In this document: positions 1-64,000 of the stretch, piece after piece | Numbering within the stretch: position 1 is the first letter of the stretch | How the letters are laid out: each line of letters begins with the position of its first letter | Origin: a virus | IMG/VR virus record: IMGVR_UViG_3300012363_000001 | Location: 100,872-164,871 of that record | Reading direction: 5' to 3' (one strand) | DNA: 64,000 bases | The notes under the pieces: model-generated | What the model was told of the DNA's origin: nothing | The model's database searches: none | Seen by the model: only the letters and a program-made list of their open reading frames with translations | Program-made: the position numbers and the translations under genes

Positions 1-1
1 G

Positions 2-631
2 CAAAGAGAATACGACCGCAATACCCAAGAAGTCCTGACTCAGGAAGAATTGGTAATTGTGGCTCAGGGAAAGCTGACGACCTTGCAGAAGAGTTTGGCC
101 CAGGAAAAAGACTACGTGGAAATGGTGGGCCGCAACGGATTCCTGGGGCTGGTTTTCGACGAAATCCTGCAGGAAATCAGTGAAGAGGCCAATACCCGAC
201 TTGGACGGTTACCGAACGTATCTCATGTGACTATTAGGTTCAGGACCGAATCACTCCTGCAGAAAGGTACGCTCAAGAAGTCCATCGTGCCGTTGGTGAA
301 TGTCGGCGGCCACGAAGGTAGACTCGAAGCGGCGCTCAGTGGCGGCATGAAAGCCAGCGTGCATCAAATCGTCGACCTGGCTCTCATGGACGTGATTCAA
401 CGCCGGACTGGTTGCATGCCTGGTTGGTTCTCAATGGACGAAAGCGGGGAAGGCCAGGGACTGGTGACTAAGGAATCCGCATTGGAAGTTCTTCGCAGCT
501 ATGCTCAGGAGAAGCTCATCCTGGTGATTGACCACATGACCGAAGTTAAAGAATCTTTTTCGCAGTTTATCGACATTGAATTCGACAAATCGACTGGGCA
601 TTCTCGGGTGGTCTCGTGTCCAAAAGACTAA
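2..631 (+). CDS. SbcC/Rad50-like (T4 gp46-type) recombination ATPase, 3' part only
   Basis: The reading frame is open from the left edge, so only the C-terminal 209 residues are present. They carry the second half of an ABC ATPase head: an LSGG signature (LSGGMKASVHQIVDLAL) and a Walker B/D-loop stretch (WFSMDESGEG), followed by a conserved VIDH switch-like segment. Upstream residues look helical, as expected for the base of the coiled coil. In this family the ATPase works with an Mre11/SbcD nuclease to process DNA ends for recombination-dependent replication. The metallophosphoesterase at 5239-6360 is the candidate partner. Family-level call is good; gp46 rather than another SMC-like protein is inference from phage context. 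Confidence 0.8.
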   Translation, partial: QREYDRNTQEVLTQEELVIVAQGKLTTLQKSLAQEKDYVEMVGRNGFLGLVFDEILQEISEEANTRLGRLPNVSHVTIRFRTESLLQKGTLKKSIVPLVNVGGHEGRLEAALSGGMKASVHQIVDLALMDVIQRRTGCMPGWFSMDESGEGQGLVTKESALEVLRSYAQEKLILVIDHMTEVKESFSQFIDIEFDKSTGHSRVVSCPKD

Positions 632-921
632 CGGTGCAAGAGGTTCTACTTCTGAAGTCAGCTGCTCGGACAGCACTCCTTGAAGCGCCCAGACCCTGCA
701 TTCTCCCAGACTCGGGGCAATACGACCTCGGCGAAGGTGAGCTGGTGGCGATTTCTTATCTTCAGGGGTCCTTGGCGCTTTTGAACCGAAGAGGGCTGTT
801 AGTTCCCGACTGGCAAGAGAAATTTGAAATCCTTCTCTGGAACCAGTACTCAGAACCGGACGTCGATTACCACGACTACGATGACGGGGACCCGAAGCCA
901 AAAGCTCCGAAGAAGAACTGA
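616..921 (+). CDS. Hypothetical protein with acidic tail
   Basis: 101 residues starting at a GTG that overlaps the end of the SbcC-like gene by 16 bases, which suggests translational coupling. The N-terminal two thirds look like a small helical domain (VQEVLLLKSAARTALLE); the C-terminal 20 residues are rich in Asp, Tyr and Lys. I recognise no family. It is followed by a putative promoter at 929-937. Confidence 0.6.
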   Translation: MSKRLTVQEVLLLKSAARTALLEAPRPCILPDSGQYDLGEGELVAISYLQGSLALLNRRGLLVPDWQEKFEILLWNQYSEPDVDYHDYDDGDPKPKAPKKN

Positions 922-928
922 GGATTCG

Positions 929-937
929 TGATATACT
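929..937 (+). promoter_or_regulatory. Putative extended -10 promoter
   Basis: TGATATACT fits the extended -10 pattern TGnTATAAT with one mismatch in the hexamer. No convincing -35 is visible, which extended -10 promoters tolerate. It lies between two genes and would drive the gene at 1001. The same TGnTATACT form recurs at 3519, 17349, 24137 and, on the other strand, 56585-56593. Confidence 0.5.
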
Positions 938-944
938 TCTGTCC

Positions 945-964
945 TCAGACTATATTCGGTCTGA
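945..964 (+). other. Small stem-loop in 5' leader
   Basis: TCAGAC and GTCTGA form a 6-bp stem with an 8-base loop, just downstream of the putative promoter and 36 bases before the next start codon. It could stabilise or regulate the leader. No T-run follows, so it is not a terminator. Confidence 0.3.
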
Positions 965-1000
965 AACGAAAATGCATTACACAGAATATTGGAGACTCTA

Positions 1001-1279
1001 ATGCGTCGCATGAAAAAAGACAAAAGCCCTTGGGCTGACTTGGATGTGGAGTTCAAAGAGAACGTCGCCGGCATGACTGACGAAGAAATCAGCCAGCGGA
1101 TTGCCGAAGTCGCGATGAATGAAGTTGAGAATCTGGCGGCAAAGAAAGCTGACCAAGACCTCAAAGAAAAGCGCGACGCAGCTAAGTTTGCCGGGGAGCA
1201 GTATTCGGAAGCGACGAAGATGAACAGGCTTCGCATCAGCTTCGCGCATTCCATTCTGGAAGCTCGCGGCAAGCGATAA
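1001..1279 (+). CDS. Small charged hypothetical protein
   Basis: 92 residues. The ATG at 1001 is preferred over the in-frame TTG at 989 because GGAG at 991-994 sits at ribosome-binding distance. The protein is strongly helical and charged (EEISQRIAEVAMNEVENLAAKK), probably a small coiled-coil or helical bundle. No known family is recognised. It precedes the endonuclease VII-like gene. Confidence 0.6.
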   Translation: MRRMKKDKSPWADLDVEFKENVAGMTDEEISQRIAEVAMNEVENLAAKKADQDLKEKRDAAKFAGEQYSEATKMNRLRISFAHSILEARGKR

Positions 1280-1289
1280 ACTTCTAGTC

Positions 1290-1610
1290 ATGGTTAAGGT
1301 ACCGTCGAAGACCACACTGAACAAGTATGGTCTTACAGCCGAGGAATGGCTGGCTATCCTCGAACGACAGGATGGGGTTTGCCCGGTGTGCAAACAGGTC
1401 CCGACCACAGGACGTATGGTCACTGACCACGAACATGTAAAAAAATGGCGCCAGATGCCTCCCGAGCAGCGGAAACTATATGTTCGTGGAGTGACTGATT
1501 GGTTTTGCAATCACGCTTATCTTGGTCGGGGCATCACCGTCGAAAGGTCTCGCAACGCAACCGCCTATCTTGAAGCCTATGAACTTCGACGTCCACCAAG
1601 GGTTCGGTGA
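1290..1610 (+). CDS. Endonuclease VII-like Holliday junction resolvase
   Basis: 106 residues resembling the phage recombination endonuclease VII family. The N-terminus has the usual helix (LTAEEWLAILERQDG), a CPVC knuckle at residues 31-34, the catalytic TDHEHV segment at 45-50, then VRGVTDWFCNHAYLG, matching the family's VRGLLC..CN..LG. The second zinc pair is reduced: only one Cys (FCNH) is visible. In T4 the homologue resolves branched DNA before packaging. The downstream reductase begins at an overlapping GTGA. Confidence 0.75.
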   Translation: MVKVPSKTTLNKYGLTAEEWLAILERQDGVCPVCKQVPTTGRMVTDHEHVKKWRQMPPEQRKLYVRGVTDWFCNHAYLGRGITVERSRNATAYLEAYELRRPPRVR

Positions 1611-3514
1611 CAAGAATGAAATCACTTTCTCCATCACAGCTCTTCGTATTCTACCGAACCTACTCCCGGTGGCAGGACGGCCTGCAGCGACGTGAGACCT
1701 GGGAAGAGGCTGTCGAAAGGTATTTTGCTTTCTTCAAGAAGAAGTTCGAATCCAAGGTCCCGAAGAAAGTCTGGCAAAAGACCCAGGAAGCAGTCTTGAG
1801 CATGGACGTGATGCCGTCGATGCGCGCTCTCTGGAGCGCTGGGCCAGCACTGGAGAAAAACAATATCATCGGCTACAACTGCGGCGCCCTGGCTTTCCAG
1901 GACCTCGTGAGTACATCCGAACTTTTCTACATCCTCATGTGCAGCACCGGCTGTAGTTTTGCCATTGAGAAGCAGTTCATTGACCAGATACCGGCGGTAA
2001 AACCCTTCACAGAATTTTCTGTCGGGACACATGTTGTTGGCGACAGTAGGGAAGGATGGGCCACCAGTCTCAGGGTCGGTGTGGAAACTTGGTTCGACGG
2101 CAAAGACGTAGAGTTCAACTACAGCAACGTCAGGCGCCGCGGGGCAAGGCTCAAGACCATGGGCGGCCGTGCCAGCGGCCCAGAGCCTTTGATGCGCCTG
2201 CATCAATTTACCAGAGACATCATCCTCAAAGCTCAGGGCAGACGACTGTATTCCGACGAGTGGTTGGACATCGGGAATATGTGCGGCTTGGTCACTGAAG
2301 TTGGAGGCATCCGCCGGGCTGCAGAATCCACATTCTCGGACCTTGACGACGAACGAATGCGGCATGCTAAGGATTTCCCCATCCCGGAGCAGCGTCGGCA
2401 GAGTAACAACAGTGCCGTATACGTTGGCAAGCCGGACATGATTACCTTCATGCGCGAGTGGACGGCTTTGGCAGCTTCCGGTTCTGGGGAACGGGGTATC
2501 TTCAACCTGGCTGCGGCAAAGAAGTCTAGTCCCCGTCGCGAAGAGAGCGAATATTTTCGAGCTAATCCATGCTTTGAAATAATTCTCAGAGTAGATACCG
2601 GGGAGTTCTGTAATCTGACGGAAAACGTCATCAGAGCCCACGATACCTTTGCTACCCTTCAAGAAAAGGTAAAAAGCTCGGTGTGGCTGGGCGTCATGCA
2701 AGCCTGCCTTACCGACTTCCCATTCATCAGACCTTCTTTCAAGGAAATGTGCGAAAAAGAAAGGCTTCTGGGCGTGAGTCTAACCGGGCTCATGGACAAC
2801 CCCAAGTTGATAACCGAAGAGCGCCTAGAAGACCTACGGGACGTGGCAATTCGCGAGTGTCGGAAGGCTTGCAAGGCCTTGGGTATAAACATGTCCGCGG
2901 CCATTACCACCGGTAAGCCCAGCGGCTCTGTCAGTCAACTGGTCAACTGTGCCTCAGGTGGCCATACTCGATACGCGAAGTTTTACATCCGCCGGTACCG
3001 GATAAGTGCCACCGACCCTCTGTACCGGATGATGAAGGACCAGGGTGTCAAGTTCGTGCCGGAACTCAATCAAGGCCCCGGCAGCAGACCCGACTGGAAA
3101 CCAGAAGATGTGATGACCTGGGTTGTTGAATTCCCTGAAGCAGCTCCAGCCAAAGCTTTGACCCGCCATGACGTCACAGCCATCGAACAGCTGGAATGGT
3201 ACCTGAAATTAAAAAAGCATTGGTGTGAACATAACCAGAGCATGACCGTCTATGTGAAAGAGACCGAATGGCTTCAGGTTGCCTCCTGGGTCTACGACCA
3301 TTTTGACGACATCTCCGGTGTCTCGTTCCTCCCCTTCGACGGCGGGAAATATGAATTGGCTCCCTATCAGGAAATCACCAAAGCTGAATATGAAGAAATG
3401 GTTAAAAGATTTCCAGTCATCGACTATTCAAAGCTGTCGAATTACGAAAACGATGACAACACCACCGGCTCTTCAGCTCTTGCCTGCACCGGGGATGCAT
3501 GCGAGTTGAAATGA
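1607..3514 (+). CDS. nrdJ: Class II (adenosylcobalamin-dependent) ribonucleoside-triphosphate reductase
   Basis: Makes deoxyribonucleotides from ribonucleotides for phage DNA synthesis, using B12 to start radical chemistry. The 635 residues match the monomeric RTPR type. Visible are NCGAL with Cys92 (first redox Cys), NPCFEI with Cys322 and Glu324 (thiyl radical site), FCNLTENV with Cys335, and a C-terminal CTGDAC pair (Cys627/Cys632) like the shuttle pair of Lactobacillus RTPR. It is shorter than that enzyme (about 740 residues). Start is GTG at 1607, overlapping the previous stop, with AAGGG upstream; ATG 1616 is an alternative. B12 would have to come from the host. Confidence 0.93.
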   Translation: MTRMKSLSPSQLFVFYRTYSRWQDGLQRRETWEEAVERYFAFFKKKFESKVPKKVWQKTQEAVLSMDVMPSMRALWSAGPALEKNNIIGYNCGALAFQDLVSTSELFYILMCSTGCSFAIEKQFIDQIPAVKPFTEFSVGTHVVGDSREGWATSLRVGVETWFDGKDVEFNYSNVRRRGARLKTMGGRASGPEPLMRLHQFTRDIILKAQGRRLYSDEWLDIGNMCGLVTEVGGIRRAAESTFSDLDDERMRHAKDFPIPEQRRQSNNSAVYVGKPDMITFMREWTALAASGSGERGIFNLAAAKKSSPRREESEYFRANPCFEIILRVDTGEFCNLTENVIRAHDTFATLQEKVKSSVWLGVMQACLTDFPFIRPSFKEMCEKERLLGVSLTGLMDNPKLITEERLEDLRDVAIRECRKACKALGINMSAAITTGKPSGSVSQLVNCASGGHTRYAKFYIRRYRISATDPLYRMMKDQGVKFVPELNQGPGSRPDWKPEDVMTWVVEFPEAAPAKALTRHDVTAIEQLEWYLKLKKHWCEHNQSMTVYVKETEWLQVASWVYDHFDDISGVSFLPFDGGKYELAPYQEITKAEYEEMVKRFPVIDYSKLSNYENDDNTTGSSALACTGDACELK

Positions 3515-3518
3515 ATTG

Positions 3519-3527
3519 TGTTATACT
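3519..3527 (+). promoter_or_regulatory. Putative extended -10 promoter
   Basis: TGTTATACT lies 26 bases before the ATG at 3554, in a short intergenic gap after the reductase gene. It is the same TGnTATACT form as at 929. No good -35 at 17 bases. Confidence 0.5.
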
Positions 3528-3553
3528 GCACGCGTTGATGAACTGAGGATTTG

Positions 3554-4474
3554 ATGCCGTTTGACTTCAATCAAGAAAATCCTGAGCCCTTAGACCCCAT
3601 GGAAGGGTTAGATGCGGCTGACCCTGCTCAAGAAGCAAATCCACAGACGTCCGCTCAAGCACAAGAGCAAGAAGCCGAGGCTGTTGTCGCTGAGTACGCT
3701 GACGAAGTCGAAAACCAGATGTCCGAGGTTGAGAAAAGGCTTGACATTGCCCAGTACTACAATCTGATTCTTAAGGACAACTTGTTCGAAGAGGAAACGG
3801 AATCTTCTCAAACCGTACAGAACGAACTCCGAGAATTTATTCGAGGCCGGCTCGCGGTTCTCCTGGGTATGAAGCCCGAGGAAAAGAAAGCCGAACCCCC
3901 GCCCCCACCGCTTTTCGACCAGGAAGAAGTAGCGGCTCTTAAGGCCCTAGCTGCCCGAGTCCTGAAAAGACCGGACCTGGTAGCACCACTGGCACCGGCT
4001 CCGGCAAAACCTTCTTCTGCACCCCCTGCCCTGAAAAAGGTTGAGACCGCTACCATCACTCGTCCTGCTCCCAGAGCAGTCGCTCCGGCTCCGGCACTGA
4101 GAAAGTCTGCAATCCAGACACAATCTAAGGTGATACCAAAACCTGTCGCCACGAGGAAACAGGCCAAGAGTACCGCTGGGAGATACAAGAGCAAAGCAGA
4201 ACTTCCCCCAGCCCTCAGGGATGACCCGGCGGTGGAAGTTGAAGACGGAAAGGTTTTCAAAACAGTCGTGACTGAAGACGGCAAAGAAGTCAGGATGAAC
4301 ATCACCCCGCCAGCACGCCCGAAGCCGGGAGTTGGTATAGTGCCATTTCCACCGATTTCTCCGGAGCAACAGAACATGATTAACGTCCAGCACGCGGACA
4401 TGGCACTGCGAGCACAGGGCGGAACAATTGCCAAGGCAATCACCATCGCATCTAGCGGTGTACAAGGGGAGTAA
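3554..4474 (+). CDS. Pro/Ala-rich hypothetical protein
   Basis: 306 residues; ATG 3554 has GAGG about 6 bases upstream. The N-terminal third is acidic with a predicted helix (residues about 55-100); the middle (about 115-210) is a low-complexity Pro/Ala/Lys linker containing a poly-Pro run; the C-terminal third has short ordered-looking segments (VEVEDGKVFKTVVTEDGKEV). This looks like a scaffold or linker protein that bridges partners. No known family recognised. It is co-oriented with the next gene, also low-complexity at one end, so the two may act together. Confidence 0.6.
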   Translation: MPFDFNQENPEPLDPMEGLDAADPAQEANPQTSAQAQEQEAEAVVAEYADEVENQMSEVEKRLDIAQYYNLILKDNLFEEETESSQTVQNELREFIRGRLAVLLGMKPEEKKAEPPPPPLFDQEEVAALKALAARVLKRPDLVAPLAPAPAKPSSAPPALKKVETATITRPAPRAVAPAPALRKSAIQTQSKVIPKPVATRKQAKSTAGRYKSKAELPPALRDDPAVEVEDGKVFKTVVTEDGKEVRMNITPPARPKPGVGIVPFPPISPEQQNMINVQHADMALRAQGGTIAKAITIASSGVQGE

Positions 4475-4479
4475 TAAAA

Positions 4480-5235
4480 ATGGGAAACGAAAATCCGAGT
4501 CTGAGAGCACGAACCAAGAACGCAATCGAGCGCCTGGATGCACTTGAAGCAGGCCAATTGCAAATCATCACCGCAGTCAACCAGAGCCTGGGCAACATCA
4601 ACAGCCAGGTCATGAATGCTACTGAGGTGCTGGACGCTGTGGTCGTCCTCGTTGGCATGGAGCAAGTTCAGCAACAGGTCATCGAGACTCGCCGCAATCG
4701 CCTGAAGGAACAATCTGATGCCCAGGTAGCCCAGATTGAAACGCTTAAGGGCAAAGGCATTCTTGTGGTCTCGGAGAAAATCACCGACAAATCTCTCCTC
4801 ATTGGTAAAGAAACCACCAAGGAAGGTGAGATTATCTTCCCAGGCCGTTCGCAGCTCCGCTTTAGCCAAATCGACAAAGCCATTGGCGAGAAGATGCTCG
4901 GTCAGGGCATAGGCTTCACGGTCGAAACTCCTCCTGGTGGTAAGTGGGAGGTTGTCGAAATCTACGAAGTCGATGAGAAACGTTCTGAGGAAGTTGCCAA
5001 GGAAGAGGCTGCGGCTGCGGCAAAAGCCCAAGAGGAAGTTCTTGCCAAGGCAAAGGCCGAGGCCGAGGCAAAAGCCCAAGCTACTGCGACACCGGCGTCT
5101 GAAGCTCCAGCAACCGCTGAGACAACTCCAGCTCCAGCAGCTGAAGCCGCCAAGCCAAGCTTGACTCTTGTTCCTCCGCCGGCTCCCGAAGCGACGCCTG
5201 AGGCCACGCAACCTTCTCCTGCTCAGCCTCAGTAA
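4480..5235 (+). CDS. Coiled-coil protein with Ala/Pro-rich tail
   Basis: 251 residues. Residues about 5-90 form a heptad-like helix (RTKNAIERLDALEAGQLQII); about 95-165 look like a compact beta-containing domain (ILVVSEKITDKSLLIGKE); then a KAKAEAEAKAQ helix and an Ala/Pro-rich tail. No known family recognised. Ends three bases before the phosphoesterase gene. Confidence 0.6.
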   Translation: MGNENPSLRARTKNAIERLDALEAGQLQIITAVNQSLGNINSQVMNATEVLDAVVVLVGMEQVQQQVIETRRNRLKEQSDAQVAQIETLKGKGILVVSEKITDKSLLIGKETTKEGEIIFPGRSQLRFSQIDKAIGEKMLGQGIGFTVETPPGGKWEVVEIYEVDEKRSEEVAKEEAAAAAKAQEEVLAKAKAEAEAKAQATATPASEAPATAETTPAPAAEAAKPSLTLVPPPAPEATPEATQPSPAQPQ

Positions 5236-5238
5236 CCC

Positions 5239-6360
5239 ATGACAAAAAAGGCTGACGAAACGCGCTTCCAAGAAGCGCAGGTCTTAGCCTATCTTAAAGA
5301 CAAAGCGCAAGACATCCTCGGTGTCAATCAGCGTTTTGTCAATAAGAAGGTTACCCTTCAGGCTGCACAAAACAATCTTTTCCAGTCTCAGATTGAAGAC
5401 AAACTGGAGAAGATTTTCAAGGACAAAATTGCCGTCCCTCAGTACAAGGCGAAGGACCGGCGTACTCCCACGGAACGAATCCTTAACGGCATCTGGTCTG
5501 ACCTACACTTTGGCTCAGACCTGGACCCGCGGGAAGTTCCGACCAAATACGGCATCGTCGAAGAGTCACGGCGAATGGCTTTCATCGTCCAGACCCTGGC
5601 TGAATGGAAACTCCAGTATCGGGATGAGACACAACTATTCATTCATCTCATCGGGGACATCATCCAGAATCATCTCTACGACCCCCGGGATGGGGCTCCT
5701 CTGGCAGAACAGTTTTCCCGTGCAGTCCACATCCTGACGCAGGCCGTCGTTTACCTCTGTGGACGGTTCAAGAAAGTCACCGTGTTTTGCACCCCTGGCA
5801 ATCACGGTCGAAATACGGCCCGACACAAGGACAGAGCCGTCAATCAGAAGTGGGATTCGCTGGAGAATATGATTTACTTCTCCATCAAGACCGCGCTGAT
5901 GACAGCGAAGATTCCCAACGTCGAAGTCATCATCCCGTTAATGCCTTTCTATACCTGGGACGCTTTCGGAATGAGCGGTTTCGGAACCCATGGCGACACG
6001 GTGGTGACGCCCGGATATCCGAATAAGTCCATCGACACAGAGAAGGTTCGCCGGCAGGTCAATGAAATTAACGGCAAGCTTGCTCCGGACAAACGGCATC
6101 GGCTTTTTATCTGCGGCCACGTGCACGTAGACTCCGAGACAAAACTCCCGAACGGCGTTATCTTCATGACCAACAGCTGCTTGCTGCCGCCTGATGCCTA
6201 TGCCGTGAGCATCGGTATCACCCACAACGCCTGCTCTCAGAAAATCTGGGAGTCGGTCCCGGGTCATATCGTCGGCCATAAACTCACCGTTGACGTGGAC
6301 GAGCACACCGACAAAGACAAGTCCCTGGACAAAATCATCAAACCCTTTTTTGGATTCTAA
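5239..6360 (+). CDS. Metallophosphoesterase (SbcD/Mre11/gp47 candidate)
   Basis: 373 residues. After an N-terminal helical extension of about 80 residues come the calcineurin-like motifs in order: SDLHFG (Asp88, His90), GDIIQNH (Asp140), GNHGR (Asn188, His189), FGTHGD and, near residue 290, CGHVHV. These bind the two metal ions of a phosphoesterase. Because the window also encodes an SbcC-like ATPase, the economical reading is the nuclease subunit of that pair, but the N-terminal extension and separation by several genes leave other phosphoesterase roles open. Confidence 0.8.
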   Translation: MTKKADETRFQEAQVLAYLKDKAQDILGVNQRFVNKKVTLQAAQNNLFQSQIEDKLEKIFKDKIAVPQYKAKDRRTPTERILNGIWSDLHFGSDLDPREVPTKYGIVEESRRMAFIVQTLAEWKLQYRDETQLFIHLIGDIIQNHLYDPRDGAPLAEQFSRAVHILTQAVVYLCGRFKKVTVFCTPGNHGRNTARHKDRAVNQKWDSLENMIYFSIKTALMTAKIPNVEVIIPLMPFYTWDAFGMSGFGTHGDTVVTPGYPNKSIDTEKVRRQVNEINGKLAPDKRHRLFICGHVHVDSETKLPNGVIFMTNSCLLPPDAYAVSIGITHNACSQKIWESVPGHIVGHKLTVDVDEHTDKDKSLDKIIKPFFGF

Positions 6361-6591
6361 ATGACGATGGAAGAAGCTCGCATCAGAATCGAAACAGACC
6401 CAGACTTCATCTTCGTCAAGCGCTTCGACTACAGCCTGAACAAGCTCTTGGAACGCTACCCCGACGGTGCCCCGTCTCGGGTCATCGCTCAGGCACTGTT
6501 GATTACTGAAGAAGACGTTGAGGCTCAGTACGAAAAAGTCATCCGAAAAATGCGTCGGAAGATGAAAGTCCGGGAAGAGGATTTGCCATGA
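6361..6591 (+). CDS. Small hypothetical protein
   Basis: 76 residues. The ATG directly follows the stop of the phosphoesterase gene and the stop overlaps the next ATG (ATGA), so all three are likely one translational unit. The pattern (LNKLLERYPDGAPSRVIAQA followed by ITEEDVEAQYEKVI) resembles a small helix-turn-helix-like fold, but this is not strong enough for a functional call. Confidence 0.55.
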   Translation: MTMEEARIRIETDPDFIFVKRFDYSLNKLLERYPDGAPSRVIAQALLITEEDVEAQYEKVIRKMRRKMKVREEDLP

Positions 6592-6845
6592 AATCAAAAA
6601 GTAAAATCAACGACCTCCTAAAGGCTCTTCTTCCGAAGAAAGCACCAGAGCCCTGTCATCACGATTTTCTGAATTTCTCTGACGGCGGCTTGTTTCTGAA
6701 GTGCAGCAACTGTGGACAGAAATGGATGGCGGTGACTGAGAACAATATTCCCATGTACGGTTGGATGCCGGACCAGTACGTGAATGTTTTCCCTCGTCGT
6801 CAAGAACCTCTCGCGTTCAAATTGAAGCAATCCGTGTTAGACTAA
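6588..6845 (+). CDS. Small putative zinc-binding protein
   Basis: 85 residues. CHHDFLNFSDGGLFLKCSNC provides a Cys-His and a CxxC pair compatible with one zinc knuckle. It overlaps the previous gene by four bases and ends five bases before the DNA polymerase start. Possibly a small accessory protein of replication; function unknown. Confidence 0.55.
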   Translation: MKSKSKINDLLKALLPKKAPEPCHHDFLNFSDGGLFLKCSNCGQKWMAVTENNIPMYGWMPDQYVNVFPRRQEPLAFKLKQSVLD

Positions 6846-6850
6846 TCGGA

Positions 6851-9800
6851 ATGAGTTTCCCCGGCTATCCAAGCCCCCACGTCCATATTGATTCCTTCGA
6901 CTCTGCTTCGAATGCAGAGGCTTTCGCCAAGAAGGAAGTTGAATTGGGCACCGGCGCCATCACCGTCACTGACCACGGCTCCCTCTCTGTTGTCCGAAAG
7001 GTCTATGACCTGGCCCACAGCAAGGAGTACCGCGGCAAGTTGACTCCCATCCTGGGTCTGGAGGGATACTTCCGAGACGATGACTGTCCTATTTTGCTTG
7101 AGAAGGGCTTGCAGAAAGACAAGGATGGCAAATTCCTGGACGAAGATTTCAAGTACGGCCATATTACCATGCACCTCCTTGACGAGGAAGCCTATAGCAC
7201 CTGCTCTCGGATTCTGAGCGCTGCTGATTTCAGGGCTGAACGTCACGGCAAAGAAAAGAAGCCGCTGTTCAACTGGCGCGACATCGAAGAGCTGGGAAGC
7301 AAAAACATCACCATGACCAGTAGCTGTCTCATCGGTATGGTCAACCGACACATGATGGCCCGGAACGATTTCCAGACAGCCATCAAGTACTACGAACGCC
7401 TTCGAGCATCGGTGAAGCCCGGCAATTTCTACGTCGAAGTATTCCCTCATGTCTGCGATACCTTTTACGACAGTGCTGTATTCGTCACTTTCGAGGATGA
7501 CACGACGCAAAGATTCCCGGATTGGAAGAATTTTCGGACGGACAAGCATAAAGGCGATGCGAAGCATGGCATCAAAGCCGGCAAGCTAGCTCGACTCTTC
7601 GTGGATAACCCGGCGCGGTTCAGGTTGGAACACAATCGGCTGGTTGCCATCATGGAAGACCGCAAATGGCAGGAACTGAATCCTCCAAAAGAAATTAAAT
7701 TGATAGAGATTCGCCAAGGCTTTTTGAAAAATGAATGTCGAGCCTGGGCTCCGGACGGCGACCTTCAGTTAGGGCACAACAGATTCGTGCTTGAATTGGC
7801 TCAGCGTTACGGTGACCCGGTTCTCATCAGCGACGATGCGCATTTTGCGAATCCCGAAGAGAAGATTGTCCAAGATATTCGCCTTCAACAAGGCGGTGGC
7901 GCTTGGCGTTTCTCGAACGTGCATCATCGAGTCTCCAGCGACCAGGCCTGGAATTATTTCCGGGACGTGATGAAGGTCGACCAGAGTACCTTTGAATACT
8001 GGATAGAGAATAACTGGGCCTGGTCCGGTCGCTTCAAGGATTTTAAGTTCTCTCCGAGAATCACTCTCCCGACTAAGTTCTACCCCTCGAATACCCTTGA
8101 ACATACCATCGAACTGGTTCGAAAACACGGCCGCATGGATTGGCACAAGCCCGAGTACTTCGACCGCCTGAAGTCCGAGATTGACCTCCTACACTACAAC
8201 GGCACTATTGACTTACTCACGTACTTTTTCATCCTCGAAGAAATTGACTGGGAATATGAAAAGCGCGGGGAACTCGCTGGACCGGGTCGAGGTAGCGCCG
8301 CCGGCATGCTTCTGGCTTATGTCCTAGACATCACCCACGTCGACCCCCTGGAGCGTGGGCTCAGCCGAGACCGGTTCCTGACCCTTGACCGTATTCAGAG
8401 TGGTAAGTTCCCGGACATTGACCAGGACCTGCCGTCCCGTGACATCCTCGTGGACCCAGAAGACCCGACCAAAGGCTGGCTCCGAGACCGTTTTGGGGAT
8501 TGCTACGCGCAAATCAGCACCGACACGACGATGAAGCTCAAGTCCAGCATCAAGGACGTCTTCCGGGCCCTATACGGTCGCGTGGACCCGACCATCGAAG
8601 CCATCTGCGGTGACCTCCCGGACCCGCCACAGGGCATCACGGACCATGATTTTGTCTTCGGGTACAAAAGCGGTGACGGGACCTGGACACCGGGAGTCAT
8701 TGAGAAGGATGGCATGCTACAATATTTTGTCCAGAACTATCCGAAGGAATGGGAAATCATCAAGCGTTGTCTTGGTCTGGTAAGGCAGAAGGGTCGCCAC
8801 GCCTGCGGATTCATTATCAGCAACGAACCCATCGCCAACTTCATCCCACTGACCACCATCGACAAGACCCGGGTGACTCAGTTCACGGCCACCAGCGTTG
8901 AGGCTATGGGCGCCCTGAAAGTTGACTTCTTGAATCTGAATAGCTTGAAGGACATTGCCGTCTGTATCAAGCTCGTCCAGGCCCGGAGCGGAGTAGAAAT
9001 CAAACTCAACCCCAAGTACGAGCTTCCCAGTATCGAAATCAAGAACCGCCGAGTGCCTATCATCCGCGTGATACCGCACCGCGGTGAATTCTACGATATC
9101 TGGAAGCTTCCTGAGGACCAAGCCGTCTTCAACGACATGTGCGAGAGTAAGACAGAATCAGTTTTTCAGTTCAACACCCCAGGCGCCCGGCAGCTGTTGA
9201 GTAACTTCAACGAGGTCAGCTTCGTGGAGAACGGAGAAGTACATAAGGGTCTGGACAGCATTGAAGACTTGAGCGCCTTCACGGCTCTCGACCGTCCGGG
9301 ACCTCTGGACTATCCAGTCGAAGACCCAGTGACAGGCAAGAAACACAACATGCTCGTGGAATTTGCCAACCGAGCCAAGAATAAAGCCAAAATTGGCTCC
9401 TTCCCGATTTTGGACCGGTTATTTCCTGAGACCTACGGTGTCATCGTCTACCAGGAGCAGCTGCAGCAAGTCTTCCAGGAAGTTGGCAAGGCCACGGCAA
9501 TCGAGGCCAATAACTTCCGAATCCACATCAGCAAAAAGCAGATGTCTAACGTCATCAAGGACCGGGCAATATTCATGCGCGGGGCTGTAGAAACCATCGG
9601 CAAAGAAGCCGCTGAACAGCTCTGGAACAGTATGGAAACCTTTGGCCAGTACGGATTCAATAAAAGCCACAGCATGTGCTACGTCACCATCGGCTATGCC
9701 TGTGCCTGGCTGAAGCACTATTATCCTCTGGAGTGGTGGACTGCTGTGCTCCGGCACGCAGATAAAGATGAAATCGACACCAAGTTCTGGCGGTACTGCG

Positions 9801-10717
9801 GCCACCTGATAACCATCCCGGACATCAATGTCAGTAGCGAGGTCTTCGAGATTCGCGGTGACAAAATCAATGCTCCGCTGTCATTCTTGAACGGCATCGG
9901 GGAAAACGCTCACAAGCAGCTGATGGCCGGGAAGCCGTACGCAAACATCGAAGACCTCTGCCAAAAAATAAAGAAGCACAAGGAAGACAACAAGACCGTC
10001 GACGCGGAAACCGGAAAGGAAAAGAAAGGCCACAGTAGCTTGCACCGCGGGAATCTTTACCCGCTCGTCGCCAGTGGCTCCCTAGATAGCCTTTTCGCTC
10101 CCGATATCCTCTTTGAGGAGAAGTTCATGCTCCTCGAAGCTGCTCTGGCCCGAGCCGAAAGTAAGAAGAACGCCAAGCCCGTCAATCCTTTGTATCAGAA
10201 TACTACCCCGCTCATCCGATACCAACTCTGCAAGAAAGTTTCGCCATCCTTCTCTTCTGAACTCTTTGGTTCTATTCTTTCCCTCAAGTCCAAAGGTTTC
10301 ACGGAAGAAATCAAGGGTATCTGGACCTACGAGTACCGGGACCAAAAATATAGAATCGTCGGCAATAACGGCCTGAACCGACTTTCTGAAATTGTGCCCG
10401 TCCCAGAAGGTGGTATCGCCGTCGGGGTCTGCGCGTACATTCTCAATGATGAGCGCAAAGATTATTTTAGGAAGACAGACAACAAGAAATGCACCCGGGC
10501 CGAAATCACTCTGGACATTGACGGCCACCGACTCACAACCGTGATGTGGCCGAGCAGAAAAACTGGCGAAATAGAAAATCTTCCCGCGACATCAATAGCA
10601 GGAAGTATTGCGATTGTGGTATTATACCGCTCACGGGATGAAGGACCGTTCTACATAGACGGAGTCGAAGTGATTCAACCACCACTGCCGAAGAAGCTCG
10701 ATGAGGAGAGCAAGTAA
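6851..10717 (+). CDS. dnaE: DNA polymerase III alpha subunit (C-family replicative polymerase)
   Basis: Replicates the phage genome. 1288 residues from ATG 6851; the frame opens earlier but that part overlaps the preceding gene. An N-terminal PHP domain (HVHIDSF near residue 10, ITVTDHGSL near 35) is followed by the polymerase core: GPGRGSAAGMLLAY, FPDIDQD (Asp522, Asp524) and KVDFLNL (Asp692), matching the three catalytic aspartates of E. coli DnaE. SVFQFNTPGA, YGVIVYQEQLQQVF and FNKSHSMCYV are further family blocks. Length is close to bacterial DnaE. No separate proofreading exonuclease or sliding clamp is visible in the window. The start lacks a good ribosome-binding site and is probably coupled. 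Confidence 0.95.
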   Translation: MSFPGYPSPHVHIDSFDSASNAEAFAKKEVELGTGAITVTDHGSLSVVRKVYDLAHSKEYRGKLTPILGLEGYFRDDDCPILLEKGLQKDKDGKFLDEDFKYGHITMHLLDEEAYSTCSRILSAADFRAERHGKEKKPLFNWRDIEELGSKNITMTSSCLIGMVNRHMMARNDFQTAIKYYERLRASVKPGNFYVEVFPHVCDTFYDSAVFVTFEDDTTQRFPDWKNFRTDKHKGDAKHGIKAGKLARLFVDNPARFRLEHNRLVAIMEDRKWQELNPPKEIKLIEIRQGFLKNECRAWAPDGDLQLGHNRFVLELAQRYGDPVLISDDAHFANPEEKIVQDIRLQQGGGAWRFSNVHHRVSSDQAWNYFRDVMKVDQSTFEYWIENNWAWSGRFKDFKFSPRITLPTKFYPSNTLEHTIELVRKHGRMDWHKPEYFDRLKSEIDLLHYNGTIDLLTYFFILEEIDWEYEKRGELAGPGRGSAAGMLLAYVLDITHVDPLERGLSRDRFLTLDRIQSGKFPDIDQDLPSRDILVDPEDPTKGWLRDRFGDCYAQISTDTTMKLKSSIKDVFRALYGRVDPTIEAICGDLPDPPQGITDHDFVFGYKSGDGTWTPGVIEKDGMLQYFVQNYPKEWEIIKRCLGLVRQKGRHACGFIISNEPIANFIPLTTIDKTRVTQFTATSVEAMGALKVDFLNLNSLKDIAVCIKLVQARSGVEIKLNPKYELPSIEIKNRRVPIIRVIPHRGEFYDIWKLPEDQAVFNDMCESKTESVFQFNTPGARQLLSNFNEVSFVENGEVHKGLDSIEDLSAFTALDRPGPLDYPVEDPVTGKKHNMLVEFANRAKNKAKIGSFPILDRLFPETYGVIVYQEQLQQVFQEVGKATAIEANNFRIHISKKQMSNVIKDRAIFMRGAVETIGKEAAEQLWNSMETFGQYGFNKSHSMCYVTIGYACAWLKHYYPLEWWTAVLRHADKDEIDTKFWRYCGHLITIPDINVSSEVFEIRGDKINAPLSFLNGIGENAHKQLMAGKPYANIEDLCQKIKKHKEDNKTVDAETGKEKKGHSSLHRGNLYPLVASGSLDSLFAPDILFEEKFMLLEAALARAESKKNAKPVNPLYQNTTPLIRYQLCKKVSPSFSSELFGSILSLKSKGFTEEIKGIWTYEYRDQKYRIVGNNGLNRLSEIVPVPEGGIAVGVCAYILNDERKDYFRKTDNKKCTRAEITLDIDGHRLTTVMWPSRKTGEIENLPATSIAGSIAIVVLYRSRDEGPFYIDGVEVIQPPLPKKLDEESK

Positions 10718-11461
10718 ATGGAAACACTAAGCACGCTGATGAAAGAGTATCAAGAAACAAAGAGAATCGCCACCGAAGACATCTCCGTGGTAAGCTTCAA
10801 GGTTCGTCCGGGCCGTGAAGCAGCCAAGAGAACCGCTGAACAACGACTGGAAAGTCTTGCATCCCGGTACACTGAACTCCTCCGGAAAGCGGCTTTTGGT
10901 ATTTTCGTGACCGGTCCCGGCAGTATTGAATTTGCTAAAATTGCCAACGGCGAAGGCGAATCCCTGACCGTAGATGCCGAGGCTCTCTATCAGCGCTTCG
11001 CGGCAGCGATTGAGCCAACTATCGGTTTCACTCACCAATTTGGAACTCAACAACTTCTGGTCCTCCTGCAGCAGCTCCGGGAAATTGGCACCGAGCTAAA
11101 CCTCCGGGATGTCGACGTTCCGAGAGGAGTTGAATCTCAAATCGTCCCCACCAGCCGAGCACTGGTGACCTTCCTAAAAAAGTTCGTGGAAACCACCAAT
11201 CCGACCCTCAACGTCCTCTACATGGAGAAGCAAGCTTTCGACTCAGCAGTTTTCAATGAGTCCACCGGCGTCGTTGTTCCGGTCGTGGTCTTGAACGCTC
11301 AACCAGAGGAAGTAGAACGTCTTGGAAGACAGTTCCTGAGCGGTCGCTTTGTCAGAGTGGACACTACAATTGACCAACCCAGCAAAGAACTCGTCATCGC
11401 CACCTTCACCACCATCCAAAAAACACTCAAAGAAAACCGCGCCAACCACACCGTCAACTAA
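10718..11461 (+). CDS. Hypothetical protein downstream of DNA polymerase
   Basis: 247 residues, with GAGGAGAG upstream of ATG 10718 and no gap after the polymerase stop. The sequence looks globular, mixed helix and strand, without membrane segments or recognisable motifs. Its place between the polymerase and the ssDNA-binding protein suggests a replication accessory role, but nothing in the sequence proves it. Confidence 0.6.
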   Translation: METLSTLMKEYQETKRIATEDISVVSFKVRPGREAAKRTAEQRLESLASRYTELLRKAAFGIFVTGPGSIEFAKIANGEGESLTVDAEALYQRFAAAIEPTIGFTHQFGTQQLLVLLQQLREIGTELNLRDVDVPRGVESQIVPTSRALVTFLKKFVETTNPTLNVLYMEKQAFDSAVFNESTGVVVPVVVLNAQPEEVERLGRQFLSGRFVRVDTTIDQPSKELVIATFTTIQKTLKENRANHTVN

Positions 11462-11500
11462 CAACCCAAACCAAACGCCAAGTCACAAAGGAATACTCGA

Positions 11501-12673
11501 ATGTCAACTGAAACTGTACCCTTCTTCGGAAAGCCCAAATATGGCAATCGGTCCGGCTGGAAAAACTTCTACGTAGAGGAAGACAAGCCGAATATCTACC
11601 GCCCTTCACCACCGGTCAAGTCTCTGGCCGCTAAAGGCGAATGGGCTCGCTTCTATCGGAATCACTGGGGCTATTACATTCAACCCAAAGACAACGCCGA
11701 CGGCAAGCCTCAGCCCAGAACCTTTGAGTGTATCTACAAGGAAAACTACCGCACCAAGATGGTCACCCAAGACTGCCCCGAGTGCGACCTCATCGAAGTC
11801 AAACGCGATGAGTATGAGCAGCTAAAAAAGAGGGCTATAGCAGGTGGCGCTTCGGAAGAAGCAGCTGATGCCGGCCTGGGTCCCCTTCTTACCTGGATTA
11901 AGCAGCACAACAACGACGGCAAGTGGCATATCATTGCCAAGAACGAGAAGAACGAGTGGGGCATTCTCCACCTTCCTCACAAGTTGAAGCAAGCCCTCGA
12001 CGACAAGATTTCCAAGCTCCAGGCTGAAGGAATCGACCCGCTTGACCCGGCCAGGGGAGTGTGGTTCAACTTCGGCCGTACCGGGAAGAGAATCCAGACC
12101 CGGTACTCGGTTGAAGTGGTCATGGTCAGCGAGATTATCAACGGCAAGTCCTACTCGACCATCAAAGAAGCCCCGCTCACTGCCGAGGATGCGGCTGCCA
12201 TTGACCGCGATGTCCCGGACCTGGCAACGCTGAACGACAACAAGCGCGTCACCTATGAGCAAATCAAACAGCTCGTGGAGTCTGGTGGCGCCCAGGAAGT
12301 TGTCGAAGCCATCTTCAACTCAACGATGCCCGAAGGTGAGAGCAAGGCTGAGTCCAGGTCCGAGGAAAGAACCGAGACCAAGTCCACGCCCCCGGCTGAG
12401 ACCGCAACTGCAACGAAGGTCGAGACTAAGACCCCTGAGGTTCCGGTCGCTGACCCCGAGGATGATGTCATCATTAAGCTTCAGGAGAGTCTAAACCAAG
12501 CACTCGCTCAGAAAGCGGCTAAAACAAAGACAACGCAGCAACCCGCCAAGACTGAAGCTAAGGTTGAAACACCGACCGTGGCTTCAGGCGCGGTACCGGC
12601 GATGGCAGACGCCCTGAGAATGAGCACTTCAGAATTCCTCAAGTTGTTCCCGGACCCGAACAAGAAACCGTAG
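11501..12673 (+). CDS. gp32-like single-stranded DNA-binding protein
   Basis: Expected to coat ssDNA and organise replication and recombination. 390 residues, preceded by AAAGGA. Residues 50-100 contain His55, Cys77, Cys92 and Cys95, an HCCC set spaced much like the zinc site of T4 gp32 (which has His64, Cys77, Cys87, Cys90). Residues about 160-215 (DPARGVWFNFGRTGKR then YSVEVVMV) fit the gp32 OB-like core. From about 265 the chain becomes an acidic, Pro/Thr-rich tail ending in a short helical peptide (STSEFLKLFPDPN), as partner-binding tails of SSBs do. Followed by a strong terminator. Confidence 0.7.
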   Translation: MSTETVPFFGKPKYGNRSGWKNFYVEEDKPNIYRPSPPVKSLAAKGEWARFYRNHWGYYIQPKDNADGKPQPRTFECIYKENYRTKMVTQDCPECDLIEVKRDEYEQLKKRAIAGGASEEAADAGLGPLLTWIKQHNNDGKWHIIAKNEKNEWGILHLPHKLKQALDDKISKLQAEGIDPLDPARGVWFNFGRTGKRIQTRYSVEVVMVSEIINGKSYSTIKEAPLTAEDAAAIDRDVPDLATLNDNKRVTYEQIKQLVESGGAQEVVEAIFNSTMPEGESKAESRSEERTETKSTPPAETATATKVETKTPEVPVADPEDDVIIKLQESLNQALAQKAAKTKTTQQPAKTEAKVETPTVASGAVPAMADALRMSTSEFLKLFPDPNKKP

Positions 12674-12684
12674 GGAGAGGGGTG

Positions 12685-12720
12685 AGGGCCAGGTGTATAT
12701 ATCTGGCCCTTTCTTCATTT
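12685..12720 (+). terminator. Rho-independent terminator
   Basis: AGGGCCAG (12685-12692) and CTGGCCCT (12703-12710) form a perfect 8-bp GC-rich stem with a 10-base AT-rich loop (GTGTATATAT), followed by TTCTTCATTT. It sits 12 bases after the SSB-like stop codon and ends the DNA polymerase transcription unit. It is the clearest intrinsic terminator in the window. Confidence 0.85.
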
Positions 12721-12730
12721 CTCGACCAGG

Positions 12731-12739
12731 TATTATACT
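12731..12739 (+). promoter_or_regulatory. Putative -10 element after the terminator
   Basis: TATTATACT contains two overlapping -10-like hexamers (TATTAT and TATACT) directly after the terminator. The next ATG (12742) is only 2-6 bases downstream, so a transcript starting here would be nearly leaderless, or it would start inside the gene. Placement between a terminator and the recombination genes makes a promoter plausible. Confidence 0.4.
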
Positions 12740-12741
12740 TA

Positions 12742-13281
12742 ATGGCCACTGAAATCTGCGTCATCAGAGTACCTCGCGCTCTCCACGGGCTCGAACCCTT
12801 GGTCTTTGAGATGTTTGAAATCTACAGGGCGGAGCAGAGAATCGACGAAGTAGCAATCGTCAACGCAGTTCGAGCCCCGGAACTTCTGAAGACTTTTAAT
12901 AAGGCGTACTTGGACCTGCGAAAGTATATCTCCCTGCTAGAATACGAGCACGCGATAGCCGAGGAGCAGCAGAGTGAGGTCAAAGGTCTCATTGTTCTCA
13001 ATGATGCTCCGCGCATTCTCCGAGAGAAGAACCTCGTCAGTGAAAAGAACCCCAGCGGCAGCGTAGACCAACGTGAAGCCGTCGTGGCCCTCGACCCTAG
13101 GTACAAACAGATAACTGAGCTTGTCATCAACCTGAAATGCTATCTGAGTCTCTTCAACGGGAAGAAGGATGCAATCGAAAAGGCGTATACTGCCGTGAAG
13201 AGAATCCTCCCAGATAATTTCATCCGGCGTGCGAACCCAAACTTGGTAGTGCCAACTGGAGAATCACATGGCCAAAGTTGA
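12742..13281 (+). CDS. UvsY-like recombination mediator candidate
   Basis: 179 residues from ATG 12742; the frame extends upstream but only through the terminator. Largely helical. The C-terminal half (VDQREAVVALDPRYKQITELV then AIEKAYTAVKRI) recalls the layout of T4 UvsY, where a charged segment precedes two helices, and the gene overlaps the RecA/UvsX-like gene by 14 bases. UvsY loads UvsX on gp32-covered ssDNA. The assignment rests on position and loose pattern only; it could be an unrelated helical protein. Confidence 0.45.
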   Translation: MATEICVIRVPRALHGLEPLVFEMFEIYRAEQRIDEVAIVNAVRAPELLKTFNKAYLDLRKYISLLEYEHAIAEEQQSEVKGLIVLNDAPRILREKNLVSEKNPSGSVDQREAVVALDPRYKQITELVINLKCYLSLFNGKKDAIEKAYTAVKRILPDNFIRRANPNLVVPTGESHGQS

Positions 13282-14386
13282 CTTCATGCAGAAATTGCTC
13301 TCGTTCAAGGGGGCGATAAAGGAAAAAAGAAACGTCCACGCCAATGTGCTTGAGACCCCGAGTCCAAGCTTGAATTACATTTTCGGCAAAGGATGGGGGC
13401 TGCCTATAGGCTTCACGATGATGCTCATGGGTCCACCCCGAGGCGGTAAAACCGTTATCTGCAACGCCATGATTGGCCAGCTGCTCAAGAACGACCCGAC
13501 AGCCTTTGCCGCCAAGTTCGACACAGAACGCCGCGAGGAAGGTCAGATGACTCCGCTTCAGGAAAAGGCCTGGGGTATTGACAACGACCGATACGTGGTC
13601 TACCAGACCCGAGACCCGGCCCAAATTTTTGACCGTGTTGAGAATGAGTTCCCGCCGTTGATTGAGCAGGGAATGAATTTGAAACTTCTCGTCATTGACA
13701 GTCTCAATAACGTTCGTGGTCGACGGAGTTTGAACACCGATACGATTGAAACGCAGAACCGCGGCGATTCTGCCCTAACTATTCAGGAAGGTCTGAGCCG
13801 GATTCTGGACGTGCAACGCGATTACGGCTTCGGGCTCATTTTCACCTGCCAGATTCGTGCCCAGCAGCAAGTCGGAGGATATCAGAAATTTGAAGACTCA
13901 AGTTGGGACTACCAAGATTCTGTTCGTCCGGCATTGAGCTTCGCCCCACAACATTACGCCGAGTACTACGTCTACGTTGGTGCCAACAACACTGAAAAAG
14001 GTCGTACGACAGCCCTGGAGGAAAAGCTCGAAGACACAGAACATAAGGACATGATGGGCAAGTCCGAGAAGTTTGCTCACAAGTGCCGAGTCAAGATGCT
14101 CGACAGCAGTTTTGGTCCGAAAGGCCGGGTCGGGGAATTCATGTTCCACGATAACCTAGGCATCATCAACACTCATGAGGAAGTCTTTGCCTTGGCTGTG
14201 AATCACGGAATCCTCGAACGTCCGAATCAGCTAACATATAAGTTCGGAGATGAAACGTACCGGAGCAAGGCAGCTATTCTCTCAGCCATTGAAGAAAAGA
14301 AAGAACTCCGGGAAGCTCTTCTCCGGGAACTGAAGCGCCGTGACCTCGAAGGTACCCTGTCTTCGAAGCCCAATCCTGTAGAATAG
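13268..14386 (+). CDS. RecA/UvsX-like recombinase
   Basis: Pairs homologous DNA strands. 372 residues. A Walker A loop GPPRGGKT (55-62), the RecA-type block FDTERREEG (about 84-92), Walker B LLVIDSL with Asp144, and a C-terminal stretch like RecA beta-strands and helix (VGEFMFHDNLGIINTHEEVF) are visible. GGAG precedes the ATG. It overlaps the UvsY-like candidate and is followed six bases later by the primase, forming a recombination/replication cluster. T4 UvsX-type function is inferred from context; RecA fold is clear. Confidence 0.88.
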   Translation: MAKVDFMQKLLSFKGAIKEKRNVHANVLETPSPSLNYIFGKGWGLPIGFTMMLMGPPRGGKTVICNAMIGQLLKNDPTAFAAKFDTERREEGQMTPLQEKAWGIDNDRYVVYQTRDPAQIFDRVENEFPPLIEQGMNLKLLVIDSLNNVRGRRSLNTDTIETQNRGDSALTIQEGLSRILDVQRDYGFGLIFTCQIRAQQQVGGYQKFEDSSWDYQDSVRPALSFAPQHYAEYYVYVGANNTEKGRTTALEEKLEDTEHKDMMGKSEKFAHKCRVKMLDSSFGPKGRVGEFMFHDNLGIINTHEEVFALAVNHGILERPNQLTYKFGDETYRSKAAILSAIEEKKELREALLRELKRRDLEGTLSSKPNPVE

Positions 14387-14391
14387 GGCTC

Positions 14392-15405
14392 ATGTACAAC
14401 CCGGAAGCATTGAAGGCACTCCTGGACGAGGATGGAGTTCCTTATAAGCAGAATGCTAAGTCCTTCATCCTGAATTGTCCGCGGTGCCGGAAGCGGGAGA
14501 AATTATTCTTCCGAAAGTCTGACGGCAGGTTCGTCTGCTGGTACTGTCGGGAGATTGACAACTTTCAGGGTCGCCCCGAATTTGGGCTCGTTGAAGTCCT
14601 ACGGCTGCCCTTCATTGAAATCAAGGTCCGGCTCTATGGACCCGGTGTTGTCAACGCCGGAGAGTTCCTTGACGTCAAAGTCCGGGACTTCTTCAGCGAC
14701 GAAGACGAAGTCCCGGAAGATACTTTCGACCCGCCGACAATGGTCTACCCTCCGGACTTCCTTCCCATCGACAACAAGTTCAGCGCCCCCGGAGCCGATT
14801 ATCTTCGGGGCCGTGGCATCGACTTGGAAACAGCCAAGTTCTACGACCTGCATTTTTGGCCGCCGCGGCGAAGAATCATCTTCCCGGTGAAATTGCAGGG
14901 CCGAGTCATTGGCTGGCAGGACCGGTACATCGGCAAAACCGAATGGATTGATGACGAACATGGTAAGATAGTCACCATTCCGAAGGCGCTGACGGTAAAG
15001 GACCTCAGGAGGGACCGGTGTTTGATGTTCGGGGACAGACTCAACAACAGCCCGCATTGCATCCTCACTGAAGGTCCTATCGATGCCCTGAAAGCTCATC
15101 TCTGCGGTGGGAACGTGGCTACCATGGGCAAGGCTGTCTCTGCGCCGCAAATTAACCTGATTCGAAACAGCGGCATTCAGAAACTGTATCTAGCCTTGGA
15201 CCCTGATGCTTATCGCGAGACCAAGAGGCTGACTTCTGAATTCGGGGACCTGGAGCTTTACGACATGCGTCCACCGGCTCCGTACAAGGACCTCGGGGAA
15301 ATGACTCTTGAGGCCGTGCACGAGCTTTTCCTGACAGCACCAAAGACCTCGAACTCTCAGGTTTTCGTCCATGTTAACAATCCCTTCGAGCGATACGGCA
15401 GGTAG
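14392..15405 (+). CDS. DnaG/Toprim-type DNA primase
   Basis: Makes RNA primers. 337 residues, shorter than bacterial DnaG. An N-terminal zinc ribbon has Cys29, Cys32, Cys49 and Cys52 (CPRC, CWYC). A Toprim domain follows, with ILTEGPIDALKAHL (catalytic Glu), MGKAVSAPQINLI and LALDPDAYRE (the DxD-like metal site reduced to DPD). The DnaB-interaction domain seems absent, since the DnaB-like helicase is the next, almost abutting gene. A TAGAAT hexamer lies seven bases before the ATG. Confidence 0.88.
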   Translation: MYNPEALKALLDEDGVPYKQNAKSFILNCPRCRKREKLFFRKSDGRFVCWYCREIDNFQGRPEFGLVEVLRLPFIEIKVRLYGPGVVNAGEFLDVKVRDFFSDEDEVPEDTFDPPTMVYPPDFLPIDNKFSAPGADYLRGRGIDLETAKFYDLHFWPPRRRIIFPVKLQGRVIGWQDRYIGKTEWIDDEHGKIVTIPKALTVKDLRRDRCLMFGDRLNNSPHCILTEGPIDALKAHLCGGNVATMGKAVSAPQINLIRNSGIQKLYLALDPDAYRETKRLTSEFGDLELYDMRPPAPYKDLGEMTLEAVHELFLTAPKTSNSQVFVHVNNPFERYGR

Positions 15406-15406
15406 A

Positions 15407-16912
15407 ATGGTACAGATAGACGAACAGAAGGTCTCGGCACTCCCGTTTTCGGACCGGAAACAGAACGCCATCCTCGGTCACCTCATCAAGAACGAGAAAT
15501 TCTTTCAGCATGCCAAGGACAAGATAATGCCGTCCTGGTTTCGGGACACTTTCAACGCCAAGATTCTCACGGCGATGCTCAACTTTACAAAGTTAGTCGG
15601 CAGGCCTCCCAACGAGCATGAGCTGCAGGACTGTCAGGAGTTCATGCTCGAATCAGTAGCCGTCCGGCAGAAGATGCTCACGAAAGTGGCCGTCGCAGAC
15701 CAGGAGCACAAGAACTTTGCCTTGGACGCCCTGCAGCCGGAGATAACCGATTGGCTGAAGTGCCGAGTCTACCATGAGGCCATCGACGAGAGCGTGAAGA
15801 GATTCAATGCCGAACGCTACGACCAGGCCGTGGAGATTCTTAACAAGGCTGTCAAAGAATACATGGAAGTTTCCTTCGACAGCCAGAGCGAGGTTGACTT
15901 CAAAGACTTCCAGCACCTGGAAGACAGCATCACCGACCGGGCCAATGCCCTGACTACCGGGCTGACGATTATGGACGACCTCCTGCTTCCGGGGGATGAC
16001 AAGAAGGGCTCCCTGTTGCCTGGCGACACGACCCTGCTTTTGGCTCCGACGAACGTCGGCAAGACCACGGCCATGATTACTGTCGCCAGACACAACATCG
16101 ACCGCGGGAAGTCGGCGCTCTTCATCAGTCTCGAAGGACGCAAGGATGACCTCAAAGACAAGTTCTGGTGCTCGTTGATGAACATCAACAGGCAGGAGCT
16201 ACTGAGCCTCTATAAGGACGCCAAGAACAACGGCGGACCTTCATGGATGAGAATTGGGGCCAACCTTGTCAAGATGTCGAAGTATCTCAGCTACGTGCCT
16301 ATGCATCAGGCCGGGCTGACTGTCGAAGAAGTGGCTCGGGTTATTCGGAAGAAGCAGCAGGAACGACAAGCCTTCAACGACGGAAAAGGCTATGATTTGG
16401 TCGTCATCGACTATCCTGCCAAGCTGACTACTGAGCAGGCTAAGGGTGGCCAGATGCAGCATCGCCACATCATGGAATACGTGTACAGCTACTTTGTCCA
16501 ATTAGCCCTGGAGAACAACTATCATAGTCTCGTGGCCATCCAGACCAACCGAGAAGGCTCAAAAATAAATCGTGGGCTCAAAGGCTACGAAGACCGACTC
16601 CTGGTCATGGAAGACGCGCTGGAAGCCTGGGGACCGATGACCTCGGCGACCAACGTCATCAGCATCAACCGGGGCCCAGTTGCTGAATTAAGAAAATTGG
16701 TCACTTTCTTCATCTGTAAGAGTAGAAGTTCCGAAACCGGATATGCTATAGTGGCCAAGAGCAATTACCCGAATTGCATCACCCATAGCAACGAACTGGG
16801 AGCCACATGGTACCGCGGAACCGCAGCGATGCACGAAAGAGTCGGCGACCTTCTGCTACAGTACAAAGGTCAGGAAATTCCGATGGACAAACTCATGGAG
16901 AAAGCCGCATGA
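15407..16912 (+). CDS. DnaB-like replicative helicase
   Basis: Unwinds DNA ahead of the polymerase. 501 residues from ATG 15407, one base after the primase stop. The N-terminal 150 residues are helical as in DnaB; the RecA-like motor domain has TGLTIMDDLL, Walker A APTNVGKT (213-220), ALFISLEG and Walker B DLVVIDY, then SVVAIQT-like AIQTNREG. The stop overlaps the ClpP-like start (ATGA). The frame extends 12 codons upstream inside the primase gene, without a ribosome-binding site there. Confidence 0.9.
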   Translation: MVQIDEQKVSALPFSDRKQNAILGHLIKNEKFFQHAKDKIMPSWFRDTFNAKILTAMLNFTKLVGRPPNEHELQDCQEFMLESVAVRQKMLTKVAVADQEHKNFALDALQPEITDWLKCRVYHEAIDESVKRFNAERYDQAVEILNKAVKEYMEVSFDSQSEVDFKDFQHLEDSITDRANALTTGLTIMDDLLLPGDDKKGSLLPGDTTLLLAPTNVGKTTAMITVARHNIDRGKSALFISLEGRKDDLKDKFWCSLMNINRQELLSLYKDAKNNGGPSWMRIGANLVKMSKYLSYVPMHQAGLTVEEVARVIRKKQQERQAFNDGKGYDLVVIDYPAKLTTEQAKGGQMQHRHIMEYVYSYFVQLALENNYHSLVAIQTNREGSKINRGLKGYEDRLLVMEDALEAWGPMTSATNVISINRGPVAELRKLVTFFICKSRSSETGYAIVAKSNYPNCITHSNELGATWYRGTAAMHERVGDLLLQYKGQEIPMDKLMEKAA

Positions 16913-17490
16913 GCGGACACAGCCCTGATGAAATCTACCAACGGATTCGGGACTGCTTTGAGACCGGCCTCGACTGGGAAACCCGGACCCTATACATCAT
17001 CGGCGAGCTTGAAGACGAGAAAGTTCACAGGTACGCTGCCTTGTTCCAGATACTCGACAGCACCCCAGGCCCTATCACCGTGACCATCATCAGCAACGGT
17101 GGCTTTGAGCAGGTCGGGTTTGCTCTCTACGATATTATCAAAGCAGCTAAGAACACAGTCACAACCATTGGCTACGGTATCGTCTACAGCATCGCCGCCA
17201 TCATCCTCCAGGCTGGCAAGTACCGATTCCTGTCGCCGGAGTGCTCGTTCATGATTCACAACGGCAGGATTCACCTGGAAGGCGACCATAAGACCAGCGA
17301 CGTCATCATCCTCGCGGATGAAGCCAGGACCAACAACGGCCGGTACCATGATATACTCTCGCGACACAGTGGTCAGTCGCTGGAAGCGATTCGCCACTAC
17401 TGTGAGACGGAAAAATATTTCACGGCGAAGGAAGCTGTCCAAGCCGGGTTTGCGGATGTAGTCATGACCATCGAGGAAAAAAGAAAATGA
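16909..17490 (+). CDS. ClpP-like serine peptidase
   Basis: 193 residues, the usual ClpP length. The fold is recognisable from ITVTIISNGG (oxyanion strand) and the catalytic triad candidates: Ser94 in IVYSIAA (where ClpP has AASMG), His117 in SFMIHNGR and Asp183 in AGFADVV. The Ser-His spacing of 23 residues is close to ClpP's 25. The gene overlaps the helicase by ATGA and is embedded in the replication block. No ClpX-like ATPase is visible, so it may use a host unfoldase or degrade small proteins. The Ser context is atypical but the family call is solid. Confidence 0.85.
   Translation: MSGHSPDEIYQRIRDCFETGLDWETRTLYIIGELEDEKVHRYAALFQILDSTPGPITVTIISNGGFEQVGFALYDIIKAAKNTVTTIGYGIVYSIAAIILQAGKYRFLSPECSFMIHNGRIHLEGDHKTSDVIILADEARTNNGRYHDILSRHSGQSLEAIRHYCETEKYFTAKEAVQAGFADVVMTIEEKRK
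17349..17357 (+). promoter_or_regulatory. Possible extended -10 promoter inside the ClpP-like gene
   Basis: TGATATACT, identical to the element at 929, lies in coding sequence 130 bases before the gene at 17487. It could start a transcript for the aminotransferase block, but a chance match in coding DNA is not excluded. Confidence 0.3.
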
Positions 17491-18296
17491 ATCTGAACCC
17501 AACCAAGTATCTCATCATCTGCCTGTTCCTGGCATTGCTGGCGAATATCGGCTACACCGCCTTCAAGAAGAACCAGCTTGAACGCCAAATCATCGCCCTA
17601 CAGAACGCTGCCGCGGAGAAGGACAAGACCATTGAAGTCCAGAAGGGGGTCTTTGAAAAGCTCACCATTCAGGTCAAGAACGCCGGCGACCTGCTCAATG
17701 GCAAGGACCAGCAGCTAACTGAGTTAGCCGCGGAACTGAAGAAGATGAAGGAGCAGCTGCTGACCGTCAACACGATTGCCGTGACCTGGAAGAAAGCCTT
17801 TGAGACCACGGTCGCCGGCAAGGAAACAAAGGTGCCTGGCACCAAGCCCGGAGAGAAGGAACGGACCAAGGTCGAATTCGATAAGGACTTCGGATACATT
17901 GGCGTAAACGGCTGGACTCTTACCGACCCTCCTGAGGCCTTTGTCCACATTCAGAACAATCGACCCCTCCGCCTTACCTTGGCTGTGGCCCAGGACAAAG
18001 ATAAGACCTGGCACACCTACGCGACTTCCTCTGAAGACAACGTCAACGTCAACATCAAACTCACGGGCGTGAATCCGTACTTCCTCAAGCCGAAATGGTA
18101 CGAGAAAATCGGCATCTTCACCAATCTTGGTATCAGCGACAGTACTCTTTTGACTAGCGTTGGAGCATCCTTGCCCATTTTCCAATTCGGCAAATTCGAC
18201 GTCGGCCCCATCATATGGCTGAGCCTCATCGACACCAAGATTTCGAAGTTCTATGGTGTCAGTCTCTTCTGGCATCCGTTTCGGCAAGACGACTAA
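17487..18296 (+). CDS. Membrane-anchored coiled-coil protein
   Basis: 269 residues. A single hydrophobic segment (YLIICLFLALLANIGYTAF, residues about 8-26) acts as N-terminal anchor. A coiled coil follows (about 28-100, e.g. DKTIEVQKGVFEKLTIQVKN), then a C-terminal domain of about 140 residues rich in strands (DFGYIGVNGWTL). The topology puts the bulk of the protein on one side of the membrane, probably periplasmic. It might be a spanin-like or phage-defence envelope protein, but no family is recognised, and it overlaps ClpP rather than the lysis gene. Confidence 0.65.
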   Translation: MNLNPTKYLIICLFLALLANIGYTAFKKNQLERQIIALQNAAAEKDKTIEVQKGVFEKLTIQVKNAGDLLNGKDQQLTELAAELKKMKEQLLTVNTIAVTWKKAFETTVAGKETKVPGTKPGEKERTKVEFDKDFGYIGVNGWTLTDPPEAFVHIQNNRPLRLTLAVAQDKDKTWHTYATSSEDNVNVNIKLTGVNPYFLKPKWYEKIGIFTNLGISDSTLLTSVGASLPIFQFGKFDVGPIIWLSLIDTKISKFYGVSLFWHPFRQDD

Positions 18297-18299
18297 GTC

Positions 18300-19322
18300 A
18301 TGGACGTCGACGCGCAAATGGTCCGCGGCAACGGGGACGTAAAATACGACCTTGCTGCCGGGGAGCCGGTTGCGGTGAAGTTTTCATTCACCGACCAGGC
18401 CCCTAGCTGGACAGACCTTGCTACCAGATATCCGCCGTATCGCGGGCACAAAGAACTTCTGGAACAGTTGCAGTACATTGTGCCGGATAAGCACGTCGTC
18501 GTCACTAATGGCTGTAAACAGGCTATCTTTGCAGCCGTCTACGCCTTAAAAGAAACAAAAAAGAGCAAGTACCTTCATCATCATCAAGAATATTTTTGGC
18601 CTTCGTACCAGACCATTGCGGACTTCAATGGTCTTCAGTTTAGTGCTGGGCCCCGAATTCGGCCACTTAGTGGAATCGAAGTAGTTACCTGGCCAAACAA
18701 TCCAGATGGTCTCAGACAGTACCCCGACGCCAACCGGCACTATGACATCTGGGACGCGGCTTATGCGAGTCCAATTTACGGCTTCCGAGGCAAGAAACCC
18801 GACCACAGCATATCAACCTGGTCAGCGGCAAAGCTCTTCGGCATTCCCGGACTGAGGATTGGCTGGGCTTCCACCAATAGGCAGGACCTTGCGGACCTGA
18901 TGGCACAATACGTCGAGAAAACCACCAGCGGAGTCAATCTCGGTTCTCAGCTATATCTCCGGGACCTAATTAAGGTCTTCAGGGCTTCGAAGTCCGCTGA
19001 CGTCCTGGAAGAGATGCGGACAATCCACCAGCGAATTCAGAGGAACGGGGACCTCTTCAGGCAATATCTTGGTGGATGCATCACCGACCTGTCAGGGGTG
19101 CCGGCGTTGAACGACGGCGGGATGTTTTCCTTCTTCCGAGTCAGCAATCAATACCTTTACACTTTCCCTGATGCCTTGAAGAAAGCCGGTGTCAAACTCG
19201 TGGCCGGCAATGCCTGTGGGGCTTCTATTTACTCCTGGCGGATGTCGATGGGACAGACGAATGAATTCACCGAAGAGGCTCTCCAGGCCCTTCAAAAAGC
19301 GTTGAAGGAGCCAAATGGATAA
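18300..19322 (+). CDS. PLP-dependent aminotransferase (class I/II fold)
   Basis: Transfers amino groups using pyridoxal phosphate. 340 residues, on the short side. Canonical sites: TNGCKQAIFAAVY (phosphate-binding turn, about 69-81), WPNNPDG (131-137, Asn for the cofactor), YDIWDAAYASP (Asp152, Tyr155), TWSAAKLFG with Schiff-base Lys178 and GLRIGWA with Arg186. The blocks EYFWPSY, NNPDG and KTTSGVNLGSQL recall the alliinase/tryptophan-aminotransferase branch more than HisC, from memory only. All catalytic residues are present, so the enzyme is probably active. Amino acceptor unknown. It overlaps the CYTH gene by eight bases. Confidence 0.88.
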   Translation: MDVDAQMVRGNGDVKYDLAAGEPVAVKFSFTDQAPSWTDLATRYPPYRGHKELLEQLQYIVPDKHVVVTNGCKQAIFAAVYALKETKKSKYLHHHQEYFWPSYQTIADFNGLQFSAGPRIRPLSGIEVVTWPNNPDGLRQYPDANRHYDIWDAAYASPIYGFRGKKPDHSISTWSAAKLFGIPGLRIGWASTNRQDLADLMAQYVEKTTSGVNLGSQLYLRDLIKVFRASKSADVLEEMRTIHQRIQRNGDLFRQYLGGCITDLSGVPALNDGGMFSFFRVSNQYLYTFPDALKKAGVKLVAGNACGASIYSWRMSMGQTNEFTEEALQALQKALKEPNG

Positions 19323-19944
19323 GCATGGGGAAATGGAATTCAAATGGGCCGCGGATAACATTGACGTCAGGAAGTTCAATCAATGGGCCATAAACGAAGA
19401 CCCTACACTCTACCGAAACATTGTTTCCCCAGACCATTATTGGACGCAGGGAGATAGCGTCGTCAGGTACCGACCGCAACAGGGCAATGCCGGGGCACTG
19501 ACAGTCAAATGCCGAAAATCCAAGGACAGCATCACCGATAGACTTGAAGTCGACCTAAACCTTGCCGGCAGTGTCACGGCCCGTGACGTAGAAGTTTTCT
19601 TGAAAGCTACCGGCTGGAAACACTGTTTTACCCTACACAAGGATGCGCACATCTACTGGTACAAATTTCCAGGGCACTCAACGACCCTGGCTCTGTACGA
19701 TGTTCAGGCCGAAGGTCCTTGCCTGGTGCGGCGTTTCCTTGAAATTGAGGTCGAAAAGACCAGCGCGGTTTCTGCAGACACCGCTTATGCTATCCTAGAC
19801 GGCTGGAGATTCAAGTTGAAGGGCCGGTTCAAGCTAAGGGAGCCGCTCAACGATTCGCTCTACGAGATTTACTCAGGTAAGAAGTACAAAATTTTTGACA
19901 TCCTGGCCGATAGCCATTCCATTTTGGAGGAGAACCGCAAATGA
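19315..19944 (+). CDS. CYTH-domain triphosphate tunnel enzyme
   Basis: 209 residues. The N-terminal EMEFKW fits the ExExK signature of the CYTH/TTM superfamily. The other blocks follow in order: SVVRYRPQ, GALTVKCRKS, DRLEVDLNL, TLALYDVQAEG and FLEIEVEK, the alternating charged strands lining the tunnel. Members hydrolyse or cyclise triphosphate substrates (thiamine triphosphate, polyphosphate, ATP). Overlap with the aminotransferase suggests joint action. Which triphosphate is used cannot be read from sequence. Confidence 0.78.
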   Translation: MDKHGEMEFKWAADNIDVRKFNQWAINEDPTLYRNIVSPDHYWTQGDSVVRYRPQQGNAGALTVKCRKSKDSITDRLEVDLNLAGSVTARDVEVFLKATGWKHCFTLHKDAHIYWYKFPGHSTTLALYDVQAEGPCLVRRFLEIEVEKTSAVSADTAYAILDGWRFKLKGRFKLREPLNDSLYEIYSGKKYKIFDILADSHSILEENRK

Positions 19945-20135
19945 CAAAAGCTGAATTCAGGACCTTGGTCACGGACGTCATGATTGAAACGCTCCCGAAG
20001 GTAAACAAGAGGGACCGGGAAAATTTCCTGGATACGCTCGTTAACGAAGCTGATGGCCAGGTGGATTTCGATGAGGATGTGCCCGAGTACGACGGCACCA
20101 ATCCTGACGTTCTCTTTGAACGATACGAAAACTAA
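19941..20135 (+). CDS. Small acidic hypothetical protein
   Basis: 64 residues starting in an ATGA overlap with the CYTH gene. Pattern: a helix (FRTLVTDVMIETLPK) and an acidic C-terminal half (VDFDEDVPEYDG). No family recognised. Confidence 0.55.
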   Translation: MTKAEFRTLVTDVMIETLPKVNKRDRENFLDTLVNEADGQVDFDEDVPEYDGTNPDVLFERYEN

Positions 20136-20156
20136 AGTTGCTGGGGAGGGGAACAA

Positions 20157-20897
20157 TTGGAATCCGAGGTCCTCAAGAACGAGGCCATGTGTTGGCTCAG
20201 GTACGGGAAAAGAATGCCGATAGTCTGTACCGAAGCTGGCCGCTGGAACGCTGACGTCCTGGGCGTTAGCCCAAGTGAATGCATTGAAGTTGAAGTCAAA
20301 GTCAGCAAGGCCGACCTCCGCAACGAGTTTATCAACAAGAGCGGCAAGCATTTCCTCTACGCCAATGCGACCAGCAACCTGACCTTTGTCCCGAATCGTT
20401 TCTACTTCATGCTTCCTTCGTCCCTGCAGGACACGGCGTTGGCAATCATCAACGAGAAAGCGCCAAAGGCCGGACTCATCGTATATTTGCCCGAAGGCAA
20501 TCTTCTTGATGGACGGAATTGTGCTGTCGTCAAACCCGCAGAGAAGCTTCGAGACGGTAAACCCAGTCGGCGTGTCATCAGGGTGGCTATGATGCGGATG
20601 AGCAGTGAACTCTGCGGCACCAAGAAACTGGCCTACAACGCGCTCCGCGACCTGGCAACCAATTTCAGGTTTGAATTGTCCCGCATCACCACTGCCGCGG
20701 TCCGTTCCGCCGGCACCCTAGATTTTGAGAATCGACCCGAGGCCCTGGAGAACAGAGCCGCCGAATTGGCTCTCTGTGTTGACGGTTTCGACTGGAAACA
20801 ATTGACCGATGAACAGAAGACCCGGTGGCGCGAAGCCGCCAAGAGACTCCTGGAAGCTCAATACTTGGACCTTGATGCGTGGGAGTTAGAGCTGTGA
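20157..20897 (+). CDS. MmcB-like PD-(D/E)XK nuclease candidate
   Basis: 246 residues from TTG 20157, chosen because GGGGAGGGG lies just upstream. Residues about 30-60 (NADVLGV, then CIEVEVKVSKADLRNEF) match the Asp...ExK core and following helix of MmcB-type DNA-repair nucleases, and PNRFYFMLP plus GLIVYLPEG match later strands of that family. The C-terminal 100 residues are helical and additional. In bacteria MmcB supports DNA repair; in this phage it could cut or repair DNA. The nuclease call is moderate. Confidence 0.55.
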   Translation: MESEVLKNEAMCWLRYGKRMPIVCTEAGRWNADVLGVSPSECIEVEVKVSKADLRNEFINKSGKHFLYANATSNLTFVPNRFYFMLPSSLQDTALAIINEKAPKAGLIVYLPEGNLLDGRNCAVVKPAEKLRDGKPSRRVIRVAMMRMSSELCGTKKLAYNALRDLATNFRFELSRITTAAVRSAGTLDFENRPEALENRAAELALCVDGFDWKQLTDEQKTRWREAAKRLLEAQYLDLDAWELEL

Positions 20898-21172
20898 TTG
20901 ACCGCAAAACAAAAAGAATTGAAATCAGCGAGGAACAGAGCAGATTTATTGTCACCCTCTTGAATGATACCTGTGCTCAAGGCAGCATGGAAGCTGGCAT
21001 TCGCCAATTTGAACTGCTCAGAGCCCTGGTCGACAACCCCATGCTGGGTTATTGCGGCAACGTACTCTTTCAAACCCTCAAGATGAAACATACCGGCGAC
21101 CGCTGGGAACTTGAACTGGAAGCCATCACCACCGTGCCCACGGGACTGTACAACAAATTGAATAAATTCTAG
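20894..21172 (+). CDS. Small hypothetical protein
   Basis: 92 residues from a GTG that overlaps the previous stop (GTGA). Mixed helix and strand; ends in a stretch (WELELEAITTVPTGLY) typical of a small globular domain. No family recognised. Confidence 0.55.
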   Translation: MIDRKTKRIEISEEQSRFIVTLLNDTCAQGSMEAGIRQFELLRALVDNPMLGYCGNVLFQTLKMKHTGDRWELELEAITTVPTGLYNKLNKF

Positions 21173-21214
21173 CCACTTGATGAGGCAGCTGTTGTGGTAT
21201 GATGGACATCAAAG

Positions 21215-21242
21215 AGATAAGGGTTCCCGCCAGAACCTTAGT
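21215..21242 (+). other. Leader hairpin
   Basis: TAAGGGTTC and GAACCTTA pair across a six-base loop, with one bulged G, in the 110-base gap before the gene at 21282. A TATGAT hexamer at 21198-21203 precedes it, with TTGATG 15 bases further up, so this may be a promoter plus structured leader. No terminator T-run. Approximate coordinates. Confidence 0.3.
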
Positions 21243-21281
21243 TGTTTGTCGAAGATGTCTCAAAAGGAAGGTCGTGAAGCC

Positions 21282-21746
21282 GTGAGTACCTATAATTTGA
21301 TTTTTTGTGACCGTTGCAATTTCGAGTCAGCTTCGTTTCCGAATGTGAAAGCCGTCGACAAGAAAATTTTGGATTTCATCTTTGCTCAGGGCGGGGTGCC
21401 GCTTCGAATCTTCAAAGATGGTACGATTTCAGAACAACAGCAGCGTGGCGTGGCCATTCTGGATGAAGGTGTCGGTCTGCCTCCAGGCTGGCGAGAACAA
21501 GACTACGGGCACGAGTGCCCAATTTGCGTTGCCGAGGAAGAAATCGCCGAGCGGGAGTCCGCGGAAATGGGCGAGGACGAGACCTTCATCGGAGAGATTC
21601 CTGAAATGGTTGGCGCTGCTCTTGAAGCTGCAAAGAATCGACCCGACCCGCCTCCAGCTGCAAATAGCATGAGAATAACGGAGCAAGAACTCACGCAAGA
21701 ACTCACGGAAATCTTTCGTGACGTCGAACAGTTGTCGAAAGCGTAG
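21282..21746 (+). CDS. Hypothetical protein with Cys pairs
   Basis: 154 residues from GTG 21282, preferred because AAGGAAGG lies 10 bases upstream; ATG 21255 is in frame and would add nine residues. FCDRC near the N-terminus and CPIC near residue 85 make a two-pair zinc-ribbon-like arrangement around a small globular core. The C-terminal third is acidic and helical (EQELTQELTEIFRDVEQ). Function unknown. Confidence 0.6.
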   Translation: MSTYNLIFCDRCNFESASFPNVKAVDKKILDFIFAQGGVPLRIFKDGTISEQQQRGVAILDEGVGLPPGWREQDYGHECPICVAEEEIAERESAEMGEDETFIGEIPEMVGAALEAAKNRPDPPPAANSMRITEQELTQELTEIFRDVEQLSKA

Positions 21747-21754
21747 GAATTCCG

Positions 21755-22747
21755 ATGGCAACCTTCAGGAAGGGTCGAGGTCTGACCTTCGATGATGTTC
21801 TCCTCGTTCCTCATTATTCCACGGTACGCAGCCGGGACGAAGTCTCAACCCATACCCGGGTCGGGAACATCATTCTGAGCCTGCCCATAATCTCTGCGCC
21901 GATGGATACCGTCACCGGCCTGGAGATGGCCACGGCCATGGCCAAAGCCGGTGGTGCCGGGGTGCTTTACCGCAATATTCGTGAAATTGACCAGGAGATT
22001 CTTGGCGGAGTCATTCCGTCGGTGGGCCTCGGGGAGTACCAATTAGGAGTCGCTTCTTGGTGGCGAAGAGAACATGGCCAATTGGCTATTTGTCTGGACG
22101 TGGCCCATGGTTATAACGGAGAAGTTATTTCAACTATCCGCAAGCTTCAAGCCTTGGGCTTCGAGACCATCATCGCAGGCAACGTTGCGACCCCAGAGGC
22201 GTTCATGAGTCTTTGGTACGCTGGAGCCAACGTCATCAAGGTTGGTATCGGTCCCGGGAGTGTTTGCACAACCAGAATCCAGACCGGGCACGGTGTCCCT
22301 CAGCTCACAGCAATCTTTGAATGTGCCAAGGTCATGCGAGAATTTCGAGAGAATAACCGGGAAGTCTACATGATTGCCGACGGCGGCTGCCGAAACAGCG
22401 GCGACATTGTGAAGGCCCTGGCCGCGGGTGCTGACGCAGTTATGCTAGGACAGCTATTAGCCGGTTGTCTCGAAGCCCCCAATCTTAGTGTGAGGGAAGG
22501 CGTAAAGCTGTACCGAGGCTGCGCGGCAGCAAGCGACGAGAATCCAATGTACGTAGAAGGTGAAGAAGTATTTGTTCCATTCAAAGGCCCTGTGGCTGAA
22601 GAGCTGGCCAAGTTGATGGCCGGCGTCCGCTCGGGGATGAGCTACAGTGGTGCAAGAGACCTGCACGAACTTCAAGAAGTCGCTGAATTCATCGAAGTCT
22701 CACCCAGCGCGGTCATCGAGAATGGCGCCCATGTCAAAAAGTTCTAA
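21755..22747 (+). CDS. IMP dehydrogenase / GMP reductase family enzyme
   Basis: 330 residues, a TIM barrel without the CBS domains of bacterial IMP dehydrogenase. [10 protein letters not shown] (start), [17 protein letters not shown], then the catalytic loop [11 protein letters not shown] with the nucleophilic Cys, followed by [25 protein letters not shown] split over the phosphate site, all fit. [16 protein letters not shown] after the Cys is closer to GMP reductase as I remember it. The family converts IMP to XMP or GMP to IMP, so the phage would adjust purine pools. The exact reaction cannot be fixed by eye. Next gene overlaps by 17 bases. Confidence 0.88.
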
Positions 22748-22958
22748 GCCCTGGCACGAAGGTCTAACCTCAACAGAGCGAAGGTTAAGAGAAATACACG
22801 GCCTCATCGACATGGGTTGCACGATGATTAACGCCAGAGACGTCAAGTGGCTTCTTCGGAAGTACTTCAATTCAGAGAAGAATTTGCATTCTGCGAATCT
22901 GAGAATTGCAGAACTTGACCGACACGTGTACACTCGGCTTGCAGCTGATGGCAGGTAA
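22731..22958 (+). CDS. Small helical hypothetical protein
   Basis: 75 residues from ATG 22731, inside the end of the purine enzyme gene. Mostly helical and basic (ERRLREIHGLIDMGC, then RKYFNSEKNLHSANLRIAEL). No family recognised. Confidence 0.5.
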   Translation: MSKSSKPWHEGLTSTERRLREIHGLIDMGCTMINARDVKWLLRKYFNSEKNLHSANLRIAELDRHVYTRLAADGR

Positions 22959-22961
22959 CAA

Positions 22962-23387
22962 GTGAACAAACTCTGGCTAGATGACGTTCGCATAGCACCA
23001 GCTGGCTGGATTTGGGCTCATAGTGTTGATGAGGCCAAGAAACTTATGTCCTCGGGTGTGAGGTTCGATGAAATGAGCCTCGACCACGACATGGGCCTCG
23101 GGCCACCTTGTTCTGAGTGTGCGAACCGTGGTTGCTATCAGGACTGCAAATGCCATTGTCACGACAATCTTCCGACCGGTTATGACTTCGTGAAGTGGAT
23201 GGGCGAGAACAATCTCTGGCCACCCAAGCGTCCCAACGTTCACAGTATGAACCCTGCCGGCAAACAGAACATGGATGAATATATCAACCGATACGGCCCG
23301 TATGGTGGAGTTTCGACGAACCCGACGCCCAAGACCCAGGCCGATATCGCAGACCGCCAGGAATTGATTGACGAGGGAAAGTCGTGA
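22962..23387 (+). CDS. Cyclic-phosphate-processing receiver-domain protein (cREC)
   Basis: 141 residues from GTG 22962. LWLDDVR at the start, MSLDHDMG near residue 42, TGYDFVKWM near 68 and NVHSMNPAG near 87 are the family's ordered blocks. Literature predicts cREC proteins process cyclic phosphates at RNA ends, linking them to RNA repair. Unusually, an insertion between the SLDHD strand and TGYD contains CSECANRGCYQDCKCHCHD, six Cys and two His within 19 residues, likely a metal-binding loop. Stop overlaps the next GTG. Confidence 0.75.
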   Translation: MNKLWLDDVRIAPAGWIWAHSVDEAKKLMSSGVRFDEMSLDHDMGLGPPCSECANRGCYQDCKCHCHDNLPTGYDFVKWMGENNLWPPKRPNVHSMNPAGKQNMDEYINRYGPYGGVSTNPTPKTQADIADRQELIDEGKS

Positions 23388-23707
23388 AACGGCTTTCGAT
23401 GACTTGGAAGATTTTCATCCTCGCAACTCTAAACTTCGTCGACTTGGTGACTTCACTCTGGGTTCTGATTTCCGGAGTGGCTCATGAACTGAATCCACTG
23501 ATGCGCTGGGCCTACAATATTTCCCCGTTTGCTTTCGTGGGCCTGAAGGCTACTCTCGTCCTGGTCAGTTCTGCGTTCGCTTGGGCTAACCAAGACCGGT
23601 GCTATGCCCACCGAGCAGTTTGGGTTGCCATCGGCATCTTCGCCCTGCTGACCGCCTACCAGCTAGCGTCTATCTATTATCTGTTCGCAACCGGACTACT
23701 GCCATAA
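23384..23707 (+). CDS. DUF5658-like membrane protein
   Basis: 107 residues with three to four transmembrane helices (IFILATLNFVDLVTSLWVLI, FAFVGLKATLVLVSSAFAWA and AVWVAIGIFALLTAYQLASI). The NFVDLVTS...ELNPLM...GLKA pattern matches DUF5658-type proteins. Begins with GTG in an overlap with the cREC gene. Role unknown; inner-membrane location predicted. Confidence 0.65.
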   Translation: MKRLSMTWKIFILATLNFVDLVTSLWVLISGVAHELNPLMRWAYNISPFAFVGLKATLVLVSSAFAWANQDRCYAHRAVWVAIGIFALLTAYQLASIYYLFATGLLP

Positions 23708-23789
23708 TTGGACAAAATCTTCGGCCCATGGTAAGGAGTACTTGACTGAGAATTGGTCTTAGGAAGCTTTCCTTTACCAAGGAGTCGTT

Positions 23790-24236
23790 GTGTTAGCCAC
23801 TGAAATCAAAGGCCCCAAGGGCAAGAACGCCCGGAACGGGCACTGTAAGTTCCCGGACAAAGTTGCACGGCGTGAGAGAGCGAAGGAACGCCAAGCCGCG
23901 TACGACATCCTGACCAACGAACAAAAGTTGGCCAGACTTCAGAAGCAGCTGGACGAAGGTTCCATCCCAGGCCAGGCCAAGAAACAGCTGGCTCGGCTGA
24001 TGTTGGAAGTCACAGGAGATAAGAATCTCGCTGCCCAGCAAACCCCCGAGGCCAAGGCCGCTGTCAAGAAATTATTTACCGCAACTCCGAAGCAACTCGG
24101 GGAAGCCGCGGTCAAAGCGGCTCGGCCGACACCTTCTGCTATACTCTTGGAGTCTAATCCGGCTGAAGTCGAACGTCGTCGTCAGCGGGCGGAGCGCTGG
24201 GCACAGAAGAAAGGTAGCAAGAAGGTGCAAAAATGA
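23790..24236 (+). CDS. Basic helical hypothetical protein
   Basis: 148 residues from GTG 23790 with AAGGAG 5 bases upstream. Highly basic, long helices (RRERAKERQAAYDI, QKLARLQKQLDEG, AEVERRRQRAERWAQKK). It probably binds nucleic acid or forms a coiled-coil complex. An 82-base gap before it holds no gene; its AAGGA/TTCCTT segments could pair. Confidence 0.6.
   Translation: MLATEIKGPKGKNARNGHCKFPDKVARRERAKERQAAYDILTNEQKLARLQKQLDEGSIPGQAKKQLARLMLEVTGDKNLAAQQTPEAKAAVKKLFTATPKQLGEAAVKAARPTPSAILLESNPAEVERRRQRAERWAQKKGSKKVQK
24137..24145 (+). promoter_or_regulatory. Possible extended -10 promoter in coding sequence
   Basis: TGCTATACT lies near the end of the preceding gene, 96 bases before the gene at 24233. 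It matches the recurrent TGnTATACT form; functional status is uncertain. Confidence 0.3.
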
Positions 24237-24526
24237 ACGGCACATTTTCATTCAAACCGGAAGTCATTTGGAAAAATCGTCGGGTTCGAATCGTTCAGAT
24301 TTCACAGCCGCTCCCATCATCCGAGCCTCAAAACTTCTTGGCCGTAGAAGTCAAAGACGGGTTTGATTCTCTGGGTGCAGAACGCTGGGTGGATTCTAAG
24401 TTTTCCATCACGGTTGTCCCAAAAGAAGAATTGCTTCTTGAATTGGCAGCGGGTCTCTTCCACGCTCAACGCAAGTTTACGCAAATTGCGAACGACACCT
24501 TTGCCGAAGTGAAATCAGAATTCTGA
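24233..24526 (+). CDS. Small hypothetical protein
   Basis: 97 residues, ATGA overlap with the previous gene; its stop overlaps the helicase start. Strand-rich first half (VRIVQISQPLP, FLAVEVKDGF), helical second half (LLLELAAGLFHAQRKF). Coupling to the helicase is the only functional clue. Confidence 0.55.
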   Translation: MNGTFSFKPEVIWKNRRVRIVQISQPLPSSEPQNFLAVEVKDGFDSLGAERWVDSKFSITVVPKEELLLELAAGLFHAQRKFTQIANDTFAEVKSEF

Positions 24527-25761
24527 TGGACCTGAAACTCACAGCCGGGCAAGAAGAAGCCCTTCAGGCTATTCGACTCATCAGGAAGTCGGAATTCGGT
24601 GGCGACGTAGCTGTCATCAACGGCTATGCCGGCACCGGTAAAACAACTCTACTCAAGGTCTTAGCCGAGGAATTCGGCGAACATCTATTGGTCGTGACCC
24701 CGACCGGCAAAGCCAGTCAGCGAGTCAAAGAAGTGGCGCCGGTTAACGCCATGACCATCCACCGATGGCTCTACTGGCCAAGCGAAGATGACAAGGGCAA
24801 TGTCCGCTTTTCGGTCCGGGACGACATCCAGACCCCGCCTGGGAATCTACTCATCATCGACGAAGCCTCAATGGTCAGTCAAGATATCTGGAAAGACATT
24901 CTCCGGGCCTGCCAGGAAAAGCATTTGAACATCGTGGCCATCGGGGACGGATTCCAGTTGCCACCGGTGGTCAAGGATAAAAAAGACCCATTCAGCATCT
25001 TGGCACCCGAATTCCCGGCCAATATCAAAGTTCACATGACCGAGGTTGTCCGTCAGGCCCTGGATAATCCCATCATCCGAATCAGCATGGCGGTCCGGGA
25101 AAACACAGACTTTACCAATGCCCTGATGGAGCTTCCGGCGGTTAGCGAGAAGAAGTTAACCGAGAAGGGACTCCAGACCTGGTCTGCCGGCGGCGCCGTC
25201 ATCTGCCATCGGAATGAAACCCGGCACATGGTCAATACCCAAGTCCGTCGGGCCCGTGGGCTGAAGGATATTTCCATCAACGAGCCGCTTCTGGTCCTGA
25301 GGAACAACTACGACCTGGACCGTTTCAATGGTGAGGTTGTCACCTTGCAGGAAATCACCGAGACCGTGGCCGAAAGTTTCCGGGTCCGGGACTGGAACAA
25401 GGGCATCGAAATGGGGATGAAGTTCATCGCCATCAAGCTAGAAGATAATCTAAAGGCAATCATCAGCGAGGAACAAGTCCTGGGTCTAGCCGATGAGTAC
25501 AGTGACAAATTCATCCACCGCGCCTGCCGGAAAGCGGCCTGGGCTCACTGGCCCGGGGACCAAGATGATTATTATCCTCCGTACCTGCACGCAAACTTTG
25601 GATACTGCCTGACGGCCCATAAGAGCCAGGGTTCTGAGTTTCCGCTGGTCCTCGTGGCCATGGAGCCCAGTATCAAACTTTTCACAACCCAGGGCCGGCG
25701 TTGGCTCTATACGGCGATTTCTCGCACTAGAGGAGAATGCACTTTGTGTTGGCTTTCTTAG
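24526..25761 (+). CDS. Dda/RecD2-like SF1B DNA helicase
   Basis: 411 residues, the size of T4 Dda. Motif I GYAGTGKTTLL (about 32-42), Ia VVTPTGKAS, II LLIIDEASMV, III AIGDGFQLPPV, IV RQALDNPIIRIS, V LTAHKSQGSEF and VI WLYTAISRTRGE are all visible. Dda moves 5' to 3' and helps start replication forks and recombination. The last 35 bases overlap the convergent HNH gene on the other strand. Confidence 0.9.
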   Translation: MDLKLTAGQEEALQAIRLIRKSEFGGDVAVINGYAGTGKTTLLKVLAEEFGEHLLVVTPTGKASQRVKEVAPVNAMTIHRWLYWPSEDDKGNVRFSVRDDIQTPPGNLLIIDEASMVSQDIWKDILRACQEKHLNIVAIGDGFQLPPVVKDKKDPFSILAPEFPANIKVHMTEVVRQALDNPIIRISMAVRENTDFTNALMELPAVSEKKLTEKGLQTWSAGGAVICHRNETRHMVNTQVRRARGLKDISINEPLLVLRNNYDLDRFNGEVVTLQEITETVAESFRVRDWNKGIEMGMKFIAIKLEDNLKAIISEEQVLGLADEYSDKFIHRACRKAAWAHWPGDQDDYYPPYLHANFGYCLTAHKSQGSEFPLVLVAMEPSIKLFTTQGRRWLYTAISRTRGECTLCWLS

Positions 25762-26212
25762 GTGCCAAATTTTCTCCACGCTTCCAAGTCCGGACGCGAT
25801 GACAGCAGGCGCATACCAATTCGCACTTTGCGATTTCAGCTTTAATCAAATTGAGCTTGTACCCTGAACCGACAAGTTGAGCAACACCCATCGTTTTACC
25901 TCCCCGAGGATGGTCAAAGTCCATCGCCACCGGATGAAACTTTTCACCGCAATCGACACATGGATTATTGGCTTTGATGTCGTCGACGTACGCCTTGGCC
26001 TCAAACTTAAGTCTTTTGACCCGGTCGTACCTTTTGGTCTTGTTCTTTTTATTGAAATCGTGCCTCCATCCTTGCAGGCGTTCAAAATTCTCTTCGGCAT
26101 ATTGACCACGGCACTTCCAACAGACGCCCCGTCGACGCAACTCTCCTTTACGAGTTCTGAAGGTGGCGAATGCCTTCTCTTGTTTTTCTTGGCCACATTT
26201 GCTACAATTCAT
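25727..26212 (-). CDS. HNH endonuclease, opposite strand to its neighbours
   Basis: 161 residues from ATG 26212, with a strong AAAGGAGGT site 5 bases upstream. N-terminal CSKC and CWKC pairs form a zinc ribbon; the HNH core is NNPCVDCGEKFHP, MDFDHPRGG and ELVCACCHRVRT. Such genes usually encode homing endonucleases that move into phage intergenic spots. This one sits antisense between helicase and the gene at 26267, with a 3' end overlapping the helicase, and its sequence appears AT-richer than its surroundings. A CAATCTT motif lies upstream (26241-26247). Confidence 0.8.
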   Translation of the reverse strand: MNCSKCGQEKQEKAFATFRTRKGELRRRGVCWKCRGQYAEENFERLQGWRHDFNKKNKTKRYDRVKRLKFEAKAYVDDIKANNPCVDCGEKFHPVAMDFDHPRGGKTMGVAQLVGSGYKLNLIKAEIAKCELVCACCHRVRTWKRGENLAPKKANTKCILL

Positions 26213-26240
26213 TTGAACCTCCTTTGGTGGTTCTATACAT

Positions 26241-26247
26241 AAGATTG
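26241..26247 (-). promoter_or_regulatory. CAATCTT spacer motif upstream of the minus-strand HNH gene
   Basis: Read on the minus strand this is CAATCTT, 28 bases before the HNH start. It matches the motif in the spacers of the tail operon. If it controls late transcription, the HNH gene may share that control. Confidence 0.35.
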
Positions 26248-26266
26248 TGAGCGTAAAGCCATCATC

Positions 26267-26503
26267 ATGAACCGTACTCTTCGGCCCAATAAAAACGATT
26301 ATCCCAAGTCGGCCTGGGCCGAATCTGAATGGGTGGAGTTTCTTCAGGAAAAAATGAAGATGCTTTGGCCGGACCTCAGCAATGCCCACACCATCGACCT
26401 TGTTGTTCGCAAGGACGGACAAGAAAAACGCTACCAGGCTGACTTCCTGAAGTACTTTCAAATACACTTCGGGGACAAACCCGTCATCGGAAACATCCAA
26501 TGA
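26267..26503 (+). CDS. Small hypothetical protein
   Basis: 78 residues after the HNH gene. No good ribosome-binding site before the ATG. Contains WVEFLQEKMKMLWPDLSN and a basic strand segment (IDLVVRKDGQEKRYQADF). No known family. Confidence 0.5.
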   Translation: MNRTLRPNKNDYPKSAWAESEWVEFLQEKMKMLWPDLSNAHTIDLVVRKDGQEKRYQADFLKYFQIHFGDKPVIGNIQ

Positions 26504-26536
26504 GACCTGCAAATGTTCGTCGGAAAGGAAACTCAC

Positions 26537-27052
26537 ATGCTGAAACTTCGCTATTACCCTGACCCAATCCTGAAGAACCTCAGTGCACCGCTGGAACGCG
26601 CTCCAGGCAAGTCGTTCCTCCTGGAGCTTTACCACCTGATGAAGGCCCGCAAGGGTGTCGGGCTGTCAGCAATTCAGGTCGGAATCTCTGAGCGCGTATT
26701 AGCCCTGGACGTTGGCGAGGGTCCGGAATTCTACGTCAACCCCGAGGTCGTGCTACCCGAGGGGAAAAAGATGAAGGAAGTCTTTGGCGAGCGCACGTTG
26801 CTTCGCGAGGGTTGTCTCAGCCTTCCTGGTATTTTCGAAGATATCCTCCGACACCCAAAATGGGATGTCAGGTACCGGGACGAGAACTTCAACCTGGTGA
26901 CCCGGGAAACAAACGGCCTCAGGGCTCATATTCTGCAGCACGAAATGGAGCACCTAGACGGTAAGCTCTTTGTCGATGTACTCCGGACCCCAAAACGGTC
27001 CGCGATTCATGCCCAGATGATGAAACTCAAGCGCTCCGGTGCACTCCGATGA
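26537..27052 (+). CDS. def: Peptide deformylase
   Basis: Removes the formyl group from new protein N-termini. 171 residues from ATG 26537, with GGAAAGGAA upstream; the frame extends eight codons further. All three family motifs are present: GVGLSAIQ (40-47), EGCLS with metal ligand Cys93, and HEMEH with His135, Glu136 and His139. The N-terminus (LRYYPDPILK) is typical. Phage deformylases are known from marine phages and are thought to secure processing of phage-encoded proteins. Overlaps the next gene by ATGA. Confidence 0.93.
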   Translation: MLKLRYYPDPILKNLSAPLERAPGKSFLLELYHLMKARKGVGLSAIQVGISERVLALDVGEGPEFYVNPEVVLPEGKKMKEVFGERTLLREGCLSLPGIFEDILRHPKWDVRYRDENFNLVTRETNGLRAHILQHEMEHLDGKLFVDVLRTPKRSAIHAQMMKLKRSGALR

Positions 27053-27384
27053 TACATCTACTGTTCCTTTTCAAAGAAATTGGTGTCGGAGTGCTGACCT
27101 GGCTGGCGGAAGTCTTCATCCAATATTCTCGGACTCACCAAAACCTGCAGAGGGAGCACAAAGACCTCACTGAGAGACACCTCGATGATTGGAAATTTGA
27201 GCGCAATCGGTACGAACAGACGCTCGGAACCTTGAAAGAAACTCGTCAACAAATCGAACGACTCAAGGAAGATTTGTCAAAAGCCTTGGAAGCTCTCAAC
27301 GAGGCTTACCTGGCCAAGGACGAGAAGTTCTTCGACAAGTTGAAGCGAGAAGCGCGGAAATCCAAGAAGAAGGTTCGCCGATGA
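27049..27384 (+). CDS. Membrane-associated coiled-coil protein
   Basis: 111 residues. An N-terminal hydrophobic stretch (MIHLLFLFKEIGVGVLTWLA) is followed by one long basic coiled coil (QNLQREHKDLTERHLDDW, RQQIERLKEDLSKALEAL). Probably anchored in the inner membrane. Function unknown. Overlaps neighbours by four bases on both sides. Confidence 0.6.
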   Translation: MIHLLFLFKEIGVGVLTWLAEVFIQYSRTHQNLQREHKDLTERHLDDWKFERNRYEQTLGTLKETRQQIERLKEDLSKALEALNEAYLAKDEKFFDKLKREARKSKKKVRR

Positions 27385-27623
27385 TTATCCGCATCACTGA
27401 CGTCGAGGCCCCGGGCTTTACCGAGGAGTTGGAGAAACTCGTTGAAGGCAAGCCCTTTCCTTTCAAAATCGGGGACTCCACGTACGAAGGTCTTCTGACT
27501 TCTTGGTCGGCTGCTCCTACGTATATGGGCTCTTCTTACTACGGCAAACTCTACGGCGGCCCGATGGTGTACGAATGCACCATCGTGGCAGTCAAGAGAA
27601 TTGACGATGGGGACTTCAGATGA
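27381..27623 (+). CDS. Small beta-rich hypothetical protein
   Basis: 80 residues, strand-rich (MIIRITDVEAPG; MVYECTIVAVKRIDDGDF). Overlaps both neighbours by four bases. No family recognised. Confidence 0.55.
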   Translation: MIIRITDVEAPGFTEELEKLVEGKPFPFKIGDSTYEGLLTSWSAAPTYMGSSYYGKLYGGPMVYECTIVAVKRIDDGDFR

Positions 27624-27985
27624 AAATTGCTTTCGTCGGGAGCCGCAATTGGCCGGCCGAAAAGATTGATTACATCGTCTTCAAGCTTTCACGGCTCCTG
27701 TTGGAGGCCTTTGGAGTGGTCGAGGATGTGACCATCATCAGCGGCGGAGCTGCGGGTGTCGACACTTGGTCAATCGTTGAGGCCAAGAAAATAGGGTTTC
27801 CGACTCAGATTTTTCCCGCTGACTGGAACCGCTATGGCAAGTCCGCCGGCTACATCCGGAATGAAGAAATGGTCAAGGCCGCGGATGGCGTGATTGCATT
27901 CTGGGACGGCAGGTCCCGCGGAACCAAGCACAGCATCGACCTGGCCCTTCAGCATAAGAAGCATCTGGAAGTTTTCTTCCCGTGA
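27620..27985 (+). CDS. SLOG / YspA-type (DUF2493) nucleotide-binding protein
   Basis: 121 residues. KIAFVGSRNW at the start, TIISGGAAGVDTWSIVEAKK (the GG.A.G.D nucleotide-binding loop), IFPADWNRYGKSAGYIRNEE and FWDGRSRGTKHSIDLA are in the order expected for the Rossmann-like SLOG superfamily. Such proteins bind nucleotides or nucleotide-derived signals; some act in defence sensing or DNA processing. The ligand here is unknown. Starts in an ATGA overlap and ends in a GTGA overlap. Confidence 0.75.
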   Translation: MKIAFVGSRNWPAEKIDYIVFKLSRLLLEAFGVVEDVTIISGGAAGVDTWSIVEAKKIGFPTQIFPADWNRYGKSAGYIRNEEMVKAADGVIAFWDGRSRGTKHSIDLALQHKKHLEVFFP

Positions 27986-28248
27986 GAATCGACCTAGACG
28001 AAATTGTCGAGCGGGCGAACCGAGTATTCAATAGCGCTCGGTTTAAGCACGCACGGGCAAGCAAAGATGAAATTCAAGTCTGTCGAGACATCCCCACTAT
28101 GGCGGCAGAAATCCGCGCACTGCGGACTGTGCTCTCCGAAATCGCTAAGATGGGTCGAGTATGTCCTGAGTTCGAAATATGTGCACATCCCGCGTGCGCG
28201 GATTCTTCTGGTGCATGTCTCTTGGCAATCAATGCTCTCAGTGCTTGA
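27982..28248 (+). CDS. Small hypothetical protein
   Basis: 88 residues from GTG 27982, overlapping the SLOG gene. Helical first half (IVERANRVFNSARFKHARAS), with C-terminal Cys residues (VCPEFEICAHPACADSSGAC) that could bind metal or form disulfides. No family recognised. Confidence 0.5.
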   Translation: MRIDLDEIVERANRVFNSARFKHARASKDEIQVCRDIPTMAAEIRALRTVLSEIAKMGRVCPEFEICAHPACADSSGACLLAINALSA

Positions 28249-28273
28249 CAAAAATATTTTCCTGGGCTAAGAA
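28245..28273 (+). promoter_or_regulatory. Possible sigma70-type promoter
   Basis: A perfect -35 TTGACA (28245-28250) with a 17-base spacer to TAAGAA, which matches TATAAT at only 3 of 6 positions. It is in the gap before the gene at 28281 and could serve the small gene and the lipoprotein gene. Confidence 0.35.
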
Positions 28274-28280
28274 GCGAATC

Positions 28281-28451
28281 ATGGAAATCATGATTGTGAA
28301 CAACACAGATGCCGACATCTACCCCTGGCTCGGGGCCTTCATTGAGGCCGCCAAGACAGACTCTGTCTTACCTGAGGAAATTCGCGACATTTTCTCCCTG
28401 AAGGTACTCGACCTGAATGGCACCCGTCGCGGGATTGTGACCTGGGCATGA
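28281..28451 (+). CDS. Small hypothetical protein
   Basis: 56 residues. ATG 28281; stop overlaps the lipoprotein start (ATGA). Sequence (IMIVNNTDADIYPWLGAFIE) suggests a small mixed fold. No family recognised. Confidence 0.5.
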   Translation: MEIMIVNNTDADIYPWLGAFIEAAKTDSVLPEEIRDIFSLKVLDLNGTRRGIVTWA

Positions 28452-29002
28452 AAACACTTCTACTTACATCCGTTCTGTTCCTGTCTGCTTGCGGCGGAGG
28501 GGTCGAGCCTTTCACCTGCCACGTCACGCAGTTCGCAGCGCCTGTCCACGCGACTCGACCCATTGACTGTGCGGCAGTTGAGACGAACGCGGCCCTGGCC
28601 TTTGAATTTGGGCATGGGTTCGTACGCATGACCAATGGCGTCTTGGACGAGCCTCTACCGCCTATCAAATATTCTCTCCTCCTCATGGGGGCCTATAACC
28701 GCTTCGAGGATTCACTCAAGACTCTGAGCACCGTCTGGGTCGTCGACACACACGGGACCGAGGGATATTGGGGTAACGGGGAGCAGTGCCTGAAATGGGT
28801 TGGGGGCCAATGCCTGATGGGCGAGACCTTCGATTCAGGGGAAGTAGACGTCCAACTCGGCATGTTCATGTTCATGCACGAGCTTGGCCATCATTGGTCA
28901 TTCTTCGTCTACGGCGATGCTGACCAGAATCACGTTCATTTCGCTGAGCGGGGAATCGATGCAGCCCAGAATCTCTACCAGGCGAAGAAGGTCAATCCGT
29001 AG
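28448..29002 (+). CDS. Putative lipoprotein metallopeptidase (HEXXH)
   Basis: 184 residues. A short signal sequence ends in a lipobox (LSACGG, Cys15), so the protein should be lipidated and tethered outside the inner membrane. MHELGHHW (His144, Glu145, His148) is a zincin motif, and downstream HFAERGIDA may supply the third ligand. Four further Cys could form disulfides. Possible roles are envelope remodelling at lysis, peptidoglycan or protein cleavage, or superinfection exclusion. It is the last + strand gene, directly facing the minus-strand tail/lysis operon. Confidence 0.65.
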   Translation: MKTLLLTSVLFLSACGGGVEPFTCHVTQFAAPVHATRPIDCAAVETNAALAFEFGHGFVRMTNGVLDEPLPPIKYSLLLMGAYNRFEDSLKTLSTVWVVDTHGTEGYWGNGEQCLKWVGGQCLMGETFDSGEVDVQLGMFMFMHELGHHWSFFVYGDADQNHVHFAERGIDAAQNLYQAKKVNP

Positions 29003-29004
29003 CC

Positions 29005-29415
29005 TTACGGCAACGGTTGGTCGTTCGGGTTGTAAATGAACTGAGCTTCCATGTCGATGCGCGAGCCGTTGGCCAGAGTAAAGGCGCTGACGTCGCTTCG
29101 ACCGTAATTCGGACCGGATTGATAGGTAATGCCCGCGGGAGGAGGCGGAGCGCTGCCTGGGCCTGGACCTCCGGCCGGAGGAGTTATCGGGTTACCTTGG
29201 CTCAGGGGGACCACTTGCGGAAAAATGCGGACCCCGAGCTGAGTTGCGGATAGAATCTGAGTGATTTGAACCCTGGCACTGCGGCCCGTGGTATCGCTGA
29301 GGTTTGCAAACGCCTTGACGTAGAAGCCCGTTGTCGAAGCCACGGAGATATACCCGTTAGCTGTGCCGTCGGCTGTAAAAGTTGCTCCGAGTGCTGCTAT
29401 CTCGCGACCTGCCAT
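29005..29415 (-). CDS. Hypothetical virion-associated protein
   Basis: 136 residues, last gene of the minus-strand operon, directly after the endolysin. AGGAGGAAG precedes the ATG. Beta-rich first half (ATFTADGTANGYISVASTTG), then a Gly/Pro-rich linker. It resembles small virion decoration or fibre-associated proteins in composition only. Confidence 0.5.
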   Translation of the reverse strand: MAGREIAALGATFTADGTANGYISVASTTGFYVKAFANLSDTTGRSARVQITQILSATQLGVRIFPQVVPLSQGNPITPPAGGPGPGSAPPPPAGITYQSGPNYGRSDVSAFTLANGSRIDMEAQFIYNPNDQPLP

Positions 29416-29434
29416 GGGAACTTCCTCCTACTCT

Positions 29435-29441
29435 AAGATTG
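29435..29441 (-). promoter_or_regulatory. CAATCTT spacer motif
   Basis: CAATCTT on the minus strand, three bases after the endolysin stop and 19 bases before the next start. One member of the recurrent tail-operon motif. A TTGTCA lies about 17 bases upstream on that strand. Confidence 0.4.
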
Positions 29442-29444
29442 TGT

Positions 29445-29999
29445 TCAGAGAACCTGTTGACAACGGTTGAAATATTTTTTCCTGGACTCAAGGCCGTTGT
29501 AGCCGCCGTTGATAAGAAGGGTGATTTTCAGAAAGTCACCTTTGTCAGCCCAGTCGTTGAGGTGCTTCAGATTCCAGTACCAGGCCCCGACCTTAAAGGC
29601 CCATTCAGGGGTAGCTGCAAGCTCAGGATGAGAGATGAAGTCCGCGCCAAGGTCATCTCCGCAGGCCTGGTAATTGGCGCGGCCAGTCAGCTGAGGCAGA
29701 CCTCGGCCCTTGAAACGTCGACCATCCCCGGGTTGGGTGTTTCCGAGTCTGTGAGCCCTTCTCTGTGCCCCAGGGTCCTTGCTGGTTGGTTCGTAGGCGT
29801 CGCCGGAGGCTATTTCCTCAAGATAGTGCAGTTCAACGGTCTCGTGCGCGTACTGGGCCAGGAAGGCCGCCTGGCGGGGTTTCGTGTTGACCCCTGCTTC
29901 TTCCATGGCATCATTGAGAGGCTGAAGATAAAGCTCAGCCTTTGGCCGTGGAAGATTGGACATTATTTTTCGCAGCTGGTCGAGGGTCAGAGCCGCCAT
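29445..29999 (-). CDS. GH19 chitinase-like endolysin
   Basis: Cuts peptidoglycan at lysis. 184 residues with the lysozyme-like GH19 layout: helix with AFLAQYAHETVELHYLEE (catalytic Glu candidates), then RRFKGRGLPQLTGRANYQ and, near the C-terminus, FKVGAWYWNLKHLN and ITLLINGGYNGLESRKKYF. These blocks are typical of phage endolysins of this family. No signal sequence, so it needs a holin; no obvious holin is adjacent. Confidence 0.88.
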   Translation of the reverse strand: MAALTLDQLRKIMSNLPRPKAELYLQPLNDAMEEAGVNTKPRQAAFLAQYAHETVELHYLEEIASGDAYEPTSKDPGAQRRAHRLGNTQPGDGRRFKGRGLPQLTGRANYQACGDDLGADFISHPELAATPEWAFKVGAWYWNLKHLNDWADKGDFLKITLLINGGYNGLESRKKYFNRCQQVL

Positions 30000-30011
30000 T
30001 CAGACTACCTC

Positions 30012-32615
30012 TTACTGAGCGCCGTGGACGGTGACGAAGATATTGAAAGACGCCAGGGTGGTGATGTCAACTGCAACACCGGTGCTGGTATTGTAGAATT
30101 GTAGCACCAAGGTGCCGACTGTCTGTGAGAGAACATTTGCGGAAATCGCAAGCTGACTTGTCATCATGGTTGGCATGTAGTGAGCGTTGGCGAAGTTGCT
30201 GGCGAAGTTGATGGTCAGGTTAGAAACTGACGCCGAAACACTGGTGATGTTGAACCCGTCCAAAATGGTCACCGGGTTCGTTGAAATTTTCAACAATGCC
30301 TTAGCAATGTTCTTTCCCGTGGCAGAGTTGGTAAATGCCTGGGTGCTTGCGGGGTTGGTTCCTGTCAGCGAAATATAACCTTGGGAGGTTATGGCCGGTA
30401 CAGTGAAGCTGCCGATACCGCCGCCACCCGCAATCAGGGCGCCAACTCCTGTACCCGTGCCAGTAGCCTGGATGCCGCTTGCATTGGTGCCACCAATAAA
30501 TAATCCGCCTTGCCCCGCTTGACCAACAAGGGAGCCGCCGGCACCGATGCCAATGATACCTACGCCCGTTGTGCCGCCGCCGGTGAAAAGACCGCCGGCG
30601 CCATGGACTGCTCCGGTACCGGTACCGCCAGTGCTTTGGATGCCGTGTCCACCGGCGCCAGCGCTAGTACCACCACCGGCACCACCTTGGAAAAGACCTC
30701 CTACGCCACCAGGAAATCCGCTATTAACGCTGTTGCTTCCTCCGATACCGCCGGTGAAGCTACATCCTGGACCACCGGTACCTCCAGGACTTCCTGTATT
30801 TCCCAGACCGCCGGCGCCACCGGTACCGGTAATGGAAGCACCACCGTTACCTGCAGCACCTGCACCCGTGAATGCTTGACCGCCAGCTCCACCAGCACTT
30901 GAGATGCCTGAGCCACCGATGCCGCCGGTACCTCCCGAACCACTGCCACCATTGTTGCCGGTGCCGCCTGTAGTAGTCAGTGCAATAGCGCCGATTGCAC
31001 CGGCCGCGTTGCCTCCCGGCTGTGGACCGTTCGCACCTGCAATAATCGATGCTCCCAAACCACCTGTGCTATTCGTAGCCGTATTGGTAGCGCCGGTAGC
31101 TTGAAGCCCGGTACCTGTAGTGCCGCCACCTAAGAATGAACCACCGAGAGCATTGGTAACGCCACCGGTCGAGGTTAGACCAGCGCCAGTGCCAGTGCCC
31201 TGGAATGTGGCGCCTATGCCATTGGGACCACCACCGGTGAAAAGACCACCGGGGCCACTTGTAGCTCCACCAGTACCTCTAATTCCAGGGCCGGTTCCGA
31301 AACCGGTACCACTGAAGCCGAAACTGTTGCCACCCGTGGCCGTGTTGGAGATGCTGCCGTTGGCATCAAGCGGAGCCACTGTCGGGGTTGCCGGGGTGCC
31401 GGCCGCGTAGCTGAGCTGTACTGCACCCAAGCTGGTAGTGGTCGCCGGGGCGAAAGCTGTATTGACAGCGAATCGATTGTCGCGAGTAAAGACACCGTTG
31501 CTGTCACGCCAGGCAATGATAAACCTGGAGCCAGGAATCACCGGCGTACCGAGGGTTTGAAGAGTTCCTTTGACAGCAACCAGAGCAGAACCGCCAGTCA
31601 GGGTCTGAGTTCGGTCGATATCAACGTAAATACATTGTCCGGCCGCCAAGTCTGTTTGTCCCGGGTTGTTGGTTGTCTGATTGGCGATGTCGTTGCTGAA
31701 CGTACCGGGGTTGTTACTGTTGTCGAAGTCGATTCGCAGACCCTGCCAGTGCAGGTTTCCACCGACGAATTCAAAGTTGTCCCCGGAGCTGGCAAAAACT
31801 GTAGCCGGATTCTGGGTCATCTTGACGTTACGGTCTGCCGTGGGTCCGTACCAACGCTCACCGCCGCCAATTTCCCAGATTCGGGTCATGACCATGTCGG
31901 CCCAGTCCTTGAATCCCTGGTTGGCTTTGTCGCCGCCGGCAAAAAAATCACTGACCGTATCTTCGTTGCGACCTCCTGGGAACGTGAATGCATTGCGTCG
32001 GTTCGGGAAGTCACCACCAGAGCCGAGTCTGTACATCAGGTTCCGGGCGTCAACGACGCTGGTGACGATGTTGGAGGCATTCGTCACAACCTGAGCAATG
32101 GGGCAGATATTCGACTGCGTGCTGAAAGCACTGGTGCTGATGACGAAACGATAATTCAGAGTCCTGCCGAGCGGCACATTCTTGCTGATTTCCAACAGAG
32201 TACCGGCGTCAAGGAACTTAGCCAGGTCAGAGGTCGTAACGTCAGCACTGCGAATCAGGTCCACGCCGATATAGTTCGTCTGGTTGGCAGTAAAGCTCCC
32301 GGTTACGTTCGGGTTCGTGGAATTGAGGGTCTCAGGCGCTCTCGTGGACGGCACCCAGAAGAAGGTCCCTGATTCAGTGGCGTTGATGTTGAAGAAAATC
32401 CCATCTGCGACAACAACTTGGAGGGTGGTTGCCAGGGCTCCGATGGCCCCGGCCATGGCGATGTTGAAACCCCTGACCACCAAAGGCTTGCTTGCAGCCA
32501 GGCTTCGGCCCGCCAGGACATCCACGTCCGCGGCGATACTGGATTCCAGGCTGCGGAAGTGAGAAACGTCGATGCGCTCTTGACCTAAAAAGTTGAATTG
32601 TCGGAGAATGCTCAT
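30012..32615 (-). CDS. Tail fibre with long glycine-rich repeat region
   Basis: 867 residues. Residues 1 to about 425 form a non-repetitive attachment domain (helical start, then strand-rich). About 430-735 is extremely rich in Gly, Thr, Ala and Ser, with recurring units such as GGLFTGGGPNGIGA, GTGTGAGLTSTGG and GGLFQGGAGGGTS. At DNA level the same segment recurs (e.g. near 30580 and 31237). The last 130 residues are again non-repetitive and hydrophobic-beta (the likely receptor-facing or trimerising end). Poly-Gly sheets or polyglycine-II helices occur in phage adhesins. Host-recognition is inferred. Confidence 0.75.
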   Translation of the reverse strand: MSILRQFNFLGQERIDVSHFRSLESSIAADVDVLAGRSLAASKPLVVRGFNIAMAGAIGALATTLQVVVADGIFFNINATESGTFFWVPSTRAPETLNSTNPNVTGSFTANQTNYIGVDLIRSADVTTSDLAKFLDAGTLLEISKNVPLGRTLNYRFVISTSAFSTQSNICPIAQVVTNASNIVTSVVDARNLMYRLGSGGDFPNRRNAFTFPGGRNEDTVSDFFAGGDKANQGFKDWADMVMTRIWEIGGGERWYGPTADRNVKMTQNPATVFASSGDNFEFVGGNLHWQGLRIDFDNSNNPGTFSNDIANQTTNNPGQTDLAAGQCIYVDIDRTQTLTGGSALVAVKGTLQTLGTPVIPGSRFIIAWRDSNGVFTRDNRFAVNTAFAPATTTSLGAVQLSYAAGTPATPTVAPLDANGSISNTATGGNSFGFSGTGFGTGPGIRGTGGATSGPGGLFTGGGPNGIGATFQGTGTGAGLTSTGGVTNALGGSFLGGGTTGTGLQATGATNTATNSTGGLGASIIAGANGPQPGGNAAGAIGAIALTTTGGTGNNGGSGSGGTGGIGGSGISSAGGAGGQAFTGAGAAGNGGASITGTGGAGGLGNTGSPGGTGGPGCSFTGGIGGSNSVNSGFPGGVGGLFQGGAGGGTSAGAGGHGIQSTGGTGTGAVHGAGGLFTGGGTTGVGIIGIGAGGSLVGQAGQGGLFIGGTNASGIQATGTGTGVGALIAGGGGIGSFTVPAITSQGYISLTGTNPASTQAFTNSATGKNIAKALLKISTNPVTILDGFNITSVSASVSNLTINFASNFANAHYMPTMMTSQLAISANVLSQTVGTLVLQFYNTSTGVAVDITTLASFNIFVTVHGAQ

Positions 32616-32629
32616 TGGGGATTACCTTA

Positions 32630-32636
32630 AAGATTG
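32630..32636 (-). promoter_or_regulatory. CAATCTT spacer motif
   Basis: CAATCTT on the minus strand, six bases after the stop of the 143-residue gene and 14 bases before the tail-fibre start. Confidence 0.4.
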
Positions 32637-32642
32637 CTTGCC

Positions 32643-33074
32643 TTAGGCTTGAACTGACTTCGTCTCGTTTTCCCAGGTCAAGGACTCGAAAATTATGGTG
32701 CCGGTGACAAGACCTCTCGTCGGGATGTCCCAACTCTGTTCCTGGACGCTGCAATTGTCAGCCCTGAAAAGGACCGTATCACTGCCTCGTTCCGTGAGGA
32801 GAATGGTAAAATATCTTTCCCTGGGCACATCCTCGACAGAAGGGGTAATTCCCGGCCCTTCGGCCCCGCCGTCACCAAGAGTTCTCAGAATTCCCAGAGT
32901 CCCGATGATTCGGGTTATGGTAGGCGCCAATTCATAAGGCTGGCCCAGGTCCAGGGCGTAGATGGCCTTCTTGGTGGTCGTGGAGGTCCACCGGAAGCTA
33001 GTTACCTGGCCGAGTAGCTTCCCGTTGATGGAGCAGAGTACGTGAGCGCCAACAATTATTTTAGGCCTGCTCAT
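32643..33074 (-). CDS. Small virion structural protein
   Basis: 143 residues. Strand-rich (KIIVGAHVLCSINGKLLGQV, TGTIIFESLTWENE), which fits a beta-barrel tube-like or connector protein of a tail. Start overlaps the stop of the kelch gene (TAAATG). The specific role is not clear. Confidence 0.5.
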   Translation of the reverse strand: MSRPKIIVGAHVLCSINGKLLGQVTSFRWTSTTTKKAIYALDLGQPYELAPTITRIIGTLGILRTLGDGGAEGPGITPSVEDVPRERYFTILLTERGSDTVLFRADNCSVQEQSWDIPTRGLVTGTIIFESLTWENETKSVQA

Positions 33075-35915
33075 TTAGCTCAAGCTCCTATCCAATGCCA
33101 ATTCTGCGTCGACACTGTCTGAACCCCAGACGAAGACTTTATCGGAAATCTTTTTCCCAGTTGCTGGGAAACCTTCGGCACCTAGGCCCCGGTCACCTGG
33201 ATACACGATGGTGATGTTGACTCCGACCCCGGCGGCAACTGCGGCTTGAATGCTGGCCTGAGCAGCTACGCGCCCGGCCGCAGAAGCAGTGATGTACAGA
33301 CTCCCGACCTTATTTGCCACGGTCGGCACAAAACCACCGAGGTTGTTCAAGAACGTGACCTTGGTACCAACCGGCAGGTTCTGCGGGAATCTGAAGCTGA
33401 AATCAATGATGAGAGACGTTGGGCTCGCGCGACCGATGTACTTGACCGGCAGGGTCTGCAGAGCTGTTGCATAGCCGAAGATAACGTACCCGACCTGGTC
33501 CGGGAACGCGGCTGCACTAACCAAGTTCAGGAGTTGAAGTTGCTGGCCGGCGTTGATAACGCCTGTGGTCGTGGATTCAATGGCCGTGACCGCGGCGCCG
33601 CTATTCGGGTCCCAGATGTATGGGCCAGGAATGTTGACCAGCGAAGTCTGAGCCCTGAATGGAGTTGCCAGCATGCTTGTGGCAAAATTGATACTCACAG
33701 ACCCAACCTGAAGCGCAGTTACGTTCGCTCCGGTATCTGCGTAAACGACCGTATTGCTGGTCACTGCGGTTACCGTCTTCACGCCCGGGGTGAAGCTTCC
33801 GCTGAAGCTGTTGACGTAAATCGACTGACCAACGAGAATGCTATGAGTTAGGAATCCTGCCGGTAGGTCCAGGGTCAAGGTAGTGACATTCGAGGTCCTG
33901 GTCGCAGAGGCAATATTGAACTTCTGCGGGCTGAGTGCTCCACCGGTATTGCTGAATCGATTGACTGGGGCACCGAAACTGGAACTATGCTCCGTGGTCG
34001 TGGTCTGAAATTGGAACCTGGTTGCGGAGAGGACTGCGGACACAACGGCGATACCGTTTACGCCCCCATTGCTATAGCTGTCAGAATCATGGACAAAAAG
34101 AAGATGGTTGTTGAAGGTCGTAGTTCCGTTGTCGCCGCCGGTGAGCAAGGCATTGTCGCCGAAGAGAATCGCGGACTTGCACGGATACCGAGCCACATCG
34201 ATAAAGTCAGGCGCTACCCTCCAGGTCCGGGTCTTGACATCGAAGTATTCGGTCTGAGTCAGAACAGCACCACCGGCCGTGCTTGTACCGCCAGCAATCA
34301 GGACCTTATTAGAGCCTGGCAAATAAACAGCCGTGTGACCGTGACGTGAAGTTCCGGCGATGCCGGCCTGAGACCATTGCCCCGTAGCTGGGTCCCAGAT
34401 TTCAGCGAAGTTCGTCGAGGCCCCGGGTCTGGTGCCGAGTTGAGTCGGATTGTAGGCCAGACCACCGGTCACGAGGACTTTGTCACCAGGGAGCAGAGTG
34501 GCTTGGTGCAGACCCCGAGCCAGCGCCATACTTCCGGTGAAAGCCCAGCTGGTTCCGTTGTAGATTTCGCAGGTGGCAATCAAGTCACCGGTTACGAATC
34601 CATGGAATGCATCAGAGAAGGTTCCGCCACCGGTCAATGCTCGACCGCCAATAACCAAGACTCTACCGTCACTCAGGACCAGCGCCTGATGGTCGACGCG
34701 GCCCTGATTCATTGTCGCCCCGGCAGCAAAAGTATTCGGTCCGACGCTGTAGATATCTGTAGTCGCGGTGACAGTGCTCGTGCCGGTAGCTCCACCGATG
34801 ACCATGATGGTGCTATTCTGTAATAGCACGGAGGCATGACCAGCTCGGGCCACGGACATCGTATTGCCAGTGTTCGTCCAGCTGTTAAGGCTAGGGTCGT
34901 AGCGTTCAGCTGTATTCAAGAAGGTCGAACCAGTGAACCGGAAACCACCGGTTACCAGGACTCTGCCGTCAGAAAGCAGTGCCGCGCTATGGAGCTGACG
35001 GGTGGCATTCATAGACGTGGCTGCAAGCCAATTGTAGCTGGTCCTGATAGAACCATCAGCTTGATTGCTATCGGCTACAGCAGCAGTTCCGGTGATGGTG
35101 AAGATTTGGCAGACAGCGCTCTCGCCCCCGTAGACGCCGCCGGTCTCGTTGGCTCCGCCGGCCAGGAGAACATTTCCGGATGCCAAGCGAGTAAGAGTGT
35201 GGCTAAAATTGCCGACGATGTCCGTAACCCGGAGCGGGGACCAGATACTTGCCAGCGAAGCATCAGAAGTACCGACTAAACCGCTAGTCGAAGGAACCCC
35301 GAGGTCTCTGAAGGGTTGGGTCGGGGCCGGAACAAAGCTATCGATGTACACCTGGTCACCAACAGCCAGGGTATTCGAAGAAGCTGTATCAGCCGTGGCG
35401 ACACCACTCGATTTTCTGATAAGATTCGTGACAGCCAAAGTTATGACCGGCTGCAGATAAGCTGCGGTCAGAGCAGTTCGGCTGACGATGGCGCTGGTTG
35501 CCGGCAGGACAATGTCGACGGTATTGAATCGGTTCTGAGAAACAACGACTGTTCGCCCCTGAGCTTGTTGGATGGAGAATCTCGTGGGTCTGAAGAACAC
35601 CATATCGATGGCGTGTATCTGGAAGACCGTTTCCGAAACCCCGAGAAGATTTTGAATTTCAAAGAACTGCGTCAGGAGACCAGCGGGGTACGAAACTTGG
35701 ACATTGGTAATCGTGAAGCTGCCACGGTTGTTGATATTGAATTCCAGACCGAAAATATTTACGTAGTCCCCGGTGAAGACCTGAGTCAGGTCGACGTCTG
35801 GGCTGTTGGTCGTGAAGCGGACTGTGTTCGTGGTCGGGTTGGTGGTAATAACCCAGGTAAATGCCGAGGGACCGGCACCAAGCCAACCGAAGTTAAAGAG
35901 GAAAAGCAAAGACAT
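33075..35915 (-). CDS. Kelch beta-propeller tail protein
   Basis: 946 residues. The N-terminal 235 residues are beta-rich. Residues about 238-608 hold seven kelch units, each with a HSAALLSDGRVLVTGG-like strand pair and a later Y or W (AERYDPSLNSW, EIWDPATGQW), the number for a closed seven-bladed propeller. Residues about 668-745 (ASATRTSNVTTLTLDLPAG, GQSIYVNSFSG) match a segment in the giant baseplate J protein. The last 200 residues are strand-rich. Kelch propellers bind sugars or proteins, so surface receptor binding is likely. No ribosome-binding site is evident. Confidence 0.7.
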   Translation of the reverse strand: MSLLFLFNFGWLGAGPSAFTWVITTNPTTNTVRFTTNSPDVDLTQVFTGDYVNIFGLEFNINNRGSFTITNVQVSYPAGLLTQFFEIQNLLGVSETVFQIHAIDMVFFRPTRFSIQQAQGRTVVVSQNRFNTVDIVLPATSAIVSRTALTAAYLQPVITLAVTNLIRKSSGVATADTASSNTLAVGDQVYIDSFVPAPTQPFRDLGVPSTSGLVGTSDASLASIWSPLRVTDIVGNFSHTLTRLASGNVLLAGGANETGGVYGGESAVCQIFTITGTAAVADSNQADGSIRTSYNWLAATSMNATRQLHSAALLSDGRVLVTGGFRFTGSTFLNTAERYDPSLNSWTNTGNTMSVARAGHASVLLQNSTIMVIGGATGTSTVTATTDIYSVGPNTFAAGATMNQGRVDHQALVLSDGRVLVIGGRALTGGGTFSDAFHGFVTGDLIATCEIYNGTSWAFTGSMALARGLHQATLLPGDKVLVTGGLAYNPTQLGTRPGASTNFAEIWDPATGQWSQAGIAGTSRHGHTAVYLPGSNKVLIAGGTSTAGGAVLTQTEYFDVKTRTWRVAPDFIDVARYPCKSAILFGDNALLTGGDNGTTTFNNHLLFVHDSDSYSNGGVNGIAVVSAVLSATRFQFQTTTTEHSSSFGAPVNRFSNTGGALSPQKFNIASATRTSNVTTLTLDLPAGFLTHSILVGQSIYVNSFSGSFTPGVKTVTAVTSNTVVYADTGANVTALQVGSVSINFATSMLATPFRAQTSLVNIPGPYIWDPNSGAAVTAIESTTTGVINAGQQLQLLNLVSAAAFPDQVGYVIFGYATALQTLPVKYIGRASPTSLIIDFSFRFPQNLPVGTKVTFLNNLGGFVPTVANKVGSLYITASAAGRVAAQASIQAAVAAGVGVNITIVYPGDRGLGAEGFPATGKKISDKVFVWGSDSVDAELALDRSLS

Positions 35916-35918
35916 GGT

Positions 35919-37076
35919 TTAGAACACTACCGTATAGACGCTGTTTATCTGCGTCGGAAAAGACAAAAAATCCTGCGCCTTCCCACCGGTGACCCGGAGA
36001 AAAGAACCTAGACCCAATTTTCCGCTATAAAGCTTCACTCTGTTACTGCCACCCTGTACTGGGTCCACAAAGGGAATTGCATAGGCCCTGGTGCCTTGGG
36101 CTCTGCAGGCTCTGGTGATGGCAGCCGCCACTTCAATGGCCTTGGCAAACGGAGTCTGGCCGAAATCCCTGTCTCTAAAGATTACCTGCACCGGAATCTG
36201 TTCGTCGATGAGCAGTTGCAGGTCATCGCCGTCATTTAGGGTGAAGGGTTCAGTCAGGGTCGTGGTTGTGTTGGCTCGGAGAGCGTCTGGACCATAGAAA
36301 ACCTCCAGAATCTCCAACATGGCCTCGATGACGAGTTGTTTAGTTTTCGTCTTGATTGCAAATTTTCTATACAAGTCGTCGACGATGCCGACGTTCTGAG
36401 GTCTTTGAATGCCAAAGTCCGCGGTTCGACGGTCCAGGTAAATCCCGCTGGCACTGCTCATGAACAACTGGTCGAAAATGCTCGCGGCGTTGTCAAAGTT
36501 ACTTTTATCGCCCGTGGCCAATCCGGCGATGACCGAATCCCAGGCCTTGCCTTTCATAGCCGGACTGAAATGCCGACGGATGATGTCCTCTGGAGAATCT
36601 GTAACTGCGCCAAGGTTCACGGTCGCAGTCGGGCCAACGGACGTGACCTGGAAGGTGATGCTGAACGGTGCCGTCAAGGTAATACCCGTGGGGTTCTGAA
36701 TATTGGCAACGGTCAGGGTCCAGGTTCCGAGTGCTAGCGGTGACTTGATGGATAAGTCAATGCTATTCAAATCTGTGTCTACAACAGAAGCGCCGATGAT
36801 GACTGCTGTCGTGGGACCGGTAAGCGTATAGTTGGCGATATTCAGGGCATCGTTTACCCCGATGCTACTAGCGGCCAACGGAGGAATAGAAAATCGCGCC
36901 CGCACTTCTCCCGTTGTAAAGGGAACTACATTGACGAGCATCAATACCGGGGTCGGTGTTAAAATTCCGCCCATGCCTCCGGTATTAGGCGACCCGCCTG
37001 GAGCAAAGCCCTTGACAACGATACTCGGTCCAACCAGGCTGCTGCTGGTCGGAAATGTGAGGGGAAAAATAGGCAC
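35919..37076 (-). CDS. Tail/baseplate-associated structural protein
   Basis: 385 residues from GTG 37076. The first 150 residues carry strands as in an Ig-like domain (NVVPFTTGEVRARFSIPPLA, FSITFQV); about 165-385 look helical and mixed (RRHFSPAMKGKAWDSVIAG, KTKTKQLVIEAMLEI). Order among baseplate genes suggests a gpI-like or fibre-connecting protein, but I cannot confirm a family. Preceded by an 82-base gap. Confidence 0.55.
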   Translation of the reverse strand: MPIFPLTFPTSSSLVGPSIVVKGFAPGGSPNTGGMGGILTPTPVLMLVNVVPFTTGEVRARFSIPPLAASSIGVNDALNIANYTLTGPTTAVIIGASVVDTDLNSIDLSIKSPLALGTWTLTVANIQNPTGITLTAPFSITFQVTSVGPTATVNLGAVTDSPEDIIRRHFSPAMKGKAWDSVIAGLATGDKSNFDNAASIFDQLFMSSASGIYLDRRTADFGIQRPQNVGIVDDLYRKFAIKTKTKQLVIEAMLEILEVFYGPDALRANTTTTLTEPFTLNDGDDLQLLIDEQIPVQVIFRDRDFGQTPFAKAIEVAAAITRACRAQGTRAYAIPFVDPVQGGSNRVKLYSGKLGLGSFLRVTGGKAQDFLSFPTQINSVYTVVF

Positions 37077-37158
37077 TAGGCACTTTTGGGTTAGACTTGG
37101 TTCTGCAACTGAATCGAGATTATTATCGCTTCTGCGGTCTTACCATGCGAGAGAGGCA

Positions 37159-39009
37159 TCACCACTCCTCATACTTAATCGCGAACTTGGACGTGGAGCC
37201 GCCGCCAAGCTTGTTCTCAATCTGGTAGAAGCCAGCACCCGCATTCCAATAGACATTAACCTTATTCGCAGTCCCCTGCACGTTTGAGAAGACCACTGAG
37301 CCATCTTCGTAAGGTCCATCGACAAGGCGGGAGCCGAGGATGCCGCGCAGGAAGAAGCGCGCCCGTCCTCCGAAACCGGCATTGACAATCTCAATCGCAG
37401 CACCCGCATTCAACGGGGTGGGTAGGTTGAATGTCGCATTCAGCGCGATTGCGATTGTGTTGTCAGTCCCCTGATGCATGTTTCGCATCACGGTAGGAAA
37501 TGGGACTGCGTTGATTGGGTCAAGCGTCGAATTAGCTCGCTCGAATTCTCGGAAGCCGCGCCACAGGTTAGCCTCAGTCCCTGCTAAATCGGGGACTACG
37601 AGTGTCTGATCGGACCAGTTACTCTTCCACTCACCATTAATCTTCGCCTGGCCTGCGAGACCACTGTTTGTATTTCGAAAGCGAACGCTGTTTGCATTGA
37701 CTGCACCGGATACGCTATATATGTCATTTTCACGAATAAAGAAGCCAGGCCAAGAAATCCCCTCAACCGACGTGACGAAGCCAGCGACACGATTTCGGTA
37801 AAAGTGCACGATGCCGGGGACGGCCGCAGTCGAGCCAATCTGCAGGCAAGTGTTCGCATGAGTCGCATCATCTCCGCTTTCAAAGTAATTATTTTCGATA
37901 TAGTAAGGTCCCGAGCCGGACCCTTGAATAGTGATAGCAACCGCGCCGTTACTAGGAGTAGAAGACGACCCGAATCCTTCAATCACGCAATCTCGTAACA
38001 CGGCAACCGCAACACCTCCGATTGCTCCACTCCCAAACTGTACACCGGTCAAGAAATTCTCAATTGTGCAGCGTTGAATGAAGAGCGCCGTTGTCGTTGT
38101 GTTCACACGGGATGCAATCAATAAACCAACCGAGCCTGCGGCGTTCGTTGCCGCACCGTAGTTGTGCATGTGAATGTCGCGATAAGTGTGTTGCTGACCA
38201 ACTCCATCGACTCCGATTTTGACATTGACAAGCTGAATATTCTCTAAACGTGTCCACGCTGAAGGATTTCCGCCTAAAATCTGGGACGCGCCTACTTTGA
38301 TTCCGGTGATGCCTGCGACTCCATTGCCGTCGAGGGTCAATCCTTTCACGCCTTGCGCGAGTCCATCGTTCGGAGGCGTGAAGGTTTGCATCACGCCAAT
38401 CATGTAGCTATTTGCAGCGCCTATCCATTTCAGTATTGGCCGCGAGGGAAGGTCGAGGTTAAAAGTGATTCCTTCGCCCTGATACCAGCCGAGCAATTGA
38501 CCCATGTCCTCATCGATTCGAAGCGCCGCACTCAAGTTCAGCTGAGCGCCCGGAAGTAGTTCGAGAGTCGTCGCGTATTTGATGAAAACTGGATTGCTGA
38601 TTTTGTACGTACCCGCAGGTACCTGTACGCGAGTTCCCGGGCCGATACTCAGCGCGTTGTTGAATGCGAGCGAGCTGTCAATGATGCCCATCGGGTCAGC
38701 TCCATAGTCCAGGACGTTTGTAGCCGTTGCTGGTCCAATGCTGGCGTAAGCTCCACCGGCAATACTAGCCTGCAATTGCGTTCCGCTCATTCTCAGGAAA
38801 ATTTGCCCCACTCCCGAGAGTGGTGCAGTTGGGAAATTTTGAAGCGCATGCCAACGTCCATTGGTAATCGCATTGCGTAAGTCGAGAATGTTTTGTGCCG
38901 TTTGGTTCCATTCAGCTGCGACTAGAGCTTGATTGGCCGGAACAGAGACCGTCTGTCCGTCAATCTTACCTATAGGCTGTGCGGTTACGTCGTAAACAAA
39001 GTCAGTCAT
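37159..39009 (-). CDS. Tailspike with pectate-lyase-like beta-helix (depolymerase candidate)
   Basis: 616 residues. The N-terminal 90 residues form the head-binding part. VLDYGADPMGIIDSSLAFNN followed by GTRVQVPAGTYKI is the classic start of a right-handed parallel beta-helix (pectate-lyase-3 type); coils continue with repeated turns up to about residue 480, then a beta-sandwich-like end. Such spikes bind or cut capsule or O-antigen. Base composition seems less GC-biased than neighbouring tail genes, which would fit recent exchange, but I did not count it. Confidence 0.75.
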   Translation of the reverse strand: MTDFVYDVTAQPIGKIDGQTVSVPANQALVAAEWNQTAQNILDLRNAITNGRWHALQNFPTAPLSGVGQIFLRMSGTQLQASIAGGAYASIGPATATNVLDYGADPMGIIDSSLAFNNALSIGPGTRVQVPAGTYKISNPVFIKYATTLELLPGAQLNLSAALRIDEDMGQLLGWYQGEGITFNLDLPSRPILKWIGAANSYMIGVMQTFTPPNDGLAQGVKGLTLDGNGVAGITGIKVGASQILGGNPSAWTRLENIQLVNVKIGVDGVGQQHTYRDIHMHNYGAATNAAGSVGLLIASRVNTTTTALFIQRCTIENFLTGVQFGSGAIGGVAVAVLRDCVIEGFGSSSTPSNGAVAITIQGSGSGPYYIENNYFESGDDATHANTCLQIGSTAAVPGIVHFYRNRVAGFVTSVEGISWPGFFIRENDIYSVSGAVNANSVRFRNTNSGLAGQAKINGEWKSNWSDQTLVVPDLAGTEANLWRGFREFERANSTLDPINAVPFPTVMRNMHQGTDNTIAIALNATFNLPTPLNAGAAIEIVNAGFGGRARFFLRGILGSRLVDGPYEDGSVVFSNVQGTANKVNVYWNAGAGFYQIENKLGGGSTSKFAIKYEEW

Positions 39010-39024
39010 GAAGAATTATTCCTT

Positions 39025-39504
39025 TTATGGAATCAAGCTCTGAGGTACGCGCTCGAAGATATTAGACGTAGTCGGATTTCCGAGGTTGTCCAGGAGGTTC
39101 CACTTCTGAAGAACTGTTAAGCCGTCAGCACTGTAGAGCACGAGCTTGTTGGCGTCTGGACCCGTAGTCCAAATTTTCCAGCGACCTTCGCTCAGGCGCC
39201 GGAGTTGAGTAACCGTAGCCTGAACCACACTGACCGGTGCGTCAAGGTTGGTGTCGACAGGAGATAGAACTCCGCTTACGTATCGGCTGGTGTTTGGAAT
39301 CGCCGCCCCACCGTCGAGAACAAAAGCAACTTCTTCAGCTGCCACGTAAGTAAATTTGTACAGACCGAGACCAATTTCCGTAAAAACAGTCGGAGCCGGG
39401 TTCGTGGGGACAGAGCCATCGCTGAGTTTCTGGAAGATTGGAAATCCCAATATACCAGCAATGCCGACGTCTGTGGGTCTGAATTGAGCTGTGTAAATCG
39501 CCAT
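39025..39504 (-). CDS. Hypothetical tail-associated protein
   Basis: 159 residues. Strand-rich start (AIYTAQFRPTDVGIAGI) and a C-terminal LVLYSADGLTVLQKWNLLDN motif found in small tail-fibre and baseplate proteins. Lies just upstream of the tailspike in the operon and may help attach it. Confidence 0.5.
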   Translation of the reverse strand: MAIYTAQFRPTDVGIAGILGFPIFQKLSDGSVPTNPAPTVFTEIGLGLYKFTYVAAEEVAFVLDGGAAIPNTSRYVSGVLSPVDTNLDAPVSVVQATVTQLRRLSEGRWKIWTTGPDANKLVLYSADGLTVLQKWNLLDNLGNPTTSNIFERVPQSLIP

Positions 39505-39513
39505 AGCGTACTC

Positions 39514-40854
39514 CTAAAAAGTCCTTTTCTTGGGGCCTTGGTATCTAGTATGCCAGGCCATGTTGTTGAAAAATGACCTCGGTCCGAGCCAATGCTTGTT
39601 GTCAAAAGACCGTTTCAGGCCTCCGGTAACGTCGGCCAGAGCCGCGAAGTCGAGAGCCAGAGCACCTTGCCAATCAACGCCACCGACGTTGGCAACTTCA
39701 GCACCGGGTCGCGGGCCCACGGCCAGGCCGATGTCAGCCCAGCCTGTACCGCCGGCGCCTGCGGGTGAAATGACTCGAAACCAATTGTCTGCGCCGACTC
39801 TGATTCTGTCCGTAAGTGCCTGCGTAGTAGTACGGAAGTGCCCGGCAGTTGGCGGCAGACGCCCTCTGCTTGCTTCAAAGCCAAGTACAGAACCCAAATT
39901 TTGTCCCCACAGACGGCCGACCTGAAACACGGGAAGATTGCCTAATCTATAAGTCTTTCCCCAGAGGTCGCTTCCGGACGCCGGAGAAAGGTCAAATGTA
40001 AAAGACCAGACGCGACTTGAGTCGCTGGTACCAGAAGTCGAACCATCTAGGCGATATGGAAAGAAAATGCCCTGCGCTCCAGGAGGGTCTACACCTTGAA
40101 TGCCTACCCGTTGTCCCGCGGCATTGAGTTGGATAGTACAGCCAAGAGGAAGAGGGTCAAATCCGGCTATTGAACCAGCTTTGTAGGCATTCGTTGTCGC
40201 CGTGATGGTAAGAGCGCTGGCGCTAACTGCCGTTATCTTAACTCTCTCCTTGAGGCCGAATCGAGCATCTCCCGAGTTACCAGTCAATCCAATGATAATT
40301 AAGTCCTGGCCTGGGAAAAGTACGTTGACCATTCCCTGCGTCGGGAACGACGTTGCTCCGGCTATGATATCACTTTGCAGGATAGCAATACCGTTCATGT
40401 GCGAGGGAATAGACGAGGCATTGTCAAGAATGCCAACAAAGCTTGCAGAGTCGAAAGTAGTGTGAGAACAGGCCACGAGCCCATTATCATGGAAGCAGAG
40501 GTCGTATCCGAAGGTCGCGTCTTGGGCAAAGATACCGCCACGCTGTGCAGCACTGGTGGCGCCACCGTCGTCCGCTGTTCCATGGGCACCGGTGTGAGTC
40601 GCTGGGTCCCAATCTCCCCAGGCCCGAAATCGGACACAGCCCACGGTACCTGTTTCCGAGACCTCGATGTAGAAGGGTCTGATGGCTGTCGCCGGGGCCT
40701 TGAAGATGCGCTTAGAGCTGCCGGCTATGCCGTTGACGTTGTCAAACAGCGTCCACATAACCTGAGTGTCCGTGAAACCGGTGCGAATAGCTTCGCAGAG
40801 CGCAAACATCGCTCCTGGGCCTGTCGCAGAACCTCTAAAATATTTACTTCCCAT
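39514..40854 (-). CDS. Tail structural protein (fibre/baseplate)
   Basis: 446 residues. Beta-rich throughout (RPFYIEVSETGTVGCVRF, LTITATTNAYKAGS, VGADNWFRVISPA). There are no catalytic motifs. The segment around residue 190-240 has the same style of short strand pairs found in the giant J protein. Likely a virion protein near the baseplate rim; no family recognised. Confidence 0.5.
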   Translation of the reverse strand: MGSKYFRGSATGPGAMFALCEAIRTGFTDTQVMWTLFDNVNGIAGSSKRIFKAPATAIRPFYIEVSETGTVGCVRFRAWGDWDPATHTGAHGTADDGGATSAAQRGGIFAQDATFGYDLCFHDNGLVACSHTTFDSASFVGILDNASSIPSHMNGIAILQSDIIAGATSFPTQGMVNVLFPGQDLIIIGLTGNSGDARFGLKERVKITAVSASALTITATTNAYKAGSIAGFDPLPLGCTIQLNAAGQRVGIQGVDPPGAQGIFFPYRLDGSTSGTSDSSRVWSFTFDLSPASGSDLWGKTYRLGNLPVFQVGRLWGQNLGSVLGFEASRGRLPPTAGHFRTTTQALTDRIRVGADNWFRVISPAGAGGTGWADIGLAVGPRPGAEVANVGGVDWQGALALDFAALADVTGGLKRSFDNKHWLGPRSFFNNMAWHTRYQGPKKRTF

Positions 40855-40876
40855 TCGTGGTTCCCTTCAAACTATG

Positions 40877-40883
40877 AAGATTG
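40877..40883 (-). promoter_or_regulatory. CAATCTT spacer motif
   Basis: CAATCTT on the minus strand, three bases after the giant J gene stop and 22 bases before the following gene's start. Confidence 0.4.
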
Positions 40884-40886
40884 CTG

Positions 40887-43800
40887 TTAGGTGCCGACTA
40901 GACTCACGAGGACGTCGGTGTCGACGTTCAAGACCAGAGTCTTTTCAAAGGGCTGAGCACTAATGAGGTCAGACCCAGAGGCAAAGATTGGGCTAAGAAT
41001 CGTGACTGCCAAGACTCCGTTAACCTGGCCAGCGGCCGTGACGATGTCACTGATAGCCACCGGTTGTCCAATGCCTTGTTTGTTGATGACTGCGGCGACG
41101 GCAGACTTCACCTTATTGATGATGTCCGTGGTTGAAACTCCGGTTCGGACTCTGATACTCAAGGAAACTACGATTCTTTTCACCAGAGGCCCGAGGATGT
41201 TCACCGAAGCCCCAACGGCAATAATGCCTGGGTACGTGGCCGGGTCCGCGGGGTCACCGTAGGCGACCTTGTTGACTTGACCGATGAGGCCAATGGCGTG
41301 GCTATAGCCGTCGATTCCCGTGGCAATAGTCGTCGGAAAATTGAGCTTATCCAGAGCCCGGATGACAGTACCGCTGTTGGCGCTGATTTTCGTAAAGTAC
41401 GAAGGAGCCGCGAATTTGACGTCTGCCAGAGTTCCGTCGATTTGATTCGGGGTAATGGCCACAATCTGTTTGATGAAGCGGGTTGCCGCGAATTCGATAA
41501 CTTGGACCAGAGATGAGCTGGTTCCCAGGGCAGCGACAGCGCCTTGAGCCGTGGTAGCTTTTTGAGCCACCGAGACCGCGAAAGCCCATTGGTTCGTGGG
41601 GTCAATACTGGCGACAATCCAGGAGCCGATGTTAGCTGTACCCCATAGAGGTGTGTTAATGGTCAGAGTGTCGCCGGGGATGATGCTGTTGTACTTCACG
41701 AACTTCAAGTCCACTTGACTGATGGCTTCCAGAACGTTCGGATTGTCGACCCAGAAAATCTTGGCAGTGTCGTCAATGCGGATGATTCTGAAGGTGCCCG
41801 TATTTCGGCTATTTAGGTTTGAATAAGAACCGGTGATAATGACCCAGTCGCCTTCCTGCACCCCGGCCAGGGCCGGAGCCGTGCCGGCCTGAGTCCAAAC
41901 GTAGGCCACGAAAGCGTCCTGCTTCTCAATTTGCCAGGTAAAAGCATTGACTACCGCGGCGCCAGTATTCGCCCAGGTCCAGGCTTTGGTTCCTGCAGCG
42001 TTGAATACGAAGTTACCAAGGGCGTCGATGCTGGTCAGAGTCGTATTGGCGTCGATGACGTCCTTAGGCACTGCCTTGCTATTTTCAACGCTAATCCACA
42101 TCTTGCCGCTGAGACCCAGAGCGTCCTGAGCCGCGACAGTAGCCACGGCAAATTGACTCGCGACCCCGACGGCATTACCCTTCACGCTTGAGCTGGCTGT
42201 GTTTGCGCTTCCGCCCTGGACCTGGACGCTGCCACCAGAGCCCAGAGTCAAGGATGCAATCTGCGGCGAAGAACCTTGGTTCGAGGCACTGATTTCCGCG
42301 CTGGCGAACAGACCACCGACGGCACTATTGTTCAGGTAATTGACAATGTTCAAGGTCGTCAGAGGTACTAGACGGACGTCTTCGTTTATCCAGTCGCTGT
42401 TTGTGGCCAAAGACGCGGTGACCGGGTCCTTGAAGGTAAAGGTGTAGTCGGTATTCGTATCCGGGGGATTGACCGTCGACAGAACATAGTTGATGGAATC
42501 AGACATCTGATACCAGGGATTCGGAGCCACGTTCCCGTTACCGTTTGGCGAAGCCTCGTAGCTGGCAAAGGCAATCTGGCCGTTATTTACGGTTCCGTCA
42601 CCAACCGCGACGCCGGTCAGAGGCACGGTGCTGTTTGCGACCGCAGCGAGGTTGTTGACTGTGGTGACAATCTGCGCGATGGTATTGTTACCGGTATCGA
42701 TGGGGTAGAAGCTCAGGCCCGAGGCCAGGGTGACCGGATACCAGGTCAAGGTCGTGCTGACAGCTACGCCGCTGTTGGTCGGAGTATCTGCGGACCAGAA
42801 TTGGTTCCCAAGGGCCTTGATGTTAACGGTCAGCTGGAATGCTGCCGGCAATCCGGTCGTGGCATTTGCCCGGGCGATGTCATTGAGCACCACGGTGCTG
42901 CCCTGGAGGGTAGCTTGACCGCCAACGTCAAAGCTCACGGTACCAATGTTCGGAGTCGCGACTTGGTCGGCTGCAGTTTCTGTGTATTGGACCGTGGTCG
43001 CGGTGACAGCAGTGATGGTGAAGATACCAGAACTGAAGTTGACGTTCGTACTGTTGACAAAAATCTGGTTCCCGGTCAAGAGTCCGTGGTTGGTGATAGA
43101 ACCCGCGAGCGTCAAGGTTAGGGTGGTGACGTTCGTGGTCCTGCTCGCCGTCGAAATCGGGAACCCGAGGACGTAAATGACCGAATAGAGTCCGGTGCCA
43201 CCGGTAAACGTCTGAAAGGCTACGCCAACGTTGGTACTGTTGCGGATAGTAGTTCCGGTTCGAGCCGGTCCGCTAGGCAATCTGATGGTGAGGTTGATGT
43301 TCCCGTCGGTAAAAGTATCGGTGACCACCGAGACCGGGGATGACGGTGCAATCGGATAGTTGTAAGCCAACCGGGCCACGTTGCCTTCCGGACCCGAACG
43401 CCCATAACGCCAGAGGCCGGTCTTGGAATTGTCAGGGCTACCGTGAGACTTCGTGCGACCGCGCATGAATACCGCAAAATCAGTCCAGTCAAAGCTAGTC
43501 CCAAAAGCTGCGGCCAAGGATTTATTGCTGTTGTCAGCGTCCTTGATAGCAACCGTGGCCCCGTATACCGTCGTGGCCGGCTTACCGCGACGGAACATAT
43601 TTACTACGAATCTCTTGCTGACAGCGTCACCGTCGACGATTGTCGTCAGGATGCCTTGGCCATTAAGAGCAAAAGGAGCCGCGGGATACAGGCGGTCTTG
43701 AGGCAGCCACTCTCCTTGAATCACGGAACGACGGAGGTTAACTGTGGTTCCGGAAATGGATTGAATTGCGCTGGTAAATGCCGACTTACCCCAGCGACCT

Positions 43801-46742
43801 GCCAGGTAGCTTCCCGGTGCTACTGAAGTCGCGGAGCCGGTAATACTACCGGTGATGATTTCCCCGCCGATGAAAGTTCCACTACGGCCTGTCAAATACA
43901 AAGTTCCTGTGGTGCCGCTATTGTTGTTCGCAGCAATAGTTGCCGTGGCACCGCTGGTCCCGCCGGTCAAGGTGCCGCCAACCGTAAAGGCAACAGTTTG
44001 CGCGGTATAGTTGATAGCATCATCAGGCAGATTCTTGCGGCTGGCTTCCTGAGCACCGCTGAAGATGTTGCCGAGGGCGCTGACCGTAAAGTTGTTGGCT
44101 CCGGTAGAAGACGTCACCGAATTCACAGTGAATGGAGTCGTACCGTACTCACGACGAGCTGCAATTGCCGAAGCCAGGTGACTACTGAGATTCGGGATAG
44201 AGTTACCGGTCGTGAAGGTAAGCTTTTGGGCCTCAAGGTTCTGGGCCACGAGGGCGACATCGCCGGTTGTGGCAAAGGTATTGGTCCTGACCCTGAGGGT
44301 ATTGGTCCTGAAGACAGCCGCCGTTCCACCGACCAACTGAGAGTTGATACTCGTGGCTAGAGTGGTGGCTGTATAGTTGTTCCCGATGGGGATGACTATC
44401 TTCTGAACTTCTGCCAGAGTGTTGACGATGAAAAGACCAGCCTGAGTCAAGGTGATAGAAGCCTGTGGCGAAGCCCAGCTCGTCGGCCGTTCAATTTCGA
44501 TGAAGCCGCCTACCGGGTCAACGTTGGCAATACGCCAGGCCCCGCGATTTGCGGCCACAAAGTTCGGGTCATTAAAAATTGCCCAGTTACCGGCTGCCGC
44601 GTTGATGAACACCGCCGGCGTAGCAGTGACCCGAATTCTCTGCCCCCAGGCCATAGTGGCCACGCTGGCGACGGTGATGGCAGTCGAGTTGTTGATACCG
44701 GTCTTGACCAAGGCAGCTGCGCCATCGACTACGAACCAAAGTTCTGCCGGGTTGACTAAATTTACCGTAGTCAGAGTCGAGGTCTGTACGAAGGCCCGAG
44801 TGTTTGGGCTACCGGCAGTCAATCGGTCGCCGACGGCAAGAATATTATTGTTGGCGAGTCTCAACTGTCCAAGGTTTCTGTCAAGACTGTAGTCGTTGGC
44901 CAGGCCCAGGACCAAGGTCGCATTGAACATGCCCTTGCTGACCAGAGTCCCACCGGTTATGTTGACAGCTGCTCGGACGTTAGCTCCCAGATTGCTGACG
45001 ATGTTCAATAGCCCGGCTTGAACGCTGGCTGTGACACCGGGGATTTTGAAGTTGATGACCGCTGCCCAAGATGCGATAGTGTTCGTATTCGACAAAGTAC
45101 TGTAGACAGTGCCGGCGTTGATGAAGTCTGAATCCGTAAACGTGACAGTGCCTGGGAGCGCGGTACCGTCAACGGTCAGGATGAGGGTTTCACCGCTGGA
45201 CATTGCGCCCCAGAGGCTCTGGGGATTGCTGTTCAGGGTAGCCACAAAGCCGTCCTTGAACAGGAGTCTGTCGTTCTTGTACAGTCTCAGAGTGTCTACG
45301 CGCCCAGCTGGGAAGCCGAGAATCAGGTTAGCGTCGATGTCCGTACCACCCGGAGCTAGAACTTCAACATCCTCGTTGACGTCAGTTCTGGAGACAAGGA
45401 CAACCTGGGTGCCGCCATTTGCCGTTCTGGCGTTAAATCCAATCGTCGGGTCAGCGTTGACGTCCGCTACCACTTCAAACGCGCTAGCATTACCGATGGC
45501 CCTGAATTGACCGGCGGCCGTAAAAGTATGTTTGGTGATAATGCCACCGCTACGAACCGCTAACTTAGAGCCGTTGACCAATGCGAACGGAGCACTGTTG
45601 GTGGTCATGGTGAAGGCTTTAGCTACTGGCTTGGATGCCGCGAGTTGGAAGAATTGCTCACCACCTACGGCCTGGTCGGCCAAGGTCTCGAAAGCGATAC
45701 CAATATCTTTTTCCTCGTATCCGGTTCCGTCGTCAATAAACAACGTTGCCGGAAGACCTTGAGGGGTGATGATGGAAGCACTGATAACTCTCTTGTTCTC
45801 ATCCAGAGCCGTGACGCCGGTGACGCCGGTCTTGATGGCCAAGGCTGTGCCTTTGGCCCTGGAGGCTCTGACGTTTCGAATTGATTCTCGGAAAGTCGGG
45901 TCGTCTTCTTCAGGAAGTCCGTTAGTGAATGGCACCGTGTTGGTGACCGAAGCTCCGACAAACGGGGAAGAAATAAAAGAGCTGATGGCACTGGCAACAA
46001 TATTGCCGATGACACCATTCTGCTGACAGATGACCGTGACACCGGTTATCTGGGTCTCACCGTCCGGTACCACGGCCGAGAATTGAGTTGCGAACTGAAC
46101 ACTGCTGTTGATGTTACCCTGAGGGGTTTGAACCAGGGTCCCAGCACCGACGGTTCGGTTTCCGCCCTGGGCCAAGATGACGGTTTCGCCGAGGTTGTGA
46201 AATTTGTTTGTCCCGGCAACCAAATTGATAGCCACGTAAGACGTGAAGTCGTCAATGCGGTTGTAGAACAGTGGGCCCTCATAGTTGGTCGTCCCACGGC
46301 CGATGTAGATGCTACCAGAGGTTCCTGGACCTGGATTCGAGCCGACAACAAAGCCCGTGAGGCTTGTACCAGCTACCACGAAAATAACCGTAGACCCGAT
46401 GATAGGCGCCGGGAGGCCTTGAAATATTTTTGTCGCCACCTTCGTGAAAGAGGTGTCGCTGATGCTCACCGGGCCGCTGGACGGAGTCTCTTTGATTCGA
46501 GGCCGGTCCTCATCGGCACCAATCCGGTCCAATGCCAGGCCTTCGGCACGGTCCAAGCTCGTAGAATCCAGTAGTTGGAACAGGTCTTGGCTGCTTCGGA
46601 GGTCAGATTGAGCCGCTGCCTCAATGATTGCCAGGGTCGGGGACCCGACCTTGACGCTGGGGATGCCGAAACGCGAGGTCAACGCGTCCAGCATGTCTCC
46701 AACTATCTGGCTAAACGAACGTGGGACTGGGATTGTGGCCAT
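40887..46742 (-). CDS. Giant baseplate J-like protein
   Basis: 1951 residues; the usual baseplate wedge J/gp47 protein is a few hundred. The N-terminal 90 residues (PTLAIIEAAAQSDLRSSQDL, EGLALDRIGADEDR) and the last 200 (VKRIVVSLSIRVRTGVSTTD, KTLVLNVDTDVLVSLVG) follow the J pattern. In between, roughly 1300 residues are a chain of Ig-like and other beta domains, including ASRTTNVTTLTLTLAGSIT (about 1192-1272), closely similar to a kelch-protein segment, and a SGATATIAANNNSGTTG unit near 930. In contractile tails J joins the hub to the tail fibres. The added domains may contact receptors. Confidence 0.75.
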   Translation of the reverse strand: MATIPVPRSFSQIVGDMLDALTSRFGIPSVKVGSPTLAIIEAAAQSDLRSSQDLFQLLDSTSLDRAEGLALDRIGADEDRPRIKETPSSGPVSISDTSFTKVATKIFQGLPAPIIGSTVIFVVAGTSLTGFVVGSNPGPGTSGSIYIGRGTTNYEGPLFYNRIDDFTSYVAINLVAGTNKFHNLGETVILAQGGNRTVGAGTLVQTPQGNINSSVQFATQFSAVVPDGETQITGVTVICQQNGVIGNIVASAISSFISSPFVGASVTNTVPFTNGLPEEDDPTFRESIRNVRASRAKGTALAIKTGVTGVTALDENKRVISASIITPQGLPATLFIDDGTGYEEKDIGIAFETLADQAVGGEQFFQLAASKPVAKAFTMTTNSAPFALVNGSKLAVRSGGIITKHTFTAAGQFRAIGNASAFEVVADVNADPTIGFNARTANGGTQVVLVSRTDVNEDVEVLAPGGTDIDANLILGFPAGRVDTLRLYKNDRLLFKDGFVATLNSNPQSLWGAMSSGETLILTVDGTALPGTVTFTDSDFINAGTVYSTLSNTNTIASWAAVINFKIPGVTASVQAGLLNIVSNLGANVRAAVNITGGTLVSKGMFNATLVLGLANDYSLDRNLGQLRLANNNILAVGDRLTAGSPNTRAFVQTSTLTTVNLVNPAELWFVVDGAAALVKTGINNSTAITVASVATMAWGQRIRVTATPAVFINAAAGNWAIFNDPNFVAANRGAWRIANVDPVGGFIEIERPTSWASPQASITLTQAGLFIVNTLAEVQKIVIPIGNNYTATTLATSINSQLVGGTAAVFRTNTLRVRTNTFATTGDVALVAQNLEAQKLTFTTGNSIPNLSSHLASAIAARREYGTTPFTVNSVTSSTGANNFTVSALGNIFSGAQEASRKNLPDDAINYTAQTVAFTVGGTLTGGTSGATATIAANNNSGTTGTLYLTGRSGTFIGGEIITGSITGSATSVAPGSYLAGRWGKSAFTSAIQSISGTTVNLRRSVIQGEWLPQDRLYPAAPFALNGQGILTTIVDGDAVSKRFVVNMFRRGKPATTVYGATVAIKDADNSNKSLAAAFGTSFDWTDFAVFMRGRTKSHGSPDNSKTGLWRYGRSGPEGNVARLAYNYPIAPSSPVSVVTDTFTDGNINLTIRLPSGPARTGTTIRNSTNVGVAFQTFTGGTGLYSVIYVLGFPISTASRTTNVTTLTLTLAGSITNHGLLTGNQIFVNSTNVNFSSGIFTITAVTATTVQYTETAADQVATPNIGTVSFDVGGQATLQGSTVVLNDIARANATTGLPAAFQLTVNIKALGNQFWSADTPTNSGVAVSTTLTWYPVTLASGLSFYPIDTGNNTIAQIVTTVNNLAAVANSTVPLTGVAVGDGTVNNGQIAFASYEASPNGNGNVAPNPWYQMSDSINYVLSTVNPPDTNTDYTFTFKDPVTASLATNSDWINEDVRLVPLTTLNIVNYLNNSAVGGLFASAEISASNQGSSPQIASLTLGSGGSVQVQGGSANTASSSVKGNAVGVASQFAVATVAAQDALGLSGKMWISVENSKAVPKDVIDANTTLTSIDALGNFVFNAAGTKAWTWANTGAAVVNAFTWQIEKQDAFVAYVWTQAGTAPALAGVQEGDWVIITGSYSNLNSRNTGTFRIIRIDDTAKIFWVDNPNVLEAISQVDLKFVKYNSIIPGDTLTINTPLWGTANIGSWIVASIDPTNQWAFAVSVAQKATTAQGAVAALGTSSSLVQVIEFAATRFIKQIVAITPNQIDGTLADVKFAAPSYFTKISANSGTVIRALDKLNFPTTIATGIDGYSHAIGLIGQVNKVAYGDPADPATYPGIIAVGASVNILGPLVKRIVVSLSIRVRTGVSTTDIINKVKSAVAAVINKQGIGQPVAISDIVTAAGQVNGVLAVTILSPIFASGSDLISAQPFEKTLVLNVDTDVLVSLVGT

Positions 46743-46770
46743 GAGTTAGTTTTCTGAGGGGCTAATCATC

Positions 46771-46777
46771 AAGATTG
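46771..46777 (-). promoter_or_regulatory. CAATCTT spacer motif
   Basis: CAATCTT on the minus strand, 28 bases before the giant J start and close to a strong stem-loop at 46783-46804. Confidence 0.4.
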
Positions 46778-46782
46778 CCGCG

Positions 46783-46804
46783 TACCTCAGCAAAAGCTGA
46801 GGTA
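46783..46804 (-). other. Stem-loop in spacer before the giant J gene
   Basis: TACCTCAGC and GCTGAGGTA form a perfect 9-bp stem with a four-base loop. No T-run follows on either strand, so a terminator is unlikely; it may be an RNA-processing site or a barrier that sets the expression of the wedge gene relative to J. Confidence 0.5.
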
Positions 46805-46821
46805 AAGGATTTGACTGAGGA

Positions 46822-49323
46822 TTAAAACCGGTTGATGTCGAAAGTCAGGGGCAAATTACGATTGGTCCCGGCGATACCGACTGACAGAGCTATTCTGGCC
46901 ACGGGTCCGTTCAGAAGCACGGACGCAGACTGGACCCCGGTAAAGGTGGGGTTGTTGGCGAAGAGTTTCTTTGTGGAATCAAAGAGGTCTTGGGCGCTGA
47001 GGTCGGCGATACTCGTGCCGATGATGATGCCGATTCCAAATTCCGGATGATGAAGTAGACTACCGCGGGGTGTGGCAATTGCCAGCCGGGCTTGCTGAAT
47101 AATATTTGTCATCCCTACCGCCAGGCGGGTGTCGCCGTCTGGGGTTATGACCAGGTCCCCGAGAGGGGTCAGGAGCAAGTCGATACCGCCGATACGCACC
47201 AAGTCATCAAGCTCATCAACTCCGGGAATTGACTTGGCCTTGAAATCGTTTTCGCTGGGTTGCTCGTCACTGGGGATGAAGACCTGCATCTGCGAGTTGA
47301 CGGTATCCGGCAAGAAGGCATGGATAACCGCCGATGCCAAAACCGTGTACCGGTCAAGATTTGCGACACCGTCCAGAGAAACGACGAAGTAGCTGTCGTT
47401 GACCTTCTCAATGCCGGTGATGCGCCGCCTTTCCCGAGGAGTGGCCGTGCTGCTGATGTATATTCCCTGGCCGACGAACAAGTTCGTAGCCACAGAGACA
47501 ACAACCTGACTTCCATTTCCGTTAGCTATCAGAGCCAGGTCAAATCCGATTTCGTCTATGTACGGAGCCCTGAGACCATTGAGGGCGGCAATTTCGTGCC
47601 ACCGGTCCGGGGTCCCAAGATACCGTGCAGAGAGTTGTTCCAGAGTGTATTGATAGGGCATCGGCACCGAGAACTTTGACGTCGGAACCTTGAAGGCGAT
47701 ACCGGATTTCGTGGCCAGGCCGGCAATAAAGTCCAAGGCACTCAAGAAGTTCCGGTCATCGATAGTCCCGGAAGCCGCGAGACGGTTCGTTTCGAGGATA
47801 ATTTGATTTAGGTTGAAGATGACGTCGAAGTCATCGGACGTCGGAGTCCGGGTCGTGGTGACAGTGGGTCGATTGAAGGTCTTGGTGTAGGTTGGATGGC
47901 CGGCTCCGACAAAGTCCGAGAAATCATCGAGCACGGACTGGAAGCCATCACGTTGGTTTTCGAAGTCCTTTCGGGTGAATTTTTGGACTCTTGCCCTTTC
48001 AGTTGAAATTGCCCTGGTGGTTGTCGGGGGGATGTTCAAGAGCCCGACCTGGATAAGGCTGAAAAAGCCAAAGTTATCGTCAGGATTGTTGAAAACCTTA
48101 TTCGGGGCAGAAGCTCCGGAAATATCCTGCTGAGCATTTACTTGCTGAGCGGTACCGGTTTGAGCTTTGCCGGTAATGACACTGAGGTCCCGGATTTGTT
48201 GCAGGAGCGTTGCGAATTCACGTCTGACGTTCGGTCCGATATCGGTAAAAGATTTTCCAATAGCCGCGGGAAAAGTATCCAGGCCAACGGCTTCTAGGAT
48301 AGGTTCTTTCATGTCCCGGGCAATATTCGCCGGCAGGTCTGCGATGGTGATAGGTACTCCGAGAATGTCTTTGATGAAGAGGACTACACCTCGGAGCGGT
48401 TGAAACAGAGACGCATCGACGTCCGCGCGCACGGCTCTGATAGCGTCTTTGGATTTCTGTACAGCTCGACGAGCGGCTTCCAGTCGATTCAGCGACTGAG
48501 CCAGGGCATTCGGGTCTCTGATGGTCGGGGTTCTGGTGAACGGAGTCGGACCTTCACCGATTCTGATTCTCTTCCAGGCTCGGAACTGAATGTTGTACGT
48601 GTACTCGAAAGGGGAAGTACCGTTTCGGATGACATCGAATACCACCGGCGTCACCAGGTAAACAGCCGGGTCCTTCCAGATGGCGAAAGCCAGACGGAAG
48701 TCACGGCCGGCAGCCGACTTCTTCAGAGTAATGTATGCTTCAAAGAACTTTCGGAGCAACTGAAACTGATAGTATCCGGTTATTTGCCCCGGGGCACCGG
48801 CAAAGTCCCCGTCCGGGATAACGTTCGGGGTTGTCGTCGGGCCTTTGATAGCTGTCAGGCCCTGGCTGGCTGCTGCTCGGGCCGCATTCAAGGTTCCGGC
48901 GAAGATAGCGTCGGGGATACTCAGACGTTGAGACTGTGGAGCAGCACCTTTAAGCGGGTTGACGCCGGTTGTGCCACGGATAGTGATGGTACGTAGTGGG
49001 GCAGCGTTGTGCTCTTCCACGATTCCCCCGAGGGTAGGCACCGTGGTAATGGCAAACGGGGTGCTGATGGTGAGGTCGGTCGGGGGAATGGGGAGAGTGA
49101 ATTTTTGGTCATCTCTGACGTCGTACCCGCTTCCATTCTTTTTGATAATGAGTAACTGATACGGGAAGACCTTGTTCCAGCGCGTACCGACAATGTCTGA
49201 AACCTGCCAGAAAGGGTCATCCAGAGTTCCACCAATACCACTGTTAGGAATCTGAGTGGTTACGTTCCGGGCCGCTAGGTCGGCTGACCCAAATTTAGGG
49301 TCGACTGAGGAGGTATCTGGCAT
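46822..49323 (-). CDS. LysM- and gp25-domain baseplate wedge protein
   Basis: 833 residues. A strand-rich N-terminal part (TLPIPPTDLTISTPFAITT) is followed by a long helical region. About 545-600 is a LysM-like module (YQYTLEQLSARYLGTPDRWH, IAALNGLRAPY), as in XkdP/gp53-like tail proteins. About 700-833 matches the gp25-like wedge domain (GMTNIIQQARLAIATPRGSL, HHPEFGIGI). Such a fusion fits between spike and J genes. In T4 gp25 and gp53 are separate wedge components; here they seem joined. Confidence 0.75.
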   Translation of the reverse strand: MPDTSSVDPKFGSADLAARNVTTQIPNSGIGGTLDDPFWQVSDIVGTRWNKVFPYQLLIIKKNGSGYDVRDDQKFTLPIPPTDLTISTPFAITTVPTLGGIVEEHNAAPLRTITIRGTTGVNPLKGAAPQSQRLSIPDAIFAGTLNAARAAASQGLTAIKGPTTTPNVIPDGDFAGAPGQITGYYQFQLLRKFFEAYITLKKSAAGRDFRLAFAIWKDPAVYLVTPVVFDVIRNGTSPFEYTYNIQFRAWKRIRIGEGPTPFTRTPTIRDPNALAQSLNRLEAARRAVQKSKDAIRAVRADVDASLFQPLRGVVLFIKDILGVPITIADLPANIARDMKEPILEAVGLDTFPAAIGKSFTDIGPNVRREFATLLQQIRDLSVITGKAQTGTAQQVNAQQDISGASAPNKVFNNPDDNFGFFSLIQVGLLNIPPTTTRAISTERARVQKFTRKDFENQRDGFQSVLDDFSDFVGAGHPTYTKTFNRPTVTTTRTPTSDDFDVIFNLNQIILETNRLAASGTIDDRNFLSALDFIAGLATKSGIAFKVPTSKFSVPMPYQYTLEQLSARYLGTPDRWHEIAALNGLRAPYIDEIGFDLALIANGNGSQVVVSVATNLFVGQGIYISSTATPRERRRITGIEKVNDSYFVVSLDGVANLDRYTVLASAVIHAFLPDTVNSQMQVFIPSDEQPSENDFKAKSIPGVDELDDLVRIGGIDLLLTPLGDLVITPDGDTRLAVGMTNIIQQARLAIATPRGSLLHHPEFGIGIIIGTSIADLSAQDLFDSTKKLFANNPTFTGVQSASVLLNGPVARIALSVGIAGTNRNLPLTFDINRF

Positions 49324-49330
49324 ATTCTTA

Positions 49331-49337
49331 AAGATTG
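49331..49337 (-). promoter_or_regulatory. CAATCTT spacer motif
   Basis: CAATCTT on the minus strand directly after the spike gene's TAG stop, only seven bases before the wedge gene's ATG. The ATG has no good ribosome-binding site. Confidence 0.4.
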
Positions 49338-50306
49338 CTAGTCGTTGGTGTTCTTGGTCGATTGGTAGCTGGCAGCGTTTTGTTCAAAGCTCTGGATGGC
49401 TTGAATCATGGCCAAGCAAGCTGCTGCAAAGGTTGTTTTGGCCGTCGGAGGGTTCAGGGTCGAGGTGCTGATTGCCTGTGCCAGTTGTCGTAATCCAGAA
49501 GTCAAAGCGCTGTGCAAGTTCGCCTGGGCGTTTCGGTAGGTCGTGAACCTGGGCATAGCATCTGTGCCGGCGCCAACCTGGAGGCCTGTGGACTTGATGA
49601 ACGAAGGACCGCTGACGTTGAGGTCTAGTTCCTGGCTGGCGTTGATTTCTATCTTGTTGTTGGTGTTGTTGAGCCGAATCAGCTGGCTATTCCCGGGAGT
49701 GGCGACAGTAACGTTCCCGTCTTTGGTCATGGCGATGCTGCTGCCACCGGCGGTAACGCTGGGGTCCAGGGTCCCGTCAGCCTTTGTCTTGCCCCTCATG
49801 AAGACGGTGAATTCACCGGCATCGTCTATTTTCATCTGCAGGCCGTTGAACTCAAAAAAGAAATTGTGACCATCAGCCCTGGTGTCTTTCACCTGTTCCT
49901 GGGCATCTCTGATGCCGCCGAGAATGACCGCATTGGTCTGCAGACCGTTGATACAGAGGATAATGACCTTTGAGCCAAGGCTGGGGGTATTGGCCGGGTC
50001 CTGGTTTTGTTGTTTGGTGCTCTTCCGGAAAGTGTACCGAAGCTTGTCGGCAATGCCCCCGAAGGTGCTCATCAGAAAGCAATTGTTGTAGTCGATTCCA
50101 ACCCATCCAGTTGCATCCCGGTGCTGCACGTGGACTTTGTATTCGATGAACTTTTTGCTGACATTGCGGGGGTCATCGGGATAGAGAACGTCAACGACTT
50201 CACCTTGACGCAGGGCGAAGTTGGATTGCATTCCACTGGCTTCAGGTCTGGCTGTGTTCCGGACCGAAAGATGACTGGGTACAACTGTTCCATCAATTAG
50301 TTTCAT
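49338..50306 (-). CDS. Baseplate spike protein (gpV/gp5-like)
   Basis: 322 residues. An OB-fold-like start (EVVDVLYPDDPRNVSKKFI, HVQHRDATGWVGIDY) is followed by a metal-site-free core and strands with repeated turns (GNSQLIRLNNTNNKIEINA, SQELDLNVSGPSFI), typical of the triple beta-helix of tail spikes. The C-terminal 80 residues are helical. Expected at the tail tip. Overlap order (hub gene before, wedge after) fits. Confidence 0.7.
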   Translation of the reverse strand: MKLIDGTVVPSHLSVRNTARPEASGMQSNFALRQGEVVDVLYPDDPRNVSKKFIEYKVHVQHRDATGWVGIDYNNCFLMSTFGGIADKLRYTFRKSTKQQNQDPANTPSLGSKVIILCINGLQTNAVILGGIRDAQEQVKDTRADGHNFFFEFNGLQMKIDDAGEFTVFMRGKTKADGTLDPSVTAGGSSIAMTKDGNVTVATPGNSQLIRLNNTNNKIEINASQELDLNVSGPSFIKSTGLQVGAGTDAMPRFTTYRNAQANLHSALTSGLRQLAQAISTSTLNPPTAKTTFAAACLAMIQAIQSFEQNAASYQSTKNTND

Positions 50307-50308
50307 GG

Positions 50309-52168
50309 CTAAGTCGGGGGCGGTCTTTGGATATCAACTTCAGCGGCATCATCGGGGTCGGGGACTTTGTCACGACCTTCGTAGCTTCGGCTCGGATTCT
50401 GGTCGATTAACTCCTCAGGTCTCAGTCCGACGAAGATATTCTTGTCCGAAAGTATTCCCTGGTTTACAAAATTGTCCACGAACCGTGGGTTCACTCCATT
50501 GGACAGAGTCAAGGTGGTCTGAAACTTCTTCCGGCCTTCAGCGTCGAGGAAACAGGAGTGGGCCACGGATTCAATATGAAAAACAACTCCGCCAAACTCA
50601 AAATTGTCTCCCTCAACGATTGGGGACTGGATTCCGAACAAGGTCATGGTGCCTTGCAGGGTCAGATGGTGACCCATGAGCATGTCGCTTCGGAACTGAA
50701 TCCACTCTGTCGGTCCTCGGCGTTGAAGTTCTACGCCCACGGCCACGGTTTCATTGTACATTCTCAGGCCAGAACGTCTGATGTCTTGGTCATCGCGCAC
50801 CGGCGGGGAGCGAATCAGCTGAGCAGTGGCATTGAAGGCTTCTGACTGCACCGGAGCCTGGCCAATGATGTGGACAAAATTGAACCTGGATGTGTTGCCA
50901 CGACCGATGTCAAATGTCTGTACGAGATAGTCTGGTGTTGTCCAACGGGGAAGTTCCAGGAATGTCGTCACTGTCACGTCCGGGTGGTTGCGCAGGACCC
51001 TTTCCAGGATTTTTGAACTGAAGGGTAGCTGTCGGACCACAAGGGTCGGCATGACCTGACCTTCTGGGTTTACTCTCAGGCAGGTATACATCTCGTTGAC
51101 GCTTGGATTCAGGTACTGATGAAGAATGCTCCACACTGATTTGCCAGTCCACTGAGGAATTTGAGAGAGGAAAAGCCCCATCATCTTCTTCCCGGTCTTG
51201 CGCTGATTAAACGGTTGTTCGGTAATTCCGTCTGGAATGAATGGGCCAAACGACAGTTGGTCGCTCTGGTTTGAATATTTTTGCACACCGTAGATTGCTT
51301 CCAGGAGGTCGGCGTATGCTAGAATCCCGCTCTGGCTATGAGCCCTGGCGGTCTTGCCCATGAGACTTCCCACGGTCTTTGGTACTACGTAAGCAAATGG
51401 GGCGTCACCAAGACCTTCCGTCAGACCGGTAACCTGTTGGAGCCTGGTTTCACCATCTGGTACAGCCACGGCTCTGGGGACTCCTCGGCCAAAGAATGTT
51501 TCCACCAAGGAGGGGATGGCAAGATTGATATCAAGGCCGTCTTGACTCAGGAAATTGTCAATATCCCTACCCAGTCGACCCAACCAGGTTCTGATAGTCT
51601 GCTCCGCATTCACCAAGTCAGGGTCGAAGAAAACTTCAGAATCTAGTTCAGTGAAACCGGTCCCGACGAGCTGATAGCGGGCAGTCTTCTTACCGGCGGC
51701 GTCTACGGCCAGCATCTTTCGGATAGAATAGACTCTGCCGACAAATTTCAGCCCGTCTCTGAAATTGTTACAAGCCTGTTTCCTCTGAATCCTGCTGATG
51801 ATATCTGTGCTATCTTCTTCGCTATTGTGCATCCAGCAGAAGAGCCAGTCACCGGGCATGATTTCCGTCAGGTAATTGACATCTCCTTGAATCAGAGTCG
51901 CGGCCAGGTTAGAAACATGACTCTCTTTAGTCGTGGTCGTGTTTACCGTCAGACAATCGCTACTGATTATCAACGGGTCACCACGCTCTGCTGCAGCTTC
52001 TGAACCATCCAACGAGGCACTCTGCTCCAGGTCACGGGAAAAGGTCACCGCGTGTTTGAAGCGAACGACACAAAGCACCCATGAGGGTGCTACGCTGGCA
52101 AACTTTTCCGGACTGGGAAAGTTATCCCCTCGGGTAACGAAGTCTTGGCTGATATCGAAACTTGCCAT
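50309..52168 (-). CDS. Baseplate hub protein (gp27/gpD-like)
   Basis: 619 residues between tape measure and spike genes, the usual place of the hub. Beta-rich start with DWLFCWMHNSEED and GLKFVGRVYSIRKM, a central helical part (TIRTWLGRLGRDIDNFLSQD), and a strand-rich C-terminal half (GVELQRRGPTEWIQFRSDML). This is the layout of the tail-tip hub. I recognise it from position and layout; no unique motif. Confidence 0.55.
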   Translation of the reverse strand: MASFDISQDFVTRGDNFPSPEKFASVAPSWVLCVVRFKHAVTFSRDLEQSASLDGSEAAAERGDPLIISSDCLTVNTTTTKESHVSNLAATLIQGDVNYLTEIMPGDWLFCWMHNSEEDSTDIISRIQRKQACNNFRDGLKFVGRVYSIRKMLAVDAAGKKTARYQLVGTGFTELDSEVFFDPDLVNAEQTIRTWLGRLGRDIDNFLSQDGLDINLAIPSLVETFFGRGVPRAVAVPDGETRLQQVTGLTEGLGDAPFAYVVPKTVGSLMGKTARAHSQSGILAYADLLEAIYGVQKYSNQSDQLSFGPFIPDGITEQPFNQRKTGKKMMGLFLSQIPQWTGKSVWSILHQYLNPSVNEMYTCLRVNPEGQVMPTLVVRQLPFSSKILERVLRNHPDVTVTTFLELPRWTTPDYLVQTFDIGRGNTSRFNFVHIIGQAPVQSEAFNATAQLIRSPPVRDDQDIRRSGLRMYNETVAVGVELQRRGPTEWIQFRSDMLMGHHLTLQGTMTLFGIQSPIVEGDNFEFGGVVFHIESVAHSCFLDAEGRKKFQTTLTLSNGVNPRFVDNFVNQGILSDKNIFVGLRPEELIDQNPSRSYEGRDKVPDPDDAAEVDIQRPPPT

Positions 52169-52174
52169 GGCCGG

Positions 52175-54598
52175 TTAAGGTGTCCCGAGGTATGTGGTAT
52201 TTTCTTCGGGACGTTGAGAGCTTGCCTTCTCATTCTTCATCTGCTGGGCTATTTCTTCCTGTCGACGACGCTTCAGGTCGGCTTCAAACGCAGCCGCACC
52301 TTTGACATCTCCACCGAGCCTCAAGAGAGCCGGGGTCGCCTTATCTACGGCCGCTGTAAAAGCTGCTAGAGAGTTGGCCCCGGAAGCGGCGGTCGTGCTG
52401 ATGTTTCCCATCTCCTTGAAGAGTTTCTGCCCTTCTTTCATACTGGCGGCAAGAGATGCTGGCGAGATGCCCGTTCCCTCTCCGCCGGCACCGGCCAAGA
52501 GTTCAAGTTGAGATGTTTCAGCTGCGGTCCGGGTTCGTTTCAGATAATCTGCTGACTGTCCGCCGCTGACCCCACGACGACCCCTCGGTGCTCCTCCGGC
52601 GCCGAGCCGAAGCGTTGGGTCTTGAGCAAATAATATATCTGACATCCGCTGAGCCTGGAGGTCGCCTTCAACGGTCTGCGGGAAGACTGCCTGGAGTCCG
52701 GCACCAATGGCCACCCGGGCTTCATTCACAGAGGAAAACGTCTTACCTCTGCCAACCTCGCCACGTCGGAAGGCTGTGATATCGCCGCCGTAGACATCGA
52801 AAAGTTTGTTCATCGATGTCGAGACTTTGTCGGAGCCACTGAAGATGCCCGGAATTCTAGCCCTGAGGTCTTGGGAAGTGGATTGCTGGTAGAAATTCCT
52901 TACCTGCGACCAGGTAATTCCCCGCATCCGGAGTTCAGGAGGTTCTGTCCCGTCTTGGGCGCTCATGGCCTGGGAAATAAGCTCTGGATGGGTGCTGATG
53001 TTAGTCAGATAGTCTCGGGACGCAATGCTGGTACCTGGTCCCAGAACCCGTTCTGCGGTCAGAATCCTGATGCCACGGCCCATTGGGTCCGCGCCGCCGC
53101 CAATACTCTTTAGGCCTGCCAATGCCTGGCCAGTGTATCCGGCCGTGACAGTGTCCATGGCTGAGCCACGGCCGAAACCAAATCTTGTCATCGCATCAGC
53201 AAATGGCACACCGCTGACAATCGGGCCCCCGGTCTGAAGTTGTGCCCCGGCGGCGATGCCAGCACGTTCAGCCGCGACCGCGTCCAGCCCCCCGAAGGAT
53301 GCCAGGAATCGGCTCGCGCGACCACCCGGGGCGGCAGCGGTTAGAATCTGCCCCGCGGCGCCGGCACCCATGCCCCCGGTCATTGCCCCCAAGACTGCAC
53401 CCATGTTGCGGTTGGCGAATCCCAAACCACCACCACGGACTGATTCAAAAGCACCGGTGACTTCACCACGGCTGAAGGCAGCGTTACGCCTGAACATCTG
53501 CAGCATGGGAACTTCACCCATCTGCATCCGGCGCATCATCCCCAGGTTCCCCTCAGCTTGTTCAGTGAAGGTGCCAAGCCTTTCCATGAGGTCTGGCATG
53601 GACTGTTTCTTCTGCTCAATAAATTTTCTCTGAGCTTCTTTGACTTCTGCCTCAACTTCGATGTCGGACATGTCCCGGAAGGCTCCGGCGGGTCTGGTCA
53701 CCAGCCCCATCATGAAGCCCGGAATCTTCCCGGCTCTCATGGCAAGTTTTAGGTCATCTGTCTGGAAGAATTCAGGGTTCTCGCGCCGAATCATTTGGAT
53801 TGCGGCAAGATTTGAAAGGTCGCCCTTACGGGTTTCTACAGCCAGGGTTCCGAAGGCTTGAGCGTGACGAGCAGCTGCCCGGACGTCCTGGAAATATTGG
53901 GACTGGAATTCTTTACCGACGTCCCCGATGAGTCCGATGCCCGCAGCCGGTGCTGCCAATCGTCTCAGGGCCGCAAGACCGAACCCAGCGGCTCCGCCCC
54001 CACCTGCGGCTGCAGCGGCTACACCAGCAACTCGGCCTCCGCCGCCCGGGGGCGCCGGTGCTCCTGGAGCCCCAAGAGCCGCGGCCGTGGCAGCTGTGCT
54101 ACCTCCACCGGGTACATAAGTAAAGGCTCCCGGCGCGGTCGCACTGGTTGCCCCCGGACCCGGCACTCCGGCACCCATCATTCCCTGAAGGTTCCGGTAA
54201 TTGGAGGTCAGTTCAAGAACAGCTCGGTTGAGGCTTTCAAATTGAGACCGTTGTTCTGATACAGACTGGCGGACCGAGGCCCCCAACTGCCGGAGAGAGT
54301 CTTGGCCTTGGACAGACAAATTCTTAAAAGCCGTGACCGATTCCAAGGAAAAGGCCCCGACGCGGCCCGCCTGTTGGGCTCCGCCACGACCAACCGTTTG
54401 GGCCCCTGAGGGCACAGCTCCGACGTTACCACCGCCGAAAAATGGGCTTCCGCCGCCACCACCAGGGCCTTGGGCACCTTTGAGGGCGTTGGCAAACTTC
54501 TCCGCTTCCTGCGTAAGCTCACGCAGAATGTTCTTGACTCGTTGGGCGCTGGCTTCGTCAACGGCAAAAGAAAATTTTAATTGTTTGGATTCGGGCAT
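52175..54598 (-). CDS. Tail tape-measure protein
   Basis: 807 residues. Helical start (DEASAQRVKNILRELTQEAE), a Gly-rich linker with GGGGGSPFFGGGN, then long helical stretches, low-complexity Gly/Ala (about 160-205) and a coiled-coil C-terminus. Position before hub genes and composition fit a tape measure; the family's length rule would predict a tail of about 120 nm (0.15 nm per residue). No lytic domain is visible. Confidence 0.6.
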   Translation of the reverse strand: MPESKQLKFSFAVDEASAQRVKNILRELTQEAEKFANALKGAQGPGGGGGSPFFGGGNVGAVPSGAQTVGRGGAQQAGRVGAFSLESVTAFKNLSVQGQDSLRQLGASVRQSVSEQRSQFESLNRAVLELTSNYRNLQGMMGAGVPGPGATSATAPGAFTYVPGGGSTAATAAALGAPGAPAPPGGGGRVAGVAAAAAGGGGAAGFGLAALRRLAAPAAGIGLIGDVGKEFQSQYFQDVRAAARHAQAFGTLAVETRKGDLSNLAAIQMIRRENPEFFQTDDLKLAMRAGKIPGFMMGLVTRPAGAFRDMSDIEVEAEVKEAQRKFIEQKKQSMPDLMERLGTFTEQAEGNLGMMRRMQMGEVPMLQMFRRNAAFSRGEVTGAFESVRGGGLGFANRNMGAVLGAMTGGMGAGAAGQILTAAAPGGRASRFLASFGGLDAVAAERAGIAAGAQLQTGGPIVSGVPFADAMTRFGFGRGSAMDTVTAGYTGQALAGLKSIGGGADPMGRGIRILTAERVLGPGTSIASRDYLTNISTHPELISQAMSAQDGTEPPELRMRGITWSQVRNFYQQSTSQDLRARIPGIFSGSDKVSTSMNKLFDVYGGDITAFRRGEVGRGKTFSSVNEARVAIGAGLQAVFPQTVEGDLQAQRMSDILFAQDPTLRLGAGGAPRGRRGVSGGQSADYLKRTRTAAETSQLELLAGAGGEGTGISPASLAASMKEGQKLFKEMGNISTTAASGANSLAAFTAAVDKATPALLRLGGDVKGAAAFEADLKRRRQEEIAQQMKNEKASSQRPEENTTYLGTP

Positions 54599-54625
54599 GA
54601 GTCGGCACTTCCCCTGAGAAGGCGC

Positions 54626-55210
54626 CTACGGTAGTAAGATTGTCCCCGGACGGTCTTTTTTCGGAGGATTGAATTTGCCCGGCCCATCGAGTTCTTCCTC
54701 AGGGAGTTCATCCACGAAAGTCATGGTAATATCTGGAGGAAGTTCGAGACGTGGGGCCTTCACCGTCGGGAGGTCTGTCTCTTCACCGACCGGAGCTGGT
54801 CGCAACGGTCTCGGGGCGTTGGGGTCTAGCTTGACGACCTCAGCGAACTTTTGAGCCTTTCTCTTTTTCTTGAACCGACGCTCCTCTTCCTCAGCAGCTA
54901 TCTTCGCAAACTCCTCGCGCTCCACGTCCTCAAAGTCTTCTTTGATGAAACGGGCGAAACGTTCTTCTTCGGATTCGATGAGTTCTGCCAGTTCCTTCTG
55001 ACGGTCCTCATCTTTCATTTCCTCGTAGACGCGCTCCCAGTAATTCAGAAGTACCTCGTGAAGAGGAAGGCGTTCGACCAGATGCAGTGGGACATGAAAC
55101 TTTTCGCTGAACCAGCGAAAGATGAAACGGAGATTGTAGTCGTCCCCGTCTTGCTTGATAACGTTCCGGAGGGCGACTAGCTTGAGTGAATCTCCGTAAT
55201 TCATTAACAT
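54626..55210 (-). CDS. Charged protein upstream of tape measure (tail-assembly chaperone candidate)
   Basis: 194 residues from the first ATG (55210); ATG 55204 is two codons later. Very charged and helical (RVYEEMKDEDRQKELAELIE; EREEFAKIAAEEEERRFKKK), with a Pro-rich C-terminal tail. Position immediately before the tape-measure gene is where tail-assembly chaperones lie. Its start overlaps the stop of the inserted HNH gene. No slippery sequence for a frameshift was found. Confidence 0.5.
   Translation of the reverse strand: MLMNYGDSLKLVALRNVIKQDGDDYNLRFIFRWFSEKFHVPLHLVERLPLHEVLLNYWERVYEEMKDEDRQKELAELIESEEERFARFIKEDFEDVEREEFAKIAAEEEERRFKKKRKAQKFAEVVKLDPNAPRPLRPAPVGEETDLPTVKAPRLELPPDITMTFVDELPEEELDGPGKFNPPKKDRPGTILLP
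54636..54642 (-). promoter_or_regulatory. CAATCTT motif at the end of the charged gene
   Basis: CAATCTT on the minus strand, inside the last codons of the charged gene, 37 bases before the tape-measure start. A further member of the tail-operon motif, although within coding sequence. Confidence 0.35.
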
Positions 55211-55692
55211 ACTTTTTTGCGCAGAAGGACTAGGACATGAATCATGGCTAGAGTTTCTGCATAGGTAAACTGACTGCCCTTCAGTTTATTGCAAAACCAA
55301 CAACACGGCACTACGTTACTGGCGGTATACCCCTGAGCGTTGTCTATTCTGTCAAGACCACCATGAGGTTTATTGTTGAAAAAATTGTCGCAGTAGACAC
55401 AAGGACTGTCGGTTAGTTGGGAGAATTCCTCACGCGTTAAATTAAAAACGAGACAGTTCTTTTTGGCGCGGGCTCGGTATTGGTAGAATTGCCCCTTAGG
55501 CGAAGCGTTGTAGACTTTTCTGCGAGCTAGGTCCTCGGGCGAAGATTGCCGAACCTTATCGTAAGCTCTTTTGGGAGGAGACCTGTCGTAAACTTTTCTA
55601 CATTCAATGCAGCCTCCACTGTTTTCATATCTCCAACTATGTCCAGTACCATTGTCGTGCCTTCGCTTGCAGACCGACCCTTCGCATTTCAT
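55204..55692 (-). CDS. HNH endonuclease in the tail operon
   Basis: 162 residues. The HNH core is CVYCDNFFNNKPHG, LDRIDNAQGYTASN and VVPCCWFCNKLKGSQF, with paired Cys at both ends; an N-terminal zinc region (CEGSVCKRRHDNG, CIECRKVYD) precedes it. Homing-type invader placed between two tail genes, same direction as the operon. The stop overlaps the next gene's start. It looks AT-richer than flanking genes. Confidence 0.82.
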   Translation of the reverse strand: MKCEGSVCKRRHDNGTGHSWRYENSGGCIECRKVYDRSPPKRAYDKVRQSSPEDLARRKVYNASPKGQFYQYRARAKKNCLVFNLTREEFSQLTDSPCVYCDNFFNNKPHGGLDRIDNAQGYTASNVVPCCWFCNKLKGSQFTYAETLAMIHVLVLLRKKVC

Positions 55693-55700
55693 AACTTTCC

Positions 55701-55715
55701 CGTACCTGAGGTACG
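55701..55715 (-). other. Short hairpin in the spacer before the HNH gene
   Basis: CGTACC and GGTACG form a 6-bp stem with a three-base loop in the 29-base gap upstream of the HNH start. Weak; no T-run. Confidence 0.3.
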
Positions 55716-55721
55716 ACTAAG

Positions 55722-56123
55722 TTAGGCAGCTTTCTCGACGGTGGTCTTCAACTCGTCTTTGGCCCCGGCCGCGTCCTTCTTCAGGGCTTCGAAAGCTTCT
55801 CTTTCGAGCTTGAGAATACCGTCATAGACAGCCGAGACCGGAGCCTCGTCGACAAGGTCAAGGCCGTTGCTGGCTTCTTTCCACCAAGTCGGGGCTTCGG
55901 TGAGGTGAATCCAAATCTTGGAGAAAACGGTAGCAATCCGATTGGCTTCTACGCTGGCATCAGGAGCGCCTGGACCCAGAAGGTCTCGGCGGAACTGGTC
56001 CCGACGGAGATTGTCTCGGTGTGCAAGCTTCATCCGGACCGTGAACTTGCCCGGAAACTGTTGGCCGGTGATTTCCCCGGTGGTGTTGATGGTGAAGGAC
56101 TGCTTCTCATCTGTAAATGCCAT
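55722..56123 (-). CDS. Small tail-operon protein
   Basis: 133 residues from ATG 56123. Strand-rich start (QSFTINTTGEITGQQFPGKF) and helical end (AVYDGILKLEREAFEALKKD). It fits a tail tube or assembly factor next to a tape-measure gene, but no family is recognised. Overlaps no neighbour; two-base gap to the upstream gene. Confidence 0.5.
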   Translation of the reverse strand: MAFTDEKQSFTINTTGEITGQQFPGKFTVRMKLAHRDNLRRDQFRRDLLGPGAPDASVEANRIATVFSKIWIHLTEAPTWWKEASNGLDLVDEAPVSAVYDGILKLEREAFEALKKDAAGAKDELKTTVEKAA

Positions 56124-56125
56124 GG

Positions 56126-56578
56126 TTATACCTCGATGGTTTTGACTTGAACTTCTGGCTTGCCCATGACCTTGGCTTTGAGAATACCCCAAAGCTCAAG
56201 TTTGATGGTGGTGAGTTTCCCAGCCTCAGCGTGGACCGTAATAGAACGACAATTACCTAACGGCTTACCGTCCATGAAGACTCTGGTATTGGCGCCGGTG
56301 GAAATCTTGTCATCGCATCCTTCGCGGGGACGAATCTCGAAAACTGGTACTATATGAACCTTCTTGGCCATAAAAACCTCTTCTGGGGGTTGTTTCAGGT
56401 CCTCAGGAAAGTCTTCGCCAGGGTTGGCGGTGGAGGACCCGTCAAGAAGAAGATTGTCTCTGGTCTCGGACTGTTCTTTCAGAAGACTTTTGAAGTGTTC
56501 GTAACGGCCGCCGTATAAAGCCCGGGCAGCTTCCGACCAATTAAGAAGGTTGTCTCTGACTTCAGAGTCTGGTATCAT
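56126..56578 (-). CDS. First gene of the tail operon, small hypothetical
   Basis: 150 residues if started at ATG 56578; an internal ATG at 56371 with a good GAGG site gives 81 residues. Codon third positions in the extra 69 codons look coding (mostly C or G), which favours the longer form; the short form has the better ribosome site. The C-terminal domain (VHIVPVFEIRPREG, TTIKLELWGILKAKV) is strand-rich. A CAATCTT lies inside it at 56450-56456. Leads the minus-strand operon and diverges from the gene at 56595. Confidence 0.5.
   Translation of the reverse strand: MIPDSEVRDNLLNWSEAARALYGGRYEHFKSLLKEQSETRDNLLLDGSSTANPGEDFPEDLKQPPEEVFMAKKVHIVPVFEIRPREGCDDKISTGANTRVFMDGKPLGNCRSITVHAEAGKLTTIKLELWGILKAKVMGKPEVQVKTIEV
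56550..56578 (+). promoter_or_regulatory. Putative promoter for the divergent + strand cluster
   Basis: TTGTCT (56550-56555), 17-base spacer, then TATCAT (56573-56578) preceded by TGG, an extended -10 arrangement. The transcript would start about 10 bases before the ATG at 56595. It overlaps the start of the minus-strand gene. Confidence 0.4.
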
Positions 56579-56584
56579 GCAGAG

Positions 56585-56593
56585 AGTATACCA
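56585..56593 (-). promoter_or_regulatory. Putative extended -10 promoter of the tail operon
   Basis: On the minus strand TGGTATACT, the same form as other candidate promoters in the window. It ends seven bases before the ATG at 56578, so a transcript would begin at about the A of that ATG and be leaderless, or lead to the internal start at 56371. Confidence 0.4.
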
Positions 56594-56594
56594 C

Positions 56595-57047
56595 ATGGCC
56601 CGAATCGCTTTTGCTCCGCACTATGATGCTCAGCTTTGGGCCGCGTACCCGAGGGCTCATCGTACCGGCTGCCAACCCAAGGAAGCCGTGGCCGTAGTCC
56701 ATCGTCTCAGTCGTTGGGCGCGGCTGCGAAGACCCAAAATTATTTTTATTGACGGCGACCCCATGAAAGCCAGTCATAGTTTCTACCGAGGGAAGACACG
56801 AACCATTCACTATGACACGAGCATGCTCTCCTGGTTGACAGTTGCTCACGAGTTCAGTCACTACTGGCATCATGTCCTCATTCAAGAAGAACTAATGGAA
56901 ACGATAGGTCGATTTCTCATCCCAAAACCTAAGAAAAATCGCTGGCATGGCCGGGTCCATAGACAGCTGGTTGCAGATAGCATACAGTACATTGACAAAT
57001 GGGTAGACCTACACGGTCAAGACTTACCCTTTGGAAGGAAAAAATGA
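56595..57047 (+). CDS. Putative HEXXH zinc metallopeptidase
   Basis: 150 residues from ATG 56595. TVAHEFSHYWHH (His85, Glu86, His89) is a zincin motif with a third ligand probably in HRQLVADSIQYI. No signal sequence. The protein diverges from the tail operon and leads the chain of small coupled genes. It resembles the lipoprotein's HELGHHW at the other end of the tail operon. Substrate unknown; a regulatory protease is possible. Confidence 0.6.
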   Translation: MARIAFAPHYDAQLWAAYPRAHRTGCQPKEAVAVVHRLSRWARLRRPKIIFIDGDPMKASHSFYRGKTRTIHYDTSMLSWLTVAHEFSHYWHHVLIQEELMETIGRFLIPKPKKNRWHGRVHRQLVADSIQYIDKWVDLHGQDLPFGRKK

Positions 57048-57169
57048 ACAGGCGCTTTGAGGCTGTACTGGTTATCATCATTGCCGTGCTGTTGGCCGCC
57101 ATGATGATGAAGCAAATTCGATTGCAGTTCACTTTGGCTTCCCGTCCAATGTCGCAGGAAAAGAGATGA
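57044..57169 (+). CDS. Small single-pass membrane protein (copy 1)
   Basis: 41 residues. ATGA overlap on both sides. The hydrophobic segment VLVIIIAVLLAAMMM spans the membrane. It is a tandem duplicate of the next gene: the DNA of the membrane segment is nearly identical. Possibly a holin-like or membrane-regulating micro-protein; function unknown. Confidence 0.6.
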   Translation: MNRRFEAVLVIIIAVLLAAMMMKQIRLQFTLASRPMSQEKR

Positions 57170-57306
57170 GTCGCAGTGGGTTGGTTGAATCGATTCTGGT
57201 CATCATCATTGCCGCGTTGCTGGCAGCCATGATGATTGAACACCGCCAAGTCAAAATCCGGACCGCGAAGTGTCACAATCAGACCTGTTCCATGAGGGTA
57301 AAATGA
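57166..57306 (+). CDS. Small single-pass membrane protein (copy 2)
   Basis: 46 residues, paralogue of the previous gene (ILVIIIAALLAAMMIEHRQV). Same membrane helix, longer basic tail ending with KCHNQTCSMRVK that carries two Cys. ATGA overlap with neighbours. Confidence 0.6.
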   Translation: MSRSGLVESILVIIIAALLAAMMIEHRQVKIRTAKCHNQTCSMRVK

Positions 57307-57641
57307 AAAATTTGACTTTTGCAGGAATATTTATCGGCGGTCTCGCCCTCGGGACCGTGGGCATGTCGGCTCTGGCCGAGACGAGACTCAAGGTCATTGC
57401 CAAAGACTACGTGCGCGCAGCCGAGGAGCTAAAGGAAGCGAAGAGCAACATCGAAGACCTCAGAAGCCAGGTCAGTCACTACGACAACAACAACTTCGAC
57501 ATGCACATGGCCGTGATGGATGTGCTTGATACCTTGAATGACGCGACCCTCAGTTGCGTGGACCGCAACATCAAAGCCCGGGGAATCGCCGCCAAGGCCC
57601 TGAACAACGTGCAGCTTCCTGACGACAGTGGCGGGCCATGA
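57303..57641 (+). CDS. Membrane-anchored or exported small protein
   Basis: 112 residues from ATG 57303. N-terminal hydrophobic stretch (FAGIFIGGLALGTVGMSALA) looks like a signal sequence or anchor; then a coiled coil (AAEELKEAKSNIEDLRSQVS). Single-Cys C-terminal region. The third gene of a run of coupled membrane-related genes. No family. Confidence 0.55.
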   Translation: MKNLTFAGIFIGGLALGTVGMSALAETRLKVIAKDYVRAAEELKEAKSNIEDLRSQVSHYDNNNFDMHMAVMDVLDTLNDATLSCVDRNIKARGIAAKALNNVQLPDDSGGP

Positions 57642-57859
57642 GCATCCCATCTATCAGACCGGTTGACAACGGCAGCTGGCCCGAGGTATACGCGATTGAG
57701 AATCTCCTCGCGGACTATCACGAGATGAGACGTCCATGGGGTTTCTACTGGGAAGGAATTCTCATTAGTGGTGACACCATCGCCAAGTACACGTACGACC
57801 TGGAAGAGTACCGGAAGATTTTTGGAGGAATGCAATGGCTAAACCATACGCCGAACTAA
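57638..57859 (+). CDS. Small hypothetical protein
   Basis: 73 residues, ATGA overlap. Aromatic-rich (EMRRPWGFYWEGILISGD, YRKIFGGMQWLNH). No family recognised. Confidence 0.5.
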   Translation: MSIPSIRPVDNGSWPEVYAIENLLADYHEMRRPWGFYWEGILISGDTIAKYTYDLEEYRKIFGGMQWLNHTPN

Positions 57860-58080
57860 AAAAGAAAATTGAAACCTTCATCGGGATGCCGACGACATTC
57901 TTGAAAGCAAGTGACTGGCGCGGCTACCTGATGGTGTGTTCACCAACCGGCAGGCTGGTGGGTCGAGTGGAAATCTACCTGAATGCAAAAGAGGAGCGTT
58001 GGAAGTTCGGCGGACTTTCTATGTTTCTTCCCAACGAGTCCGGTGGAACCGACGGCTGGAATACACTCTGCGACCTATGA
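57835..58080 (+). CDS. Small hypothetical protein
   Basis: 81 residues from ATG 57835 with GGAGG upstream, overlapping the previous gene by 25 bases. Mixed fold (FLKASDWRGYLMVCSPTG). No family recognised. Confidence 0.5.
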   Translation: MAKPYAELKKKIETFIGMPTTFLKASDWRGYLMVCSPTGRLVGRVEIYLNAKEERWKFGGLSMFLPNESGGTDGWNTLCDL

Positions 58081-58463
58081 AGACCAAGCGCGAAATCCAG
58101 AAGTACACCACGGCCCTGCGCAAGGAACTTCAGGCCATGAACCGTGAATACGACGAAGCCGGCGACGGGACCGGTGTCGATGAACGTTTTGACGCCAAGC
58201 TCAAGGCCCTGCTGACAGCCCCGGACCCGGTAGCCGCTGGCCAGAAAATCAAAGCCGCATTCTTGGTTCATCTACTCAGCGAATGGGCCCGGGGCAAGAT
58301 TGAAGGCAAGGTCACGGCCTTGACCTTCCAGAAGAAGTCTGCGCAGGCTCTGTCTCTGGCCAAGATGTTCCAGAAGCGCGGGGATGACAACGCCGCTCAG
58401 ACCCAGGTTCTCCGGAGCGCTGAGTTCGAGCGCCGAGCCAAGGAGCTTTCGACCAATGGGTAG
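58077..58463 (+). CDS. Charged helical hypothetical protein
   Basis: 128 residues, ATGA overlap. Helical and charged (REIQKYTTALRKELQAMNRE; ALSLAKMFQKRGDDNAAQTQ). Overlaps the following gene by 8 bases. Confidence 0.5.
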   Translation: MKTKREIQKYTTALRKELQAMNREYDEAGDGTGVDERFDAKLKALLTAPDPVAAGQKIKAAFLVHLLSEWARGKIEGKVTALTFQKKSAQALSLAKMFQKRGDDNAAQTQVLRSAEFERRAKELSTNG

Positions 58464-58710
58464 GTCCTTTGCCTGGGTCATCGTGAGGTATCGTATCCCG
58501 GGGGCAGCGCCAATGTACTGGGGTGGCAATAATTGTCCTGGAAGCACTTGGGTGCATAATCACCTAGACGCCGTCCGATTCTGTCGACAGGAAGATGCGA
58601 ACAAGACTCTGGAGTGGTGCTACAATGAGCCAGCGATTCGAAGCCAAGGCATGCGAATCGAAGAACACGGTTGGCTTGACGGCGACATTGTGGAAGGACG
58701 GTTAAGCTGA
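58456..58710 (+). CDS. Small hypothetical protein
   Basis: 84 residues. Several Trp and Cys residues (YWGGNNCPGSTWVHNH, TLEWCYNEPAIR) suggest a compact, possibly metal-bound or disulfide-linked fold. Overlaps the next gene at its stop. No family. Confidence 0.5.
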   Translation: MGRSFAWVIVRYRIPGAAPMYWGGNNCPGSTWVHNHLDAVRFCRQEDANKTLEWCYNEPAIRSQGMRIEEHGWLDGDIVEGRLS

Positions 58711-59195
58711 TGGCGATGATGCGATTAGCTAAGCTCACGCAGATGCAGCTGACCGCCCTGCGGCAGATGCTTCGAATCCTTCTCACGCGAGCGATGAGGC
58801 AAATTGTCAGGGAGGGCAAGAAGCCAGAGCTACCCGAGGCCGACACGTTGCTCAAAATCATGACCGCGAACGAGGCCTTCCTGGACCTGGACGCTGCGCT
58901 CCTGAGTCTGTGGTCAATCCTCCGGGCCAAGAACATGCCGGAAAGCTATTTGCCGATGTCCCAGAACCGCCACGTCAAGTACCTGACCATCGTCGAAGCC
59001 CAGTACACGGCAGAAGACTATCCGAACGTCCCCGAGGGGACCGTGAACGCGGCTCTGGAGCCAGTACTGCTCGAACAGCCTGGTCTCGTGGCTGCATTCC
59101 GGGATGCGGCCTGGATTGCTGAAAAGGACCTGCCGGGCAACGACGAGAAGGGCGTCTTTGTCACTCAAATTCCCGAGACTGGATTCTTGAATTGA
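58710..59195 (+). CDS. Helical hypothetical protein
   Basis: 161 residues, ATG overlaps previous stop. The first half is helical and basic (MQLTALRQMLRILLTRAMRQ), the second more globular. No motif recognised. Confidence 0.5.
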   Translation: MAMMRLAKLTQMQLTALRQMLRILLTRAMRQIVREGKKPELPEADTLLKIMTANEAFLDLDAALLSLWSILRAKNMPESYLPMSQNRHVKYLTIVEAQYTAEDYPNVPEGTVNAALEPVLLEQPGLVAAFRDAAWIAEKDLPGNDEKGVFVTQIPETGFLN

Positions 59196-59202
59196 GCGCC
59201 CT

Positions 59203-59400
59203 ATGAAACCCTGTAAGGGTGGCGAACATTCTCTGGTCGAAATCTACCGTACCTACGGTGGCTATTTCCAGGGGGATACGGTTGTGCGTTGGTGCCAGTA
59301 CTGCGGCGGAGTCGTTGTCGACGCTGAGTTCGACGGGCGCGTCTTTCCGGGCCGCGTCCGGGAAATGGAATTCCCAGAAGTAGCCAAGGCTCGTCTATGA
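59203..59400 (+). CDS. Small putative zinc-binding protein
   Basis: 65 residues. N-terminal MKPCKGGEHSLVEIY and later WCQYCGG give a C...H...CxxC pattern, compatible with one zinc. Stop overlaps the RNase H start (ATGA). Confidence 0.5.
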   Translation: MKPCKGGEHSLVEIYRTYGGYFQGDTVVRWCQYCGGVVVDAEFDGRVFPGRVREMEFPEVAKARL

Positions 59401-59867
59401 TATCGGTCTATACCGATGGCAGCAGTCATGCTGGTGGAGGGAAGCCTGGTGGGTGGGCATATTACCTCGTCCACGATAGGGTCCCGATTACCTGTGGATA
59501 CGGCAGTGACCCGGAGACGACAAACAACGCCATGGAATTGAAGGCCGCCCTTGAAGGTCTCAATGCTGCCTATCTCTTCCGGCGCCTGCACCCCCAGGAA
59601 CAGGTCGAATTGGTATCCGATAGCGAGTATGTTCTCGGTGCGGCCTCGGGCACGAACCGCATCAAGAAAAACCTGCACCTTGCCACCGCGGTCCGTTCCT
59701 TCGCCGCCTTACTTAATGCCAAGACCCGTTGGGTTCCCGGCCACTCCGGAGATACTTTCAATGAGGCTTGTGACAGGTTAGCTCACAACGCCAAGGCAGA
59801 AATCTGCAAACATTGCGGTCCCAGGACAGCTGTAAGAAAGAAGAAAGCGTTATGTGGAAACGGATAA
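59397..59867 (+). CDS. rnhA: Ribonuclease HI
   Basis: Degrades RNA in RNA-DNA hybrids, removing primers. 156 residues, usual RNase HI length. Catalytic set: Asp7 in YTDGSS, Glu47 in NAMELKAA, Asp75 in VSDSEYVL and Asp126 in NEACDRLA, with His116 in WVPGHSGD. Complements the phage primase. C-terminal 20 residues (ICKHCGPRTAVRKKK) add a CxxC and a basic tail not common in the family. Confidence 0.93.
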   Translation: MISVYTDGSSHAGGGKPGGWAYYLVHDRVPITCGYGSDPETTNNAMELKAALEGLNAAYLFRRLHPQEQVELVSDSEYVLGAASGTNRIKKNLHLATAVRSFAALLNAKTRWVPGHSGDTFNEACDRLAHNAKAEICKHCGPRTAVRKKKALCGNG

Positions 59868-60238
59868 AAGCCATTCATACCAACTTCCTGGAGTTGTGTT
59901 TCTTCCGGCTCTTGAACGGGTCCTTGAGCGCACAAGAGATTGAGGCCTTTGGGGTACCATATAGAACCTGGAAAGACGCTCAATACCGAATGTTGACCCC
60001 AGGCGAGAACGAGGAAGTCAAGCTTGCTGAGAAGAAAGCTTTCGAAGAACTATGCGCCGCCGTTGGCGACCTGGAGCGATTCCTCCGTATCCCGACCGCG
60101 GTCCACTGGTTAATGGTCTTCGTGGAGAGAATGCGTCAAGGCGGCATCTCAACCCAGAGGATTTCCAAAATCACCGGCCTCAAGCCGGCAATAGTCGTGA
60201 AAATGCTGGAAGATGCAGCCAAGGGAAAGAAGTCCTAA
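59852..60238 (+). CDS. Helix-turn-helix-like hypothetical protein
   Basis: 128 residues from ATG 59852, overlapping the RNase H gene by 16 bases. C-terminal part (QGGISTQRISKITGLKPAIV) reads like a helix-turn-helix; the N-terminal part is helical (ALCFF-like FLELCFFRLLNGSLSAQEIE). A DNA-binding role is possible. Followed by the dyad at 60235-60253. Confidence 0.45.
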   Translation: MWKRIKAIHTNFLELCFFRLLNGSLSAQEIEAFGVPYRTWKDAQYRMLTPGENEEVKLAEKKAFEELCAAVGDLERFLRIPTAVHWLMVFVERMRQGGISTQRISKITGLKPAIVVKMLEDAAKGKKS

Positions 60239-60253
60239 TTTCCAGGAAATTAG
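60235..60253 (+). promoter_or_regulatory. Perfect 19-bp dyad, operator candidate
   Basis: CTAATTTCC A GGAAATTAG is a perfect inverted repeat with 9-bp arms and a single central base, starting at the stop of the HTH-like gene and lying before uracil-DNA glycosylase. A one-base loop rules out a stable RNA hairpin, so a protein-binding site in DNA is more likely. Confidence 0.45.
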
Positions 60254-60267
60254 TAGCGGATTAGTAG

Positions 60268-60810
60268 ATGAATCTCACCGACCTTCGAAACATCCTCGGC
60301 AACTGCCAGCGCTGCAAGCTCCACGCCGGCCGGACCAACATTGTCTTCGGCTCGGGGCCAGAGACCGCAGAACTGATGCTTGTCGGTGAAGGGCCTGGAG
60401 CGGAGGAAGACCTGCAGGGCTTGCCGTTCGTGGGTCGGTCGGGGGCGTTGCTCAGGAAAATATTAAAAAACGTCGGCGCCCCGGAGCCGTATATCGCCAA
60501 CGTGGTCAAGTGCCGGCCGCCGAAGAACCGAGTCCCAGAGCCAGCCGAAGTCAATGCCTGCGCCGGGTTTCTGGCGGCACAGATTGGCATCATCCAACCC
60601 CGGGTCATCGTGACGCTCGGGAAGCTTGCCGCCGAAACCCTCCTCGGGGAAGCCGTAGCCATCACCAGGACCCGAGGCTACTGGAAGCAATGGCGAGACA
60701 TCCCCTTGATGCCTACCTTCCATCCTGCTTACGCCTTGAGAAATCCCCGGGAAGAGAGTAGAATGGTGGCAGATTTTCAAGCTGTAGTCGAACGACTGGT
60801 GAAACAATGA
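60268..60810 (+). CDS. Uracil-DNA glycosylase, family 4 (Fe-S type)
   Basis: Removes uracil from DNA. 180 residues. GEGPGAEED (40-48) and MPTFHPAY are the catalytic motifs; Cys13, Cys16, Cys82 and Cys98 are the four cluster ligands (CQRC, KCRPP, NACAG). PFVGRSGALL follows the family. The TAA of the upstream gene and the dyad lie before it. In a phage it could protect against uracil-bearing host or phage DNA, or repair deamination. Confidence 0.9.
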   Translation: MNLTDLRNILGNCQRCKLHAGRTNIVFGSGPETAELMLVGEGPGAEEDLQGLPFVGRSGALLRKILKNVGAPEPYIANVVKCRPPKNRVPEPAEVNACAGFLAAQIGIIQPRVIVTLGKLAAETLLGEAVAITRTRGYWKQWRDIPLMPTFHPAYALRNPREESRMVADFQAVVERLVKQ

Positions 60811-60932
60811 AAAAGTACCTGTTTACAATCTGGGCTTTGTTCAAGGAGATTCTCTTCAACATTTTCGTGAGCTTGGTCACACTCATTATCTTCTTCGCTC
60901 TCCTGAGTGTAGTCGGAAGGTACCTGCGATGA
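60807..60932 (+). CDS. Small single-pass membrane protein
   Basis: 41 residues, ATGA overlaps on both sides. Hydrophobic core (IFVSLVTLIIFFALLSVVG). Absent from ordinary ORF size limits. Membrane protein of unknown role. Confidence 0.55.
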   Translation: MKKYLFTIWALFKEILFNIFVSLVTLIIFFALLSVVGRYLR

Positions 60933-61285
60933 ACAAACTCCTCGAACTCCCGGAAGTTGAACAGCCTACGTCGAGCATCGTCGCCCCGGCTGAGGCCGAG
61001 ATTCCGCGTGAAGAGCCCTTGGCCACTAACAAGAGTCAGGCCACACGGATGGCCAAGAAGCTTTTCGGCCCCAAGGCTCGCTGGTACAAGAACAACCTTA
61101 AGAAGATTCGACACGACGTCGAGGCCCCGGAATGGTTTGGTATCCCGGAAGGCGATGTCATCTTGACCATTGACCAGGGCAACCGACACCAGGTCTTAGC
61201 CCACGGCAAGGACTACGACGCCGTGCTCAGGGCCGTCACCGAGAAGGAAACTCATGAACGTATCCTGCAGAGTCTTGCCAAATAG
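60929..61285 (+). CDS. Small hypothetical protein
   Basis: 118 residues. A disordered Glu/Pro/Ala start, then a basic helix-strand part (KKLFGPKARWYKNNLKKI, RHDVEAPEWFGIPEGDVIL). Its last 32 bases overlap the start of the following HNH-AP2 gene. Confidence 0.5.
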   Translation: MNKLLELPEVEQPTSSIVAPAEAEIPREEPLATNKSQATRMAKKLFGPKARWYKNNLKKIRHDVEAPEWFGIPEGDVILTIDQGNRHQVLAHGKDYDAVLRAVTEKETHERILQSLAK

Positions 61286-61787
61286 CTTCATGAAAACAAT
61301 CCCATTGAGCCAGGGGCAGGTAGCCATCATTGACGATGAGGATTTTAATTGGGTCAACCAATACAAATGGAGTTTTCAACGCAATCGTCGAACTGGCTAT
61401 GCGGTGCGCAGTGTTAAATATCACGGTAAACAGACTCGTTTTCCTCTTCACCGAGAAGTTCTTGGCCTAGGGCCCGGCGACCCAGAAGTTGACCATCGAG
61501 ACGGAAATGGATTAAACTGTACCAAGGATAATTTGCGGATGGCTACTCGCCAGCAGAACCAACGCAATCAACGTAAACATTTAGGAACATCCAGTCAGTT
61601 CAAAGGCGTTTGCTGGGATAAAGCAAATCGTAAGTGGCTTGCTCAAATTCAGATTGATGGATACCTCGAATACTTAGGCCGTTTCGACGCCGAACTAACT
61701 GCAGCTAGAGCGTACAATCTTGCCGCAGTCCAGGCCTTTGGCGAATTCGCTCAACTCAACAGAACAAAATTCTTGGAGAAATCATGA
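61254..61787 (+). CDS. HNH-AP2 homing endonuclease
   Basis: 177 residues if started at ATG 61254 (GAAGGA before it); ATG 61290 lacks a ribosome site. HNH core DPEVDHRDGNGLNCTKDNLR (about 83-102) and RMATRQQNQRNQRKH, followed by an AP2 DNA-binding domain (FKGVCWDKANRKWLAQIQID, ARAYNLAAVQAFGEFA), a fusion common in phage homing enzymes. The N-terminal peptide MNVSCRV resembles the start of the next protein (MSISCRI), and the DNA upstream of both is also similar, suggesting insertion near the start of that gene. Confidence 0.85.
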   Translation: MNVSCRVLPNSFMKTIPLSQGQVAIIDDEDFNWVNQYKWSFQRNRRTGYAVRSVKYHGKQTRFPLHREVLGLGPGDPEVDHRDGNGLNCTKDNLRMATRQQNQRNQRKHLGTSSQFKGVCWDKANRKWLAQIQIDGYLEYLGRFDAELTAARAYNLAAVQAFGEFAQLNRTKFLEKS

Positions 61788-62032
61788 GCATTTCTTGCAG
61801 AATTTGCGGCAAGCCCGCAACCATGAGCGGTGGGGACTTCGAGACAGAGGTCTGTTCTTTTGACCACGCCCTGGTCTTGGCCGGGTTTGCGCGAGCGAAG
61901 CCATTGACCTTGATGCAAAGGATATGGCAGTCGGCCGCCTTCAGTCCGAATCATCCTCAGTTTTTCTGGTTTTTGACGCTATACACTTTCTTGGTCCTGC
62001 TCGCTCTTTCAAATGTCTGGAGAAAAATATGA
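61784..62032 (+). CDS. Small membrane protein with N-terminal zinc pair
   Basis: 82 residues. MSISCRICGK holds a CxxC pair; FFWFLTLYTFLVLLALSNVW near the C-terminus is a membrane helix. Stop overlaps the next ATG. No family. Confidence 0.5.
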   Translation: MSISCRICGKPATMSGGDFETEVCSFDHALVLAGFARAKPLTLMQRIWQSAAFSPNHPQFFWFLTLYTFLVLLALSNVWRKI

Positions 62033-62355
62033 CAGGCATCCTCAAGCGCCTTGACGGCAAGAACCCCAGCGCTCTCCGGACACCCGAAGTCGAGGGAACT
62101 TATTACTATCCGCCTGAAGTTGGAAGAACGTTCCACATGTACGCCAAGCCGTTGAATCCAGAAGCTACGCTCCGGGTGGTGACAACTTCCGAAGTCCAAG
62201 AAGTGAACAGGCTTGAAGCAACGGTGTCCGGGAAAGACCAATGGGTCCGATACGAGTTTAAGACCCAAAACAGTGTCTACAGTCTCAGAGTCCTGGGTTT
62301 AGGCAGTAACCTTGAAGAGAAGGCGCCACCCCTCGTTTTCGTCAATATAGACTGA
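62029..62355 (+). CDS. Small beta-rich hypothetical protein
   Basis: 108 residues from ATG 62029. Strand-rich (GTYYYPPEVGRTFHMYAKPL, WVRYEFKTQNSVYSLRVLG). A small virion-like or regulatory fold; no family. Confidence 0.5.
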   Translation: MTGILKRLDGKNPSALRTPEVEGTYYYPPEVGRTFHMYAKPLNPEATLRVVTTSEVQEVNRLEATVSGKDQWVRYEFKTQNSVYSLRVLGLGSNLEEKAPPLVFVNID

Positions 62356-62537
62356 TGCAGTGTCAGCGTTGCCAGGACCTGATGGACCGAATCAAGGGAA
62401 TCCGTACCATGACCTCGCCGTTTTTAGGGGTCCAAAGTTTTCGAGTAGTACTTCGTAGACTCTTCGAGAAGTTGAACAAACATCAGCGCGTCGCACATCC
62501 AGAACTACGACATCGGAAAGTAATTGGACCTCCATGA
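62355..62537 (+). CDS. Small hypothetical protein
   Basis: 60 residues, ATG overlaps previous stop. CQRCQDLMDRIKG begins with a CxxC; basic helix follows (RVVLRRLFEKLNKHQRVAHP). Possibly nucleic-acid binding. Confidence 0.45.
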   Translation: MQCQRCQDLMDRIKGIRTMTSPFLGVQSFRVVLRRLFEKLNKHQRVAHPELRHRKVIGPP

Positions 62538-62549
62538 ACCGGCACAGGA

Positions 62550-62747
62550 ATGACTAAAGGCGAATGGAAGAGACTGGCCACGACTTTTGGTTTCAAGCCC
62601 GGCTGTCCCCGGTGCTGGCAACTCTGGGTCAAAATGAACAGGGCTCGCACGGAGCAGCGTGCCACCCGCACGGTCTGGAAAATAAATAATCACCGACGCC
62701 AGCATTGGCCCGACTGCGCTCCTGAGTCTGTGGTAACATTGCTCTGA
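62550..62747 (+). CDS. Small putative zinc protein
   Basis: 65 residues. FGFKPGCPRCWQLWVKMNRA has a CxxC and basic residues. One Cys further on near the C-terminus (WPDCAPES). No family. Confidence 0.45.
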   Translation: MTKGEWKRLATTFGFKPGCPRCWQLWVKMNRARTEQRATRTVWKINNHRRQHWPDCAPESVVTLL

Positions 62748-62748
62748 A

Positions 62749-63006
62749 ATGTCCCAAAATCCCATCTTTGACGCCATCGAGGATGAACTGATTCGCTGCC
62801 TGGAGCGGGGCGCCAAGCTTCCCGAGGACTTTACAATAAATTTATCCCGGGAAGAGTTCCGGGCCATGATGGAAGCCGGAATGATAAGCCTTGAGACCGG
62901 GAAGCAAATGCCTATGAACAGAACCTGGGTTGTGGTGACAATCGCCGACCTCATCGTAAGAATCAGGTCCGAAGAAGACCCTGACAGCTGGGAGCCAGAA
63001 CAATGA
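62749..63006 (+). CDS. Small hypothetical protein (gene before the HNH insertion)
   Basis: 85 residues. Helical start (DAIEDELIRCLERGAKLP) and a strand-rich end. The stop lies in a 16-bp segment repeated after the next gene, and overlaps the HNH start (ATGA). In the ancestral order this stop would have overlapped the ATG of the gene now at 63392. Confidence 0.55.
   Translation: MSQNPIFDAIEDELIRCLERGAKLPEDFTINLSREEFRAMMEAGMISLETGKQMPMNRTWVVVTIADLIVRIRSEEDPDSWEPEQ
62991..63006 (+). repeat. 16-bp direct repeat, left copy
   Basis: GGAGCCAGAACAATGA, identical to 63380-63395. It contains the end of the 85-residue gene and the start codon of the HNH gene. The two copies frame the HNH gene exactly. 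Confidence 0.85.
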
Positions 63007-63380
63007 AAAGTAGCGCAACAAAGTGGAGAAGAGACCATCCTCAAGAAGCACGTATGATTACACAAAGGTGGCGACAAGCTCACCCCGAAATGTGCATGTA
63101 TGTCGGCGCTCGAAATAGCGCCCAGAAACAGGGTCGAGAATTTTCTATAGACTTAGACGACATCGTCATTCCAGAATTTTGCCCAGTCTTTCCACACATC
63201 AAATTAAGTAAACTTGGTGGTAAGCGTTCGGATTCCACTCCATCAGTTGATAGAATCGACAACACCAAGGGTTACGTAAAAGGAAACGTTCGAGTCATTT
63301 CATGGCGAGCAAACCAATTAAAAAGCAACGCGTCCCCGCTTGAAATCGGTTTGCTATACAAGTATACTTGCTCAAAATAG
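63003..63380 (+). CDS. HNH-like endonuclease inserted between two coupled genes
   Basis: 125 residues. PSVDRIDNTKGYVKGNVRVI and SWRANQLKSNASP give the core typical of one small HNH group. It starts in the left copy of a 16-bp direct repeat (ATGA overlap with the preceding stop) and ends in front of the right copy. The coding region is AT-richer than its neighbours. Likely a recent invader that kept both flanking genes functional. Confidence 0.75.
   Translation: MKSSATKWRRDHPQEARMITQRWRQAHPEMCMYVGARNSAQKQGREFSIDLDDIVIPEFCPVFPHIKLSKLGGKRSDSTPSVDRIDNTKGYVKGNVRVISWRANQLKSNASPLEIGLLYKYTCSK
63352..63370 (+). promoter_or_regulatory. Putative promoter with palindrome
   Basis: TGCTATACA at 63352-63360 and TATACT at 63363-63368, within the palindrome CAAGTATACTTG (63359-63370). 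It lies at the end of the HNH gene and could supply a promoter to the gene displaced downstream. Confidence 0.4.
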
Positions 63381-63395
63381 GAGCCAGAACAATGA
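63380..63395 (+). repeat. 16-bp direct repeat, right copy
   Basis: GGAGCCAGAACAATGA, identical to 62991-63006. It supplies the ribosome-binding site and ATG (63392) of the following gene. The distance between copies is 389 bp. Confidence 0.85.
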
Positions 63396-63814
63396 CGCCA
63401 CCGCCCTTTGAGATTCCCATCGAGCCGATTGACCGCTACGAGGTCCGGTGGTTCAAGGTTGAACCTTACTTTGGCAGAGTCGAGGAAGGCCTTGCCGTCT
63501 ACCACAAAAACACTACCTGGAGAGAACTTTATCCTGAAGACCCTGTTGCCGGAGTAGACATTGTCAACGAGTGGATGATTCACCATGATGGTAGGGCCAC
63601 TGGGCGTTCAGACGAGGGTTGGCGTGCACTGCTTGAGTTTGACTGGTGGAACGACCGTCATTTCAAGACCCGAAAGGAAGCCCTCCAAGCTCTTCTGAAG
63701 ACTTTCCAGGAAAAAGAAATTCGACTCCGGAAAGAGCTATCCGAGCTTGAAGAAAAATTTGCCCGGACCGGGGAAGAGCTGAGAAACGTTGAGCTTACGG
63801 AACAGTACGCATGA
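63392..63814 (+). CDS. Hypothetical protein with C-terminal coiled coil
   Basis: 140 residues from ATG 63392 (within the right repeat, GGAG upstream). First 90 residues are globular (RYEVRWFKVEPYFGRVEEGL), then a coiled coil (LKTFQEKEIRLRKELSELEE). The original neighbour of the 85-residue gene. No family. Confidence 0.6.
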   Translation: MTPPPFEIPIEPIDRYEVRWFKVEPYFGRVEEGLAVYHKNTTWRELYPEDPVAGVDIVNEWMIHHDGRATGRSDEGWRALLEFDWWNDRHFKTRKEALQALLKTFQEKEIRLRKELSELEEKFARTGEELRNVELTEQYA

Positions 63815-63823
63815 TGATAAAAT

Positions 63824-63895
63824 GGCCTCATCGTCTAGCGGTTAGGACGCTGGTCTTTCAAGCCGGTAACCTCGGTTCGAATCCGAGTGAGGTCA
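63824..63895 (+). tRNA. tRNA-Glu (anticodon TTC)
   Basis: Cloverleaf: acceptor GGCCTCA (63824-63830) pairs with TGAGGTC (63888-63894; one G-U), D arm TCGTCTAGCGGTTAGGAC, anticodon loop CTTTCAA with TTC, and T arm with GGTTCGAATCC. The discriminator base is A at 63895; no CCA is encoded. It lies between genes; the host's enzyme would add CCA. Such tRNAs can compensate for codon bias. Confidence 0.93.
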
Positions 63896-63898
63896 ACG

Positions 63899-64000
63899 AT
63901 GAGTTGTTCACCCCCACCTTACAAGTCAACATCTCAGGGCACCTTCCGGCGGCAGGTGCGGGACATCCGACCCTGGGACCTGGCATATCCGATAAACGAC
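63899..64000 (+). CDS. Start of a gene cut by the window edge
   Basis: ATG 63899, 3 bases after the tRNA; the frame stays open for 34 codons to the edge (MSCSPPPYKSTSQGTF, then RDIRPWDLAYPIND). Typical protein-like composition. Family cannot be determined. Confidence 0.45.
   Translation, partial: MSCSPPPYKSTSQGTFRRQVRDIRPWDLAYPIND

Follow-up and report, generated by a model that had tools for sequence, protein, structure and literature searches.

A putative HNH homing endonuclease gene between two copies of an ATGA gene junction in a viral genome

Little is understood of how free-standing homing genes, which bring along no start signal, enter a new site in genomes with overlapping genes and leave the neighbor alive. 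The locus described here raises this question in a compact form, with an HNH-type gene lying at a stop-start overlap between two genes that are both complete. It is located near the end of an IMG/VR virus record of 164,871 b, positions 100872-164871 of which constitute the window, that is, the whole stretch of 64,000 nucleotides that was analyzed. Unless indicated otherwise, coordinates refer to the window. Below, we describe the junction, ask whether the repeat that brackets the HNH gene could be fortuitous, examine the nature of the encoded protein, and compare the locus with occupied and empty sites in other phages.

Anatomy of the junction

A scan of the window recovered exact copies of GGAGCCAGAACAATGA at the two places given in the preliminary description, and neither the window nor the whole record holds a third copy at up to two mismatches. 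The identity between the two copies stops sharply at 16 bp on both sides of both copies. The locus comprises the following features.

62749..63006, plus strand: left outer gene, 85 aa, an orphan (ORF without relatives)
62991..63006, plus strand: left copy of the repeat, GGAGCCAGAACAATGA; closes the left gene with its stop and provides the HNH gene with an SD and ATG
63003..63380, plus strand: HNH-type endonuclease gene, 125 aa, a putative free-standing homing endonuclease (by phrog_3322 match, predicted fold and GC)
63007-63379: unique insert between the repeat copies, 373 bp
63380..63395, plus strand: right copy of the repeat, GGAGCCAGAACAATGA; supplies the final G of the HNH stop codon as well as the SD and ATG from which the right gene starts
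63392..63814, plus strand: right outer gene, 140 aa, an orphan (ORF from its ATG, without relatives)

The left outer gene ends in ...TGG GAG CCA GAA CAA TGA, and the SD and spacer part of the repeat corresponds to the last 12 nt of this gene before the ATGA, with the left-copy spacer, CCAGAACA, doubling as codons for the last residues of the left protein. The HNH ORF opens on the ATG of the left copy and closes with a TAG that borrows its G from the first base of the right copy, whereas the right outer gene has its ATG in the right copy, with GGAG located 8 nt upstream of it. The ORF coordinates agree with the earlier statements that the left copy contains the stop of the preceding gene along with the start codon of the HNH gene, and that the right copy contains the ribosome-binding site (RBS) and ATG of the following gene. 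Neither neighbor is broken, as had also been noted: both outer genes are complete, with the HNH gene wedged in their ATGA junction. When one copy and the insert were removed and the flanks joined in silico, both outer frames were open and the ATGA overlap was restored; the expected empty-site sequence, in which the end of the left gene runs straight into the start of the right one, would be GACAGCTGGGAGCCAGAACAATGACGCC. An assembly artefact was considered and rejected by reasoning only, 16 bp being shorter than the usual assembly k-mers and the ORFs being coherent. The right outer gene is followed immediately by a tRNA-Glu (TTC) at 63823-63897, close to where the record ends.

Is the repeat beyond chance?

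The GGAGCCAGAACAATGA pair is the only exact direct repeat of at least 16 b at a spacing of 150-2500 b in the 164,871-b record. In a flank-repeat test, whereby the 100 b around the start of each gene-like ORF were locally aligned with the 100 b around its stop, the HNH gene ranked first among the 229 gene-like ORFs, with a score of 32 compared with a 99th percentile of 23. This test is not proof on its own, because the T4 genes alt, e.3, e.4, and ipI score high too, alt owing to an annotated duplication. In T4 e.4 (18302-18694 of one T4 stretch examined, minus strand), an exact 16-b repeat, AAATTTGTTAAGGAAT, is found near the start and near the stop.

Given that the repeat coincides with the SD, spacer, and ATGA, the two starts might have reached the same initiation sequence independently, by chance or through convergence of their RBSs, with no duplication involved; moreover, the same 16-mer is present in 38 other viral stretches in IMG/VR, many of which resemble start contexts. 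Against such convergence, an all-against-all comparison of 230 start contexts (positions -12 to +4; 26,335 pairs) yielded a single pair matching at 16 of 16 positions, namely, the HNH gene and the right outer gene, with the runner-up matching at 13 of 16. Shared RBS bias therefore cannot account for the repeat. The double duty of the left-copy spacer, which also encodes the end of the left protein, argues in the same direction, and we consider independent origin of the two starts highly improbable.

Nature of the middle gene

The HNH protein matches the phrog_3322 endonuclease profile over most of its length (1.2e-30, residues 7-118) and the phrog_1035 endonuclease VII profile (4.6e-14); no Pfam family was matched. 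From viral contigs, 80 relatives were collected. D83, R84, G90, Y91, N95, and N104 are invariant in the family alignment. Relative to the canonical H-N-H/N catalytic residues, the central N95 and the final N104 are kept, and the first catalytic His is replaced by Arg (R84), as it is in 63 of 64 family members. Judging from the alignment, this departure from the HNH canon is a feature of the whole family, not of this copy alone, and it casts some doubt on catalysis. The DHHRN pattern (D-H-x-H ... R ... N) is matched at D83 and N104, with R84 and D86 taking the places of both His residues.

The AlphaFold2 model of the protein (pLDDT 88.9) has as its best PDB match the HNH enzyme R.PacI, with a probability of 0.98, but an E-value of 0.019 and a TM-score of 0.44; the Gme HNH nickase ranks fourth among the PDB matches to the model. 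PacI was also picked, weakly (E 0.4), in a profile search. In phage Vi06, whose DNA polymerase gene is split, a clear relative of the protein (profile E 8e-30) is encoded within that gene, and HNH homing endonucleases are known in introns of phage DNA polymerase genes (PMC3428280).

The insert has a G+C content of 44%, compared with 54% for the record, which places it in the lowest 0.23% of windows of the same size. Apart from the tRNA, no Rfam RNA, group I introns included, was detected in 59000-64000, and the gene forms an ORF of its own between two genes whose frames are complete once joined, as would be the case for a free-standing element. Because of the match to an HNH-type family, the AT-rich insert, and the lack of intron RNA, the middle gene is best read as a putative free-standing homing endonuclease gene. 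Many relatives possess an N-terminal Cys-rich part, and 5' truncation of the gene was considered as well; this was rejected, as further relatives start at nearly the same position.

An alternative is that the HNH-fold protein is a resident phage protein, such as a regulator, and that the repeat is a scar of an old local duplication. Srd is a putative T4 sigma-factor decoy, and the protein does match phrog_1400, annotated as 'Srd anti-sigma factor' (5.7e-7); the replacement of His by Arg at a catalytic position would also be compatible with a resident role. However, the match to the phrog_3322 endonuclease is far stronger, the relative in the split Vi06 DNA polymerase gene occupies a place of intron homing endonucleases, the GC content of the insert is atypical, and the family is present or absent among otherwise similar Streptomyces phages (see below). 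We regard a resident protein as improbable and retain the assignment to putative homing endonucleases.

Relatives and the empty site

Neither the left nor the right outer gene has a relative in annotated phages, IMG/VR, or GTDB genomes (tblastn was also tried), the IMG/VR and GTDB scans being matches of exact 8-residue peptides, which distant relatives can escape. A single IMG/VR match to the left outer gene, within a tape-measure protein, was dismissed as a chance match. The joined ATGA junction, which the preliminary description proposed to seek in related phage genomes, was not found, both genes being orphans in the searched collections, and none of the 38 IMG/VR stretches with the 16-mer carries a relative of either outer gene. 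The source is a large environmental tailed phage. By its baseplate protein, the nearest isolate is Myxococcus phage Mx1 (38.7% identity), which has a similar genome size; this suggests that the record and Mx1 come from a related lineage. Mx1 has no match to the left or right outer gene, and the right outer gene is absent from two short IMG/VR relatives (67-68% baseplate identity). Since the empty site for these two outer genes was not observed, we infer their joined ATGA ancestor from the occupied locus and from the analogous cases described below.

A second case in the same genome

Altogether, five HNH-type genes were found in this phage. One of these, an AP2-HNH gene sitting 1.7 kb upstream of the main HNH locus, is flanked by a repeat as well.

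60929..61285, plus strand: upstream gene A, the 3' end of which holds the left copy
61247..61278, plus strand: left copy, GAAACTCATGAACGTATCCTGCAGAGTCTTGC, giving the AP2-HNH frame an upstream ATG (61254)
61254..61787, plus strand: HNH_3 and AP2-like free-standing nuclease gene
61778..61807, plus strand: right copy, GAAATCATGAGCATTTCTTGCAGAATTTGC, the start of gene B
61784..62032, plus strand: downstream gene B, 82 aa (MSISCRICGKP...), overlapping the AP2-HNH stop by ATGA

The AP2-HNH gene product matches PF13392 (1.3e-7) and phrog_99, and its AP2 match (1.1e-3) is under Pfam's cut-off. In the left copy, the ATG is preceded by AAGGA and opens a protein beginning with MNVSCRVLPNS. The repeat, 30-32 b in length, has 25 of 30 aligned bases identical, with 2 gaps, and ranks second among the 229 genes in the flank-repeat test (shuffle p 0.0014). 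Apparently, this locus represents the same arrangement as the main one, with a doubled downstream start, in an older state. The three remaining genes have no flanking repeat of this kind.

Record positions 47315-47773, 93688-94206, and 156075-156587, all minus strand: three further Endo VII/HNH-type genes

Occupied and empty sites in T4-like phages

Applied to the first 50 kb of T4, the flank-repeat test gave mobC the top rank among 70 genes.

42906-43538 of another T4 stretch examined: T4 mobC region

The mobC start, ATGAATTATGACAGAATCTATTCA, and the nrdG start, ATGAATTATGATAGAATTTATCCA, share 21 of 24 b. The corresponding empty sites are available in T2, RB14, and Sf23, which are without mobC and show the ATGA overlap between nrdD and nrdG. 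The same nrdD/nrdG point is occupied in Ec_MI-02 by another HNH gene, whose start, MNYDRFYPCDFVN, is the native nrdG start; nrdG behind this HNH gene has a second start, which has diverged further from the empty site than has the left copy and resembles the nrdG start of phage RB9, where the nrdD/nrdG junction carries a different homing gene. The mobC product and the Ec_MI-02 nuclease have in common a short HNH core only (38% over 60 aa). The duplicated copies in the T4-like phages are diverged, with lengths of 24 b and about 40 b, and look like alleles from two parents.

With both empty and occupied nrdD/nrdG sites sequenced, the T4-like precedent is established: an ATGA junction can take up an HNH gene, with the start of the downstream gene then present on either side of the insert. 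The main locus displays the same combination of features as mobC, in that the ATG of the nuclease is part of a copy of the downstream start, the downstream start itself is retained, and ATGA stands at the upstream stop. Among the 12 free-standing T4 homing genes, only mobC has a clear flank repeat; the 11 others are without one, mobB (score 24, AT-rich) not being counted as a clear case.

Streptomyces phages and the generality of doubled junctions

In Streptomyces phages, genes of the same HNH family as at the main locus are found behind the ribonucleotide reductase gene in NootNoot, Teutsch, Wipeout, Watermoore, and Jay2Jay and are absent from this position in Persimmon, Bartholomune, Larnav, MindFlayer, and EGole. 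Presence and absence at the same site in relatives is seen here for the protein family, not for the main locus. In Wipeout (852-1530 of the stretch examined), the C-terminus of the HNH gene is formed by the 16 b with which the native reductase gene ends, and the native reductase tail with the DNA following it, found behind the HNH gene, is identical to the empty site of MindFlayer over 133 b; the reductase gene in front of the HNH gene ends in a variant tail that matches the native one at 13 of 16 b. The flank repeat alone is weak in this case (score 17), and the doubled gene end was recognized by comparison with the empty MindFlayer site, not from the flank score. Wipeout is the mirror image of the main locus, with a gene end doubled rather than a gene start. 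The insertion spot of Wipeout is occupied in Paradiddles by a gene whose annotation is that of a different HNH.

Across the family, the flanks of 63 other members showed no excess of repeats over those of 809 control ORFs (Mann-Whitney p 0.45). The HNH insertion in mycobacteriophage Courthouse, which is precise relative to Thibault (PMC3706429), has no doubled junction on inspection. Taken together, these two results indicate that the doubled junction is not a family trait; it marks some insertions, perhaps those into overlapping genes.

Origin of the second copy

The analysis points to a likely insertion with junction duplication at the main locus. Specifically, an Endo VII/PacI-like HNH free-standing homing gene probably entered an ATGA-coupled gene pair and now lies between two copies of the junction. 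In the preliminary description, the endonuclease had been proposed to enter a coupled pair and to duplicate the junction in the process; the architecture behind this proposal is exact, the T4-like and AP2-HNH analogies lend the model strong support, and the two copies may stem from duplication of one and the same junction.

The ancestor would have consisted of the two outer genes joined by the ATGA stop-start overlap. In the occupied state, the left copy would end the upstream gene and supply the SD and ATG for translation of the nuclease, coupled to that of the upstream gene, whereas the right copy would be the initiation site of the downstream gene. The nuclease might cut unoccupied alleles near the site and spread by break repair, the right side of which would be homologous, such that the donor's version of the downstream start comes in together with the nuclease gene, while the joining on the left would be illegitimate, at a point a few bases beyond the start that the recipient already had. 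By whichever route the second copy arose, selection would account for the outcome, since at tight junctions an insert would survive only if the nuclease acquires a start and the downstream gene is left with one. Recombination between identical copies could, in turn, excise the HNH gene cleanly.

For T4 intron homing, there is documented precedent for one-sided, illegitimate repair of breaks at microhomology (PMC2988022), and reviews of T4 cover such repair along with ectopic insertion and overlaps between the starts of homing endonuclease genes and upstream stops (PMC2988022, PMC2993671), an example among the free-standing genes being mobE, with UAAUGA (PMC2988022). We favor one-sided recombination as the source of the second copy, a model with which the divergence of the right copies in the T4-like phages agrees.

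The copies at the main locus are, by comparison, identical and sharp-ended, as could be expected from a transposition-like target-site duplication, in which the joined junction is nicked at positions 16 bp apart, an HNH fragment is joined in, and fill-in yields identical copies. Such an origin has been read from remnant direct repeats in the case of a wasp, where an insertion in mitochondrial cox2 comes with a putative HNH nuclease (PMC5374615). Yet homing endonucleases do not usually produce a stagger of 16 b, SegA leaving 2-nt extensions (PMC2988022), and some HNH enzymes nick a single strand (PMC3428280). Furthermore, the T4-like copies differ from each other in sequence and in length, and most family members lack repeats. 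Because the T4-like copies resemble two parental alleles, target-site duplication is no more likely than recombination between two phages, and we consider such duplication unlikely at the main locus.

In a broader and more tentative reading, phage HNH homing genes of unrelated families could repeatedly settle at stop-start overlaps by start capture, in which the nuclease would take the native initiation site of the downstream gene and an element-borne second copy would rescue that gene. If so, start capture would be nature's parallel to rescue-copy gene drives, and it would account for the invasion of tightly packed operons by nuclease genes that have neither a promoter nor an RBS of their own. 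The main locus, where the insertion is apparently clean and recent, would then be the freshest example among the cases compared. A recent identical pair, an older diverged one 1.7 kb away, and T4 with its empty sites lead to a testable rule, namely, that the start of the nuclease is the native downstream start and that the downstream gene starts from the second copy. It is this rule, suggested jointly by the AP2-HNH, T4-like, and Streptomyces phage cases, that gives the main locus its wider value, and doubled starts would offer a simple route to homing genes and past insertion sites in unannotated phages. The literature surveyed, outside of which lies the study of the mobC site by Sandegren et al. 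2005, yielded no earlier account of a downstream start doubled at a phage ATGA junction.

Comparison with known systems

A doubled host-gene terminus next to an endonuclease ORF is known from fungal mitochondria (Allomyces atp6, Glomus), where the ORF lies between two host-gene termini, one of them element-borne (PMC3630166). The likeness is in the doubled terminus flanking the ORF; unlike at the main locus, the fungal enzymes are LAGLIDADG or GIY-YIG proteins, the duplicated parts are 3' gene ends, the copies are long and diverged, and the elements reside in organelles.

With regard to the enzyme, F-CphI of cyanophage S-PM2, a member of the DHHRN family with the Endo VII motif, is likewise free-standing and of the Endo VII-like class, and it is encoded beside its target gene (PMC6083498). 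The two differ in that, by motif spacing, H41 and H43 of the DHHRN protein correspond to R84 and D86 here, where the central Asn is N95 (residues from PMC6083498).

The HNH genes of the Samistivirus/Karimacvirus phages (NootNoot, Teutsch, Wipeout) belong to the same family, at about 50% identity, and also lie directly after the stop of a gene and are absent from relatives, in Wipeout with a doubled flank. They differ in encoding longer proteins with an N-terminal Cys-rich part and in having the 3' end of the upstream gene as the duplicated segment, with diverged copies.

The closest parallels in arrangement are T4 mobC and the HNH gene of Ec_MI-02, both inserted exactly at the ATGA overlap, with the nuclease start inside a copy of the downstream start and the downstream gene retaining its own start copy. 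The HNH families differ, and an empty relative is known there, not here. The duplicated part in the T4-like phages is diverged nrdG coding sequence, whereas at the main locus it consists of the 12 nt upstream plus the ATGA, identical in both copies.
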